Shown: piece by piece, positions 1 through 51,867 of the stretch | Position numbering within the stretch: position 1 is the first letter of the stretch | Layout of the letters: each line of letters opens with the position of its first letter | Source: Longimicrobium sp. | GTDB lineage: Bacteria > Gemmatimonadota > Gemmatimonadetes > Longimicrobiales > Longimicrobiaceae | NCBI GenBank assembly: GCA_036377595.1 | Contig: DASUYB010000120.1 | Coordinates: 1-51,867 of the forward strand | DNA: 51,867 bases | Direction of reading: 5' to 3' | Notes under the pieces: generated by a model | Database searches by the model: none | What the model saw: the letters and a program-made list of their open reading frames with translations, nothing else | Told to the model about the DNA's origin: nothing | Made by a program: the position numbers and the translations under genes

Positions 1-53
1 AGCGTCACGAAGCGCATCCGCTCCGTCTCCGGGTCCGAATGATTCCACGGCAT
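1..53 (-). CDS. IS481-like transposase, N-terminal fragment cut by the window edge
   Basis: The reverse strand has an ATG at 53 preceded by a purine-rich ribosome binding site (ggggagaa). It reads MPWNHSDPETERMRFVT before leaving the window. The MPW opening and the (E/M)RxRFV motif are typical of IS481-type transposase N-termini, just before the helix-turn-helix. Only 17 residues are visible, so the family call rests on this motif and on the IS-like end behind it. The HTH and DDE domains cannot be checked here. Confidence 0.6.
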   Translation of the reverse strand, partial: MPWNHSDPETERMRFVT

Positions 54-141
54 TTCTCCCCCTGGGGCTCGGGTACACTTCGTTCTGCCGTGTCAATCAT
101 CCTCCCGGTCTGATCTGTCAACAATCTACCCGGTCCGGACC
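1..141. mobile_element. Right part of an IS481-like insertion sequence
   Basis: Behind the transposase start, two direct repeats of about 20 bp at 91-110 and 116-135 begin tgtcaa and end cccggtc. They lie on a 25-bp period and look like transposase binding sites at an IS terminus. On the minus strand each contains ttgaca, so they may also supply the promoter. The outer end is placed near 136-141 because a dispersed genomic repeat begins intact at 142. No target-site duplication can be confirmed, as the other end is outside the window. Confidence 0.5.
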
Positions 142-170
142 TTCCCGGCCCTCCGGGCGCGCATCCCTCA
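142..170 (+). repeat. Dispersed repeat D, copy 1
   Basis: These 29 bp are identical to 8642-8670. The core is ggccctccgggcgcgcatcc. At both places a copy of repeat B follows about 120-140 bp later, so D and B look like parts of one composite intergenic element. Here its left part is missing where the IS ends. Confidence 0.75.
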
Positions 171-189
171 TGCAAGGTGCTCACCCGCA

Positions 190-222
190 GAAAAAGCGAG
201 ACGAACCATCGCCTCGCTTTCC
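190..222 (-). terminator. Intrinsic terminator for purB
   Basis: The arms aaagcgag (193-200) and ctcgcttt (213-220) pair, with a further CGA/TCG step and an ACCA loop. On the minus strand the hairpin is followed by TTTTTCTGC, a classic U-tract. It lies about 105 bp past the purB stop. Confidence 0.75.
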
Positions 223-262
223 CATTGACCGAATCCAACCCGTGCGCACCGACGCCGCCGCG

Positions 263-318
263 GGAGTCCGCGAAGGCGGACTTTGGGCGTTGTTGCCGCG
301 AATTCCATTCGCCCGTCC
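263..318 (-). repeat. Dispersed repeat B, copy 1
   Basis: The segment holds the palindrome agtccgcgaaggcggact, then gttgttgccgcgaatt and cgcccg. Related copies lie at 8780-8830, 23670-23727 and 45353-45412. It fills the gap between purB and its terminator and has no coding potential. Confidence 0.75.
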
Positions 319-325
319 CCGAGGT

Positions 326-1762
326 TCAAACCCGCAGCTCCGGCGCGGCCTCCGCGGCGGCCTCGGGGTAGCGGGCGAGGGCGGGGGCGACCCACTCGGC
401 CAGGAACTCGTCGACCTGCTCGGGGGCGCGGCCCACGTACAGCTCGGGGCGCAGGTCCTCGTCCAGCTCCGCGCGGGTGATGCCGAACGCCGGGTCCGCG
501 GCGATGCGGTCCATCAGGTCGTTGGGGCGGCCGTGCTGCTTCACCTGGCGGCCGGCCTCGATGCTGTGCACGCGCACGCGCTCGTGCAGGTCCTGCCGGT
601 CGCCGCCCTTCTTCACCGCGCGCATCATCAGGTTCTCGGTGGCCATGAACGGCAGCTCGTCCATCAGCCGCCGCCGGATCATCTCCGGATAGACCACCAT
701 CCCCCCGGCCACGTTGTGCATCAGCAGGAGCACGCTGTCGATCGCGAGATAGGCCTCGGGAACGGCGATGCGCTTGTTGGCGCTGTCGTCCAGCGTGCGC
801 TCGAACCACTGCTGCGCGGCGGTGAAGGCCGGGTCCAGCGACAGCACGATGGCGTGGCGGGCCAGCGCGTTGATCCGTTCGCAGCGCATGGGGTTGCGCT
901 TGTATGGCATCGCGCTGCTGCCGATCTGGTGCTCCTCGAACGGCTCCTCGACCTCCTTCAGGTGCGAGAGGAGCCGCACGTCGTTGGCGAACTTGCTGGC
1001 GCTCTGGCCGACGCCGGCGAGCGTCGCCAGGCAGGCGTAGTCCGTCTTGCGCGTGTACGTCTGCCCGGTGACGCCGTAGACCTGCTCGAATCCCATCTTC
1101 TTCGCCACGAGCCGGTTGAGCTGCTCCACCTTCGCGCCGTCGCCCTCGAACAGGTCCATGAAGCTGGCCTGCGTCCCCGTGGTCCCCCGCACCCCGCGGA
1201 AGCGCAGCGTGGCGATGCGGAACTCGACTTCCTCCAGGTCGAGGAGGAGATCCTGGATCCAGAGGGTGGCGCGCTTGCCGACGGTGGTGGGCTGCGCGGG
1301 CTGGAAGTGGGTGAAGCCGAGGGTAGGGAGATCGCGGTGCTCGCGCGCGAAGCTCGCCAGCGCGGCGACGACCGCGGCGATGCGTTGCGCGACCAGCTTC
1401 AGCGCCTCGCGGTGCTGAATAAGGTCGGTGTTGTCGCCCACGTAGGCGCTGGTGGCGCCCAGGTGGATGATGGCGCGCGCCTCGGGCGCCTGCTCGCCCA
1501 GGTGGTGCACGTGCGCCATCACGTCGTGGCGGAGCTGGCGCTCTAGCTCGGCGGCGCGCCGCAGGTCGAAGTCGTCCAGGTGCGCGCGGATGGCCTCGAC
1601 CGCCTGGTCGGGGATGGGCAGCCCCAGCTCGCGCTCGGCCTCGGCCAGCGCCAGCCACAGCCGCCGCCAGGTGCCGAACTTGAAGTCGGACGAGAAGATG
1701 CGAGACATCTCCGCCGACGCGTACCGCTCCGTGAGCGGGTTGGAATAGCGATCCGAAGCCAT
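326..1762 (-). CDS. purB: Adenylosuccinate lyase
   Basis: The enzyme cleaves adenylosuccinate to AMP and SAICAR to AICAR, both releasing fumarate, in cytosolic purine synthesis. About 478 residues match family length. The fumarase/aspartase superfamily signature is visible in GSSAMPYKRNP (flexible catalytic loop). The N-terminal YSNPLTERYAS and HLGATSAYVGDNTD are typical of PurB. I chose the ATG at 1762 (MASDRYSNPL). A longer start at 1810 has an AGGG site but would overlap the upstream orphan gene by 25 bp. Transcription ends at the hairpin near 190-222. Confidence 0.95.
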   Translation of the reverse strand: MASDRYSNPLTERYASAEMSRIFSSDFKFGTWRRLWLALAEAERELGLPIPDQAVEAIRAHLDDFDLRRAAELERQLRHDVMAHVHHLGEQAPEARAIIHLGATSAYVGDNTDLIQHREALKLVAQRIAAVVAALASFAREHRDLPTLGFTHFQPAQPTTVGKRATLWIQDLLLDLEEVEFRIATLRFRGVRGTTGTQASFMDLFEGDGAKVEQLNRLVAKKMGFEQVYGVTGQTYTRKTDYACLATLAGVGQSASKFANDVRLLSHLKEVEEPFEEHQIGSSAMPYKRNPMRCERINALARHAIVLSLDPAFTAAQQWFERTLDDSANKRIAVPEAYLAIDSVLLLMHNVAGGMVVYPEMIRRRLMDELPFMATENLMMRAVKKGGDRQDLHERVRVHSIEAGRQVKQHGRPNDLMDRIAADPAFGITRAELDEDLRPELYVGRAPEQVDEFLAEWVAPALARYPEAAAEAAPELRV

Positions 1763-1785
1763 TTCGCTGACCTGATCCTTGTGCG

Positions 1786-2637
1786 TTAGTCTGGTCGGAG
1801 GTTCGGCCATGTATCCCTATCGAATTCGGAGCTCAGCTCACGCATTCGCTGTCTAACTCGCTCGAACTTTGATTGATCATATGCCTCGAATGAATCAGCG
1901 ACCGATCCAGTCAGATCATGAATCAAGCTCTCGTGGTCAGAGAAGCGGGAGCTCTGCGAAAGTAGCCAAGATCGGATCGATTGTTGTACCCAAACTGTCG
2001 CTGAATTGTAGTCGTAGTCGATTGCGAGTATTGGAAGTCTGAAACTGCGTGCCCACGACAAAACCTCTTCGAGTTCCACAAGGAGCTCAAATGGATTGTC
2101 ACAACGGATATACTCCGGATCAGAAAAGCAGGAATCCAGTGTCAAATCACCGGGATTGGCTGGAAGTGCATCGAGAACATCTGTTCTCTCTCGTAGATCA
2201 CCGCTTGACACTGTCCGACCCGTGCACAGATCCCACACGGGGTCGACGAATTCATTCCGTCGAAGAGCTAGGTTGATGGTGGCTACTATCTGCGAGAGTC
2301 TCGTTGGGTTTTCACCCGCCGGTATTTCCGTGGCATTGGATTCGAGAAAGCCCGCAAGGTCTGCCGCCCAGCGTTTGGGTGCTCCACTTAACGCGAGCAT
2401 CGCTTCAGAAACACGCAGTAAATGAAGAGGCGATGATTCGGCGCGATGTACGGCGACCACTGCTCGCGGCCAATGGGGATCACTTAGAAAGAGAACAATG
2501 TGAGTGGCATTCCATTCGCTGCTAAACTCGGCACCCAAGTCGGTCACCGAGAACGCCTGCCGGTGTGTTCGTAAGCCACTCGGCAGAAGCGGGCGAAGTT
2601 CGCTAGGCATGGACGAAAGGTTCCATAGGTTGTTCAC
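1786..2637 (-). CDS. Hypothetical protein, low-GC orphan
   Basis: This is a 283-codon frame starting at GTG 2637, with an alternative ATG at 2610. I do not recognise a family. The protein is mixed alpha/beta in composition, with no signal peptide or membrane span and a C-terminus rich in charge and Ser/Arg. Its DNA is clearly lower in GC than the neighbours, with many A/T third positions, suggesting recent acquisition. Its start overlaps the stop codon of a truA fossil (2634-2765), and its stop lies just before purB. Residue composition looks like real protein, but function is unknown. Confidence 0.65.
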   Translation of the reverse strand: MNNLWNLSSMPSELRPLLPSGLRTHRQAFSVTDLGAEFSSEWNATHIVLFLSDPHWPRAVVAVHRAESSPLHLLRVSEAMLALSGAPKRWAADLAGFLESNATEIPAGENPTRLSQIVATINLALRRNEFVDPVWDLCTGRTVSSGDLRERTDVLDALPANPGDLTLDSCFSDPEYIRCDNPFELLVELEEVLSWARSFRLPILAIDYDYNSATVWVQQSIRSWLLSQSSRFSDHESLIHDLTGSVADSFEAYDQSKFERVRQRMRELSSEFDRDTWPNLRPD

Positions 2638-2765
2638 TCCACCAACCGCAGCCGCATACGTCGCGGCGGCTTGATCCCCGCGTCGGCCGGTAGGCGACGG
2701 CGGAGCAAGAGGCCCGCGGGCATCGCGGGCGGGCTCATCTCCAGCCCCGGCGTGCCGTCCAGTGA
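2634..2765 (-). pseudogene. Fossil copy of the truA 3' end
   Basis: The reverse strand reads LDGTPGLEMSPPA, then PADAGIKPPRRMRLRLVE and a stop. The intact truA at 3714 ends LDGAPGLETSPPA, then PADAGTKPPRRTRLRLVE and a stop. DNA similarity spans about 130 bp, with an internal 3-nt length difference, and stops abruptly at about 2765. Only the last 43 or so codons are present, without a start. The fossil's TGA overlaps the GTG of the orphan gene, just as the true truA stop overlaps the ATG of its downstream gene. Confidence 0.85.
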
Positions 2766-2808
2766 GGATGCTCTCCGGAATGAACGGTGGACGATCATCT
2801 GTCGCCGC

Positions 2809-3204
2809 TTACGACAGATTGAGCTGCCACGACACGCCGAAGCGGTCGTTGACCCACGCGAACATGCGGCTGAACCCGTAGTTGCCGAGCGGCATGAGCT
2901 CGGCGCCGCCCTCGGCCAGCGCGGTGGCGAGGCGGCGGACCTCCTCCTCGCTCTCGCACTCCACGAACAGCGAGGACGAGGGGGTGAAGGTGAATCCGTG
3001 CTTCACGAAGCTGTCGGAGCACATCACCGCCTGCCCGGCGACGGTGAAGGTGGCGACCATCACCGAGCCTTCCGGGCCGGGCTGCCCCGGGCCGTAGCGG
3101 GAGATTGAGGTGATCTCGCCACCGGGGATGAGGGAGACGTAGAAGTTCATCGCCTCTTCCGCCTTCCCCTCGAACATCAGGAACGGCCGTACGCTCTTCG
3201 CCAC
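2809..3204 (-). CDS. VOC superfamily protein, PhnB-like
   Basis: This is a 131-residue single-domain protein of the vicinal oxygen chelate fold. The opening VRPFLMFEGKAEEAMNFYVS, the middle FTVAGQAVMCSDS and the end FGVSWQLNLS match the PhnB/3-demethylubiquinone-methyltransferase-like subgroup. These are usually small dimeric proteins of unknown substrate. No membrane or export signal is visible. The site ggagg precedes ATG 3204. The exact reaction cannot be predicted. Confidence 0.85.
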   Translation of the reverse strand: MAKSVRPFLMFEGKAEEAMNFYVSLIPGGEITSISRYGPGQPGPEGSVMVATFTVAGQAVMCSDSFVKHGFTFTPSSSLFVECESEEEVRRLATALAEGGAELMPLGNYGFSRMFAWVNDRFGVSWQLNLS

Positions 3205-3264
3205 GATCCATCCTCCGTTGAACCGTCGTGAATCCGTCTGGAGACGCTTACCCCCCGCACGTCA

Positions 3265-3714
3265 TCACTCCAGCGTAGATGCGGGGGATCGAACCAGCCG
3301 CAGCGTCTCCAGCATGGCGCGGACATCGGCGTCGTCGCGGCCGGCGGCGGAGAGCGGGCAGGTGTAGGTCACGTCGAGCGGAAGGCCGTCGCACTCGAGC
3401 ATCCACCCGCGCAGCCAGCGGTCGTCGTCGCCAGGCGGATCGCTTCCACCCAGCGATCCGAACTCGGTCCGATACCCGCTGAAGTCACCGCAGCGCACTT
3501 CGACCAGCGGCCTTCCCTTCGGTGGATGCACGCTCGCGGCCATCTCCACCCACTGGCGCGCCGTCAAGCCGGTCGTGGCCGGATGGAACGCCGTCAGCCG
3601 CAGCAGGGTGCCGGGATTCGCGTTCAGCACCGCCACGTGGTCGCCGCGCTGCTCCGCGCGCCATCCGTCCGCCAGCCGCATGGTCCAGAACGGAGCGGCC
3701 GACTCCATCTCCAT
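3265..3714 (-). CDS. Small hypothetical protein downstream of truA
   Basis: The product has 149 residues starting MEMESAAPFWTMRLADGW. The ATG at 3714 overlaps the truA stop as ATGA, so it is translationally coupled to truA. It has no signal peptide or transmembrane segment. Features include TLLRLTAFHP and a C-terminal stretch DADVRAMLETLRLV that resembles small predicted beta-sandwich proteins. I do not recognise a named family. The coupling suggests co-expression but not a shared function. Confidence 0.75.
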   Translation of the reverse strand: MEMESAAPFWTMRLADGWRAEQRGDHVAVLNANPGTLLRLTAFHPATTGLTARQWVEMAASVHPPKGRPLVEVRCGDFSGYRTEFGSLGGSDPPGDDDRWLRGWMLECDGLPLDVTYTCPLSAAGRDDADVRAMLETLRLVRSPASTLE

Positions 3715-4523
3715 CACTCCACCAGCCGCAGCCGCGTTCTTCGCGGCGGCTTCGTCCCCGCGTCGGCGGGGTAGGCGACGGAGGAGAGGAAGAGGCCCTC
3801 GGGCGGCGCCGGGGGCGAAGTCTCCAGCCCCGGCGCGCCGTCCAGCAGGTCGGCGACGTGGTCGGCCGGGCGCTCGCCGAGCCCCACGTCCACCATCGTC
3901 CCCACGAGATAGCGGACCATGTGGTGGAGGAAGCGGTTGGCGGTGACGTGGAACTCCAGCCCCAGCCCCTCCCACGGCGCCCACTGCGCCTCGGTGACGG
4001 TGCAGCGGTCGCCGCGCTCTTCCTGCCCCGCCTTGGCGAACGCCTTGAACGAGTGGTCGCCGACGATCATCTCCGCCGCGCGCGACATCTCGCCCAAGTC
4101 GACGGGGCGGAGGAGCGGCCAGCACCAGGGCGCGTGGAAGGGCGAGTCGGCGTGCTGCGCCAGCCCCACGCGGTAGACGTAGGAGCGGCTCGACGCGTCG
4201 TAGCGCGGATGGAAGTAGGGCGGCGCCAGCACCGCGTCGGCCACCCACACGTCGTCGGGGAGGAGGGCGTTCATCGCCCGGCGGAGCGCGTGCGCCGTCC
4301 ACCGCTCGGGGACGTCGGTGGCCGCGACCTGGCCGGTGGCGTGCACGCCGGCGTCGGTGCGGCCGCTCCCGATCACCGTGGCGGGGCGGTTGGTGAGGCG
4401 CGAGACGACGCGCTCCAGCTCGCCCTGCACGGTGCGCTGCTCGGGCTGCACCTGCCAGCCGTGGAAGGCGCGCCCGTCGTAGTGGAGCGTGAGTCTGATG
4501 CGGTGGAGTCCGGGCTCGGTCAC
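3714..4523 (-). CDS. truA: tRNA pseudouridine synthase A
   Basis: TruA isomerises uridines 38-40 in the anticodon stem-loop of tRNAs. The product has 269 residues from a GTG start at 4523 (first residues MTEPGLHRIRL). The catalytic-Asp motif is intact as GRTDAGVHATGQVA, and YDGRAFHGWQ and FLHHMVRYLVGTM are family hallmarks. Upstream in-frame sequence is not TruA-like, so the GTG is preferred over longer starts. Its last 43 codons are duplicated as a fossil about 1 kb downstream. The next gene starts within its stop codon. Confidence 0.95.
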   Translation of the reverse strand: MTEPGLHRIRLTLHYDGRAFHGWQVQPEQRTVQGELERVVSRLTNRPATVIGSGRTDAGVHATGQVAATDVPERWTAHALRRAMNALLPDDVWVADAVLAPPYFHPRYDASSRSYVYRVGLAQHADSPFHAPWCWPLLRPVDLGEMSRAAEMIVGDHSFKAFAKAGQEERGDRCTVTEAQWAPWEGLGLEFHVTANRFLHHMVRYLVGTMVDVGLGERPADHVADLLDGAPGLETSPPAPPEGLFLSSVAYPADAGTKPPRRTRLRLVE

Positions 4524-4710
4524 GCGCGACAACCTGCCCGGCGCCCCACGCGGTGTCAAGCGATTTCCGCGTCCCGAAAGGGCTTGGGCTGATTGACAGC
4601 GGGCGCGCAGGAGCGTACCCTTCAACCTCCGCCGACAACCAGAGTTGAGGGTCCGCAGTGGCGCCCGCCGCGCCACCGCACTCGCTGTCCCCTGTCCCCC
4701 GCAGTTCCAG

Positions 4711-5955
4711 ATGAACCTGCTGGTCCGCCTGCACGACGCGGTCGACGACGAGACCGTGCTCCGCCGCCTCCTGCCCGTGCTGGCGCACGGCGGCCGCCGC
4801 GTGGCGTACGCCGCGTACGACGATGCCACCGCGGTGCTCGTCCACCGCTGGGCCAGCACCGACGACGGCGGGGTGGACGAGGCGCCGCTGGAGCTGGAGC
4901 CCGGGCGGCTGCACGCGCTGCTGGGCGACGATGCCGGCGGCGACCGCCCGCTGCGCCCGGTGGACAGCGCCGCCGCCTGGGTGCTGAAGGACCTCCTTCC
5001 CGGCCTGGAGCCGGAGAAGTACTGGGTGCGCGCCCGCGCCGTCGCGCACGACGGGCGCTGGCTGGGCGTGTTCGTGGTGGCCGAGCCGCGGCGGCGGATG
5101 CTGGCGCGGCGCAGCGACGACTCGATGGACGCCGGCGGCGACGTGCTGGAGCTCTGCCTTTCGCGCGCGCTGCTGCTGCGCGAGCGTGAGGCCGCCGAGG
5201 AGGCGCGCGCACAGGCCGTCCGCTCGCTGGCGATGGCCTCCGCCACGCAGCCGGCGCCCGCGGAGCGCCCCCTCCCGCACGAGGAGGAGACGGCGCTGGT
5301 GGAGGCGCGGCGCGACCTGGAGGGGATGCGCGCGCGGATGGAGGCGCTGGAGGCGGCCGCGGCCAGCGCCACGGAGATGCTGATGGAGGCGCACGTGGAG
5401 ATCGACCGCCGCGCCCAGCGCCACCAGCGGCAGACGCGCGTCCTCTACCTCCTGCGCAAGCTGATGGAGCGCAGCGCGCAGGGGCTCCCCCCGGCGGAGC
5501 TGGCGGACGAGATCGTGAAGACCGTGTCCGAGGCGTTCGGCGGCAACCGCTGCTCGCTCCTGCTGATCGACGAGGGCGGCGACGGCCCCGAGCTGCGCCT
5601 GTGCGCCGCCGTGGGGCTGCCGCCGATGATCGAGTCGGACCGCGTGCGCGTGCCGATGGGGCGGGGGATCTCCGGCACCGTCGCCAGCTCGCGCATGCCG
5701 CTGGTGGTGCGCGACCCCGACGAGGGCGTCACCCACCCGCTGATGCGCGACGCGTGGTACACGGGCCCGGCCTTCGTCTCGCTCCCGCTCCTCTGCCGCG
5801 GGCGGCTGCTGGGCGTGCTGAACCTGAGCAACTTCCGCGCGGGCACGGTGGACGACTACGAGGTCGAGCAGCTCCGCCTCGTCGCCCTCTGCGTCGGCCT
5901 GCTGGCGGACCACGCGGGGCTCGGCGAGCGCCTGTTCGCGGGGCAGCCGGCGTGA
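4711..5955 (+). CDS. GAF-domain protein with central coiled coil
   Basis: The protein has about 414 residues. An N-terminal region of about 150 residues may be a degenerate sensory domain. A charged helical segment rich in Glu, Ala and Arg (roughly residues 150-245) should form a coiled coil. The C-terminal 150 residues are a GAF domain (LYLLRKLMERSAQ, SLLLIDEGG, GISGTVASSRMPLVV, GVLNLSNFRAGTVDDYE). No output domain is attached, so it may sense a ligand and act through a partner. The ATG at 4711 was chosen; an in-frame TTG at 4645 adds 22 unlikely residues. The stop overlaps the trpD GTG. Confidence 0.8.
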   Translation: MNLLVRLHDAVDDETVLRRLLPVLAHGGRRVAYAAYDDATAVLVHRWASTDDGGVDEAPLELEPGRLHALLGDDAGGDRPLRPVDSAAAWVLKDLLPGLEPEKYWVRARAVAHDGRWLGVFVVAEPRRRMLARRSDDSMDAGGDVLELCLSRALLLREREAAEEARAQAVRSLAMASATQPAPAERPLPHEEETALVEARRDLEGMRARMEALEAAAASATEMLMEAHVEIDRRAQRHQRQTRVLYLLRKLMERSAQGLPPAELADEIVKTVSEAFGGNRCSLLLIDEGGDGPELRLCAAVGLPPMIESDRVRVPMGRGISGTVASSRMPLVVRDPDEGVTHPLMRDAWYTGPAFVSLPLLCRGRLLGVLNLSNFRAGTVDDYEVEQLRLVALCVGLLADHAGLGERLFAGQPA

Positions 5956-6992
5956 CCGTGGCCGGGGATGCGCCGGAGCTGGGCGCGCTGATCCGGCAGG
6001 CGGCGCTCCGCCCGCTCAGCGCGGCGGAGGCCGAGGCGGCGTTCAACGAGGTGATGGAGGGGCGCGCCACGCCGGTGCAGATGGCCGCGCTCCTGGTGGC
6101 CATCCGCGTGCGCGGCGCCGTCCCCGCCGAGGTGGCGGGCGGCGTGCGGGCGCTGCGCCGCGCGATGGTCCCCGTCCCCGCCGACGCGGCCGGGCTGGTG
6201 GACACCTGCGGCACCGGCGGCGGGGCGATGACCACCTTCAACATCTCCACCGCCGCGGCGCTGCTGGCCGCGGGCGCGGGGGTGCGGGTGGCCAAGCACG
6301 GCAACCGCTCGTTCACCAGCCAGTGCGGCAGCGCCGACGTGCTCGAGGCGCTGGGCGTGCGGCTGGAGCTGGCGCCCGACGAGGAGGCGCGGGTGCTGGA
6401 GCGGACGGGGATCGTGTTCATGTTCGCGCCGCTGCATCACCCCGCCATGAAGCACGTGGGCCCCATCCGCCGCGAGCTGGGGATGCCGACCATCATGAAC
6501 GTGCTGGGCCCGGTGACGAACCCGGCGGGCGCGCGGCGGCAGGTGGTGGGCGTGAGCGATCCCGCGCTGCTGGAGCTGATCGCCGGCGCGCTGGCCGAGC
6601 TGGGGCACGAGCGCGCGCTCGTCGTCCACGGCCAGCCCGGGCTCGACGAGTTGAGCCCCATCGGCACGACGGAGGTCATCGAGGTGGCCGGCGGCCGCTG
6701 GGAGAGGCGGACGTTCGACGCGGCCGCGGAACTCGGCTGGGAGCGCTTCGAGCCCGGCGGCCTGGCCGGCGGCGACCGGCGCGAGAACGCGGAGAAGGTG
6801 GAAGGCGTGCTGCGCGGCCGGGTCGCCGGCGCCGCGCGCGCCGCGGTGGTGCTGAACGCCGGCGCCGCCATCTACTGCGCCGAGCTGGCTCCGACGCTCG
6901 TCGACGGCGTCCGCGCGGCGGAACAGGCGCTCGAGCAGGGCCGCGGCTGGACGAAGCTGGAGGAGCTGCGCGCGGCCGTGCATGCGGGGTGA
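5952..6992 (+). CDS. trpD: Anthranilate phosphoribosyltransferase
   Basis: TrpD joins anthranilate to PRPP in tryptophan synthesis. The product has 346 residues from GTG 5952, overlapping the GAF gene stop (GTGA). Hallmarks are DTCGTGGGAMTTFNIST (PRPP loop), KHGNRSFTSQCGSADVLEALG-type anthranilate site, NPAGARRQVVGV and ELSPIGTTEV. No other trp gene is in the window, so the pathway is dispersed. The palindromic repeat at 7018-7088 follows and may end the transcript. Confidence 0.95.
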   Translation: MTVAGDAPELGALIRQAALRPLSAAEAEAAFNEVMEGRATPVQMAALLVAIRVRGAVPAEVAGGVRALRRAMVPVPADAAGLVDTCGTGGGAMTTFNISTAAALLAAGAGVRVAKHGNRSFTSQCGSADVLEALGVRLELAPDEEARVLERTGIVFMFAPLHHPAMKHVGPIRRELGMPTIMNVLGPVTNPAGARRQVVGVSDPALLELIAGALAELGHERALVVHGQPGLDELSPIGTTEVIEVAGGRWERRTFDAAAELGWERFEPGGLAGGDRRENAEKVEGVLRGRVAGAARAAVVLNAGAAIYCAELAPTLVDGVRAAEQALEQGRGWTKLEELRAAVHAG

Positions 6993-7017
6993 ACCACAAG
7001 AACCCGCAACAGATTTA

Positions 7018-7088
7018 TCTCACGCAGAGTCAGCAGGGTCAGCAGAGAACTGCAGTTCCACTGCTCACTCTGCTGACCCTGCGTGAGA
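7018..7088. repeat. Palindromic repeat A, copy 1
   Basis: The arms tctcacgcag and ctgcgtgaga enclose short internal units of the type gtcagcag and ctgctgac, giving a long imperfect hairpin. The left 35 bp match copy 2 (12520-12589) almost exactly. It follows trpD and may end its transcript, although no strong U-tract follows. Confidence 0.85.
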
Positions 7089-7132
7089 CCCTTCTGTGAT
7101 CAGTTCCCTCGGAATCGGACGCATCGCCGCGG

Positions 7133-7161
7133 TTGACCGTCGGAAGGCGGAACATCATATT
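7133..7161 (+). promoter_or_regulatory. Promoter of the tRNA gene
   Basis: TTGACC (7133-7138), a 17-nt spacer and CATATT (7156-7161) fit a sigma-70 promoter. The expected start lies near 7168, about 18 nt before the tRNA. Confidence 0.6.
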
Positions 7162-7185
7162 CCGTGCGCCATTTCGTGCGTTTCC

Positions 7186-7258
<73 letters not shown>

Positions 7259-7262
7259 CTCC

Positions 7263-7298
7263 GCCGGATCTCATCTCCCTGATGAGATCCGGCTTTTT
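7263..7298 (+). terminator. Terminator of the tRNA gene
   Basis: A 13-bp perfect stem (GCCGGATCTCATC with GATGAGATCCGGC) around a short loop is followed by TTTTT. It starts 5 nt after the tRNA. Confidence 0.9.
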
Positions 7299-7573
7299 CG
7301 TCTCTCTTGCGAATGCAAGGACCTTGAAGGGCGGCTCGCGGCCCGGTGTCACTTGCGCCGGGGCGGCGCTGTTCTTACATACCGTGCCGCCGCCGCCCGA
7401 CCGGGTCCGGAGGGGGCGGACTGCTACCGGGTTCCGTTGCTGTTGAAGTAGTGTAAGTCGCGGATGGAACCTAACTTACGCAGTGGTGTCGAAAGGCCCG
7501 GAGTTCGCGCCGCCGACCGCCCCCGATCCGGGGCGGCCGGCGCAAGGTTTCGCATCCTGGTGGAGTAGGAACA

Positions 7574-8107
7574 GTGCAGAAGAGCACCCGCATCGCCGTT
7601 CTGGCCGCCGCCGCGCTGGCCCTTCCGGTCGCCGTGTCGGCGCAGACCACGCCGGCGCCGGCGCAGCCCGCCGCCCCCGCGGCCGCCGCCCCGCAGAACG
7701 AGGCCGCGCAGCTGCAGGCCAAGCTGGGCCAGCTGCAGCAGCAGGCGCTGCAGGACCCGGCGATCAAGGAGGCGCAGGCCACCCTGACCGCCGCAGTGAA
7801 TGCCGGGATGGCGAAGCTGGACCCGGCCGCTCCGGCCAAGCTGGCGCGGGTGCAGGCGCTCCCCGCCGAGGAGCAGGCGGCGCGCACCGCCAACGACAAC
7901 GCCAAGCTGAACGCGCTGGCCGCCGAGGCGCAGCAGCTGCAGGCGTACTTCGCCGGGCTGCAGCCGCGCGTGGTGGCGCTTCCCGAGGTGCAGGCCGCGC
8001 GTCAGGCGTTCACCGAGCAGCTGTTCGCGAAGATGAAGGAGCTCGATCCCAACGCCCAGCAGTACGTCGACCGCCTCACGCAGCTGCGCAGCGGCAGCGG
8101 CCGCTGA
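7574..8107 (+). CDS. Secreted Ala/Gln-rich helical protein
   Basis: The 177-residue product starts at GTG 7574, with GGTGGAG upstream. A Sec signal peptide is clear (KSTRIAVLAAAALALPVAVS, cleavage after SAQ or nearby). A Pro/Ala linker follows, then a helical periplasmic domain rich in Gln, Ala and Leu. That domain resembles in texture the Skp/OmpH and LTXXQ-type chaperones, but no motif is decisive. An imperfect palindrome gtaagt/acttac lies at about 7455-7478 upstream and could be an operator. Confidence 0.75.
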   Translation: MQKSTRIAVLAAAALALPVAVSAQTTPAPAQPAAPAAAAPQNEAAQLQAKLGQLQQQALQDPAIKEAQATLTAAVNAGMAKLDPAAPAKLARVQALPAEEQAARTANDNAKLNALAAEAQQLQAYFAGLQPRVVALPEVQAARQAFTEQLFAKMKELDPNAQQYVDRLTQLRSGSGR

Positions 8108-8132
8108 GCCGATCACCCGCTGACGAAAAAGA

Positions 8133-8172
8133 CGCGCCGCCGAGGACCTTCCCCGGCGGCGCGCCTTCTTTC
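8133..8172 (+). terminator. Terminator of the secreted-protein gene
   Basis: A 10-bp stem (CGCGCCGCCG, 8133-8142, with 8154-8163) and an 11-nt loop are followed by a weak pyrimidine tract, CCTTCTTT. It lies 26 bp after the stop codon and in front of the convergent UBP gene. Confidence 0.65.
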
Positions 8173-8201
8173 CCCTTCGCACTCGGCACTGAGCACCTTC
8201 A

Positions 8202-8459
8202 TCACAGCATCACCTCGTCCACATAGCACCAGCTCCAGCTCTCCCCCGGCTCGGCGGAGCGCACGATCGGGTGCTGGGTCGCGTGGAAGTGCTTGGTGGC
8301 GTGCTTGTTGGGTGACGAGTCGCAGCAGCCCACGTGGCCGCAGGTGCGGCACATCCGCAGGTGCACCCACCAGCTGCCGGTCTTCAGGCACTCCTCGCAC
8401 CCCTGCGTGTTCGGGTGGACGTCTCGGATCTGGTCGGTATGCGTGCACTGCGTCGCCAT
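8202..8459 (-). CDS. UBP-type zinc finger protein
   Basis: The 85-residue protein consists almost entirely of a zf-UBP domain. The zinc ligand pattern is visible in CTHTDQI, GCEECLKTG, MCRTCGHVGCCD and HATKHFHATQHP. In eukaryotes this domain binds ubiquitin C-termini. Bacterial stand-alone copies are common but of unknown role. The ATG at 8459 has a strong site (GGGAGGGG). The long upstream in-frame extension runs through repeat sequence and is not coding. Confidence 0.9.
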   Translation of the reverse strand: MATQCTHTDQIRDVHPNTQGCEECLKTGSWWVHLRMCRTCGHVGCCDSSPNKHATKHFHATQHPIVRSAEPGESWSWCYVDEVML

Positions 8460-8509
8460 CTTCCCCTCCCGGGCTCTGAAAAAGCTGAGAAACTGCTTGT
8501 GATCTGGGC

Positions 8510-8670
8510 GTGTCCCTCCGCTGCGCTCCGGGCCGGGCTGCGCGCGCGGTAGGGCACGATACAACTGTGCCCAACCGCGCCGGGCCCCCGCCGCGCCCCG
8601 CCATCCCCGCGGACGCCTGGCGTCGGCGCGCGCGCGGCGGGTTCCCGGCCCTCCGGGCGCGCATCCCTCA
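8510..8670. repeat. Composite intergenic repeat, with repeat D copy 2 at 8642-8670
   Basis: This non-coding block is extremely GC-rich. It holds a palindromic core (about 8553-8580, around gggcac...gtgccc) and ends in the 29-bp repeat D identical to 142-170. Nothing in it reads as a gene. With repeat B at 8780 it fills the 400-bp gap between the UBP gene and the reductase. Confidence 0.6.
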
Positions 8671-8779
8671 CGCGTCCGTCGCACTCGCCGAGTCTGCCAC
8701 GGCTTCGAGGATTGCGCAACGCCGTCGCCCATGCGATGCCGATCGCGCGCGCCGAAGCGTCGCCGGCACCGGCGCCAGC

Positions 8780-8830
8780 AGTCCGCGAAGGCGGACTTCG
8801 TGTGGTTGTTGCCGCGGTTTCAACCGCCCT
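8780..8830 (-). repeat. Dispersed repeat B, copy 2
   Basis: It carries the same palindrome agtccgcgaaggcggactt and the following gttgttgccgcg as copy 1. It lies just past the stop of the reductase gene. Confidence 0.75.
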
Positions 8831-8856
8831 TTCCCAGCCCGATTCCGCGCCGATTC

Positions 8857-10314
8857 TCACCCGGCCGCGGGCGCCATCTCCTCCGCTCCCGCCGCGGGCT
8901 CGGCCGCTGCTGCCGCCGTCTCCTCGGCGGCCTCGGAGGCGGGGCAGGGGGCCAGCGCGTAGCGGGGGAGCTTCATCACCAGCGTCTGCAGCCCCTCGGC
9001 GAAGGTCGGGTGGATGAACTCGGTGTCGACCACCGCGCGCGCCGAGGCGCCGGCCTGCATCAGCACGGAAAAGACGTGCACCAGCTCGCCCGCCTGCGCG
9101 CCGACCAGGGAGACGCCTACGAAGCGCTCCGTCCTGCGGTCCACCATCACCCGCATCACTCCCGCGGGCACGTCGGCCTCCACCGCGCGGGCCACGTAGC
9201 CGAACGGCATCTCCGCGATCTCCACCTCCATCCCCTGCTCGCGCGCCTCGCGCTCCGTCAATCCCACGCGGCCGACCTGGGGATCGGTGAACATCGCGTA
9301 GGGCACCAGCCGCCCCTCGCGCCCGCCGCTGCGCCGCCCGGTGAGGATGTCGACCAGGATCCGCCCGTCGTCCCACGAGCGGTGGGTGAACTGCGGGCCG
9401 CCGGTGCAGTCGCCGATCGCGTACACCCCCTCCGCCGAGGCGCGGAACCCGTCGTCCACGGGGATGAAGCCGCGCTCGTCCAGCCGCACCCCGGCCGCGT
9501 CGCACCCCAGGTCGCCCGTGTTCGGCGTGCGCCCGGTGGCCACCAGCAGGTGCGATCCCTCGATCTCGCTGCCGTCCTCCAGCGCGACGACCACGCCGTC
9601 CCCGCGCCGCTCCACGCGCGCGGGGCGGACGCCCTTGTGCACCTCGATCCCCTCCGCCGCGAAAGCTTTTTCGATCTCCTCGGAAACCTGCGGGTCCTCG
9701 CGCGCCAGCAGCCGCTCGTTGGGGTCGACGATGGCCACCTCCGCGCCCAGCCGCCGGAACGCCTGCCCCAGCTCGCACCCGATGTAGCCGCCGCCGATGG
9801 CCACCAGGCGCCGCGGCAGCTCGCGCAGGCCGAACACCGAGCCGTTGGTCAGGAACGGCACCGCGTCCAGCCCGGCGATCTTCGGCACCGCGTGCCGCGT
9901 CCCCACGTTGATCACCACCACGTCCGCCTCGTGCGTCTCGCCGCCGACCTCCACCCGCCGCGGGGCGACGAAGCGCGCGTGAGCCTGGACCACCGTCAGC
10001 CGCTCACCCGCGCGCGCCAGGCGGCCGCGCACGCCGTCGCGCCACTGGTGGATGATGCCGTCCACCCGCTCCATCACCGCGCGGAAGTCCACCTCCACCG
10101 CCGCGCGCACGCCCAGCCGCCCGGCGCGTCGCGCGTCGTGCGCCGCCTGCGCGCTGGCGATCAGGCTCTTGCTGGGCGTGCAGCCGCGGTTCACGCAGGT
10201 GCCGCCCACCTCGCTGCGCTCCGCCAGCAGCACGCGCCGTCCGCCCTCGGCCAGCAGCGCCGCCAGCGGCACGCCGCCCTGCCCGGCGCCGATCACGATC
10301 ACGTCGTATCTCAT
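8857..10314 (-). CDS. FAD-dependent disulfide reductase, mercuric reductase-like
   Basis: This 485-residue member of the pyridine nucleotide-disulfide oxidoreductase family has an N-terminal FAD site VIVIGAGQGG and a redox-active pair in GGTCVNRGCTPSK. A second dinucleotide site lies in AIGGGYIGCELGQ, with the FAD-binding YAIGDCTGG. The C-terminal catalytic His is in HPTFAEGLQ. It lacks the MerA metal-binding Cys-Cys tail and ends in an Ala/Glu-rich extension. It could be a dihydrolipoyl-dehydrogenase relative of unknown substrate. ATG 10314 was chosen because it directly precedes the FAD motif. Confidence 0.85.
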   Translation of the reverse strand: MRYDVIVIGAGQGGVPLAALLAEGGRRVLLAERSEVGGTCVNRGCTPSKSLIASAQAAHDARRAGRLGVRAAVEVDFRAVMERVDGIIHQWRDGVRGRLARAGERLTVVQAHARFVAPRRVEVGGETHEADVVVINVGTRHAVPKIAGLDAVPFLTNGSVFGLRELPRRLVAIGGGYIGCELGQAFRRLGAEVAIVDPNERLLAREDPQVSEEIEKAFAAEGIEVHKGVRPARVERRGDGVVVALEDGSEIEGSHLLVATGRTPNTGDLGCDAAGVRLDERGFIPVDDGFRASAEGVYAIGDCTGGPQFTHRSWDDGRILVDILTGRRSGGREGRLVPYAMFTDPQVGRVGLTEREAREQGMEVEIAEMPFGYVARAVEADVPAGVMRVMVDRRTERFVGVSLVGAQAGELVHVFSVLMQAGASARAVVDTEFIHPTFAEGLQTLVMKLPRYALAPCPASEAAEETAAAAAEPAAGAEEMAPAAG

Positions 10315-10584
10315 CGGGTCCACACTCGTCCGTCGTGCGGGGGGATGGATGGTGGAGCACAGGTGAGATGGTGGCCGGTTACGGGGGCGCGGACAAGACC
10401 CGCGTCCTCGCCGGCCGAAACTGTTGCACGCGCGCCACAATCCGCCTCTCCAAAGCCTGAATTCGCCGCGATTCCGGCGTCGCATGGCTCATTCGGAGTC
10501 CGTCGACGCGTCCGTTCCTGAAACTGCAACTCTCTCACGTATCACCATTTATAAAACTGCAACGTAGAATTGTATCAGGAACTC

Positions 10585-10614
10585 TTGCGCGATCCGGCGG
10601 GGAGGGCTTAGACT
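10585..10614 (+). promoter_or_regulatory. Promoter of the riboswitch-controlled lipoprotein
   Basis: TTGCGC (10585-10590), an 18-nt spacer and TAGACT (10609-10614) form a plausible sigma-70 promoter. Transcription from about 10621 would give a 260-nt leader carrying both aptamers. The 300 bp before it, after the reductase start, hold an AT-richer stretch and no gene. Confidence 0.5.
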
Positions 10615-10674
10615 TTTGCCACGACGGAACCGGGGCAATTTCCGGCCACCCGTCCCGCCCCCCACCTCCGCAGG

Positions 10675-10757
10675 TCCCGATAAAGGCACCCCGGTCGCGA
10701 GGCCGGTCCGCAAAGCCCAGGGGTCTCCCCGAGACAGCCCGGCCGCCGAAGGATCGT
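10675..10757 (+). promoter_or_regulatory. c-di-GMP-I (GEMM) riboswitch aptamer 1 of 2
   Basis: The order of conserved elements matches the class I aptamer. AAAGGCA is followed by a helix capped by a GCGA (GNRA) tetraloop (CCGGTC-GCGA-GGCCGG). Then come the core CGCAAAGCC, a second helix (GGGGTCT ... GAGACAGCC) and the closing CCGCCGA. The ligand-contacting positions equivalent to G20, A47 and C92 of the Vc2 aptamer are present as G, A and C. G at the first favours c-di-GMP over cGAMP. This is pattern matching by eye, not a covariance-model score. Confidence 0.85.
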
Positions 10758-10764
10758 CGTTCCG

Positions 10765-10846
10765 TCCCGAAAAAGGCACCCCGGCCGCGAGGCCGGTCCG
10801 CAAAGCCAGGGGTCTCACGCAGACAGCCCGGCCACCGAGGACGCCC
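10765..10846 (+). promoter_or_regulatory. c-di-GMP-I (GEMM) riboswitch aptamer 2 of 2
   Basis: This is a second aptamer 90 bp downstream of the first and nearly identical in its core. It has AAAGGCACC, a GCGA-capped CCGGCC helix, CGCAAAGCC, GGGGTCT and GACAGCCCGGCCACCGA. It ends about 34 nt before the lipoprotein ATG. No terminator lies between it and the gene, so it may act on translation. The site before the ATG is weak (aagg). Confidence 0.85.
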
Positions 10847-10879
10847 CACGCGATCACAAAGCTTCGCGGCAAGGCGCCC

Positions 10880-12451
10880 ATGTCTTCCAAGGCACTTCGG
10901 CGGTATCTCGCGCACACCCCGGCGCTGCTCGGCGCCGCGCTGGTCCTCGTCTCCGCGGCCTGCTCCGACACCGCCGTCTCCCCGTCGGCCACCTCCGCCG
11001 CCCGGGCCGCCTCGCGGCTCGCCCCGACGACGACCGGCTCCGCCTCCCGCCTCGTCTCCAACTCCGTCAAGTACCACGACGGCAGCGCCCCGCACGCCAC
11101 CGGCCGCTCCGGCTCGGCGCGGCTCGAGGCGCTGGCGGTGACCGACGCGCACGGCATCACCACCCTCACCCTCACCACCGGCGACCTGGACCACCTGGAT
11201 TCCGCGCCCGGCGAGATCGTGAAGGTGCAGCTCAAGGTGTTCGGCCCCGACGGCGAGCTGATCTCCAGCCGGAACTACAACCAGCTCCCACGCGGCGGCA
11301 CGCAGACCTTCGAGCTGGCGGGGCTGCCGGCGGACAGCCGCATCCAGGTGCAGGCCAACGTGCGCGGCATTGACGGCCGCCGCACCGACGTGGTGACGCT
11401 GACCGAGACGGTGAAGTTCGGCCCCGCGCTCGACGTGGACGTCCACGTTCCCGACGGCGCGCTGGTCGGCGCCCCGGTGGTGATCACCGCGACGGTGACG
11501 GAGACGAACGGGCAGGTGGGCACCCGCACCGACTGCGTGCTCTACATCGACGGGCAGCCTGTGGACCGCGCCGACGACATCTGGGTGGACGCGGGCGACG
11601 CCGTGAGCTGCGCCTTCACGTACACCTTCCAGCGCACGGGCACCTACCAGGTGGAGGTCCGCGCCGGTGCCGGCAGCGGCGGCGGCGCGCTCCTGGCCAA
11701 CGTGGGCGACAGCGAGCTCCTGGAGGTGACCGGCGCGCACCGCGCCGCCTGGACCGCCTCGGTCGAGGACCGGTCGCCCAGCACCACCACGGTGCTCGAC
11801 TACACCTGGACCCGGTCCGACGGCAGCCACAAGGAGTACTCGAACACCGAGACCACCACCACGCGCGCGCAGACCATCACCCTGCAGGGCACGCTGGAGA
11901 GCGCCGCCACCTTCCCGCTGGCGGCGGTCGGCTTCTCAGTGCAGTCCAGCGGCGTGCGCTGGGAGGAGGAGAGCTGGACCGGCCTGGCGTCGGCGACGGA
12001 CGCGAACGGGCAGGAGTGCGCGAGCCGGATGAGCGGCCAGGGCGCGATGTTCTTCCTCTGCAACGGCCGGCTGGGCGGCGCCACTTACGGCTACACGCGC
12101 TTCGCGGGGACGGTCACGTACCACGGCGAGGGCTTCTCGAACGTGTTCGACGGCCCCACCGCCACGCAGAGCGTGTACTCGTGGAACGACAGCTACGGCA
12201 CCTGGGCCAGCGACTTCCAGGTCCGTCCCCTCGGCACCCAGGTGACGGTGACGCTGGGTGTGAGCGACGCGCGGGGCAGCTGGACGATCAACCCCACGGT
12301 GGCGCTGTCGTCGTACAGCAACGCGGTCGAGGTGACGCAGCCGCGCAGCTGCGAGACGACGAACCCGTACTGGCTGGACGGCGGCTCGATGACCGCCTGC
12401 ACCACCGCCACCCGCACCGAGACCGGCTGGACGGGCACCGCGGCGGGTTGA
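10880..12451 (+). CDS. Secreted lipoprotein with Ig-like domain, c-di-GMP-controlled
   Basis: The protein has 523 residues. A lipoprotein signal precedes the lipobox VSAAC (Cys about residue 25), then a Ser/Ala/Thr linker. A beta-rich region around residues 180-280 (VVITATVTETNG, YTFQRTGTYQVEVRAG) looks like an Ig/CARDB-type domain. The C-terminal half is Thr/Ser-rich with several Cys (ECASR, FLCNG, RSCETT, TACTT). I do not recognise the whole. Tandem c-di-GMP aptamers in its leader suggest a surface or adhesion role. Frames upstream of 10880 lie in the riboswitch. Confidence 0.85.
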   Translation: MSSKALRRYLAHTPALLGAALVLVSAACSDTAVSPSATSAARAASRLAPTTTGSASRLVSNSVKYHDGSAPHATGRSGSARLEALAVTDAHGITTLTLTTGDLDHLDSAPGEIVKVQLKVFGPDGELISSRNYNQLPRGGTQTFELAGLPADSRIQVQANVRGIDGRRTDVVTLTETVKFGPALDVDVHVPDGALVGAPVVITATVTETNGQVGTRTDCVLYIDGQPVDRADDIWVDAGDAVSCAFTYTFQRTGTYQVEVRAGAGSGGGALLANVGDSELLEVTGAHRAAWTASVEDRSPSTTTVLDYTWTRSDGSHKEYSNTETTTTRAQTITLQGTLESAATFPLAAVGFSVQSSGVRWEEESWTGLASATDANGQECASRMSGQGAMFFLCNGRLGGATYGYTRFAGTVTYHGEGFSNVFDGPTATQSVYSWNDSYGTWASDFQVRPLGTQVTVTLGVSDARGSWTINPTVALSSYSNAVEVTQPRSCETTNPYWLDGGSMTACTTATRTETGWTGTAAG

Positions 12452-12477
12452 AGCGGGTTCAGCAGGGAGAGACAGGA

Positions 12478-12518
12478 ATCGCCCGTCCCCACATCATCGC
12501 GGGGACGGGCGATCTTTT
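12478..12518 (+). terminator. Terminator of the lipoprotein gene
   Basis: A 13-bp perfect stem (ATCGCCCGTCCCC, 12478-12490, with 12501-12513) is followed by CTTTTGT. Repeat A copy 2 begins directly behind it. Confidence 0.85.
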
Positions 12519-12519
12519 G

Positions 12520-12589
12520 TCTCACGCAGAGTCAGCAGGGTCAGCAGAGAACTGCGATTCAACTGCTGACCATGCTGACTCTGCGTGAG
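12520..12589. repeat. Palindromic repeat A, copy 2
   Basis: It has the same arms as copy 1 (tctcacgcag ... ctgcgtgag) and the same internal gtcagcag units. It lies between the convergent lipoprotein and recQ genes, 5 bp from the recQ stop, so it may end recQ transcripts. Confidence 0.85.
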
Positions 12590-12594
12590 CCTTG

Positions 12595-14559
<1,965 letters not shown>

Positions 14560-14846
14560 CGAGACGCCCCGGATCGAATCGTTTCCTCTGTCTAAGTTCA
14601 GCGGAAGCTATACGAGCTCACGCTGCCGGGCAAGCTCCGGCGGCGTCCATTTCTCGTCCAGAGTCGTATCCCTCGAACTCGCTCGCCTAACGTGATCCGG
14701 CCGTGGCGGAAACGGACCGGGGTCGCGATCGCGTAGACTCCGCGCCGGATCTCGCCGAATCGCGTGCCCGGTGGGTTCGCTCTGCGTCTGTTTGTCCACC
14801 CTCGAGCAGCGATGGCCGTTTTCACGCGGCCGGCGCTCGACGTGGG

Positions 14847-15935
14847 CTACGCCGCCTCGAAGAGCGCCAGCTGGCCGCGGGCGTCGTGGGGGCGGCGAAA
14901 GTGCGCGGTGGAGAGCGCCGGCATCTCGCCGCCGAGGCCGGCCTTGCGGCGGGCGGCCTGCCAGAGCGTGCGCAGCTGCTCCGCGTACTGTCCCTCGCCG
15001 CGCATCCGCGAACCGAAGCTGGGGTCGTTCAGCTTCCCGCCGCGGATCTCGCGGACGCGGTGCAGCACCTTCTCCTTCCGCTCCGGGAAGTGCGTCTCCA
15101 GCCAGGTCTCGAACAGCTCCTTCAGCACGAACGGCAGACGCAGCGGGATGTAGTGCACGTCGCGCGCGCCCGCGTCGGCCGAGGCCTGGATGATGGCCGG
15201 CAGCTCGTGGTCGTTCAGCCCGGGGATCATCGGCGCGGCCAGGACGCGGACCGGAACTCCGGCCTTCGCCAGCGTCTCGACGGCGGCGAGGCGGCGCTTG
15301 GGCGTGGAGGTGCGCGGCTCCATCACCCGCTGCAGCTTCTCGTCGAGCGAGGTGATGGAGACGTTGACCGCGGCCCCGTTCCACGCCGCCATCTCCGCGA
15401 GAATGTCCACGTCGCGGGTGACGAGGTGGTTCTTCGTGATGAGCGCCGTGGGATTCCGGAACTCCGCCAGCACCTCCAGGCAGCCGCGGGTGAGCCGCAG
15501 CTTGCGCTCGACCGGCTGGTAGCAGTCGGTCACGCCGCTCATCGCGATCACCTCGGGCTCGTAGCGCGGCGAAGCCAGGGCGCGGCGGAGGAGCTCCGGC
15601 GCGTCCTCCTTCACGAAGATCTTCGTCTCGAAGTCCAGCCCGGCGGAGAGGCCGAAGTACTCGTGCGTGGGCCGAGCGAAGCAGTAGATACAGCCGTGCT
15701 CGCAGCCGCGGTACGGGTTCACGCTGGCGTCGAATCCCACGTCCGGGCTGTCGTTGCGGGCGATGATGCTGCGCGTGTGGTCGCGCAGGAACACCGTCCG
15801 CGGCGCCGGCTCCTCGTCCGGATCCAGGTGCTCGTAGTCCGGCACGAAGTCCATCTGCACGAAGCGGTTGGGCGGGTTGTGCGCCGCCCCGCGCCCGTGG
15901 ATCTGGATCAGCGGCCGGATCTCCGTCTCCTCCAT
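14847..15935 (-). CDS. Radical SAM protein, PA0069/Rv2578c family
   Basis: The product has 362 residues. The cluster motif is CEHGCIYCFARPTHEY, the CxxxCxxC that binds the 4Fe-4S and S-adenosylmethionine. NPYRGCEHG before it and DCYQPVERKLRLTRGCLE after it are marks of the SplB-related Rv2578c subgroup. That subgroup resembles spore photoproduct lyase but has no known substrate. The GGGAG site precedes ATG 15935. The frame remains open far upstream, but that sequence overlaps an opposite-strand gene and is not coding. The 287-bp gap to recQ shows no gene. Confidence 0.88.
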   Translation of the reverse strand: MEETEIRPLIQIHGRGAAHNPPNRFVQMDFVPDYEHLDPDEEPAPRTVFLRDHTRSIIARNDSPDVGFDASVNPYRGCEHGCIYCFARPTHEYFGLSAGLDFETKIFVKEDAPELLRRALASPRYEPEVIAMSGVTDCYQPVERKLRLTRGCLEVLAEFRNPTALITKNHLVTRDVDILAEMAAWNGAAVNVSITSLDEKLQRVMEPRTSTPKRRLAAVETLAKAGVPVRVLAAPMIPGLNDHELPAIIQASADAGARDVHYIPLRLPFVLKELFETWLETHFPERKEKVLHRVREIRGGKLNDPSFGSRMRGEGQYAEQLRTLWQAARRKAGLGGEMPALSTAHFRRPHDARGQLALFEAA

Positions 15936-16061
15936 CTTGCTCTCCCGCTCGGTTCCCGCGTCTCGGACCGGTGAAAATAAAACCGAATGAATTCCGAAGC
16001 AACCTTCGCGCCGTGGACCGGGTGAATCCGGCGCATCGTCCAACTCCGTATCTCCGTGACG

Positions 16062-16799
16062 ATGAAGACGATTCGCATGCGCTCCTTGCCCGCGCTCCGG
16101 CGCGGTGGTATTCGCTGCTGTGCGGCGCTGGCGGCGATCTTCGCCGCCACCGCCTGCGCGGGCCAGCGGACGAGCGAGGGAGGGCGGGTGAGCGAGGGGA
16201 TGCGGTACCTGGCGCTGGGGGATTCGTACACGATCGGCGAGGGCGTGGCGCCGGAGGAGCGGTGGCCGGCTCGGCTCGCGGTCATGCTGCGCGAGCGCGG
16301 CCTCGACGTGGCGGACCCGGTGATCATCGCGACGACTGGGTGGACCACGGACGAGCTGGACGCGGGGATCGGCGCGGCGGCGCCGAAGGGGCCGTATGCA
16401 CTCGTTTCGCTGCTGATCGGCGTGAACAACCAGTACCGCGGCCGCCCGGCGGACGAGTACCGCGAGCAGTTCACCGCGCTGCTGCGGCGCGCCATCGGCT
16501 TCGCGGGGGGCGATGCGTCGCGCGTCGTCGTCGTCTCTATCCCCGACTGGGGGGTGACGCCGTTCGCGGAGGGTCGGGACCGCGCGCAGGTGGCGCGGGA
16601 GATCGATGCCTTCAACGCGATCAACCGCGACGTCGCCCGCGAGCTCGGCGCACGGTGGGTGGACGTGGCGCCTTCGTCGCGCCGCGCGCCCGCCGCCGTC
16701 GTCGCGGACGGGCTGCATCCGTCGGGCGAGCAGTACCGCGAATGGGCGGCGCTGGTGCTTCCGGAGGCGCTGGCGGCGCTGGGCGCGCCATCCAACTGA
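16062..16799 (+). CDS. SGNH/GDSL hydrolase lipoprotein
   Basis: This predicted lipid-anchored esterase or lipase has about 245 residues. An N-terminal signal ends in a lipobox-like FAATAC with Cys near residue 30. The catalytic Ser lies in block I (LALGDSYTIGEG). Block III has GVNNQY and the Asp-His pair is in VADGLHPSGEQY. All catalytic residues are present. Starts at 16056 (GTG), 16062 (ATG) or 16077 (ATG) are possible, and none has a strong binding site. Substrate is unknown. Confidence 0.87.
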   Translation: MKTIRMRSLPALRRGGIRCCAALAAIFAATACAGQRTSEGGRVSEGMRYLALGDSYTIGEGVAPEERWPARLAVMLRERGLDVADPVIIATTGWTTDELDAGIGAAAPKGPYALVSLLIGVNNQYRGRPADEYREQFTALLRRAIGFAGGDASRVVVVSIPDWGVTPFAEGRDRAQVAREIDAFNAINRDVARELGARWVDVAPSSRRAPAAVVADGLHPSGEQYREWAALVLPEALAALGAPSN

Positions 16800-16815
16800 T
16801 CGTCATCCACTGGAA

Positions 16816-16853
16816 CGAAGAAGGCGCCTCCGGAGCGGGGGCGCCTTCCTCGT
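16816..16853. terminator. Bidirectional terminator between convergent genes
   Basis: The stem GAAGGCGCC/GGCGCCTTC (16820-16828 with 16840-16848) has weak T-rich sequence on the plus side. It lies between the SGNH gene and the zinc-ribbon gene, which converge here. Confidence 0.6.
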
Positions 16854-16873
16854 TCTGGCGATGGCGAGAGCCG

Positions 16874-17956
16874 TCAGTGGCTCGCGGCCGTGTCGATCTG
16901 CGCGCGGCTGCCGTTCACCTTCAGCGGCACGTGCTCGCCCACGCGGTGGCCTGTGAACTGGTCGAGCGGCACCTCGGGCGAGTACGAGTCGCCGTCGCCG
17001 TCGCGGAAGGTGATGACGTAGCGCTGCTTCTTTTCGCCCTCGCGCGTGGTGTCGTCCACCTCCGTCGCCGGCCAGCGCGGCTGCGTGGTGTCGCCGCGCT
17101 CGGTCAGCAGCTGGTCCGGCACCCAGCGCTTGATGCGGTACTCGTACTTGGTGTCCCAGATGGGCTCGCGGCGGTAGATCGGCTCCTGGTACGTCTCCGT
17201 GTGGTAGCGCGTCTCGTACACGGGGCGCGTGCAGGTGCGGTCCTCGAAGTAGCCGTTGCCGCGGTCCACCGAGCCGCAGGTGTACGATTCCGTCCCCGTC
17301 TGCACGCGGTCGCTGACCTGGCGCGTGCGCGTCTCGTAGTGGTCGAGCACGCGGCGGTAGTCGCGGATGGCGCGGTACGAGCGGACGAGGCGGCCGCCCT
17401 GCGGCAGGTCCCACCCCTCCTCGGTGACGGTGCGGTAGGCCTCCACCTGCACCGACCGCTCCCACTGCTTGGCCGTGACCACGCCTTCCACGTGGCGCGT
17501 ACGGTTCGACCACCCGAACCACCCCAGCACCGCCACGAGCAGCGTTAGGAAGACGTTGCGCCCGAAGTGCGACCGTCTGGCCGGGCGCGTGGTGGAGGGC
17601 GGCGGCTGCATGGCGCGGCGCGGCGCGTCCGCCGGTGGGCCGCCCGCGCGGGGGATGTCGGCGGTGTCGTACTCGTGCACCTGCCGCTCGGCGCTGGAGC
17701 CGCGCGGGGCGCCGCAGCCCGGGCAGTCCACGTCGGTCGCGCGCGCGCTCCCGCCGCAGTGCTCGCAGACCCAGTCCGCGCCGGCGGCGGCCTGCGCGAG
17801 CTGGCCGGCGTCGGTCACCGCCTCCGCGTCTTCGGGAAGGTAGAAGCGGATTTCCTTGGGGCGCGGCGCGCCGCACCCGATGCAGTAGACGTGGCGTCCG
17901 AGCTGGGCCTTCGAGCCGCAGCTCGGGCAGTCCCACCGTCCTTCGCGAATGGCCAT
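16874..17956 (-). CDS. Zinc-ribbon protein with one membrane span
   Basis: The product has 360 residues. Two N-terminal zinc ribbons are seen: CPSCGSKAQL with CIGCGAPRP, and CEHCGGSARA with CPGCGAPRG. A low-complexity Pro/Arg linker leads to a single transmembrane helix around residues 133-150 (NVFLTLLVAVLGWFGW). The C-terminal 200 residues are an extracytoplasmic beta-rich domain with repeated Tyr/Arg/Thr segments such as YETRYHTETYQEPIYRREP. I do not recognise this domain. The ATG at 17956 directly precedes the first ribbon; the longer frame does not look coding. Confidence 0.8.
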   Translation of the reverse strand: MAIREGRWDCPSCGSKAQLGRHVYCIGCGAPRPKEIRFYLPEDAEAVTDAGQLAQAAAGADWVCEHCGGSARATDVDCPGCGAPRGSSAERQVHEYDTADIPRAGGPPADAPRRAMQPPPSTTRPARRSHFGRNVFLTLLVAVLGWFGWSNRTRHVEGVVTAKQWERSVQVEAYRTVTEEGWDLPQGGRLVRSYRAIRDYRRVLDHYETRTRQVSDRVQTGTESYTCGSVDRGNGYFEDRTCTRPVYETRYHTETYQEPIYRREPIWDTKYEYRIKRWVPDQLLTERGDTTQPRWPATEVDDTTREGEKKQRYVITFRDGDGDSYSPEVPLDQFTGHRVGEHVPLKVNGSRAQIDTAASH

Positions 17957-18089
17957 GTGCGGGGCAGGGTATCGATTCGATTCGGCAGATGCGGCGCGGG
18001 GCCGCCGGCGTGGCGAGTGCACGTAAGATGTGCAATCGCAACGCTTCAGGCAACAGGTCACATGGAAAATCGAACACAAATAGACGATC

Positions 18090-18118
18090 TTTACAATCGG
18101 AGCTTCGTTACGCTATTT
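18090..18118 (+). promoter_or_regulatory. Promoter of the XRE regulator
   Basis: TTTACA (18090-18095), a 17-nt spacer and CTATTT (18113-18118) lie 40 bp before the XRE gene in a locally AT-rich stretch. Confidence 0.5.
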
Positions 18119-18157
18119 TTGATCTCCCGCCCTCGTTCCAGCGCTGGAGGGAGCGCG

Positions 18158-18439
18158 ATGAAGGCCGAGGACGTGTTTGCGCGGATCAATGCCGATCACC
18201 CGGAGATCGCCGAGATCGCCCACGAGGTTGATCCGCCATTCATCCTTGCCGGGAATGTCATCCGAACCTGTACGTTGCGTGGGCTCACCCCGGAGCAACT
18301 GGCGGAACGCACGGGTCTCACGCTGCGGCAGATCCGGCGGATCCAGTGTGGCGACTCGAACCCTCGACTGCTTACGATCGCGAAGATCGCTCACGTCCTG
18401 GGGTTGACTTTGCCCGAACTGCTGGGGGAGCAGCCCTGA
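18158..18439 (+). CDS. XRE-family helix-turn-helix regulator
   Basis: This is a 93-residue DNA-binding protein. The HTH is visible as LTPEQLAERTGLTLRQIRRI followed by the recognition-loop segment NPRLLTIAKIAHVLGLTL. The N-terminal 40 residues (ADHPEIAEIAHEVDPPFIL) are unlike common HigA antitoxins, although length and context fit an antitoxin-type regulator. GGAGGGAG precedes the ATG. It lies 40 bp before a DUF433 gene, and the two may form one transcript. No toxin gene sits upstream. Confidence 0.85.
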   Translation: MKAEDVFARINADHPEIAEIAHEVDPPFILAGNVIRTCTLRGLTPEQLAERTGLTLRQIRRIQCGDSNPRLLTIAKIAHVLGLTLPELLGEQP

Positions 18440-18479
18440 ACCGAAGCGGCCGGAACGCTTCGGCCACCCGGGAGGAAAG

Positions 18480-18713
18480 ATGAACTGGCGCGATCATATC
18501 AGCGTTGACCCCGAGATCTTGGCGGGGAAGCCCGTCGTGCGCGGCACACGGCTCGGCGTCGATCTTCTGCTCGAGCTCTTCGCGGCCGGCTGGACCGTCG
18601 AACAGGTGCTGACGAACTATCCCGTCCTGACGCCTGACGCGGTCAAGGCGGTGTTCGCGTATGCGAGCAGCAGCGGGTCCTCGTCACGCTCGATCGTGAT
18701 TTCGGCGAGCTGA
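18480..18713 (+). CDS. DUF433 protein with abnormal C-terminus
   Basis: Residues 1-62 are a normal DUF433 domain (RDHISVDPEILAGKPVVRGT, then VEQVLTNYPVLTPDAVKAVF). DUF433 genes usually precede a DUF5615 PIN-like partner and behave like antitoxins. Here the last 15 residues (SSSGSSSRSIVISAS) are a Ser-rich tail. It arises because the frame runs into the partner gene out of phase. A deletion appears to have removed the end of this gene and the start of the partner. GGAGG precedes the ATG. Confidence 0.8.
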   Translation: MNWRDHISVDPEILAGKPVVRGTRLGVDLLLELFAAGWTVEQVLTNYPVLTPDAVKAVFAYASSSGSSSRSIVISAS

Positions 18714-18886
18714 TCTACCGCGATCTCGCCCCCGTACCGCCCGGCGTGCTGTACCTCCGCATCTTTTCCTCTCCCGAAGCTCCCGCGGAAATCCTCATTC
18801 GACTGCTGGGTGATCCGGGGTTTGTCATCGAAGGCCGGTTCTCTGTCATCTCTCGCGACGGCGTGCGCCAGCGTCCACTGCCGTAG
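18662..18886 (+). pseudogene. Truncated DUF5615 PIN-like toxin remnant
   Basis: In the +2 frame relative to DUF433 the sequence reads CEQQRVLVTLDRDFGELIYR and ends GRFSVISRDGVRQRPLP with a stop at 18886. LVTLDRDFGEL is the conserved Asp-containing motif in the second half of DUF5615 proteins. The first half, with the DENxP-type catalytic Asp, is missing. No start codon lies before the domain in this frame, so it is unlikely to be expressed. Confidence 0.8.
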
Positions 18887-18899
18887 AAGCCCGCCGCGG

Positions 18900-18929
18900 T
18901 TGACGCCGGGCGCGCGGACGGCGTATCGT
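18900..18929 (+). promoter_or_regulatory. Promoter of the TldD-like gene
   Basis: TTGACG (18900-18905), an 18-nt spacer and TATCGT (18924-18929) lie 44 bp before the ATG at 18974. Confidence 0.6.
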
Positions 18930-18973
18930 GCCGGCGCATCCTCCCCTCTCCATCTCCTCACCTGGCGAAGCAG

Positions 18974-20566
18974 ATGAACCGCCGAGAGTTCCTTGCGCGC
19001 GGCGCCGCCACGGCCGCGGGGGTGTCGCTCCTGCCGGGCGTCGCGCACGCGGCGCGGCTGCCGCTGGACGACCCCGAGTACCGCGAGCTGGCCCTGCGCG
19101 CGCTCGACGCCGCCCGCACCGCCGGCGCCACCTACGCCGACGTGCGCATCGTGCGCAACCGCAGCCAGTCCGTCTCCACGCGCGAGCAGCGGGTCACCGG
19201 CTTCCAGGACGGTGAGACCTTCGGCTTCGGCGTGCGCGTGCTGGCCGGCGGCGCCTGGGGGTTCGCCGCCAGCCGCGAGCTGAGCCTGGACGAGGTGCAG
19301 CGCGTGGCCCGCGAGGCGGTGGCGCAGGCCCGCGCCAACGCGGCCATGCGGCGCCAGCCGGTGCAGCTGGCCCCGGCGGAGCGCGTGGCCGAGGGCACCT
19401 GGCGCTCGCCCATCCGCACCGACCCGTTCGACGTGGCGGTGGAGGAGAAGGTGGCGCTGCTGCTGGCGGCCAACGACGCGGCCATGAAGGCCGGCGCGCG
19501 CTTCGCCACCTCGTCGATGTTCTTCCTGAAGGAGGAGAAGACCTTCGCCAGCAGCGAGGGGTCGTTCATCACCCAGACGGTGTTCCGCTCGTATCCGCAG
19601 ATGACCGTCACCGCGGTGCGCGACAACGACTTCCAGAGCCGCATGTCCACCCCGGTGCAGCCGATGGGCCTCGGCTACGAGCACGTGCGCGACGCGCGCC
19701 TGGTGGAGAACGCGGCCGTCTGGGCGCGCGAGGCGGTGGAGAAGCTGTCGGCCAGGCCGGTGCAGCCCGGGCGCTACGACCTGGTGCTCCTCCCCTCGCA
19801 CCTGTTCCTGACCATCCACGAGTCCATCGCGCACCCCACGGAGCTCGACCGCATCCTGGGCGAGGAGGCCAACTTCGCGGGAACGTCGTTCATCTCCCCC
19901 ATCCAGGACTACCTGGGGAAGTTCCGCTACGGGCCCGAGATCTTCAACATCCAGGCGGAGCGCTCGGCGCCGGGGAGCCTGGCCACGGTGGGGTGGGACG
20001 ACGAGGGGGTGCGGCCGGAGGAGTACCTGATCGTCCGCAACGGGATCCTGAACGACCTGCAGACCACCCGCGAGCAGGCGCCCATGCTGGCCGACTGGTA
20101 CCGCAGCCAGGGCCGCCCCGTGCGCAGCCACGGCAACAGCTACGCGGAGAGCTGGTCGGCGGTGCAGTTCCAGCGCATGCCGAACGTGAACCTGCTGCCG
20201 CACCCCTCGCGCGACGTGACGCTGGAGGAGCTGGTGGCGGACGTGAAGGACGGGATCATGATCGAGGGGCGCGGCTCGTACTCGATCGACCAGCAGCGCT
20301 ACAACGCGCAGTTCGGCGGGCAGGTGTTCCACGAGATCAGGAACGGGAAGGTCGGGGGGATGCTGAAGGACGTGGCGTACCAGATGCGCACCCCCGAGTT
20401 CTGGAACTCGCTGGACCTCCTCGGCGGGCGGAGCAGCTACTACGTGGGCGGATCGTTCAACGACGGCAAGGGCCAGCCCTCGCAGTCCAACGCCGTGTCC
20501 CACGGCTGCCCGCCGGCGCGCTTCCGCCAGGTGAACGTGATCAACACCGGGCGCACGGGCGGCTGA
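18974..20566 (+). CDS. TldD/PmbA-family metallopeptidase, Tat-exported
   Basis: The product has 530 residues. It begins with a twin-arginine signal (NRREFLARGAATAAGV, cleavage after AHA), so it is probably folded before export. The TldD-type zinc motif is visible as HESIAHPTELD (HExxxH). GRGSYSIDQQRYNAQFGGQ and the C-terminal GCPPARFRQV fit the family. TldD proteins normally pair with a TldE partner to degrade unfolded peptides or trim RiPP leaders. No partner gene is adjacent here. A good sigma-70 promoter precedes it and a strong hairpin follows. Confidence 0.88.
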   Translation: MNRREFLARGAATAAGVSLLPGVAHAARLPLDDPEYRELALRALDAARTAGATYADVRIVRNRSQSVSTREQRVTGFQDGETFGFGVRVLAGGAWGFAASRELSLDEVQRVAREAVAQARANAAMRRQPVQLAPAERVAEGTWRSPIRTDPFDVAVEEKVALLLAANDAAMKAGARFATSSMFFLKEEKTFASSEGSFITQTVFRSYPQMTVTAVRDNDFQSRMSTPVQPMGLGYEHVRDARLVENAAVWAREAVEKLSARPVQPGRYDLVLLPSHLFLTIHESIAHPTELDRILGEEANFAGTSFISPIQDYLGKFRYGPEIFNIQAERSAPGSLATVGWDDEGVRPEEYLIVRNGILNDLQTTREQAPMLADWYRSQGRPVRSHGNSYAESWSAVQFQRMPNVNLLPHPSRDVTLEELVADVKDGIMIEGRGSYSIDQQRYNAQFGGQVFHEIRNGKVGGMLKDVAYQMRTPEFWNSLDLLGGRSSYYVGGSFNDGKGQPSQSNAVSHGCPPARFRQVNVINTGRTGG

Positions 20567-20587
20567 TCCGCACGGCATCAATCACGT

Positions 20588-20660
20588 GGAGGCTCGCGGA
20601 GGTGGATGGAGATCCCCTCCGCGAGCCTCCGCGTTCTCCGTGTCCTCCGCGTGAGGTTTG
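20588..20660. repeat. Hairpin repeat after the TldD-like gene
   Basis: A perfect 15-bp stem (20588-20602 with 20616-20630, core ggctcgcggagg) is followed by ccgcgttctccgtgtcctcc and a second partial arm. This resembles repeat A in architecture (short internal units, palindromic arms) but not in sequence. It may end TldD transcripts. Confidence 0.6.
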
Positions 20661-20812
20661 TCCCCCTCGGCACGCCGCGCGACGGCGTCCATCGCACGCT
20701 CTCCACGAAGCAGGCGACGATGCGGGATCTTCTTTCCATAGAGCGGTTTACAAGCAGAAGCCCACCCCGCCGCCGATGGCCCGCAGAGCACCCGAAAGGG
20801 GGCCGCGCGCGG

Positions 20813-20842
20813 TTGACAACCCCCGGTGCGGGGGGATAGCTT
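20813..20842 (+). promoter_or_regulatory. Promoter of secD-secF
   Basis: TTGACA (20813-20818), an 18-nt spacer with an inverted ccccgg/gggg core, and TAGCTT (20837-20842) give a strong sigma-70 promoter 75 bp before secD. Confidence 0.7.
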
Positions 20843-20917
20843 TGCAAGTTTCCGTAAGACAACCTGTTCCGTCTTCTCGGGCCCTCTCAACCCCTCTCCG
20901 GGAGTTCTCGGCTTCCG

Positions 20918-22480
20918 ATGTTCCAGAACCTCAAGGTCCGCCTGGGCCTGATCGCAGGACTCACCGTCCTCAGTATTCTCGCGCTCATCTACAAGCCGAT
21001 CACCCTCGGCCTGGACCTCCAGGGCGGGGCGCACTACGCCATGGAGATCGACGAGTCGCGCACGGTGCTCACGCCCGAGGCGCGGCGCGACGCCATCGAC
21101 CGCGCGCTCAAGGTGGTGCGCATCCGCGTGGACGAGCTGGGCGTGTCGGAGCCCGTGGTGCAGAAGGCCGGCGAGGACCGCATCATCGTGGAGCTGGCCG
21201 GGCGCACCGACCAGTCGCGGGCCAAGGAGGTGCTGCAGAAGTCGGCCTTCCTGGAGTTCAAGATCGTGCGCCCCACGAGCGAGCTGCAGGGTCTGCTGCC
21301 GCGCATGGAGGCCGCCGTCGCCGCCGCCTTCCCCAACGAGGCGCGGCCGGCCGGCACCCCGGCGGGGAACGCCGCGGGTGGGCTGCTGCAGACCAAGACG
21401 GGGCAGGACTCCACCCGCCCGGCCGACTCGCTGACCACGGCGCGCCCGCTGGAGAGCAAGTTCGCCGGCGTGGGGTCGGGGCAGCAGATCCTGATCGACA
21501 CCGCGAACGTGGCCACGGTGCAGAAGTACCTGGCGCTGCCGCAGGTGCAGGCGCTTCTTCCGCGCGGCGCCCAGTTCCTGTGGGGAATGCCCTCGGCCGA
21601 GGAGCAGAAGGGCTTTGCCAGCCTCTGGTACGTGAACCGCGACGCCATCATGACCGGCGAGCACCTGCAGAACGCGCAGGCGCAGACCGACCAGTTCAAC
21701 CGCCCGATCGTGGCGTTCGAGCTGTCGCGCCGGGCCGGCCGCCGCTTCGAGAAGGCCACCAGCGACCACCTGCACGAGCAGATGGCCATCGTGCTGGACG
21801 ACCGCGTGTACACCGCGCCGGTGATCAACGGCGCCATCAACACGCGCGGCCAGATCGAGCTGGGCAAGGCCAGCATGGAGGACGCGTCGGACCTGGCGCT
21901 GGTGCTGCGCGCCGGCGCGCTTCCCGCGCCGCTGCACATCGTGGAGGAGCGCAGCGTGGGCCCCTCGCTGGGCGAGGACTCCATCAAGAACGGCCAGATC
22001 GCGGCCATCGTGGGGATCGGCGCGGTGATCCTGATGATGATCGCCATCTACCACTTCTCGGGCGTGCTGGCCGTGATGGCGCTGGCGATCTACGTGGTCC
22101 TGTCGCTGGGGATGCTGGCGGCGCTCGACGCCACGCTCACCTTCCCCGGCATCGCGGGCCTGATCCTCTCCGTCGGCATGGCGGTGGACGCCAACGTGCT
22201 GATCTTCGAGCGCATCCGCGAGGAGCTCGACCACGGCCGCAGCATCCGCGCGGCGGTGAACGAGGGCTTCCACCACGCCATGCGCGCGATCGTGGACTCC
22301 AACGTCTCCACGCTGATCACCTGCGCGATCCTGTTCTACACCGGCACCGGCCCCATCCGCGGCTTCGCGGTGACGCTGGCCATGGGCGTGATCGCCTCGT
22401 TCTTCACGGCCGTGTTCACCACGCGGACGTTCATGCAGCTTTACCTCGAGCGCCGGCGGGCGCAGAGCCTCTCGATCTGA
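20918..22480 (+). CDS. secD: Protein translocase subunit SecD
   Basis: SecD works with SecF and SecYEG and uses the proton gradient to pull proteins across the membrane. The product has 520 residues. It has an N-terminal helix, the D1 motif LGLDLQGGAHYAMEID, a periplasmic region, and five further transmembrane segments in the last 170 residues with GMAVDANVLIFERIREEL. The periplasmic region includes an Ala/Pro/Gly-rich insertion (about residues 140-180). It lies 11 bp before secF. Confidence 0.95.
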   Translation: MFQNLKVRLGLIAGLTVLSILALIYKPITLGLDLQGGAHYAMEIDESRTVLTPEARRDAIDRALKVVRIRVDELGVSEPVVQKAGEDRIIVELAGRTDQSRAKEVLQKSAFLEFKIVRPTSELQGLLPRMEAAVAAAFPNEARPAGTPAGNAAGGLLQTKTGQDSTRPADSLTTARPLESKFAGVGSGQQILIDTANVATVQKYLALPQVQALLPRGAQFLWGMPSAEEQKGFASLWYVNRDAIMTGEHLQNAQAQTDQFNRPIVAFELSRRAGRRFEKATSDHLHEQMAIVLDDRVYTAPVINGAINTRGQIELGKASMEDASDLALVLRAGALPAPLHIVEERSVGPSLGEDSIKNGQIAAIVGIGAVILMMIAIYHFSGVLAVMALAIYVVLSLGMLAALDATLTFPGIAGLILSVGMAVDANVLIFERIREELDHGRSIRAAVNEGFHHAMRAIVDSNVSTLITCAILFYTGTGPIRGFAVTLAMGVIASFFTAVFTTRTFMQLYLERRRAQSLSI

Positions 22481-22491
22481 GGGACGGGACC

Positions 22492-23499
22492 ATGAGATTC
22501 TTCCAGAACGCCAACTACCCGTTCCTGCAGTGGCGCAAGCGCGCCTACCTGGTGACCGCCGCGCTGCTGGTGATGGGGATCGGTTCGATGATCTACCACT
22601 CGCTCAAGGGCGAGGGGTGGCTGAACTACGGGGTCGACTTCACCGGCGGCACGGTGGTGCAGGTGCACTTCAACCAGCCGGTGACCGCCCAGCACCTGCG
22701 CGACGCCACCAGCGCGGCGGGGCACAGCGACTGGGAGATCACCCAGTTCGGCGGCGAGAACGACTACACCGTGCGCACCCCGCGCTTCGGCCAGGAGGCG
22801 GGGCAGGACGCGCAGTCGCGCGTGCGGCAGGCGCTGTCGACGCGCTTCCAGCCGGCGCAGTACACCATCGTGCGCACCGAGGCGGTGGGCCCCAAGGCGG
22901 GCGCCGAGCTCGAGCAGCGCGCGCTGATCGCCATCCTGCTGTCGTTCGCGGCCATCCTGGTGTACCTGGCGGCGCGCTTCGAGTGGCGCTTCGCGCTGGC
23001 GGCGGTGATCGCCACGGTGCACGACATCGTGGTGACGCTGGGCTTCCTGGCGCTGACCCGCACCGAGATCTCGCTGGGCACGGTGGCAGCGGTGCTGACG
23101 GTGGTGGGCTACTCGATGCACGACACCATCATCGTGTTCGACCGGGTGCGCGAGGACCTGGGCAAGCCGCGGCACGGGCGCACCTTCCTCGATATCCTGA
23201 ACAAGGCCATCAACGAGACGCTGCCGCGCACCACGCTGACCGTGGCCACGGTGATGGCCACGCTGCTGGCGCTGCTGGCGTTCGGCGGCCCGGTGATCTT
23301 CGGGTTCGCGCTGGTGCTGGTGCTGGGCATCGCCATCGGGACCTTCTCGTCGATCTTCGTGGCCAGCCCGGTGCTGTACGAGATCGAGCGGCATTTCCCG
23401 CGCAAGGAGAAGAAGGAGCAGGCGGTGCGCTCGCACTCGGCGCGCCGGCCCAACGGCAACCGCCCGCCCACCGCGCGCCGCGCCGAGGTGCCGCGCTGA
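22492..23499 (+). CDS. secF: Protein translocase subunit SecF
   Basis: This SecD partner has 335 residues from ATG 22492. It shows YGVDFTGGTVVQV near the N-terminus, six membrane segments and GYSMHDTIIVFDRVREDLG, the conserved SecF signature. The C-terminal tail is basic (HFPRKEKKEQAVRSHSARRP) and cytoplasmic. A perfect hairpin 100 bp downstream can end the operon. Confidence 0.95.
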   Translation: MRFFQNANYPFLQWRKRAYLVTAALLVMGIGSMIYHSLKGEGWLNYGVDFTGGTVVQVHFNQPVTAQHLRDATSAAGHSDWEITQFGGENDYTVRTPRFGQEAGQDAQSRVRQALSTRFQPAQYTIVRTEAVGPKAGAELEQRALIAILLSFAAILVYLAARFEWRFALAAVIATVHDIVVTLGFLALTRTEISLGTVAAVLTVVGYSMHDTIIVFDRVREDLGKPRHGRTFLDILNKAINETLPRTTLTVATVMATLLALLAFGGPVIFGFALVLVLGIAIGTFSSIFVASPVLYEIERHFPRKEKKEQAVRSHSARRPNGNRPPTARRAEVPR

Positions 23500-23504
23500 A
23501 CCAC

Positions 23505-23550
23505 GGTGCGAGAGTGCGAAGGTGCGAGAGTGCGAAGGTGCGAGAGTGCG
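23505..23550 (+). repeat. Tandem 16-bp repeat, left arm
   Basis: About 2.9 copies of ggtgcgagagtgcgaa follow the secF stop. The reverse complement resembles the octamer repeat before tatD (23753-23823), so the two arrays face each other. Confidence 0.85.
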
Positions 23551-23600
23551 TGATCGCTCACGCCGCGCGCCGCCGGCGCTAACACGATGCAGTTGCGAAG

Positions 23601-23640
23601 CGAGCCGCCGCGGATACCTTCCGCGGCGGCTCGCGTTTGC
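23601..23640 (+). terminator. Terminator of secD-secF
   Basis: A 13-bp perfect stem (CGAGCCGCCGCGG, 23601-23613, with 23621-23633) and a 7-nt loop are followed by CGTTTGC. Confidence 0.7.
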
Positions 23641-23669
23641 AGGTGCGCTGTACGCATCGGAGATGGGGA

Positions 23670-23727
23670 CGATGCGAGTGAACTCGCGGCTACAACGACA
23701 CGCAGTCCGCCTTCGCGGACTTCTCCG
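23670..23727 (+). repeat. Dispersed repeat B, copy 3
   Basis: It reads gaactcgcggctacaacgac, then agtccgccttcgcggact. Together these match the reverse complement of copies 1 and 2 with mismatches. It is non-coding. Confidence 0.7.
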
Positions 23728-23752
23728 GACGATGTGTCGGCGCTGATTCCAA

Positions 23753-23823
23753 CGCACTGACGCACTTTCGCACTGACGCACTCACGCACTTTCGCACTTT
23801 CGCACTTTCGCACTTTCGCACTC
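23753..23823 (+). repeat. Octamer tandem repeat before tatD
   Basis: Units of cgcacttt and cgcactga are repeated about eight times up to 7 bp before the tatD ATG, leaving no Shine-Dalgarno site there. Copy number may vary between strains. Confidence 0.85.
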
Positions 23824-23829
23824 ACTCCG

Positions 23830-24597
23830 ATGCAGCTGATCGACTCGCACGCGCACCTGGCCGACGAGCGCATCCTCCCCGACGTCGACGCGGTGGTGGA
23901 GCGCGCGCGGGCGGCGGGGCTGGCCGGCGTCGTCACCATCGCCACCGACGCGGAGGACGCGCGGACGAACCTGGCGCTGACGGAGCGCTTCGACTGCGTC
24001 TGGTCCACCGCCGGCATCCATCCCCATTCCGCCAGCACCTCGTCGGAGGAGACGCTGGCGGCGGTGCGCGAGCTGATCGCCCATCCCCGCGTCGTCGCGC
24101 TCGGCGAGACGGGGCTGGACTACCACTACGACTTCTCGCCGCGCGCGGCGCAGCGCGCCAACTTCGCGCGGCACCTGGAGATGGCGCGCGAGACGGGGCT
24201 GCCGGTGATCGTCCACTCGCGCGAGTCGGACGACGACCTGCGCGCCATCCTCCGCGAGGCGGGGCAGGGCACCGTGGGCGTGCTGCACTCCTTCTCCAGC
24301 GGCCGCGAGCTGCTCGATGACGCGCTGGCGATGGGATGGTACGCCTCGTTCTCGGGGATGATCACCTTCAAGAAGTTCGACGGGCTCGACTTCGTCCGCA
24401 TGGTCCCCGCCGACCGCATCATGGTGGAGACCGACACGCCCTACCTCGCCCCCGTCCCCCATCGCGGGAAGACGAACGAGCCCGCCTTCGTCACCCACGT
24501 CGCGATCCGGGCCGCCGAGATCCGCGGCGAGGACCCCGCCGGGTTCGCCGCGCGGACGCTGGAGAACACCCGCCGGTTCTATGGGAAGATCGGATAG
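23830..24597 (+). CDS. tatD: TatD-family metal-dependent deoxyribonuclease
   Basis: The product has 255 residues and a TIM-barrel fold. Metal ligands are in place: DSHAHLAD (HxH), GETGLDYHYDFS (Glu), HSRESDDDL (His), HSFSSG (His) and ETDTPYLAP (Asp). TatD enzymes have 3'-5' exonuclease activity and take part in DNA repair and tRNA turnover. The start codon is unusual in having no binding site, because the tandem octamer array reaches almost to it. Confidence 0.93.
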   Translation: MQLIDSHAHLADERILPDVDAVVERARAAGLAGVVTIATDAEDARTNLALTERFDCVWSTAGIHPHSASTSSEETLAAVRELIAHPRVVALGETGLDYHYDFSPRAAQRANFARHLEMARETGLPVIVHSRESDDDLRAILREAGQGTVGVLHSFSSGRELLDDALAMGWYASFSGMITFKKFDGLDFVRMVPADRIMVETDTPYLAPVPHRGKTNEPAFVTHVAIRAAEIRGEDPAGFAARTLENTRRFYGKIG

Positions 24598-24682
24598 GGA
24601 AACTTCCGTTTTCGATCGATTGTGGATATTTTGCGACGAATTTTCTGCGGTCGGTCGATCCCCATCAACCCCGGAGGGCAGG

Positions 24683-24937
24683 ATGAAGAAGCTGCACCTG
24701 GAGATCGCGGAGCTGAGCGTCGAGTCGTTCGATCCGGTGCGGGACCCCGCCTCGCCGCGAGGCACCGTGGCCGCGCGCGAGTTCACCGAGTCGACGTGCA
24801 ACCAGTTCACCTGCGGCCAGACCTGCGACATCAACGACTTCAGCTGCAACAACCAGTTGACCTGCTACGGGCCGCGGTGCCCGGCCAGCCAGTATGCCAC
24901 CTGCTTCCCCGTGTGCCAGACGGGCTCCATCTGCTAG
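24683..24937 (+). CDS. Cys-rich peptide with pinensin-like leader (1 of 4)
   Basis: The 84-residue peptide begins MKKLHLEIAELSVESF, matching the leader shared by four genes in this window (M(K/R)KLxL....LxV(E/D)SF). It resembles leaders of pinensin-type lanthipeptides. A GTV motif follows near residue 28. The core has ten Cys (TCNQFTCGQTC, CNNQLTCYGPRCP, TCFPVCQTGSIC) with Thr and Ser that could form thioethers. GGAGG precedes the ATG. No lanthipeptide dehydratase, cyclase, protease or transporter is nearby, so maturation is inferred, not shown. Confidence 0.8.
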   Translation: MKKLHLEIAELSVESFDPVRDPASPRGTVAAREFTESTCNQFTCGQTCDINDFSCNNQLTCYGPRCPASQYATCFPVCQTGSIC

Positions 24938-24946
24938 GCCGGACCG

Positions 24947-24978
24947 GCCGGGGCGGCGGCGCGCACCGCCGCCCCGGC
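24947..24978 (+). terminator. Hairpin after the first Cys-rich peptide
   Basis: A 13-bp perfect GC stem (GCCGGGGCGGCGG with its complement) and a 6-nt loop begin 10 bp after the stop codon. No U-tract is present, so it may stabilise the message or only partly terminate it. Confidence 0.5.
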
Positions 24979-25102
24979 ATCCCGCTCGACGGAATGTCGA
25001 GGCGCACTGTCGGGGCCATCGGGAGATCCACTTGCTCCTCCGGCGCGTAATGGGAGCGGCCGATCGCGATCGGGCCGCAACCCACAACGCCTGGAGGAGA
25101 CG

Positions 25103-25363
25103 ATGAAGAAGCTGAGGCTGGACCCCGAGTCGCTGCGCGTGGATTCGTTCGCCCCGCGCGCGGACGAGGACGGGCGCGGAGGGACGGTGGTGGGGCACCT
25201 CCTGCTGACCGTGGCGGAGACGTGCTACCGGCAGTACACCTGCGGCAAGACGTGCTTCGACGCGCAGACGTGCCGCATCGAGTGCCAGAGCGGCGGATAC
25301 GCGTGCCCGGACACCTACTACGTCACCTGCATCCCCGTCTGCAACACCGGCGAATTCTGCTGA
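25103..25363 (+). CDS. Cys-rich peptide with pinensin-like leader (2 of 4)
   Basis: The 86-residue peptide begins MKKLRLDPESLRVDSF and has GGTV at the leader-core transition. The core is homologous to the preceding gene: YTCGKTC aligns with FTCGQTC, and TCIPVCNTGEFC with TCFPVCQTGSIC. The two are tandem duplicates that have diverged in the middle (TCRIECQSGGYACPDTYY). GGAGGAG precedes the ATG. As with its partner, modification by an enzyme encoded elsewhere is likely but unproven. Confidence 0.82.
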   Translation: MKKLRLDPESLRVDSFAPRADEDGRGGTVVGHLLLTVAETCYRQYTCGKTCFDAQTCRIECQSGGYACPDTYYVTCIPVCNTGEFC

Positions 25364-25369
25364 CGGTCC

Positions 25370-25415
25370 GACGGGAGGCAGCCGCTGGTGGCCGCCTCCC
25401 GTCTCCAATTTTTCC
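25370..25415 (+). terminator. Terminator after the second Cys-rich peptide
   Basis: The stem GACGGGAGGC (25370-25379) pairs with GCCTCCCGTC (25394-25403), and CCAATTTTTCC follows. Confidence 0.85.
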
Positions 25416-25480
25416 TATCGCGTGATACCAACCCCCGGTGGAGTATTGGTGCCTCCAGCGAATATCGAGCTGCCGCGATG

Positions 25481-25549
25481 ATAGATCCTTCGGCCTGCAA
25501 CTGCTTGCACAGACGCTGATTACGGTCTGGCCGGCCTCGGGATGACGTC
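25481..25549 (+). repeat. Dispersed repeat C, copy 1
   Basis: This 69-bp element starts atagatccttcggcctgcaa and ends ggatgacgtc. It is of equal length and about 88% identical to 29325-29393. It follows the peptide genes and contains no gene. Confidence 0.85.
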
Positions 25550-25620
25550 AGCGTGGAATCCGTCAGGGTGCATCAACCTCATTCGAGAGTGTGTCGGACG
25601 CCTGTGAACACGCGCCGGTT

Positions 25621-27246
25621 CTACGCGCCGGCGCCGGGGTGACGCCCGGCGGGGGCGAACTCGCAGCGGAAGCAGGGGATCGGCGCCCGCACGCTCTTCA
25701 CGGCCACCTCGCCGGCGGCCACCAGCCCGTAGCGCTGCGGCACGCGGAGCGCGGCCACGGCGTGCGCGCTCAGCAGCACGCGGCCGGCGCCGGCGGCCGC
25801 CTCGAGGCGCGAGGCGATGCTGAGGGTGTCGCCCACGATGTCGCCGTCGCGGCCGCGCGCCACCACGCCACGGTGCACGCCCACCTGGATCTCGGGCGGC
25901 GCGATCCCCACCGCCCCGGCGGCCTGGTGGAAACGGCTGCGCAGCTCGGCCGCCGCCTCGAGCGCCTCGTCGGCGGCGGCGAAGGCCAGCACCGCCCCGT
26001 CGCCCACCGCCTTCAGCAGCTGCCCGCCGTGGTGCTCGGCGGCGCGCCGCGCCGAGGCGTGGAACACCGACGCCAGCGTGAGCGCCGCCGACTCGTCCAC
26101 CGCGCGAATGCGCGTGTAGCCGAAGATGTCGGCGAACACCACCACCGCCTCGCCCTCGGCCAGCGCGGACGCGGGGATCAGCCGGTCCAGCACCCGGTCG
26201 CTGCGCGCCTCCACCCGCCGCCACACCGGCCCGCAGGCCACCGCCACCGCCGTTCCCGCCAGCCACCCGCCCAGGTTCTCGGGGAGGTGCAGCATCCCCA
26301 TCAGCGCCGACGAAGCCACCCCTTCCACGGCCACGAAGAGGGAGAGGAGGATGAGCCCCACCACGCCGTAGACGGTGGCCGCGCGGATGGCCAGCCGCGG
26401 GTCGAGCGCGCCGGCGTAGAAGACTCCCACCGCCAGGCACACCGGCAGCAGCAGCACGCCGATGGAGATGAGCGACAGGAACACGATGTCGGTGACGGCC
26501 TCGGGAACGCTGGCGAACAGCGAGCCGGCCGCGTAGATCGCCACCCCCGCGGGAAACGCGAGCACCAGCGTCCAGAAAAGCGCGTAGAAGCCGGCGACCA
26601 GCCAGAGGATGCGCCGCCGCTGGACGGGTGCCGTCCGGCGGTACGCCGCGCGCAGGTTGAGCACGGCCAGCCCGATGCCGCCCAGCAGCGGCAGCAGCGT
26701 GGTCACTTCGGCGCCCACCAGCGGCAGGAGGAGCAGGGCCCAGGCGGTAAAGGCGATGGCGATGGCGGCCAGCGGCAGCGGCTGGTGCAGGGCGCGCAGC
26801 CACTCCGGCGGCCACCCGGGCGCGCGCGGGGGGATCGGCTCGGGGAAGAGCACGGTGAAGCGGAGGAGCACCGCGATGGCGGCCGGGATCAGCAGCGCCG
26901 AGAAGGTGTCCGCCGCCTGCGGCGACAATCCCATTCCGGCCGGCCAGCTGGCGCCCGCCACCGCCAGGAACAGCGCCAGCACCCGGCTCGCCGGGCGGTC
27001 CCACGCGCGCCAGACGATGCAGAGCCCGACCACCGCGATGACCAGGTCCATGACCGTGCCGAGCGCCACCGGCACCATCGCCAGCCCGCCCACGCCGTCC
27101 AGGTAGCGCGGGTTCGCGGCGAGCTCGCTGGCGTACCACTCCCTGGTGGCCCGGGCGGGGTGGGCGAAGAAGGCGATCTCCTCGAGGGTGCCGGCCAGCA
27201 GGAGGGCGGCGACGGCGGCGCGGGCGGGTCCGCGGGTGGAGAGCAT
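25621..27246 (-). CDS. Membrane-anchored class III adenylate cyclase
   Basis: The product has 541 residues from ATG 27246. The N-terminal two thirds hold about eight hydrophobic segments (for example LPLLGGIGLAVLNL, FYALFWTLVLAF, LISIGVLLLPVCLAV). The cytosolic C-terminal domain has the cyclase motifs VVVFADIFGYTRI (first metal Asp), LLKAVGDGAVLAF (substrate Lys, second Asp) and GDTLSIASRLEAAAG (Asp, Asn-equivalent Ser, Arg). These fit ATP rather than GTP use. It is divergent from mutL, with which it shares the upstream gap. Confidence 0.88.
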   Translation of the reverse strand: MLSTRGPARAAVAALLLAGTLEEIAFFAHPARATREWYASELAANPRYLDGVGGLAMVPVALGTVMDLVIAVVGLCIVWRAWDRPASRVLALFLAVAGASWPAGMGLSPQAADTFSALLIPAAIAVLLRFTVLFPEPIPPRAPGWPPEWLRALHQPLPLAAIAIAFTAWALLLLPLVGAEVTTLLPLLGGIGLAVLNLRAAYRRTAPVQRRRILWLVAGFYALFWTLVLAFPAGVAIYAAGSLFASVPEAVTDIVFLSLISIGVLLLPVCLAVGVFYAGALDPRLAIRAATVYGVVGLILLSLFVAVEGVASSALMGMLHLPENLGGWLAGTAVAVACGPVWRRVEARSDRVLDRLIPASALAEGEAVVVFADIFGYTRIRAVDESAALTLASVFHASARRAAEHHGGQLLKAVGDGAVLAFAAADEALEAAAELRSRFHQAAGAVGIAPPEIQVGVHRGVVARGRDGDIVGDTLSIASRLEAAAGAGRVLLSAHAVAALRVPQRYGLVAAGEVAVKSVRAPIPCFRCEFAPAGRHPGAGA

Positions 27247-27348
27247 GGCTGGCTCCGGGCTGAAGCGGGGCCGGACGGGGGTGGCTACACGAGAACGATG
27301 CGCCCGCGCGGCCGCGGCGGCAAGCGTTTCCGCCGCGCCCGCGGGCGG

Positions 27349-27377
27349 TTGCTGCGCCGGTGCGGGAACCGTAGCTT
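27349..27377 (+). promoter_or_regulatory. Promoter of mutL
   Basis: TTGCTG (27349-27354), a 17-nt spacer and TAGCTT (27372-27377) match the secD promoter in the -10 box. It lies 45 bp before mutL. Confidence 0.55.
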
Positions 27378-27421
27378 GCGACCGGTAAAACCGAATCTCG
27401 CCCGAACACGCGCCGGACCGA

Positions 27422-29260
27422 ATGCCACGCCGTATCCACATCCTCCCCGAGAAGCTCGCGAACCAGATCGCCGCCGGGGAGGTGGTGGAGCGGCCCGCGT
27501 CGGTCGTGAAGGAGCTGGTGGAGAACGCGCTCGACGCGGGGGCGACGCGCATCGAGATCACCGTGCGCAACGGCGGGAAGACGGAGATCCGCGTGGCCGA
27601 CGACGGGCACGGGATGGGGCGCGAGGACGCGCTCCTCTCCGTCGACCGGCACGCCACGAGCAAGATCCGCAGCGAGGCGGACCTGGCCGCCATCCGCACC
27701 CTCGGCTTTCGCGGCGAGGCGCTCCCCTCCATCGCCTCCGTCTCGCGCTTCGCGGTGGAGACGGCGGAGCGCGACGGCGACGGCACGCGGGTGATGGTCA
27801 CCGGCGGCCAGGTCGCCGGCGTGGAGGAGTGCGCGCGGCGCCGGGGGACGACGGTCTCCGTCCGCTCGCTCTTCTTCAACGTTCCCGCGCGTGCCAAGTT
27901 CCTGCGCTCCACCGCCGCCGAGAACCGCGCCATCGGCGAGGTCGTGACCATGCTGGCGCTGGCGCAGCCGCACGTGGCCTTCACGCTGGACTCGGGCACG
28001 CGCGACGTCCTGGCCCTCCCCGCCGCGGCCACGGTGGCGGAGCGCATCGCCGCGCTGTGGGGCGGCGACGCGGCGGACGAGCTGATCCCCGTGGCCCACC
28101 GCGACGGGAGCGTCGCCGTCACGGGCCTCGTCCAGCGGCCGCACAACTCGCGGCCGGGCGGGCGCAAATCCTATCTCTTCGTCAACGGCCGCGCCTTCAC
28201 CGACCGCTACCTGGTGAAGGCGGTGGACCGCGCCTACCGGACGACGATCCCGCAGGGCGTCTATCCCTCGCTCTTCCTCTTCCTCGAGGTGCCCGACGGC
28301 GAGGTGGACGTGAACGTGCACCCCGCCAAGGCCGAGGTGCGCTTCCGCGACCGAATCGGCGTGGAGCGCGCCATCGAGGAGGGGGTGCGCGCCGCGCTCG
28401 CCGGGCTGGAGAGCACGCCGGCGATCGGCCGCCGCGCCGTCGCCGAGCCGGAGCCGGGCGGCTACGGGGTCGCCCCCGGCTACGGCGTGAAGCACCTGCG
28501 CGAGGCGCGGGCGGCGTTCGGCGCCGCGCCGGCGTCGGTGCCGTCTGATGGGGACGGGGGGGTGGCGCCGGCCGAGCCGTTCGAGCCGCAGATGGCGCTG
28601 TTCGTCACCGGCGGCGGCGCGCCCGCGGCTCCGGCGTCTCCCGAGGCGACGTCCCCCTCCGCGCCGGCCGAGCTGATCGGGCCCGCGGCGATGATGTGGC
28701 AGGTGCACAACACCTACATCCTCGCGGAGACGCGCTCCGGGCTCATTCTCGTCGACCAGCACTCGGCGCACGAGCGGGTGCTGTACGAGGAGATCGTGCG
28801 CGGCTTCGACCGCGGCGAAGCGGCCAGCCAGCGCCTCCTCTTCCCCATCACCCTGCGCCTGTCGCCGGCGGAGTATGCGATGGTGGAGCAGGTGCGCGGC
28901 GTCCTCGAGCGCGCCGGGTTCGAGGTGGAGCCGTTCGGCGGGCGGGCGATCATCGTGCACTCCGTTCCCAATCCCCACCCGTACTTCGACGCGGAGCGCT
29001 GCCTGCGCGAGATGATCGCGGAGCTGACCGGCGGCTCGCCGCTGGTGGACAGCGCGCGGACGCAGCACCAGCGGATCGCGCTGACGATGGCGTGCAAGGG
29101 CGCCATCAAGGCCGGGCAGAAGCTGACGCAGCGGGAGATGACGGAGCTGTTCGACCGCCTGTTCGCCACCGAGCTGCCGTACCACGACATCCACGGCCGC
29201 CCCACGGTGATCCAGCTCTCCATCGCCGAACTGCACCGCCGGTTCGGGCGAAGCGGGTGA
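27422..29260 (+). CDS. mutL: DNA mismatch repair protein MutL
   Basis: MutL links MutS to strand incision. The product has 612 residues. The GHKL ATPase motifs are ELVENALDAGA, VADDGHGM and TLGFRGEALPS. The C-terminal domain keeps DQHSAHERVLYEE (endonuclease motif DQHxxxExxxxE) and ACKGAIKAGQ, so it probably nicks DNA. The usual CPHGRP segment reads DIHGRP, losing the Cys metal ligand. The Ala/Pro-rich linker spans roughly residues 335-415. It heads a line of co-directional genes with miaA, bshA, nadC and birA. Confidence 0.95.
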   Translation: MPRRIHILPEKLANQIAAGEVVERPASVVKELVENALDAGATRIEITVRNGGKTEIRVADDGHGMGREDALLSVDRHATSKIRSEADLAAIRTLGFRGEALPSIASVSRFAVETAERDGDGTRVMVTGGQVAGVEECARRRGTTVSVRSLFFNVPARAKFLRSTAAENRAIGEVVTMLALAQPHVAFTLDSGTRDVLALPAAATVAERIAALWGGDAADELIPVAHRDGSVAVTGLVQRPHNSRPGGRKSYLFVNGRAFTDRYLVKAVDRAYRTTIPQGVYPSLFLFLEVPDGEVDVNVHPAKAEVRFRDRIGVERAIEEGVRAALAGLESTPAIGRRAVAEPEPGGYGVAPGYGVKHLREARAAFGAAPASVPSDGDGGVAPAEPFEPQMALFVTGGGAPAAPASPEATSPSAPAELIGPAAMMWQVHNTYILAETRSGLILVDQHSAHERVLYEEIVRGFDRGEAASQRLLFPITLRLSPAEYAMVEQVRGVLERAGFEVEPFGGRAIIVHSVPNPHPYFDAERCLREMIAELTGGSPLVDSARTQHQRIALTMACKGAIKAGQKLTQREMTELFDRLFATELPYHDIHGRPTVIQLSIAELHRRFGRSG

Positions 29261-29324
29261 GGGGAGCGATGTCGATCCGGGCGAGATTTCGGTGCAACCT
29301 GTCGAATCGCGTGCGGGGCCGGCT

Positions 29325-29393
29325 ATAGATCCTTCGGCCTGCAACCTATTGCGCGGACGCTGGTTACGGTCTGGCCGGCCTCAGGATGACGTC
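29325..29393 (+). repeat. Dispersed repeat C, copy 2
   Basis: This is the second copy of the 69-bp element, between mutL and miaA. It differs from 25481-25549 at about eight positions, mostly in the centre. It ends about 28 bp before miaA. Confidence 0.85.
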
Positions 29394-29421
29394 GAAGGAA
29401 CTTCGAGTGGAAGGGTGATTG

Positions 29422-30375
29422 GTGAACGAGGCGACGGAGCGGCCGCAGGCGCTGGCCATCGTCGGCCCCACGTCGTCGGGGAAGACGGCGCTGTCGATCG
29501 AGGTCGCCGCGCGGCTGGATGGCGAGGTGATCTCGATGGACTCGCGCGCCGTGTACCGCGGGATGGACATCGGCACCGCCAAGCCGTCGCCGGAGGAGCG
29601 CGGCGCGGTGCCGCACCACGGGATCGACATCGCCGAGCCGTCGGAGCGCTTCAACGCCGGGCGCTGGGCCCGCTACGCGCGCGAAAAGATCGCGGAGATC
29701 CGCGGCCGCGGGCGCGTGCCGATGCTGGTGGGCGGCACCGGCTTCTTCCTGCGCGCGCTGACGGACCCCATCTTCCGTGAGCCGGAGATGGACCCCGCGC
29801 GCCGCGCCGAGGTCGCGCGCGAGCTGGCGGAACTGCCGGACGCGGAGCTGCATCGCCGGCTGGCCGAGAAGGACCCGGAGACGGCGGGGCGGCTGCGCGA
29901 GTGGGGCGGGCGGCAGCGCCTGCTGCGCGCGCTGGAGGTGCCGCTGCTGACGGGAAAGCCGCTGTCGTGGTGGCACCGCAACTCGCCGCCCGAGGCGCCG
30001 GGCGTGCCGGTGCTGGCGTTCGCGCTGGACGTCCCCCGCGAGCGCGTGTACGCCACCGTCGACGCGCGCGTGGACGCGATGGTGCGCGCCGGGCTGGTGG
30101 ACGAGGTGCGGTCGCTCGTTTTGCGCTACGGCGAGGACGCGCCGGGGCTGAACGCGCACGGCTATGCGGAGCTGATCCCCCATCTCCGAGGGGAGCGGAC
30201 GCTGGATGAGGCGCTGGAGCTGGTGCGCCGCAACACGCGCGCGTACACGAAGCGCCAGCAGACCTGGAACCGCCGCCAGCTCCCCGCCAGCGCCGTCCAC
30301 CTCGACGCCACGCGCCCCCGCGCCGAGCTGGTCGACGAGATCGCCGCCGCCTGGCGTGCCGCCGTGGGGACCTGA
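29422..30375 (+). CDS. miaA: tRNA dimethylallyltransferase
   Basis: MiaA prenylates A37 of tRNAs reading U-starting codons, using DMAPP. The product has 317 residues. The P-loop GPTSSGKTALSIEVA and SMDSRAVYRGMDIGTAKP are diagnostic, and VLVGGTGFF-type sequence appears as MLVGGTGFFLRAL. The C-terminal helical region ends with RNTRAYTKRQQTWNRR. GTG 29422 was chosen; a TTG one codon earlier is possible. A short hairpin (agcctcgc/gcgaggct, 30450-30473) follows. Confidence 0.95.
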   Translation: MNEATERPQALAIVGPTSSGKTALSIEVAARLDGEVISMDSRAVYRGMDIGTAKPSPEERGAVPHHGIDIAEPSERFNAGRWARYAREKIAEIRGRGRVPMLVGGTGFFLRALTDPIFREPEMDPARRAEVARELAELPDAELHRRLAEKDPETAGRLREWGGRQRLLRALEVPLLTGKPLSWWHRNSPPEAPGVPVLAFALDVPRERVYATVDARVDAMVRAGLVDEVRSLVLRYGEDAPGLNAHGYAELIPHLRGERTLDEALELVRRNTRAYTKRQQTWNRRQLPASAVHLDATRPRAELVDEIAAAWRAAVGT

Positions 30376-30574
30376 TCGCGCCACGCCGGGTACGCGGGCA
30401 GACCGGCAGGTCAGCCGGCGCCACGATCCGACGCTGGATGATGAGCCGAACAGCCTCGCGCAGTCTGCGAGGCTTCCCGTGAGTCGTAGCCGCGGCTTCA
30501 GGCGCCTGTTTGAGGTCGGCGCGGATGTCTTTCTGCAGGACTGGGCACTGGGCACTCGGCACTGGGCACTCTTG

Positions 30575-31750
30575 ATGAAAATCGGCATCACCTGCTACCC
30601 GACGTACGGCGGCTCGGGCGCCATCGCCACGGAGCTGGGGATCGAGCTCGCCGAGCGCGGGCACGAGATCCATTTCATCTCCTACGCCCAGCCCTTCCGC
30701 CTTCCCCACTTCATGGAGCGCGTCTTCTTCCACGAGGTGGAGATGGTCCACTATCCCCTCTTCGAGCACAACAACTACTCGCTGGCGCTGGCCGCGGTGA
30801 TGCACGAGGTGTCGCTGCGCGAGGGGCTCGACGTGCTGCACGTGCACTACGCTATCCCCCACGCCACCAGCGCGTGGATCGCCAAGGAGATGCTGGGCCC
30901 GCAGCACCCGGTGAAGCTCGTCACCACGCTGCACGGCACCGACATCACCCTGGTGGGCCAGGAGCGCAACTTCTGGGAGATCACCCGCTTCTCCATCCAG
31001 AAGTCCGACGGGATCACCGCCGTCTCCGACTACCTCAAGCGCGAGACGGTAGATGCCTTCCGCCTCCCCGACGACTCGATCGAGGTGATCCCCAACTTCG
31101 TCGACCCGGAGCTCTATACGCGCCAGCGCTATCCCTGCTGGAAGACGGCGTTTCTCCGCGACGGCGAGAAGCTGGTGCTGCACGTCTCCAACTTCCGCGC
31201 GGTCAAGCGCGTGCGCGACGTGGTGCGCACCTTCGCGCGGCTCACGCGCGAGGTCCCCAGTCGCCTGGTCTTCGTCGGCGACGGGCCCGAGCGCCCCGAA
31301 GCGGCCGACGAGGCGCGGCAGCAGGGGATCACCGACCGCGTGGTCTTCCTGGGGAAGCAGGACTCCGTCGCCGAGATCATGGCCTGCGCCGACCTGCTGA
31401 TCCTGCCCTCGCAGAACGAGTCGTTCGGCCTGGTCGCGCTCGAGGCGATGGCCAGCGGCGTGCCGGTGATCGCGTCGCGCGTGGGCGGGCTGCCGGAGGT
31501 GGTGGACCACGGCGAGAACGGCTTCCTGGCCCCCGTGGGCGACGTGGAGGCGATGGCCGACGGCGCCGCGCAGATCCTGCGCGACGAGGAGACCTGGCGC
31601 CGCTTCAGCGAGGCCGCGCGCCGGAGCGCGGTGGAGCGCTACAGCGTCGAGAAGGTCATCCCCCACTACGAGCGCTACTACGAGCGCATCGTGAACGGCG
31701 CGAAGCCGAAGGAGCCCGCGATCGCGCTCGCCGGGGCGGGGGAGGGGTGA
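30575..31750 (+). CDS. bshA: N-acetyl-alpha-D-glucosaminyl L-malate synthase BshA
   Basis: BshA joins GlcNAc to L-malate, the first step of bacillithiol synthesis. The GT4 glycosyltransferase has 391 residues. The opening MKIGITCYPTYGGSGAIATE, HVHYAIPHATSAW, TTLHGTDITLVG and the nucleotide-sugar site SQNESFGLVALEAMA are typical of BshA. The ATG at 30575 follows a tandem gcactggg stretch (30535-30571). The stop overlaps the nadC ATG. bshB and bshC are not in the window. Confidence 0.9.
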   Translation: MKIGITCYPTYGGSGAIATELGIELAERGHEIHFISYAQPFRLPHFMERVFFHEVEMVHYPLFEHNNYSLALAAVMHEVSLREGLDVLHVHYAIPHATSAWIAKEMLGPQHPVKLVTTLHGTDITLVGQERNFWEITRFSIQKSDGITAVSDYLKRETVDAFRLPDDSIEVIPNFVDPELYTRQRYPCWKTAFLRDGEKLVLHVSNFRAVKRVRDVVRTFARLTREVPSRLVFVGDGPERPEAADEARQQGITDRVVFLGKQDSVAEIMACADLLILPSQNESFGLVALEAMASGVPVIASRVGGLPEVVDHGENGFLAPVGDVEAMADGAAQILRDEETWRRFSEAARRSAVERYSVEKVIPHYERYYERIVNGAKPKEPAIALAGAGEG

Positions 31751-32658
31751 TGGAGATCGGTTCGGCGGATGCATTTACCGATCTGCGCCATGGTGATGCG
31801 ACGACGCTGCCGGGCGAGGCGCTGTGGCTGATCGAGGCGGCGCTGGCGGAGGACGTCGGGCCTGGCGACTTCACCACGCTGTGGACCGTGCCCGCGGAGC
31901 GCCGGGCCGTGGCGCGCATCGTGGCCAAGGCGCCGGGGGTGATCGCGGGAAGCGAGGTGGCGGTGGAGGTGTTCCGCCGCGTCGATCCCTCGCTCGCCGT
32001 CAAGGTCGTGGCGGGCGACGGGACCGCCGTCTCGGCGGGGGACGAGGTGATGCGCATCTCCGGCCCGGCGCGGTCGATCCTGACGGCGGAGCGGACGGCG
32101 CTCAACTTCCTGCAGCAGCTCTCCGGCGTGGCGACGGTGACGCGCCGCTACGTCGACGCCATCGCGGGCACGGGCGCGCGGGTGATCGACACGCGCAAGA
32201 CCACGCCGGGGATGCGGTGGCTGGAAAAGGCCGCGGTGGTCGCGGGTGGCGGGGCCAACCACCGCGGCGGCCTGTACGACATGGTGATGATCAAGGACAA
32301 CCACATTGCCGCGGCGGGCGGGATCACCGCGGCGGTCGAGGCCGTGCGCGCGGGGAACGACCGCCGCCTGCGCGTGGAGGTGGAGACGACGGATCTCGCC
32401 GAGGTGCGCGAGGCGCTGGCCGCGGGCGTGGACCGCATCATGTTCGACAACATGACGCCGGAGGCGATGCGCGAGGCGGTCGATCTCGTCCGGTCCGTCG
32501 ACGTTGCGCGGCCGGAGACGGAGGCGTCGGGCGGGATCACGCTGGAGACGATCCGCGGCTACGCGGAGACGGGCGTGGACTTCATCTCCGTGGGCGCGCT
32601 GACGCACTCGGCGCCGGCGCTGGACCTGTCGCTGCGGCTGGAGGCGGCCCGGGCGTGA
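31750..32658 (+). CDS. nadC: Nicotinate-nucleotide pyrophosphorylase (carboxylating)
   Basis: NadC converts quinolinate and PRPP to nicotinate mononucleotide in NAD synthesis. The product has 302 residues. Hallmarks are EDVGPGDFTT, ERTALNFLQQLSGVAT, DTRKTTPGMR, GGGANHRGGLYD, MIKDNHI and the C-terminal SVGALTHSAPALD. The start ATG overlaps the bshA stop (TGATG) and the stop overlaps the birA GTG, so translation of the three is coupled. Confidence 0.96.
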   Translation: MEIGSADAFTDLRHGDATTLPGEALWLIEAALAEDVGPGDFTTLWTVPAERRAVARIVAKAPGVIAGSEVAVEVFRRVDPSLAVKVVAGDGTAVSAGDEVMRISGPARSILTAERTALNFLQQLSGVATVTRRYVDAIAGTGARVIDTRKTTPGMRWLEKAAVVAGGGANHRGGLYDMVMIKDNHIAAAGGITAAVEAVRAGNDRRLRVEVETTDLAEVREALAAGVDRIMFDNMTPEAMREAVDLVRSVDVARPETEASGGITLETIRGYAETGVDFISVGALTHSAPALDLSLRLEAARA

Positions 32659-33473
32659 TCGAGCTGCGCGCCGACCGCTGGGAAGGCGCCACCGCCGGCG
32701 AGCTGGCGGCGCGCTGGGGACTTCCCGCGGTGCACCTCTTCGCCCGCGCCGGCTCCACCAACGACGTGGCCCGCGCCTTGGCGGAAGAGGGCGCGCCCGC
32801 GGGGACGGCGGTGCTGGCGGAGGAGCAGGTCGCGGGGCGGGGACGAGGCGGGAAGGGATGGCAGTCGCCGCCGGGGCTGGGGATCTGGCTGTCGGTGATC
32901 CTGCGCCCGGGCGCGCTGGCCGCGCCGGGGCTGCTGCCGATCCTGGTCGGCCTGGCCGCGGCGGAGGCGCTCGATCCCTTCCTCCGCCCCGCGCGCGTGG
33001 CCATCAAGTGGCCGAACGACCTCCATCTCGCCGGCCGCAAGCTGGCGGGGATCCTGTGCGAGGGAAGCTGGGACTCCGGCGTCCCCGGCCACGTGGTCGC
33101 GGGGATCGGCATCAACGTCCTCCACTCCCTCGGCGACTTCCCCCCCGAGCTGCGCGAGACGGCGACCTCGATGCGCATCGCCGCGGGGTGGATGCCGCCG
33201 CGCGCCGACGTGGCGGGCGCCGTGGCCCACGCGATCGTCCGCCGCGTCGCGGAGCCGCCGCCGGAGCTCGGCGGCGCCCTGCTCGACGCGCTGCGCGAGC
33301 GCGACGCGCTGCTCGGCCGGCGCGTGCGCGTCACCGGCGCGGAAGCCATCTCCGGCACCGCCATGGGCGTCACCCCCGCCGGCGCGCTCCTCGTCCGCAC
33401 CTCCGCCGGCGCGCTGAAGACGGTCCGCTCCGGCACCGTCCGCCTGGCGGAGACGGCCGCGGCACCCGAGTAG
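32655..33473 (+). CDS. birA: Biotin-[acetyl-CoA-carboxylase] ligase
   Basis: BirA activates biotin with ATP and attaches it to the carboxylase carrier protein. The product has 272 residues from GTG 32655. Biotin and ATP contacts are seen in AGSTNDVARALA, GRGRGGKGWQSPPG, IKWPNDLHLAGRKLAGIL and GIGINV. The N-terminal DNA-binding domain of E. coli BirA is absent, so it is a monofunctional ligase. The GRGRxGR motif has Lys for the last Arg. Confidence 0.93.
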   Translation: MIELRADRWEGATAGELAARWGLPAVHLFARAGSTNDVARALAEEGAPAGTAVLAEEQVAGRGRGGKGWQSPPGLGIWLSVILRPGALAAPGLLPILVGLAAAEALDPFLRPARVAIKWPNDLHLAGRKLAGILCEGSWDSGVPGHVVAGIGINVLHSLGDFPPELRETATSMRIAAGWMPPRADVAGAVAHAIVRRVAEPPPELGGALLDALRERDALLGRRVRVTGAEAISGTAMGVTPAGALLVRTSAGALKTVRSGTVRLAETAAAPE

Positions 33474-33509
33474 CGCCGCGGATCTCCCCGCCGCATCCCC
33501 CGTCTCCCC

Positions 33510-33731
33510 TCAGCCGGTGCAGGTCGTGCCGGTGCACTGCGGCGCGAACACCGTCTCGCACAGCAGCGGCACGGTGGCGCAGAACTGGGTCGGGCAGCCG
33601 TTGTGCGTCGCGTCGCACGGCAGGCCCGAGGCGCCGTGCGCGTGCATCGTCCCGCGCAGCGCGTGCGTCTCGCGCCCGGTCGCGAACGAATCCACACTCA
33701 CCGAATCGAGCTCCAGCCTCAGCTTCCTCAT
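33510..33731 (-). CDS. Cys-containing peptide with pinensin-like leader (3 of 4)
   Basis: The 73-residue peptide begins MRKLRLELDSVSVDSF, with RGTM at the transition. The core carries six Cys (PCDATHNGCPTQFC, LLCETV, QCTGTTCTG) in an arrangement unlike the tandem pair at 24683-25363. A strong GAGGAGGAG site precedes ATG 33731. It lies alone between birA and a divergent NYN gene, with no modifying enzyme nearby. Only the leader and GT(M/V) step are conserved among the four. Confidence 0.78.
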   Translation of the reverse strand: MRKLRLELDSVSVDSFATGRETHALRGTMHAHGASGLPCDATHNGCPTQFCATVPLLCETVFAPQCTGTTCTG

Positions 33732-33867
33732 CGTCTCCTCCTCGTCTTCGTCGGGTCGCCGTGATGCGGGCGGAGCCCGTCGCGCCGCAAACCGGGGGCC
33801 GGGCGCGGGCGGCTGGCACCCGGCCTGCGTAGGTTCGCGCGCAAAACCACGCGGACGGAGACGGAGA

Positions 33868-34323
33868 ATGGCGGAGCACGCGCGGAAGAATCACCGGCCC
33901 CAGCGGACGCCCCGGCAGGAGCGCTCGGGAAAGGCGCTGGTCGACGGCTCCAACGTGGCGCACAGCAGCGAGGGCGGGCAGGGGCGCCTGCGCAACATCG
34001 AGCTGGTGGTGGAGAAGCTGAAGGAAGACGGCTTCGAGCCCATCGTGGTTGCCGATGCGGCGCTCCGCCACCAGATCGACGACACCGCGCGCTACGAGGC
34101 GCTGATCGACGCCGGCGAGATCCGGCAGGCGCCCGCGGGGACGGACGCGGATTTCTTCATCCTCTCCTTCGCCCGCGAGCTGGACGCCAACATCGTGTCC
34201 AACGACCGCTTCCGCGACCGGCTGGAGAGTTTCCCCGACGCGCGCGACCGCATCATCCGCTACATGATCGTGGAGGACGAGGTCGTGTTCGAGAAGCGCA
34301 ACCGCCGCCGCCGCAAGCAGTAA
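33868..34323 (+). CDS. NYN-domain ribonuclease (Zc3h12a-like)
   Basis: The protein has 151 residues with a PIN/NYN fold. ALVDGSNVAHSS carries the first catalytic Asp, IVVADAALRHQID the second, and GTDADFFILSFARELDANIVSNDRFRD the metal-binding Asp cluster. The fold is that of Zc3h12a/Regnase RNases, so it probably cleaves RNA. The N- and C-termini are highly basic (RPQRTPRQER, KRNRRRRKQ), which suits RNA binding. GGAGACGGAG precedes the ATG. Confidence 0.85.
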   Translation: MAEHARKNHRPQRTPRQERSGKALVDGSNVAHSSEGGQGRLRNIELVVEKLKEDGFEPIVVADAALRHQIDDTARYEALIDAGEIRQAPAGTDADFFILSFARELDANIVSNDRFRDRLESFPDARDRIIRYMIVEDEVVFEKRNRRRRKQ

Positions 34324-34335
34324 CAGAATCTGGCC

Positions 34336-34395
34336 CACGCAGAGCAGCAGAGGCAGCAGAGATGAGTTCTCCGCTGCCTCTGCTGCTCTGCGTGA
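34336..34395. repeat. Palindromic repeat A, copy 3
   Basis: A nearly perfect 26-bp stem (cacgcagagcagcag... with ...ctgctgctctgcgtg) closes a 7-nt loop. It lies between two convergent genes, 12 bp after the NYN stop and 27 bp from the TPR stop, and is well placed as a bidirectional terminator. Confidence 0.88.
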
Positions 34396-34422
34396 GCCCT
34401 GTTTTCTTCCGTTGCTTCGCGA

Positions 34423-36396
34423 TCAGACCGGCACGGCCGAGCCGCGGAAGGCGGCCAGGCGCTGCTCCACCTCGGCGCGGTCGGGCGCGGAGGGCATCAG
34501 CTCGAGGTAGCGCTCCAGGTCGCACGCGGCGTCGTCGGCGCGCTCCAGGTCGGCCAGCGCGGCCGCGCGGTTGCGGTACAGCACCGGGTTCGACGGCTCC
34601 AGCGCCACGGCGCGGTCCAGGTCGGCCAGCGACTCGGCCAGGCGCCCGGCGCGGTAGAGGAGCGCCGCCCGGTTCGAGAGGAGCACCGCCTGCGCCGGAT
34701 CGAGCGCGAGCGCGGCGTCGTACTCCTCCAGCGCCTCGTCGGTGCGGCCCAGCACGTCCAGCGCGTGCGCCCGGCCGGCGTGCGCCAGCTTCACCCCCGG
34801 GTCCAGGTCGATCGCCCGCGCGTAGGCCGCCTCGGCCTCCTGCATGCGCCCCAGCCGGCGGAAGCACTGGCCCAGGTTGGTCCACACCTCGGCGTAGGGC
34901 GGGCTCAGGCGGATGGCCTCGTGGTAGTCGCGGATCGCCTCGTCGTACCGGCCCAGCTTCAGGAGCACGTTCCCCCGCTCGTTGAAGTACTCCGAGTAGT
35001 TGGGGTCCATCTCCATGGCGCCGCGGAAGTACTCGATCGCCTTCTCGTAGTCGCGGGTGGCGGTGTAGACCTGGGCGATGTTGTAGAGCAGCACCGAGCG
35101 GTGCAGCCGGTGCCGGTCGCCCGGGACGTACTCCTCGAGCTGGTCGAACCCCGCGCGGCAGAGCTCCACGGCCTCGGCGGGGCGGCCCTGCCGGTGGCGG
35201 ACCAGCGCCAGCCCGTTGTTCAGGAAGACGCGCAGGAAGTGCCGGGTCTCGGGAACGATGGAGGGTGCGTCGAGCAGCGCCAGCGCCTCGAGGAGGTAGT
35301 GCTCGGCCTTGTCGGGGTCGCGCTCGGGAAGGAAGCGGGCGTGCAGCATGGCCATGATGTAGCAGACCCGCGCACGGTCGGTGGGGTCGGTGATCTTCTC
35401 CAGGGCCTCGCTCCGCACCACCTCGTGGGCGCGCTCGGGCTGCCCCGCGGCCACCAGGCAGCCGAAGATGCTCCCCACCAGGTTCCAGCGCGTGTAGTAC
35501 CCGACGCCCGTTCCCAGCGTGGCCAGGTTCGCCAGCACCGGGTCGGCGAAGCGCAGCGCGTCTTCGTAGAAGCCGCGATGGTTGTAGCGCCCCAGGGCGA
35601 ACGCCTGCCAGGTCGGCGCGTTCTCGGGGAACTCGCTCTCCAGCCAGTACCGGATCAGCTCCGGGATGCGGTCCTCCATCTCCTCGAAGTTCCGCTTGAT
35701 CTGCTCCTCGAGCTCCCGTGCCAGGCGCGTCATCTCCGCGGGCGTGCGCGGAACCACCCGGTCCGGGGCAAGGTCCAGGCGCACCACGCTGGCCGGGAGG
35801 CGGTCGCCGATCTGCTCGAGCGCCTCGGCCGCGCCGCCGGGCTCCACGGCCAGCAGCAGGGTCAGCCCGAACTCGCGCCCGCGGCGGCGCACCAGCTCGC
35901 GGAAGAAGCGGCGCACCAGCGCGCCGGCACGGTCGTAGTCGTCGCACGCCAGCACCCGCGCCGGGTGCGACGGGGCCACGCGCGAGAGGGTGTCGAGCAG
36001 GTCGATGATCCCGTGCGGGATGCGGTAGGCGCGGTCCATCGCGTAGTTCCGCACCGCCTCGACGCCCACGGCCGATTCGGTGAGGGTGGACTCGACGCCC
36101 AGCGTTCGCTTCAGCGTGGGGAGAACCGCCGCGATCTCGCGTGCGTGCTTCTCCAGCAGCGCGGGGTCGTGCGCCTCGGCCAGGGGAAGCACGCCGCCCA
36201 GCAGGGTGTTGACCCCCGCCCAGAGCCCGTTCTCGCTGACGTCGCAGGGGAGGAGCCGGGCGCCGCCGGCCTCTCCGCCGGCGCGGCCGATCCACTCCGT
36301 CAGGACCCGGCGGCGGCTGCTGCCGCGGGGCGCTTCCAGCACGATCACGCGGCCGGCGGCGGCCGTGGGGGCGGGCAGCTCTCGCTCCACTTGCAT
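34423..36396 (-). CDS. Degenerate P-loop/TPR protein next to a Cys peptide gene
   Basis: The product has 657 residues. Residues 1-300 resemble an AAA/STAND-type ATPase. A Walker A-like LEAPRGSSRRRVL lacks the Lys, while a Walker B-like ARVLACDDYD is kept. The C-terminal 350 residues are tetratricopeptide repeats (YEKAIEYFRGAMEMDPNYSE, YDEAIRDYHEAIRLSPPYAE, EEYDAALALDPAQAV). No signal peptide or membrane segment is seen. GGAGAAGAG precedes the ATG. It lies 94 bp behind the peptide gene at 36491-36616, so it may bind, sense or process that peptide. Function is not known. Confidence 0.82.
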   Translation of the reverse strand: MQVERELPAPTAAAGRVIVLEAPRGSSRRRVLTEWIGRAGGEAGGARLLPCDVSENGLWAGVNTLLGGVLPLAEAHDPALLEKHAREIAAVLPTLKRTLGVESTLTESAVGVEAVRNYAMDRAYRIPHGIIDLLDTLSRVAPSHPARVLACDDYDRAGALVRRFFRELVRRRGREFGLTLLLAVEPGGAAEALEQIGDRLPASVVRLDLAPDRVVPRTPAEMTRLARELEEQIKRNFEEMEDRIPELIRYWLESEFPENAPTWQAFALGRYNHRGFYEDALRFADPVLANLATLGTGVGYYTRWNLVGSIFGCLVAAGQPERAHEVVRSEALEKITDPTDRARVCYIMAMLHARFLPERDPDKAEHYLLEALALLDAPSIVPETRHFLRVFLNNGLALVRHRQGRPAEAVELCRAGFDQLEEYVPGDRHRLHRSVLLYNIAQVYTATRDYEKAIEYFRGAMEMDPNYSEYFNERGNVLLKLGRYDEAIRDYHEAIRLSPPYAEVWTNLGQCFRRLGRMQEAEAAYARAIDLDPGVKLAHAGRAHALDVLGRTDEALEEYDAALALDPAQAVLLSNRAALLYRAGRLAESLADLDRAVALEPSNPVLYRNRAAALADLERADDAACDLERYLELMPSAPDRAEVEQRLAAFRGSAVPV

Positions 36397-36454
36397 CTTG
36401 GGCTCTTCTCCGTCGGACGGTGGCCGGCATGGCCGGCGGGTGGAGGTGGAGGGT

Positions 36455-36481
36455 GGCCGGCCGCGGGGTGCGCGGCCGGCC
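36455..36481 (-). promoter_or_regulatory. Hairpin between the Cys peptide and TPR genes
   Basis: An 11-bp perfect stem (GGCCGGCCGCG, 36455-36465, with 36471-36481) has a 5-nt loop and no U-tract. It could cut read-through or protect the 3' end of the peptide message, so that peptide exceeds TPR protein. Confidence 0.55.
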
Positions 36482-36490
36482 TGTTACGGC

Positions 36491-36616
36491 TCAGGCGGTC
36501 GGGGGCGGCAGGGTGCTCTGTCCCTGGCACCACGGCGCCTCGGGGCACTCCCAGCAGTCGTACGTGGCGGCGCTGGTGTTGAGCGTGTCACTGCCGTAGG
36601 GGTCGAGCGTGAACAT
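36491..36616 (-). CDS. 41-residue Cys peptide, possible RiPP or signal precursor
   Basis: The frame starts at ATG 36616, with a very strong GGAGGAGGAG site 4-6 nt upstream, and stops at 36491. It begins MFTLDPYGSDTLNTSAATYD, continues CWECPEAPWCQGQ and ends STLPPPTA. The three-Cys CWECPEAPWC block and the Ser/Thr-rich N-terminal half look like a small precursor peptide. It lacks the MKKL-type leader of the four pinensin-like peptides here and has no signal sequence. Its near-consensus promoter and the TPR gene 94 bp behind indicate a two-gene unit. Confidence 0.75.
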   Translation of the reverse strand: MFTLDPYGSDTLNTSAATYDCWECPEAPWCQGQSTLPPPTA

Positions 36617-36660
36617 CTCTCCTCCTCCGTGAAGTGGGATAGGAAACAACTGGCGGGATG

Positions 36661-36689
36661 ATCATATGCGTAGAATCATTATCAGTCAA
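36661..36689 (-). promoter_or_regulatory. Strong promoter of the Cys peptide gene
   Basis: On the minus strand TTGACT (36684-36689), a 17-nt spacer and TATGAT (36661-36666) are close to the sigma-70 consensus. The start point should fall near 36654, giving a leader of about 38 nt. Confidence 0.8.
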
Positions 36690-36744
36690 GATATGTGTAA
36701 ACGTACGATTCCACGCACTCGGTGCGGAGAATGTCGCGATGAGT

Positions 36745-36771
36745 AAAAAAACCAGTGAGAATGCTGGTTTT
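36745..36771 (-). terminator. Intrinsic terminator upstream of the Cys peptide promoter
   Basis: AAAACCAG (36748-36755) pairs with CTGGTTTT (36764-36771). Read on the minus strand it is followed by a run of seven T. No minus-strand gene lies directly upstream, so it either insulates the peptide promoter or ends an unseen small RNA. Confidence 0.7.
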
Positions 36772-36896
36772 CGTGTGCTTCGCTTCGATTCAAGATTGCA
36801 AACTGGGGGATAGCGTCTTGTAGAAGCGTGATTCAGCAGCCCTCGCGATCTGCAAACGCATCCAGGGTGACGTGGAGATCGTCCGAGTCGGCGTGG

Positions 36897-36925
36897 TTGC
36901 CCGCGCTCGTCCGCGAGGCTACCTT
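36897..36925 (+). promoter_or_regulatory. Promoter of tdk
   Basis: TTGCCC (36897-36902), a 17-nt spacer and TACCTT (36920-36925) lie 62 bp before the tdk start. Confidence 0.4.
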
Positions 36926-36987
36926 TCCGCCGCCAATCCCCTCCGCAGTTTCCGCGAGAGCCAACCCCCGCAGCACGCTTCGGGTCC

Positions 36988-37674
36988 TTGAGAGACGTCA
37001 CGCTCTACCAGGGCGACGGCCAGGGCTGGGTCGAGGTCATCACCGGCGTGATGTTCTCGGGCAAGTCCGAGGAGCTGATCCGCCGCGTACGCCGCGCGCT
37101 GATCGCGCGCCGCCGCGTGCAGGTGTTCAAGTCCGCCCTCGACGACCGCTATCACGGCATCGGCCACGTCAGCTCGCACGACGGCACCGGCGTGGACGCC
37201 GTGCCCGTGCGCTCCAGCCTGGAGGTGGCGCAGCGGGTCCATCCGCAGACGCAGGTCATCGCCATCGACGAGGCGCAGTTCCTGGACGACGGGATCGTCG
37301 ACGTGATCAGCGCGCTGGCCGACCGCGGCGCGCGGGTGATCGTGGCGGGGATCGACATGGACTTCCGCGGCGAGCCGTTCGGGCCCATGCCGCGCATCCT
37401 GGCGCTGGCCGAGGCGGTGGACAAGCTGCACGCCATCTGCATGGTCTGCGGGGCGTCGGCTACGCGCAACCAGCGGCTGGTGAACGGCGAGCCGGCGCCG
37501 TACGAGGGCCCGGTGGTGCAGGTGGGCGGGCACGAGAGCTACGAGGCGCGCTGCCGTCGGTGCCACCAGGTGCCGAGCGCCGGCCGCTACCAGATGGACC
37601 TGCTCGAGGCCATCGAGGCCGAGCCCGTGGAGGCGCGCGTGCTGACCATCGACAGCCTGCGCAAGCGCGCATAG
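36988..37674 (+). CDS. tdk: Thymidine kinase (type II)
   Basis: Tdk phosphorylates thymidine in the salvage pathway. The product has 228 residues. The P-loop is [15 protein letters not shown], the Mg-binding/DEAQ motif is [12 protein letters not shown], and [14 protein letters not shown] is the lasso-domain lead. Two zinc pairs are CMVCG and CRRCH. Translation seems to start at TTG 36988, since no ATG lies before the P-loop. A short N-terminal extension ([15 protein letters not shown]) is present. An intrinsic terminator follows. Confidence 0.94.
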
Positions 37675-37699
37675 CGCATCCTCAGGCGTCCCGAAGAGA

Positions 37700-37740
37700 A
37701 CGGCCGCGCACCGGAGCCCGGTTGCGCGGCCGTCTTACTT
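37700..37740 (+). terminator. Terminator of tdk
   Basis: An 11-bp perfect stem (ACGGCCGCGCA, 37700-37710, with 37723-37733) is followed by CTTACTT. Confidence 0.8.
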
Positions 37741-37744
37741 GATC

Positions 37745-38170
37745 CCAGGCTCCGCATCAGGTGGGCGTTCGTCGATACCCGCGCGGAACTCCGCTGTCAC
37801 CAACGGCGCGTGCGTGGAGCACGAAGAACGCAGCACTTTCGCCGCTCTGGTTACGGTTTCGGAACGTCGCTCGCGGAGCCGACGGCTGACGGATGGGTTG
37901 TATCTCTAGAAAATATTGTCCTAAATCTGTCGATACTGATATGCTGCCCCGTTCATCTCCAGCAATTTCATCCAAATGGCTTTGCGAGTTCTGTCGCAGA
38001 ATGTAGCAGCGATCAAACCACTCCCCTTTTTGGCCGTTTGCCGTTATCAATAGTGCACGTTCCGCCACCACCGGGAACGCGCTGGCCCGATCTTCGCGTT
38101 GGGCGCGCGCCGTTAGCCCGGTAAACAAACGATGTGCAGAGGACCTCGCGCGCCCAATGAGGCGCGCCGC
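37745..38170. other. AT-richer block without a convincing gene
   Basis: About 430 bp, near half A+T between roughly 37860 and 38060, interrupts the GC-rich background. A minus-strand frame here reads GEWFDRCYILRQNSQ and SVSTDLGQYFLEIQ, which looks protein-like. It has no clear start or binding site and ends in sequence that resembles noise. I read it as a decayed acquired fragment. Confidence 0.45.
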
Positions 38171-38200
38171 AGCCCATGAGGCAACCCAGGGAGCCGTGAG

Positions 38201-38725
38201 ATGGCGAAGCGTTACGAAGTGGAGATCACCTTCCAGCAGACGGTGCGCTACGCCGTCGATGCCGTGACCCGCAAGGCCGCGGAAGACCTGGCGCTGGAGC
38301 AATGGCGCGAGGGCGACGAGGCCAACGCCGTGGGAAGCGAGTGCTGCGACCTGGTGGCGGTGTGCTCGGCCGAGGTGCCGAACGGCGAAGGGTGCGCGCG
38401 CGACGCCGACAAGGCGTTCCGCTACCTGCGGGACCGCGAGCTGGTGATCGAGATGCTGGACGACGACGCGTTCAACCCCAGCGTCCACGACGCGGTGAGC
38501 GCCGAGGACGTGGCCATCCACCTGGGGTGGCGCCGGAAAGACCGCATCCCCGACACCGCCCGCGCCGGCCGCGCGCTGGACGCCCTCTGCAGGTCACGCC
38601 GCGTCGTCTGCTTCACCCGCCCCAGGGTCCGCGCCGGAGAGCGCGGCGAGATTCGCCTCTTCTGCACTCCCCAACATCTCGAAAAGCTGACCAACCTCCT
38701 CGAGCCGGAGCTCGCGGGGGTGTAG
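38201..38725 (+). CDS. Hypothetical protein
   Basis: The protein has 174 residues starting MAKRYEVEITFQQTVRYAVD, with GGGAG upstream. The N-terminal 40 residues resemble beta-strand-helix DpnD/PcfM-like segments that often open small prokaryotic proteins. A middle region (FRYLRDRELVIEMLDDDAFN) and a C-terminal winged-helix-like stretch (RAGRALDALCRSRRVVCFTR) follow. I cannot assign a family. A good terminator follows. Confidence 0.78.
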   Translation: MAKRYEVEITFQQTVRYAVDAVTRKAAEDLALEQWREGDEANAVGSECCDLVAVCSAEVPNGEGCARDADKAFRYLRDRELVIEMLDDDAFNPSVHDAVSAEDVAIHLGWRRKDRIPDTARAGRALDALCRSRRVVCFTRPRVRAGERGEIRLFCTPQHLEKLTNLLEPELAGV

Positions 38726-38758
38726 CCGCTTCCCGGGTGGGCGATACTCGACGCGAAC

Positions 38759-38786
38759 GGCCGCCGATCCGGCGGCCTTTTGCTTT
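38759..38786 (+). terminator. Terminator of the hypothetical gene
   Basis: The stem GGCCGCC/GGCGGCC with a 5-nt loop is followed by TTTTGCTTTT. Confidence 0.85.
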
Positions 38787-38795
38787 TCTGGCGAT

Positions 38796-38831
38796 GAAAA
38801 AGCAGGCCGGAGCATTCCCGCTCCGGCCTGC
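38796..38831 (-). terminator. Terminator of lspA copy 1
   Basis: A 12-bp perfect stem (GCAGGCCGGAGC, 38802-38813, with 38820-38831) is followed on the minus strand by TTTTTC. It abuts the plus-strand terminator of the convergent gene. Confidence 0.85.
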
Positions 38832-38855
38832 CGCGTCCCGTGACCGTGATGGAGA

Positions 38856-39494
38856 TCAGTCGCCCATCTCCGACGCCACCCGCAGCGGGCGCTTGCCGCG
38901 GCGCGCGCGGCCCATCAGCTCGAAAACCATCACGGGGACTGCCAGAAGCATCGACAGGATCAGCGCCACGTCGGCCACGTTGCCGGGCGGCAGCCAGAGG
39001 CCGGCCCAGTGGATCGACAGGTAGTCGGTCACGCCCCAGTGCACCACGCGCTCGCCCAGGTTCCCCAGCATCCCGCCCATCATCAGTCCCGCGAAGGCCC
39101 ACGCCCACCCGCGCTGGCCACGCGGCAGGCGATGCCCGCGCTGCACGATCTCCAGCAGCAGCACGGCGCCCAGCACCGCCGCGCCCGCCGCGATCACCAT
39201 CCGCGAGGCCAGCGGCAGGTTGCCCCAAAGCCCCAGCACCATGGCCGGGTTGCGCACGTGCCAGAACGCCACGCGGTTGGGGACGACCTCGCGCAGCACG
39301 CCGAGCGGGACGCTGCGCGCGACGAGGTACTTTACCGCCCAGTCGAGCAGCGCCACGGCGAGCGCGATCAATCCGGCGGGGATCCAGCCGCGCATCGGCT
39401 CGCGGTCGGCCGCGCGACGGTTCGGCCGGGCGTCGCGTGGGGTGAGGCGGAAATGTCGGTGAACGGGGGAGATCGGGTGGGTCGAATCGGCCAC
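38856..39494 (-). CDS. lspA: LspA-like signal peptidase II, copy 1, with Asp-to-Glu change
   Basis: LspA removes signal peptides from prolipoproteins in the inner membrane. The product has 212 residues with four hydrophobic segments after a basic N-terminal extension. Family boxes are LLDWAVKYLVA, HVRNPAMVLGLWG, GNLGERVVHWGVTDY and PGNVADVAL. In known LspA the last two are GNxxDR and FNxAD and carry the two catalytic Asp. Here the first Asp is Glu (GNLGER), while the second remains. Activity is therefore uncertain. A paralogue with the same change lies 300 bp upstream on the same strand. Confidence 0.82.
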   Translation of the reverse strand: MADSTHPISPVHRHFRLTPRDARPNRRAADREPMRGWIPAGLIALAVALLDWAVKYLVARSVPLGVLREVVPNRVAFWHVRNPAMVLGLWGNLPLASRMVIAAGAAVLGAVLLLEIVQRGHRLPRGQRGWAWAFAGLMMGGMLGNLGERVVHWGVTDYLSIHWAGLWLPPGNVADVALILSMLLAVPVMVFELMGRARRGKRPLRVASEMGD

Positions 39495-39740
39495 GGATCA
39501 AGGCTCCACGGGTGATGGTGTCCGCTCCGTCGGACCGGCCTTTTCCTCAAGATGCGCACCGATGCGGCAACCGGATTGTCTCCATCTCCGGAAATGCTGG
39601 AATATCAGGAACTTGCCGCGAAGATGGTGAACGAAGGCATACGGCTGGTCACGAGATTCCGTGCGCACTACATGTGTTCTCCGTGCCACAGGTGTACCAG
39701 CGCTGTCCCGCGCATCTCCGCACTTTGTCGCGGAGACGCG

Positions 39741-39771
39741 AAAACGCCGCGACGTCCTGCCGTCGCGGCGT
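39741..39771 (-). terminator. Terminator of lspA copy 2
   Basis: An 11-bp perfect stem (ACGCCGCGACG with CGTCGCGGCGT) is followed on the minus strand by TTTTCG. The remaining 245 bp up to lspA copy 1 shows no gene. Confidence 0.75.
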
Positions 39772-39795
39772 CCCCTGCTGCGTTCGCGATGTCGC

Positions 39796-40476
39796 TCAGT
39801 CGCCCGTAGCCGCCTCCACCGCCGCGGGCTCGGCGAGCGGGTCCTTGCCGCGGCGCGAGCGGCCGATCAGCTCGAACAGGATCACGGGGATGGAGAGCGG
39901 CATCGACAGGAAGAGCGCGATGTCGGCCAGGTTCCCCGGCGGCAGCCAGTAGTCGCCCCAGCGCAGGGAGATGTAGTCCGTGACGCCCCAGTGCACCACG
40001 CGCTCGCCCAGGTTCCCCAGCATCCCGCCCAGCACCAGCCCGATGAACACCCACGCCCACGCCCGGTGCCGGCGCGGGAAGCGGTGGCCGCGTCCCAGGA
40101 TCTGCAGCAGCACGACGGCGCCCAGCACCGCGGCCACGACGGCGATCACCTTGCGCGTGCCCAGCGGGAAGTTCTCCCACAGCCCCAGCACCATGGCGGG
40201 GTTGCGCACGTGCCAGAACGCCAGCCGCCCGGGGATCACCTCGCGCAGGTCGTCGAGCGGAATGTTGAGGGCGATGAGGAACTTGGTCGTCCAGTCCAGC
40301 AGCGCCACGCCCAGCGCGATCAGCGCGGTGGGAATCCAGCCGCGCATCGGCTCGCGGTCCGCCGCGCGCCGCCCGGGCGAGCGCTCGGGCTCGACCCGCG
40401 CCCGGCGATGCCCCAGCGCCCGCCTCGCGGCTCTGCGGATCGGGTGGTTCGAAGGGCTCACGTGATGGTGCTCCAC
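39796..40476 (-). CDS. lspA: LspA-like signal peptidase II, copy 2, with Asp-to-Glu change
   Basis: The product has 226 residues and is clearly paralogous to copy 1. They share RRAADREPMRGWIP, FWHVRNPAMVLGLW, GGMLGNLGERVVHWGVTDY and LPPGN(V/L)AD. Four membrane segments are predicted. The catalytic Asp of GNxxDR is again Glu, so the change predates the duplication. The N-terminal 40 residues are basic and variable between the copies. The last residues (PLAEPAAVEAATGD) differ from copy 1, suggesting time for specialisation. Each copy has its own terminator. Confidence 0.82.
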   Translation of the reverse strand: MEHHHVSPSNHPIRRAARRALGHRRARVEPERSPGRRAADREPMRGWIPTALIALGVALLDWTTKFLIALNIPLDDLREVIPGRLAFWHVRNPAMVLGLWENFPLGTRKVIAVVAAVLGAVVLLQILGRGHRFPRRHRAWAWVFIGLVLGGMLGNLGERVVHWGVTDYISLRWGDYWLPPGNLADIALFLSMPLSIPVILFELIGRSRRGKDPLAEPAAVEAATGD

Positions 40477-40575
40477 CGGTTTACGTGTATCGTCTCACCA
40501 CCCGTGCAGATTCAAGATGCGGGCCGATGGTGGATCTCACCCGCGAATTCTTACCAGATTTGAAAACAGCAAGGT

Positions 40576-40656
40576 TCACGCAGAGTCAGCAGAGTCAGCG
40601 GAGAACAGCAGCCGGCTGCAGCCGTTCTCTCTGCTGACCCTGCTGACTCTGCGTGA
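40576..40656. repeat. Palindromic repeat A, copy 4
   Basis: The arms tcacgcagagtcagcag and ctgctgactctgcgtga pair fully, and the centre adds a second palindrome around cagccggctg. It lies 24 bp beyond the stop of the Cys-rich peptide gene and may end its transcript. Confidence 0.87.
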
Positions 40657-40679
40657 CAAAATTCTTTCTGGTATTCCGC

Positions 40680-41060
40680 TTATGGGCAGGGGCAGCGCTG
40701 GGGGATGTCGCTGCCGAAGCTCTGGCAGAAGCCGCAGGTGTCGTCGGCGAGGTTGACCGTGTAGTCCTGCGTGGTGCAGCCCACGCAGCTCAGCGCGTTG
40801 TTGTTGGTGGGGCAGGTCGTTCCGGTGCCGCCGGTGCCGCCCGTTCCGCAGGTACCGGTGGCGGGGCAGTCCATCGGGTCGCCGGTCTCGAACACGCAGA
40901 TCAGCTGGCCGCAGGTCTGCGGGCCGCAGGTGTTCTCGGGGCCGCAGGTGCTGCCGCGGAAGGTGCCGTATCCCCGCACGGTGCCCGTCTCGGGCAGGCG
41001 CGCGGCGGTGGTGAACGACTCCACGGCCAGCTCGCCGACGTCCAGCTTCAGCTTCCTCAT
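40680..41060 (-). CDS. Long Cys-rich peptide with pinensin-like leader (4 of 4)
   Basis: The 126-residue peptide begins MRKLKLDVGELAVESF, has TGTVRGYGT at the transition, and then a long core with fourteen Cys. The core includes STCGPENTCGPQTCGQLIC, a Gly/Thr run (GTGGTGGTGTTC) and the end CGFCQSF ... CPCP. It is the longest of the four related precursors. GAGGAG precedes ATG 41060. No maturation gene adjoins it; tgt lies divergently upstream. Confidence 0.8.
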   Translation of the reverse strand: MRKLKLDVGELAVESFTTAARLPETGTVRGYGTFRGSTCGPENTCGPQTCGQLICVFETGDPMDCPATGTCGTGGTGGTGTTCPTNNNALSCVGCTTQDYTVNLADDTCGFCQSFGSDIPQRCPCP

Positions 41061-41302
41061 CGGATCTCCTCTTGCGGGGGATGGGGTCGAACGCGCGAGA
41101 TGCGTCATTCGTGGGATTGATCATTGAAGGAATCCGCAGGTAAACGCAATCTCCATCCATCCCACCACCTCCGTTTTACGCCATTTCCGATCCGGTGCCG
41201 ATCTCGTAGGACGGCGGCGCTTCCCACGCCCGTCTTCGCTTGCATTCGCGCGCATCCTCCGCCAAACTACCGGCTTACGCTCAGGCCACCCCGCGCGAGT
41301 GA

Positions 41303-42499
<1,197 letters not shown>

Positions 42500-42560
42500 A
42501 AAGAACGAGCTGGCATTCGCGCCGTGCCCGGTTCGTGCACGCCACGAGCGAAGCGAGCCC

Positions 42561-42609
42561 GTCCCTCCCCCAGTCGGTTTTGGGGGAGGGACAGGCGCGA
42601 AGCGCCAGG
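42561..42609 (+). repeat. Intergenic hairpin repeat F, copy 1
   Basis: Arms gtccctcccccagtc and tgggggagggac enclose a short loop, then ggcgcgaagcgcc forms a second stem. A close relative lies at 45546-45602. It fills the gap between tgt and yajC. Confidence 0.7.
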
Positions 42610-42714
42610 GAGAGGGCGGGACAGCGGCGGATCGCGAGGAATCGGATACCGTGCAGGAACCGCCGGGGTACAATCGAGCAGAGCCAACCGAATACCGATC
42701 ACGGAGACGGATAG

Positions 42715-43041
42715 ATGGACATCGCGACGCTGATGCTGGCGCAGTCACAGGGAGCCAACCCGCTGGGGACGCTCATCTTCCCCATCGCCATCCTCGCCAT
42801 CTTCTACTTCATCCTGATCGTCCCCCAGCGGCGGCAGCTGAAGGAGCACCAGAACCTGGTGGCCGCGCTGCAGAAGGGCGACCAGGTGGTCACCGCGGGC
42901 GGGCTGGTGGGCGAGATCACGGGGATCAAGGACGACGTGGTGCAGCTGCGCACCGGCTCGTCGACCGTGCTGGTGGAGAAGAGCCGCATCGTCAAGCGCA
43001 CCGGGGGCGCCGGGGCCGACAAGCCGGCCGCGGGGAACTGA
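42715..43041 (+). CDS. yajC: Sec translocon accessory protein YajC
   Basis: The 108-residue protein has one membrane helix (residues 18-36, GTLIFPIAILAIFYFILIV) followed by PQRRQLKEHQNLVAALQKGD and GGLVGEITGIKDD, the YajC signature. It associates with SecDF, encoded 20 kb away in this window. GGAGACGG lies near the start. Peptide deformylase starts 4 bp after its stop. Confidence 0.94.
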   Translation: MDIATLMLAQSQGANPLGTLIFPIAILAIFYFILIVPQRRQLKEHQNLVAALQKGDQVVTAGGLVGEITGIKDDVVQLRTGSSTVLVEKSRIVKRTGGAGADKPAAGN

Positions 43042-43045
43042 CGAC

Positions 43046-43561
43046 ATGCCGCTGCTGAAGATCGAGCTGCTGGGCTCGGACGTGCTGCGCCGCCGCGCCG
43101 ACGAGGTGGAGGCGGCGGGGACCGACGCCGAGCTCGACAGGCTCATCGACGACATGTTCGAGACCATGTACGACGCCCGGGGGATCGGCCTGGCGGCGCC
43201 GCAGATCGGCCTGTCCAGGCGCCTGATCGTGGTGGACGTGGGCGACGAGTCGGGGAAGGACGTGGGCCCGTTCGCGCTCTTCAACCCGCGCATCCTCGAA
43301 TCCAGCGCCGACACCGAGAAGCAGGAGGAGGGGTGCCTCAGCATCCCCGGCGTCACCGGCTCGGTCGAGCGGCCGTACAGCGTGGTGGTGGAGGGGCTGG
43401 ACCGGAAGGGCGAGCCGGTCCGCATCGAGGCCGAGGCCATGCTGGCGCGCTGCCTCCAGCACGAGATCGACCACCTCGACGGCGTGCTGTTCATCGACCG
43501 GATGTCGCCGCTCAAGCGCAACATGGTGCTGCGCAAGTACCGCAAGCAGGCCGCCTCGTGA
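43046..43561 (+). CDS. def: Peptide deformylase
   Basis: Def removes the formyl group from nascent N-termini. The 171-residue protein has all three metal and catalytic motifs: GIGLAAPQIG, EEGCLSIPG (Cys ligand) and QHEIDHLDG (two His ligands and Glu). It lies 4 bp after yajC, and its stop overlaps the fmt GTG, so formylation and deformylation enzymes are made together. Confidence 0.96.
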   Translation: MPLLKIELLGSDVLRRRADEVEAAGTDAELDRLIDDMFETMYDARGIGLAAPQIGLSRRLIVVDVGDESGKDVGPFALFNPRILESSADTEKQEEGCLSIPGVTGSVERPYSVVVEGLDRKGEPVRIEAEAMLARCLQHEIDHLDGVLFIDRMSPLKRNMVLRKYRKQAAS

Positions 43562-44499
43562 GGATCGTCTTCTGGGGGACCCCGGAGTTCGCGCTTCCCG
43601 CGCTGCGTGCCCTCGGAGACGAGGGGCACGACGTGGCCGCGGTGGTCACCCAGCCCGACCGTCCGGCCGGACGCGGCCGCGCGGTCACCCCGTCGTGCGT
43701 GAAGGAGGAGGCGGAGCGCGAGGGCATTCCCGTCCTCCAGCCCGAGAAGGCGCGGGGGGACGATTTCATCGCCGAGCTGCGCGCGCTCGACGCGGACCTC
43801 TCGGTCGTGGTCGCCTACGGGCAGATCCTGAGGCCCGAGGTGCTGGCGGTGCCGCGGCTGGGATCGATCAACATCCACGGGTCGCTCCTTCCCGAGCTGC
43901 GGGGCGCGGCGCCGGTGCAGTGGGCCATCATCCGAGGGCTGGAGACCACCGGCGTCACCATCATGCGCATGGACGCGGGGCTGGACTCCGGCCCCATGCT
44001 GCTGCGCGTGGAGGAGCCCATCGAGCCCGACGAGAGCGCGTGCGAGCTGGCCGGGCGGCTGGCGGAGATCGGCGCCGAGGCGCTGGTCGAGGCGCTGGCG
44101 CTGCTCGAGGCCGGGCAGCTGGTGCAGGAGCTCCAGGACGACGCGAAGGCTACCTATGCGCCCAAGCTCACGCGCGAGATGGCGCGCATCGACTGGGCGA
44201 AGCCGGCGGCCGAGGTGTCGCGCTGGATCCGCGGGCTCGACGACGTCCCCGGCGCGTGGAGCCCGCTCGGCAGCCGCGGCCCGGTGAAGCTCTTCCGCCC
44301 GCGCGTCGAGGGCGCCGGCGGCGAGCCGGGAACGGTGCTGGAGGCGGACGACAACGAGGCGGGCGTGCTGATCGCCTGCGGCGACGGCGCGGTGCGCGTG
44401 CGCGAGGTGCAGCCGCCCGGCAAGCGGCGGATGAACGCCGCCGAGTGGGTACGCGGGCGCGGCGTGGCCGCGGGCGACCGCTTCGGCGTTGAGGCCTGA
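43558..44499 (+). CDS. fmt: Methionyl-tRNA formyltransferase
   Basis: Fmt formylates initiator Met-tRNA with 10-formyltetrahydrofolate. The product has 313 residues from GTG 43558 (VRIVFWGTPEFALPALRAL). The active-site segment reads NIHGSLLPELRGAAPVQWAI, with the catalytic Asn-His pair and a distal Asp in MDAGLDSGPMLL. The stop lies 11 bp inside thiE, a tight overlap. Confidence 0.95.
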   Translation: MRIVFWGTPEFALPALRALGDEGHDVAAVVTQPDRPAGRGRAVTPSCVKEEAEREGIPVLQPEKARGDDFIAELRALDADLSVVVAYGQILRPEVLAVPRLGSINIHGSLLPELRGAAPVQWAIIRGLETTGVTIMRMDAGLDSGPMLLRVEEPIEPDESACELAGRLAEIGAEALVEALALLEAGQLVQELQDDAKATYAPKLTREMARIDWAKPAAEVSRWIRGLDDVPGAWSPLGSRGPVKLFRPRVEGAGGEPGTVLEADDNEAGVLIACGDGAVRVREVQPPGKRRMNAAEWVRGRGVAAGDRFGVEA

Positions 44500-45118
44500 C
44501 CGCATCCCCCCGCTCCACGCCGTCACCGACGACGAGGTGGCCGCGCGGGGGGATTTCCTCGCCAGGGCGGGGGAGGTGCTCGCCGCCGGCGGCCGGGACG
44601 TCGCCCTGCATCTCCGCGCGCCGGGGATGGCGGGGGCGCGGATGTTCGACCTCGCGGAGCGGCTGAGGAAGATGGCGCGCGCGTCCGGCTCGCTGCTGAT
44701 CGTCAACGACCGCGTGGACGTGGCGATGGCGGCCGGCGCGGACGGCGTCCAGCTCGGTGCACGCAGCCTCGCCGTCGCCGACGCGCGGAGGATCGCGGCG
44801 GAGATGCAAATCATCGGCGCCTCCGTGCACTCGCTCGACGAGGCGCGCAGGGCGATGGAGGACGGCGCCGACTGGCTGCTCGCAGGGACGATCTACGCGA
44901 CCGCCTCGCACCCGGGCCGCGGCGGGGCAGGGATCGGGCTGATCGAGGAGATCGCCGCGCTCGGACGGCCGGTCATCGCCATCGGCGGGGTGACGCCGGC
45001 GCGGGTGCCGGAACTGCGCCGGGCGGGCGCGGCCGGCATCGCGGCCATCCGCGGCATCTGGAACGACCCGTCGCCCGGCGAGGCGACACGACGATACATC
45101 GACGCATGGCAGAGCTAG
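44489..45118 (+). CDS. thiE: Thiamine-phosphate synthase
   Basis: ThiE joins the thiazole and pyrimidine halves of thiamine. The product has 209 residues from TTG 44489, which overlaps fmt. TIM-barrel motifs are VALHLRAPG (substrate Arg), LLIVNDRVDVAMA, GVQLGARSL, GASVHSLDEA, LAGTIYATASHPGRGG (pyrophosphate loop) and VIAIGGVTPARV. The next gene, thiS, starts 13 bp inside its end. The sequence could also be a TenI-type relative, but the ligand residues favour ThiE. Confidence 0.88.
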   Translation: MRPDRIPPLHAVTDDEVAARGDFLARAGEVLAAGGRDVALHLRAPGMAGARMFDLAERLRKMARASGSLLIVNDRVDVAMAAGADGVQLGARSLAVADARRIAAEMQIIGASVHSLDEARRAMEDGADWLLAGTIYATASHPGRGGAGIGLIEEIAALGRPVIAIGGVTPARVPELRRAGAAGIAAIRGIWNDPSPGEATRRYIDAWQS

Positions 45119-45333
45119 ATACGGCCGCCGCGATCGCGGTGCGCGTGAACGGCGACGAGCGCGAGGTGCCCGCAGGGCTGAGCGTGGCCGGGCTGCTGGA
45201 GCACCTGGGCCTGCATCCGCGCATGGTGGTGGTGGAGCGCAACGGCGACATCCTCCGCCGCGACGCCCTCGACGGCGTGCCCGTGGAGCCGGGCGACCGC
45301 TTCGAGCTGGTGCACTTCGTCGGCGGAGGGTGA
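45106..45333 (+). CDS. thiS: Sulfur carrier protein ThiS
   Basis: ThiS is thiocarboxylated at its C-terminal Gly and donates sulfur to the thiazole ring. The 75-residue ubiquitin-fold protein ends FVGGG, the required Gly-Gly tail. VRVNGDEREVPAGLSVAGLL and MVVVERNGDILRRD fit the family. It starts inside thiE and lies 336 bp before thiG. No thiF is in the window. Confidence 0.94.
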   Translation: MAELDTAAAIAVRVNGDEREVPAGLSVAGLLEHLGLHPRMVVVERNGDILRRDALDGVPVEPGDRFELVHFVGGG

Positions 45334-45352
45334 GGCATCCCCCGATGCCGGT

Positions 45353-45412
45353 GTAGCCGGGCGAATGAATTCGCGGCAACAACGGCACAAAGTCCCTGCG
45401 GGACTGCGGCCG
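45353..45412 (+). repeat. Dispersed repeat B, copy 4
   Basis: It reads gggcgaatgaattcgcggca, then acaacggcac, then agtccctgcgggact. It is the clearest copy of the B family in this orientation and lies between thiS and thiG. Confidence 0.8.
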
Positions 45413-45446
45413 CGGCATCCGCGTGACGCACCGACATTCGTCCCGC

Positions 45447-45487
45447 GCTGAGTTCTCCCCCGCCCCTGCGAAGCGGGGGAGGGGGCC
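45447..45487 (+). repeat. Hairpin repeat E, copy 1
   Basis: cccccgcccctgcgaagcgg and the following gggagggggcc form a hairpin. Nearly the same 40 bp occur at 48846-48886. Confidence 0.78.
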
Positions 45488-45545
45488 GCTCGCGGCCGCG
45501 CGAATGTGGGTGATTGGGCTCCGAACCAAGCCCACGCTGAGTATC

Positions 45546-45602
45546 ACCCTCCCCCCAGTCGGGTTTGGGGGGAGGGTCGCGCGAAGCGCGGGGAGGGGGG
45601 CC
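45546..45602 (+). repeat. Hairpin repeat F, copy 2
   Basis: ccctccccccagtcgggttt and the following ggggggaggg pair, and gcgcgaagcgc adds a second stem. It is related to 42561-42609. With repeats B and E it fills the thiS-thiG gap, leaving no room for a gene or a thiamine riboswitch. Confidence 0.72.
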
Positions 45603-45669
45603 TCCGCGCCGCGGGCCGCGCCGGGATCTGGTTGTCCGGCAACGATCTAGAATTTTCTGGAGGGGATAC

Positions 45670-46473
45670 ATGGCAACGCTGGTCGCCGAGCCGCAGGTGG
45701 GAGAGGCGCCGCTGGTCATCGCCGGACGGGCGCTGCGCTCGCGGCTGATGGTGGGCACGGGGAAGTACCGCACGAACGAGCTGATGGTGCGCGCCATCGA
45801 GGCGTCCAGCGCCGAGGTCGTCACCGTCGCCGTGCGGCGGGTCGATCTCGATCGGACGAAGGAGGAGGGCGTCCTCTTCCATCTCGATCCCGCGCACTAT
45901 CTCCTCCTCCCCAACACCGCCGGCTGCTACACGGCGGAGGACGCGGTCCGTTACGCGCGCCTGGCCCGCGCCGCCGGCTTCACCGACTGGGTGAAGCTGG
46001 AGGTGATCGGCGACCAGGAGACCCTCCTCCCCGACGCCGACGCCACGCTGCGCGCCGCGAAGGAGCTCGTCGCCGACGGCTTCACCGTGCTCGCCTACAC
46101 GAACGACGACCTGATCACCGCGCTGCGGCTGGAGGATGCCGGGTGCGCCGCGGTGATGCCGCTCGCCTCGCCCATCGGCAGCGGCCTGGGCCTCGTCAAT
46201 CCCTACAACGTGCGGACGATCAAGTCACGCCTCTCCGTCCCCGTCATCGTCGACGCGGGCGTGGGGACGGCGTCGGACGCGGCGGTGACGATGGAGCAGG
46301 GGGTGGACGGGATCCTGATGAACACCGCGCTGGCCGAGGCGCAGGACCCCGTCCGGATGGCGCGCGCGATGGCGCTGGCAACGGAGGCGGGGCGGCTGGC
46401 GTACCTGGCCGGGCGGATGCCGCGGCGCGAGCGGGCGGTGCCCTCGTCGCCGTCGGCGGGGATGCTGGACTGA
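45670..46473 (+). CDS. thiG: Thiazole synthase
   Basis: ThiG makes the thiazole phosphate from deoxyxylulose 5-phosphate, dehydroglycine and ThiS-thiocarboxylate. The product has 267 residues. It has a (beta/alpha)8 fold with [23 protein letters not shown], the catalytic Lys in [41 protein letters not shown] and [18 protein letters not shown] precedes the ATG. rsmB begins 8 bp after the stop. Confidence 0.95.
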
Positions 46474-46481
46474 CGCGCGCC

Positions 46482-47798
46482 GTGGCCGCCGGCCGGGTCA
46501 CCGCGTCGCGCCAGGCTGCGCTGGCCGTCCTCCAGCGCGTGCGCGGCGGCGACCTGGCCGACCGCGCGCTGGATTACGAGGCGCAGCGGCTCGATCCGCG
46601 CGACCGCGGGTGGACGCAGGAGCTCGTCTATGGCACCCTGCGGCTGCGCGGCCGCATCGACCACATGCTGGGCGCGCTGGTCCGCGACGGCCTGGGCTCG
46701 CTCGACCCCGAGGTGCTGGACGTGCTCCGCCTGGGCGCCTACCAGCTGCTGGAGATGGAGAGCGTGCCGCCGTACGCCGCCGTCTCGCAGTCCGTCGAGC
46801 TGGCGCGCTCCGCCGGCGCGGCGCGCGTGGCGGGGCTGGTGAACGGCGTGCTGCAGAACCTCCAGCGGCGGCGGGACTCGATCCGCTTCCCCGACTTCGC
46901 GCGCGACCCCGCGGCGCACCTGGAGACGTGGGGATCGCACCCGCGCTGGCTGGTGGAGCGGTGGATCGCCCGCTGGGGCGCGGACGGCGCGCGGGCGCTG
47001 GTCGAGGCCGACAACCGCCGCCCCGAGCTGTACCTCCGCCCGCTCGGCGTCTCGGTCGACGACGCCCGCGCGCGGCTGGGCGAGGCGGAGATCGCGTCCG
47101 AGCCGGTGGAGTTCGCGCCCGACTCGGTCCGCATCCTCCCGCCCGCGACGGCGGCGGAGGCGCTGGCGGCGGTTCCCGCGGTGGTGCAGGACCCCGCGGC
47201 CGCGCTCGTCGTCCGCTACGCCGCGGTCCCCGCGGGCGCGACGGTGCTCGACCTCGCCGCCGCACCGGGGGGGAAGGCGCTGGGGATGGCCGAGCGCGCG
47301 GCGCGCGTGGCGGCGGCGGACCTGTCGCCGCGGCGGATCGCGCGGGTGGCCCAGAACGCGGCGCGGATCGGCTGGGGCGGGCGCATCGGCCCCGTGGTGG
47401 CGGACGGGAGGAATCCCCCGTTCCGCGCGGCCGACGCGGTGCTGCTGGACGCGCCGTGCACGGGGACCGGCACCTTCCGCCGCCACCCCGACGGGCGCTG
47501 GCGGGTGACGCCCGACGACCTGGCCGCGCTGGCGGCGTTGCAGCGCGAGCTGCTGGAGGCCGCCGCGCCGCTGGTGAAGCCGGGCGGCGTGCTGGTGTAT
47601 TCGACGTGCTCGCTGGAGCGCGAGGAGAACGAGGAGCGAGTGGAGGCTTTCCTGGCGGAGCACCCCGAGTTCGAGCCGAGGCCGGAGCCCGGCGCCGTCC
47701 CCGCGGACGTCGTCGACGCGGCCGGGCGGCTGTGCGTGCTGCCGCAGCGCCACGGCGTCGACGGCGCCTTCGCCGCTCGGCTGGGGAGGCGCGGGTGA
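46482..47798 (+). CDS. rsmB: 16S rRNA (cytosine-967-C5)-methyltransferase
   Basis: RsmB methylates C967 of 16S rRNA. The product has 438 residues from GTG 46482. The N-terminal NusB-like RNA-binding domain (RQAALAVLQRVRGGDLADRA, QELVYGTLRLRGRID) precedes the methyltransferase. The SAM site is VLDLAAAPGGKALGMAE, and the two catalytic Cys are in DAPCTGTGTFRRHPD and VYSTCSLEREENEE. The frame continues upstream but overlaps thiG. The stop overlaps the next GTG. Confidence 0.93.
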   Translation: MAAGRVTASRQAALAVLQRVRGGDLADRALDYEAQRLDPRDRGWTQELVYGTLRLRGRIDHMLGALVRDGLGSLDPEVLDVLRLGAYQLLEMESVPPYAAVSQSVELARSAGAARVAGLVNGVLQNLQRRRDSIRFPDFARDPAAHLETWGSHPRWLVERWIARWGADGARALVEADNRRPELYLRPLGVSVDDARARLGEAEIASEPVEFAPDSVRILPPATAAEALAAVPAVVQDPAAALVVRYAAVPAGATVLDLAAAPGGKALGMAERAARVAAADLSPRRIARVAQNAARIGWGGRIGPVVADGRNPPFRAADAVLLDAPCTGTGTFRRHPDGRWRVTPDDLAALAALQRELLEAAAPLVKPGGVLVYSTCSLEREENEERVEAFLAEHPEFEPRPEPGAVPADVVDAAGRLCVLPQRHGVDGAFAARLGRRG

Positions 47799-48748
47799 GG
47801 TCGGTGATCCGCCCCAGGCAGCCCGCCCGGCCCGGCGGGCGCACGGTCCGCCAGCGGGTGAAGGCGTACTTCGACGAGCGCAGGCTGCTGAAGTACATCA
47901 TCTACTGCGGCCTGGGCGGGTTCTTCCTCGGCTACCTCTTCATCACCATCCTCTTTTTCCCGGGCTTCGGGCGCTCGGCCATCGTCACCGTCCCCGACGT
48001 GCGCGGGAAGCCGATGTCCACCGCGCGGCGGGAGCTGGACCGTGCCGGGCTGGAGGTGCAGCGCGGGCCCACGCTGAACCATCCGCACATCCCCGCGGGG
48101 CGCGTGCTGAGCCAGGTGCCGCTCCCCGGGCAGGAGGCGGCGCGGGGGAGCGCGGTGCGGCTGATCGTGAGCGCCGGCCCGGACCGCCGCGCCATCCCCT
48201 CGATCGCGGGGATGGACAGGGACGAGGCGATCGGGCTGCTGCAGCGGATGGGGTTCCAGGTGCGGCTGCGCACCGTGCAGAACATGAAGGAAGAGGGAAC
48301 GATCCTGGGGATGGAGCCGCGCGCCGGCGCGCAGGTGCCGATGCCGGGGATCGTGGTGCTGACGCTGAGCGCCGGCCCGCCGAAGATCGTCACCCCGGGC
48401 GTGCTGGGGATCACGCAGGACGAGGCGGCGGCGCGGCTCGAGGCGGCGGGGCTCAGGCTCGGCCGGATCACGTACGACCCCGCCTCCACCGCGCCGCTGG
48501 GCGACATCGTGGCGCAGAGCCCGGAGGCGGGCGACAGCATCCGGATGGGCGGATCGGTGCGGATCACGCTCTCGGGCGTGGACCCGAACCCCGCCCCGCC
48601 CCCCGCGCCCGTCGACTCCGCGGAGGCGACGCCCGACACCATCTTCCTGGGCGAAGAGCAGAAGGCCGAGCCGGCACCCTCCCCACCGCCCACCCCGCCG
48701 CCGGGCGACGGGGCGGGGAAGGGGACGGGCGCGGGTACGGGAGGGTAG
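47795..48748 (+). CDS. Membrane-anchored PASTA-domain protein
   Basis: The product has 317 residues from GTG 47795, coupled to rsmB. A basic cytosolic N-terminus leads to one membrane helix (around residues 36-56, YIIYCGLGGFFLGYLFITIL). Three extracytoplasmic PASTA domains follow: VTVPDVRGKPMSTARRELD, PSIAGMDRDEAIGLLQRMG and PGVLGITQDEAAARLEAAG. The tail is Pro-rich. PASTA domains bind peptidoglycan or muropeptides. There is no kinase domain, unlike PknB. It may help localise cell-wall processes. Confidence 0.9.
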   Translation: MRSVIRPRQPARPGGRTVRQRVKAYFDERRLLKYIIYCGLGGFFLGYLFITILFFPGFGRSAIVTVPDVRGKPMSTARRELDRAGLEVQRGPTLNHPHIPAGRVLSQVPLPGQEAARGSAVRLIVSAGPDRRAIPSIAGMDRDEAIGLLQRMGFQVRLRTVQNMKEEGTILGMEPRAGAQVPMPGIVVLTLSAGPPKIVTPGVLGITQDEAAARLEAAGLRLGRITYDPASTAPLGDIVAQSPEAGDSIRMGGSVRITLSGVDPNPAPPPAPVDSAEATPDTIFLGEEQKAEPAPSPPPTPPPGDGAGKGTGAGTGG

Positions 48749-48845
48749 GGCCGGCGCGGACGGGGTTCCCCCCACCCCCGGCCCCTCCCCCACGAGGGGG
48801 GAGGGATGGGGGAGGGGAGACCCCAGTGCGGACGCTGGCTTCGGC

Positions 48846-48886
48846 GCTGAGTGCTCCCCCGCCCCTGCGAAGCGGGGGAGGGGGCC
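48846..48886 (+). repeat. Hairpin repeat E, copy 2
   Basis: The segment nearly repeats 45447-45487, including the following cgcggccgcg and gaatg. Just before it (48769-48822) lies another hairpin of ccctccccc and ggggggaggg arms. The 240-bp gap between the PASTA and thioredoxin genes holds only such repeats. Confidence 0.78.
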
Positions 48887-48989
48887 GGGGGGAGGGGGCC
48901 GCCCGCGGCCGCGAATGCGCTCGCCTGACGGATCGGGGATCACCCCGTGTTTCCCGGCGGAAGATCAGGTTGATCTAAACGAAGAGACG

Positions 48990-49553
48990 ATGAGCAACAG
49001 CAATCGCCGGCAGTGGATCATCGTGGGGGCCGTGGTGGCCCTGCTGGCCGTGCTCGTGGGCGTCGGCTGGATGGCGCGCGGCCGCTTCCTCCCCGTGGAG
49101 GTGGGCTCGTCCGCGCCCGAGGTGCACGCCACCGACCTCCGCGGCCGCCCCGTCAAGCTGAGCGACCTGCGCGGCCAGGTGGTGCTGCTGAACATCTGGG
49201 CCACCTGGTGCGGCCCCTGCCGCCAGGAGATGCCGTCGATGGAGCGCCTCTACACGCAGCTGCGCGGCGAGGGGCTGAAGATCATCGCCGTCAGCATCGA
49301 CGCGGGCGAGGGGCAGGTCGATCCCGACGGCCACGCCGGCGGCGACGTGGCGGGCTTCGTGAGCGACTACGGGCTGACGTTCGACATCTGGCGCGATCCC
49401 TCGGCCCGGATCGGGCGCGACTACCGCACCACCGGGGTGCCCGAGAGCTTCCTGGTGGACCGCGACGGGAGGATCGTGAAGAAGGTGATCGGGGCCACGG
49501 AATGGGACGACCCGGCCAACGTGGACCTCATCCGCCGGCTGCTGAAGGGGTGA
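48990..49553 (+). CDS. TlpA/ResA-like thiol-disulfide oxidoreductase
   Basis: The product has 187 residues. An N-terminal membrane anchor (IIVGAVVALLAVLVGVGW) places the thioredoxin domain outside the cytosol. The active site is WATWCGPCRQEMPSM. The cis-Pro lies in TTGVPESFLVDRDGRIV, as in TlpA/ResA proteins that reduce apocytochrome or other exported disulfides. An AAGAGA site precedes ATG 48990. The YbbR gene starts 4 bp after its stop. Confidence 0.92.
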   Translation: MSNSNRRQWIIVGAVVALLAVLVGVGWMARGRFLPVEVGSSAPEVHATDLRGRPVKLSDLRGQVVLLNIWATWCGPCRQEMPSMERLYTQLRGEGLKIIAVSIDAGEGQVDPDGHAGGDVAGFVSDYGLTFDIWRDPSARIGRDYRTTGVPESFLVDRDGRIVKKVIGATEWDDPANVDLIRRLLKG

Positions 49554-49557
49554 CGGG

Positions 49558-50604
49558 GTGCGGCTCTCGCTGCGGCGGCTGACGGCGCGCTGGAAGCTCA
49601 AGCTGACCGCGCTGGCGCTCGCGATCCTCCTCTGGGTCGTGGTCAGCGCGGAGCAGACGGCCACGCAGTGGATCCCCGTGCGCGTCGATCCCGTCGTGCG
49701 CGACCCCGAGTACGTCCTCGCGGGCGGGCCGGACCCCGCCGTGGTCCGCGTGCGCTTCCGCGGCCCCGGGCGCGAGCTGTGGGAGCTGGCGCTGGAGCGC
49801 CCCGTCCTCGTCCTCCCCCTGCGCCAGGTGGGGAACGCGCGCTCGTTCGCCGTGGACCCGGCGATGGTGAACATCCCCGAGGGGATCCGGAACGTGCAGG
49901 CCATCGACGTCCGCCCCGCCGTGGTCCGCCTCGAGCTGCAGCGCCTGGCCACCCGCACCGTCCCCATCCGCCCGCACGTCGGCGCGCGCTCGCTGCAGCG
50001 CTACATCGTCGGCCCGTCGCCCGAGGTCATCCCCGCCACCGTGCGGCTGACCGGGCCGGAGGACGCGCTGGCGCGCATCGACCACGTCCCCACCCGCTCG
50101 TTCGAGATCGTCCCCGACGACAGCGCGTTCAGCCAGCGCGTGGGCCTCGACACCACCGGGCTGCGCGGGATCACCCTCTCCACGCAGGAGGTGCGGGTGC
50201 GCGGGCGGGTGGAGCGGCGCATCGACCGCGTCTTCACCGTCGTTCCCGTCACCGTGCCGGAGGGGACGGCGAGCGACGTCTCCCAGGTGCAGGTGCGCAT
50301 CGCCGGGCCCGACCGCGTGGTGCGGGAGATCGCGCCGCCGTCGCTGCACGCCGTGGTCCGCCGCGACTCGCTTCCCGCGCGCCTCCCGCCCGAGGGGATG
50401 CTGGCGCCGCTCGTGGTCGAGGGCCTTCCCGCCGGCGTCCACGCGGCGACGGTGCCTCGCCACGTCCGCGTCTTCCCCGCGTCCGCCGCCACGGCCACGC
50501 CGCCGACCGTCGCTCCGCCGCCGGCCGCCCCGTCTCCGCAGCCCGCGGCGGCGCCGGGCGCCCTCCCGCCGCCCGCTCCCGCCGCGCCGCCGAGGCCGCG
50601 GTGA
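49558..50604 (+). CDS. YbbR-domain protein (CdaR-like)
   Basis: The product has 348 residues from GTG 49558. One N-terminal membrane helix (KLTALALAILLWVVVSAEQ) carries the typical YbbR opening. About three YbbR-like beta domains follow (LPLRQVGNARSFAVDPAMVN, LPPEGMLAPLVVEGLP), then a Pro/Ala tail. In Firmicutes this type regulates the c-di-AMP cyclase CdaA. No cdaA is adjacent here, so the role is inferred. The stop overlaps the tsaD GTG. Confidence 0.87.
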   Translation: MRLSLRRLTARWKLKLTALALAILLWVVVSAEQTATQWIPVRVDPVVRDPEYVLAGGPDPAVVRVRFRGPGRELWELALERPVLVLPLRQVGNARSFAVDPAMVNIPEGIRNVQAIDVRPAVVRLELQRLATRTVPIRPHVGARSLQRYIVGPSPEVIPATVRLTGPEDALARIDHVPTRSFEIVPDDSAFSQRVGLDTTGLRGITLSTQEVRVRGRVERRIDRVFTVVPVTVPEGTASDVSQVQVRIAGPDRVVREIAPPSLHAVVRRDSLPARLPPEGMLAPLVVEGLPAGVHAATVPRHVRVFPASAATATPPTVAPPPAAPSPQPAAAPGALPPPAPAAPPRPR

Positions 50605-51650
50605 GCGGGCCGCTGGTGCTGGGGATCGAGACGTCGTGCGACGAGACGTCCGCCGCGGTGCTGCGCGGCGACGACGAGCTGCTGGGGCACGTGATCTTCA
50701 CGCAGGACATCCACCGGCTCTATGGCGGAGTCGTTCCCGAGCTGGCCAGCCGCGCGCATCTCCGCACGCTGGACGACGTTGTAGACGGCGCGCTGCGCGA
50801 GGCGGGCGTGGGGCTGGGGGACGTCGACGCCTTCGCGGTGACGGCCGGACCGGGGCTGATCGGCGCGCTCCTGGTCGGCGTCGCCTGGGCCAAGGCGGCG
50901 GCGTGGGCCGAGGGGAAGCCGGTGGTCGGCGTGCACCACATGGAGGCGCACCTCTTCGCCACGGAGTTGGAGAACCCGGGCGCCCGGCCGCCGTTCGTCG
51001 CGCTCCTCGTCTCCGGCGGGCACACGATGCTGCTGTGGGTGCCTGCTTGGGGCGAGTACCATCTTCTCGGAGCGACGCGGGACGACGCGGCGGGCGAGGC
51101 GTTCGACAAGGCGGCCAAGCTGCTCGGCCTCCCCTATCCCGGTGGCCCGTCGATCCAGAAGGCGGCGATGGAGGGCGATCCGAAGCGCCACCCGCTCCCG
51201 CGCCCGCTCCTCAACCGCGGCCAGCGTCCGGGCGACGCCGAGTACTACGACATGTCGTTCAGCGGGCTGAAGAACGCGCTCCGCCTCCTCGTCCGCGACC
51301 TGGAGAAGGAAGGGAGATTGGCGGACGAACTCCCCCACGTCGCCGCGTCGTTCCAGGCCGCGGTGGTGGACGTGCTGGCGAGCAAGACGCTGCGCGCGGT
51401 GAAGGAGACGGGATGCCGCCGCGTCGTCCTCGGCGGCGGCGTCGCGAACAGCCGCGCGTTGCGTGAGGAGATCAAGCGCCGCTTGGGGAAGGACGGCGAG
51501 CTGTACGCTCCCTCGCCGCGCCTGTCCACGGACAACGCCGCGATGATCGCCCGCGCCGGCCTCTTCCGCCTGCAGCGCGGCGAGACGTCGGGGCTGGAGC
51601 TCAACGCCCGCGCGGATCTACCGTTCCCGGGGATGGTGAAGGGGATGTAG
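50601..51650 (+). CDS. tsaD: tRNA N6-adenosine threonylcarbamoyltransferase
   Basis: TsaD transfers the threonylcarbamoyl group to A37 of ANN-decoding tRNAs. The product has 349 residues from GTG 50601. The iron-binding motif is HHMEAHL, and the ATP-binding ASKHA motifs are LGIETSCDETSAAVL, LLVSGGHTML and GGGVANSRALREE. RLSTDNAAMIA completes the site. It overlaps the YbbR gene by four bases. The stop is followed by about 60 bp before IS sequence begins. Confidence 0.96.
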   Translation: MSGPLVLGIETSCDETSAAVLRGDDELLGHVIFTQDIHRLYGGVVPELASRAHLRTLDDVVDGALREAGVGLGDVDAFAVTAGPGLIGALLVGVAWAKAAAWAEGKPVVGVHHMEAHLFATELENPGARPPFVALLVSGGHTMLLWVPAWGEYHLLGATRDDAAGEAFDKAAKLLGLPYPGGPSIQKAAMEGDPKRHPLPRPLLNRGQRPGDAEYYDMSFSGLKNALRLLVRDLEKEGRLADELPHVAASFQAAVVDVLASKTLRAVKETGCRRVVLGGGVANSRALREEIKRRLGKDGELYAPSPRLSTDNAAMIARAGLFRLQRGETSGLELNARADLPFPGMVKGM

Positions 51651-51699
51651 CGCGGCTCGCCCCGGTCTTCGGCGGGGCGAATGAAACGCTTGGTGGGAA

Positions 51700-51867
51700 T
51701 CTAAACAAAGTGATAGACGAAGGTGCCTGTGCACGGTAAAGTTCGCCAAGGCAAAGACCTATCCCCGCAAGGACAGGAGCGAACCTATGCTGTGCACAGA
51801 CACCTTCGTGGTTGAACTGTACTGCTTGGTGGATGACTTCTGCAAGGGAACGCCACCCAGCTTCGTC
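51700..51867 (+). mobile_element. Left part of an IS982-like insertion sequence
   Basis: A transposase start lies at 51787, and an imperfect 18-bp inverted repeat flanks the translation start (51717-51734 with 51792-51809). The outer end of the element is not certain but lies close to 51700, where GC content changes after tsaD. The element runs out of the window. Confidence 0.5.
51787..51867 (+). CDS. IS982-like transposase, N-terminal fragment cut by the window edge
   Basis: ATG 51787 follows a GGACAGGAG site. The reading frame begins MLCTDTFVVELYCLVDDFCK and then GTPPSFV. The VDDFCK block near residue 15-20 is characteristic of IS982-type transposase N-termini. The DDE catalytic region is outside the window, so the family is a motif-based call. 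Its start codon is bracketed by an inverted repeat that could hide the binding site in read-through transcripts. Confidence 0.6.
   Translation, partial: MLCTDTFVVELYCLVDDFCKGTPPSFV

Follow-up and report, generated by a model that had tools for sequence, protein, structure and literature searches.

A conserved gene pair for a short peptide and a TPR protein in Gemmatimonadota, most likely a part of a modified-peptide system

The 51,867-nucleotide stretch of Longimicrobium DNA analyzed here (the window) encodes, on the minus strand, a 41-residue peptide and, immediately behind it, a 657-residue TPR protein. These two genes form a conserved unit, of which a small number of Gemmatimonadota genomes carry nine copies. 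Given that a radical SAM enzyme is encoded beside some of the copies, the pair most likely belongs to a modified-peptide system that has not been described before. The interpretation that we prefer, with moderate confidence, is that of a RiPP-type precursor (the peptide) with a dedicated binding partner (the 657-residue protein), with maturation by a radical SAM enzyme acting in cis or, in the case of the window, in trans. The observations behind this interpretation are the gene order, conservation, co-occurrence, domain make-up and the adjacency of radical SAM genes in a homologous clade. The precursor family and the pseudo-STAND/TPR gene fixed behind the precursor appear to be new, within the known class of radical SAM RiPPs. 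The pair is called new because a search of the open literature yielded no description of the peptide-TPR pair, of the precursor family, or of a pseudo-STAND/TPR gene behind a precursor.

The peptide and its gene

The peptide gene (36491-36616, minus strand; product MFTLDPYGSDTLNTSAATYDCWECPEAPWCQGQSTLPPPTA) is preceded by a sigma-70-like promoter, TTGACT-17-TATGAT (36661-36689, minus strand; 10/12 matches, one found versus 0.1 expected in shuffles), and by the ribosome binding site GGAGGAGGAG (36619-36628, minus strand), located 2 nt ahead of the ATG. Re-examination of the sequence places these elements, the 657-residue gene and the 94 bp between the peptide stop and the TPR ATG where an earlier note on this DNA had reported them; the strand was not given in that note. 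The precursor-like product consists of an N-terminal block (residues 2-19, FTLDPYGSDTLNTSAATY) and a variable tail (DCWECPEAPWCQGQSTLPPPTA). By inspection, the peptide, which starts with MFTLDPYGSDTLNTS, contains no charged-hydrophobic Sec-type signal, in agreement with the same note, and the MKKL/MRKL...VESF leader is absent from the peptide family, as the note had also held for the window's copy. Comparison of the family with Pfam and NCBIfam detects no meaningful match, and its conserved block is unlike any known leader family in these libraries.

The window encodes four more short Cys-rich peptides that do carry an MKKL/MRKL...VESF-type leader (24683-24937 and 25103-25363, plus strand; 33510-33731 and 40680-41108, minus strand). 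This leader resembles the pinensin leader NF038180; of the two peptides scanned, 33510-33731 and 40680-41108, the latter yields E 0.027, which is below the cut-off. The four genes are scattered singly, and lanthipeptide enzymes were not seen beside them. A separate observation in the window is a tandem of two similar genes (38856-39395 and 39796-40476, minus strand) that, by inspection only, resemble signal peptidase II (LspA).

Conservation of the pair

A search started with the non-TPR part of the 657-residue protein identifies, in addition to the window's copy, eight others in four related genomes; the sample is small, nine loci in five genomes. Matches below the nine have E 0.04 or worse, and the family is therefore sharply bounded. 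Profile searches of the host's family detect it in 5 of 21 genomes; in a draw from the phylum it is present, among the matches listed, in at least 4 of 395 genomes, all from the host's family, the fifth genome (G020) not being listed there. A scan of the genome contigs with one pattern, which has low sensitivity, returns no loci beyond those already known from G015 and G020. An additional TPR gene truncated at the 5' end, G014:C122, is not counted among the nine, whose detection relied on the N-terminal part. The suggestion that G014:C101 and G014:C122 are halves of one TPR gene was rejected because the overlapping residues differ; these are probably two copies from a tandem array.

In the 250 bp searched upstream of each TPR copy, all nine loci contain a short peptide gene, at a distance of 79-132 bp. 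The nine peptides share an N-terminal block with the consensus xTFDPYxxxTxxTxAAxY, represented by MFTLDPYGSDTLNTSAATY in the window and by LETFDPYGPGGVATSASFY, LETFDPYDGTISTDNAFY, MISFEFYGKDTEQTVAAFY, LETFDPYQDPTMAAAAALY, METFNPYDDPTIATSAALY, METFDVFSGETEESAAALY, MTSFELYQDSTVKTEAALY and MQIFSIFTGGEASTPAEY in the other loci, followed by a variable, often Cys/Trp-rich tail. The mean pairwise identity of the 18-residue block is 0.39, compared to 0.22 in shuffles, whereas the tails, at 0.34 compared to 0.30, are close to the shuffled level; this is the pattern of a precursor with a conserved leader and a variable core. Trp, Tyr and Pro are frequent in the tails, and 8 of the 9 contain Cys, the G015 C187a peptide being the one without it. 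The CWECxxxxWC block, which the earlier note emphasized, is private to the window's copy and absent from the other family peptides; conservation resides instead in the N-terminal FDPY...AAxY block. The refuting condition named in the note, TPR homologs that are never preceded by a small Cys peptide, is contradicted: a family peptide precedes 9/9 homologs, and 8/9 of these peptides contain Cys.

A plain tBLASTn search with the window's peptide gave a single meaningful match (E 0.23, before a TPR homolog). A further tblastn match of the 41-residue peptide, in G001 (E 0.004), was rejected given that it sits among unrelated long ORFs (potassium-transporter-like). The peptide profile detects exactly nine peptides in 41 genomes (E 4e-17 to 5e-7; next match 0.03) and the same nine in 154 genomes of the order (E <= 5e-7), with nothing else at E <= 0.01; no orphan peptide, i.e., a family member without a TPR gene, was found in the latter set. 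Because the profile was built from the nine peptides themselves, leave-one-out tests were run, in which 8 of the 9 omitted peptides were the best unseen match among 5,015 ORFs. The window's peptide scored E 0.049, compared to 2.2 for the best unrelated ORF, and the shortest peptide, from G020, was missed, so that its membership rests on position. The occurrence of the pair at all nine loci, with no orphan peptide, strongly supports the proposal that the peptide and the TPR protein are a functional pair.

The TPR partner protein

The partner gene (34423-36396, minus strand) encodes a pseudo-STAND/TPR protein. The TPR repeats, already recognized in the earlier note, are certain (PF00515, E 2.4e-40). 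In an AlphaFold model (pLDDT 87.9), built, like the other models of this protein, on 5 sequences, an alpha/beta domain (residues 1-215; 35752-36396, minus strand) precedes helical repeats that extend to the C-terminus (TPR superhelix, residues 219-653; 34438-35742, minus strand), and the repeats match TPR superhelices with Z of 21-22.6. The N-terminal part shows a weak match to AAA_16 (E 0.012). Modeled alone (pLDDT 74.8), it has AAA/STAND folds as its nearest, modest matches, namely ORC/Cdc6 (Z 9.4, rmsd 3.7, 161 residues), Avs3 (Z 9.3) and MalT (Z 8.7), and a Foldseek search with this domain alone gives no match at E <= 0.001. The place of the Walker A motif is occupied in all nine homologs by a VLEAxxGxARR-like stretch with no lysine and no GK[ST]. 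Together with the AAA_16 match and the AAA/STAND-like predicted fold, this supports the description of the protein as a degenerate P-loop protein. Domain scans and the model reveal no recognized DNA-binding (HTH), effector or enzymatic domain, and the profile of the TPR protein has no match among PDB sequences.

This domain architecture is relevant to the main alternative, which we consider unlikely, namely intracellular signalling, in which the peptide or a fragment of it would be the ligand, the pseudo-STAND/TPR protein would be a sensor that exchanges one partner for another when the peptide binds, and the radical SAM enzyme of one clade would modify the signal. Peptide receptors are commonly built as TPR superhelices, the structural matches include PlcR-PapR (Z 18.4, 201 residues, rmsd 3.4), the N-terminal domain modestly matches STAND/AAA folds including those of MalT and Avs3, and the TPR-like genes in radical SAM RiPP clusters of Bacteroidales have been suggested to be regulatory (PMC10352776). 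However, TPR folds match one another whatever the function, the protein lacks a DNA-binding or other effector domain, the peptide has neither a signal peptide nor an exporter, and the conservation resides in the N-terminal block of the peptide rather than at its C-terminus.

Gene order and the intergenic hairpin

All nine loci share the order of a strong ribosome site, the peptide gene, a hairpin and the TPR gene, with a promoter-like element first; in eight of these, that element is a TTGAC sequence at a similar position. In the window, a GC-rich hairpin with an 11-bp stem and no T run (36455-36481, minus strand) lies between the peptide stop and the TPR start (region MFE -42.9, z -3.9), and a GC-rich hairpin directly follows the peptide stop in 9/9 loci, with folding z-scores of the peptide-TPR gaps ranging from -0.9 to -4.8. 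As a control, 28 further gaps between co-directional genes in these loci, comparable in length, were inspected; only three have a perfect stem of at least 9 bp, and these three include one peptide-TPR gap and one precursor-radical SAM gap. A hairpin between a precursor gene and the downstream gene usually tunes the ratio of the precursor to the downstream protein. In this pair, the hairpin past the peptide stop would probably serve to make the precursor in excess over its partner.

The position of the hairpin immediately 3' of the stop in 9/9 loci also fits a different role, in which the peptide gene would act as an attenuator or regulatory upstream ORF: its translation, in combination with the hairpin, would control the TPR gene, and the peptide itself would be functionless. 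This is very improbable: the amino acid block is conserved far more than a codon-run leader would be, a run of a single amino acid is absent, the ribosome sites are strong, and no T-run terminator is seen in the window.

Downstream, a long palindrome with a 31-bp stem and a 5-nt loop (34332-34398; no strand assigned; -69.5 kcal/mol on the minus strand) separates the convergent TPR and NYN-domain genes and is the probable end of the peptide-TPR unit. No maturase, exporter or protease is found near the pair in the window, and no radical SAM maturase is encoded on the 51.9-kb contig.

Association with radical SAM enzymes

In G015:C39 and in both G003:C5 loci, the gene immediately behind the TPR gene encodes a radical SAM/SPASM enzyme, and the same enzyme follows the TPR gene with the missing 5' end in G014:C122. 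In G015:C39, the TPR gene overlaps the open frame of the 515-codon radical SAM gene by 4 bp. The nearest NCBIfam models are RiPP maturases, namely TIGR04463 (for the G015:C39 enzyme, E 3.5e-52; 177.6 bits versus a cut-off of 525), CefB and Clo7bot. The four TPR-linked radical SAM proteins form one clade (support 100/100) that is nested among relatives encoded beside GG-leader Cys peptides; the TPR genes with a radical SAM neighbor likewise form one clade (98/94), with the other TPR genes unresolved around it. The peptides of the TPR-paired family that are linked to a radical SAM gene mostly resemble the GG-leader cores (xYGG...N..C.C).

Five of the nine loci, including the window, are of a short-peptide type in which no radical SAM gene is seen next door; the TPR gene is cut by a contig end in G020 and G014:C101 and as the last gene of G015:C187, which limits the count of adjacencies there. 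The only radical SAM protein of this family found in the window's genome, G000:C13:15500-16936, is 57% identical and belongs to another RiPP cluster (L058, G000:C13, 5607-16582), with several GG-leader Cys peptides, the radical SAM gene, a sigma-54-type activator, a substrate-binding protein and an NHLM exporter (TIGR03797). Other members of the radical SAM family, like the one in G000:C13, adjoin arrays of GG-leader peptides, e.g., ...VEELDQVAGGETDVNQNCYSCTC, and in three of the GG-leader clusters a weakly TPR-like helper follows the radical SAM gene. The radical SAM family is present in 4 of 4 quality-passing TPR-bearing genomes, compared to 6 of 14 overall (15/1001 = 0.015, with no correction for kinship). 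This distribution is compatible with action in trans but does not demonstrate it.

Two features of the wider radical SAM families are recorded here in their own right. Approximately a dozen near-repeat GG-leader precursors (..AGGVEGDNTNCSQSCTSN..) surround one radical SAM gene in L061 (G003:C91, 4873-11716). A more distant radical SAM clade, in L063 (G001:C215) and L064 (G005:C161), is found beside peptides with 'EFSILELEDRLEFA' leaders, and a relative of the daptide HExxH protease (NF041824, E 6.8e-32) is encoded in the L063 cluster as well.

The loci of the window's type could be degenerate or repurposed remnants, that is, an unmodified peptide and its partner persisting after maturase loss. 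We regard this as quite improbable, more so than signalling. No radical SAM gene is seen beside these loci, the TPR genes with such a neighbor are one clade with the rest unresolved around it, and the short-type tails are highly divergent, which speaks for remnants. However, the window-type genes are intact unless cut by a contig end and retain the ribosome site, the hairpin and, nearly always, the promoter-like element; two such peptide-TPR units with very different tails (PWWVYEPYDPFGLGL, PFDICWWWLVGV) stand in tandem in G015:C187 (L044, 11924-15314); and the codon use of the window's peptide is normal (GC3 0.95).

Proposed function of the pair

Under the preferred RiPP interpretation, the precursor would comprise a conserved N-terminal recognition block and a variable Cys/Trp/Pro-rich C-terminal core. 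Its partner is predicted to be a cytoplasmic protein in which a nucleotide-binding-fold domain that has lost the Walker A lysine is joined to the TPR superhelix; the latter most likely binds the conserved block and may present or protect the precursor for modification. In one clade, the operon continues with a third gene, for the radical SAM/SPASM maturase, which would cross-link the core. In the window, the maturase would act in trans, with G000:C13:15500-16936 as the candidate, or may have been lost. Among the roles envisaged in the earlier note, a maturation or chaperone pair is favored over a sensor because a radical SAM/SPASM maturase adjoins 3-4 homologous loci.

A bolder version, which we put forward tentatively and consider rather doubtful, is that these loci represent a new RiPP class in which the usual element for precursor recognition is replaced or supplemented by the pseudo-STAND/TPR protein, which would hold precursors for a radical SAM enzyme that distinct loci within the same genome can share in trans.

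If correct, the RiPP interpretation extends radical SAM RiPP biosynthesis by a precursor family that the libraries do not recognize and by an unusual partner protein, and does so in a phylum with little-studied peptides. The TPR protein would then be a genome-mining handle for peptides that are too short for annotation, and the pair would make it possible to ask directly whether precursor recognition can be performed by a TPR scaffold.

Comparison with known systems

The nearest known relatives, with respect to the maturase at three loci, are radical SAM/SPASM RiPP systems (TIGR04463, 'rSAM_vs_C_rich'; CefB, NF038107; Clo7bot, TIGR04334), which likewise combine short Cys-containing precursors with a SPASM maturase. 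In the present case, however, the scores are far below the curated cut-offs (see the values for TIGR04463 above), no library family has a comparable precursor block, a gene for a pseudo-STAND/TPR protein of 620-660 residues is inserted between precursor and maturase, and the window's own locus lacks a maturase. A TPR-like accessory gene of unknown role is also present in two radical SAM RiPP clusters of Bacteroidales (PMC10352776), and a TPR-containing protein in an MNIO cluster (PMC12257519); compared to the Bacteroidales clusters, the protein described here is large, contains a putative NTPase-like domain and is encoded immediately behind the precursor every time.

The combination of a small peptide gene with a TPR protein is reminiscent of RRNPP pairs, e.g., PlcR-PapR, but here a putative AAA/STAND-like domain takes the place of the N-terminal HTH or Rap-like effector domain, the peptide gene is upstream and there is no secretion signal. 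In STAND proteins with TPR sensors, such as MalT, TPR repeats likewise follow an N-terminal domain, whose AAA/STAND fold the predicted domain of the present family may share, whereas the proteins of the present family lack the lysine of the Walker A motif GxxxxGK[ST] in 9/9 cases and have no effector domain. Finally, pinensin-type lanthipeptide precursors (NF038180), which the peptides elsewhere in the window recall, are also short and contain Cys, but the peptide family described here does not match NF038180 and, in place of the MKKL/MRKL...VESF leader, begins with its own conserved block.
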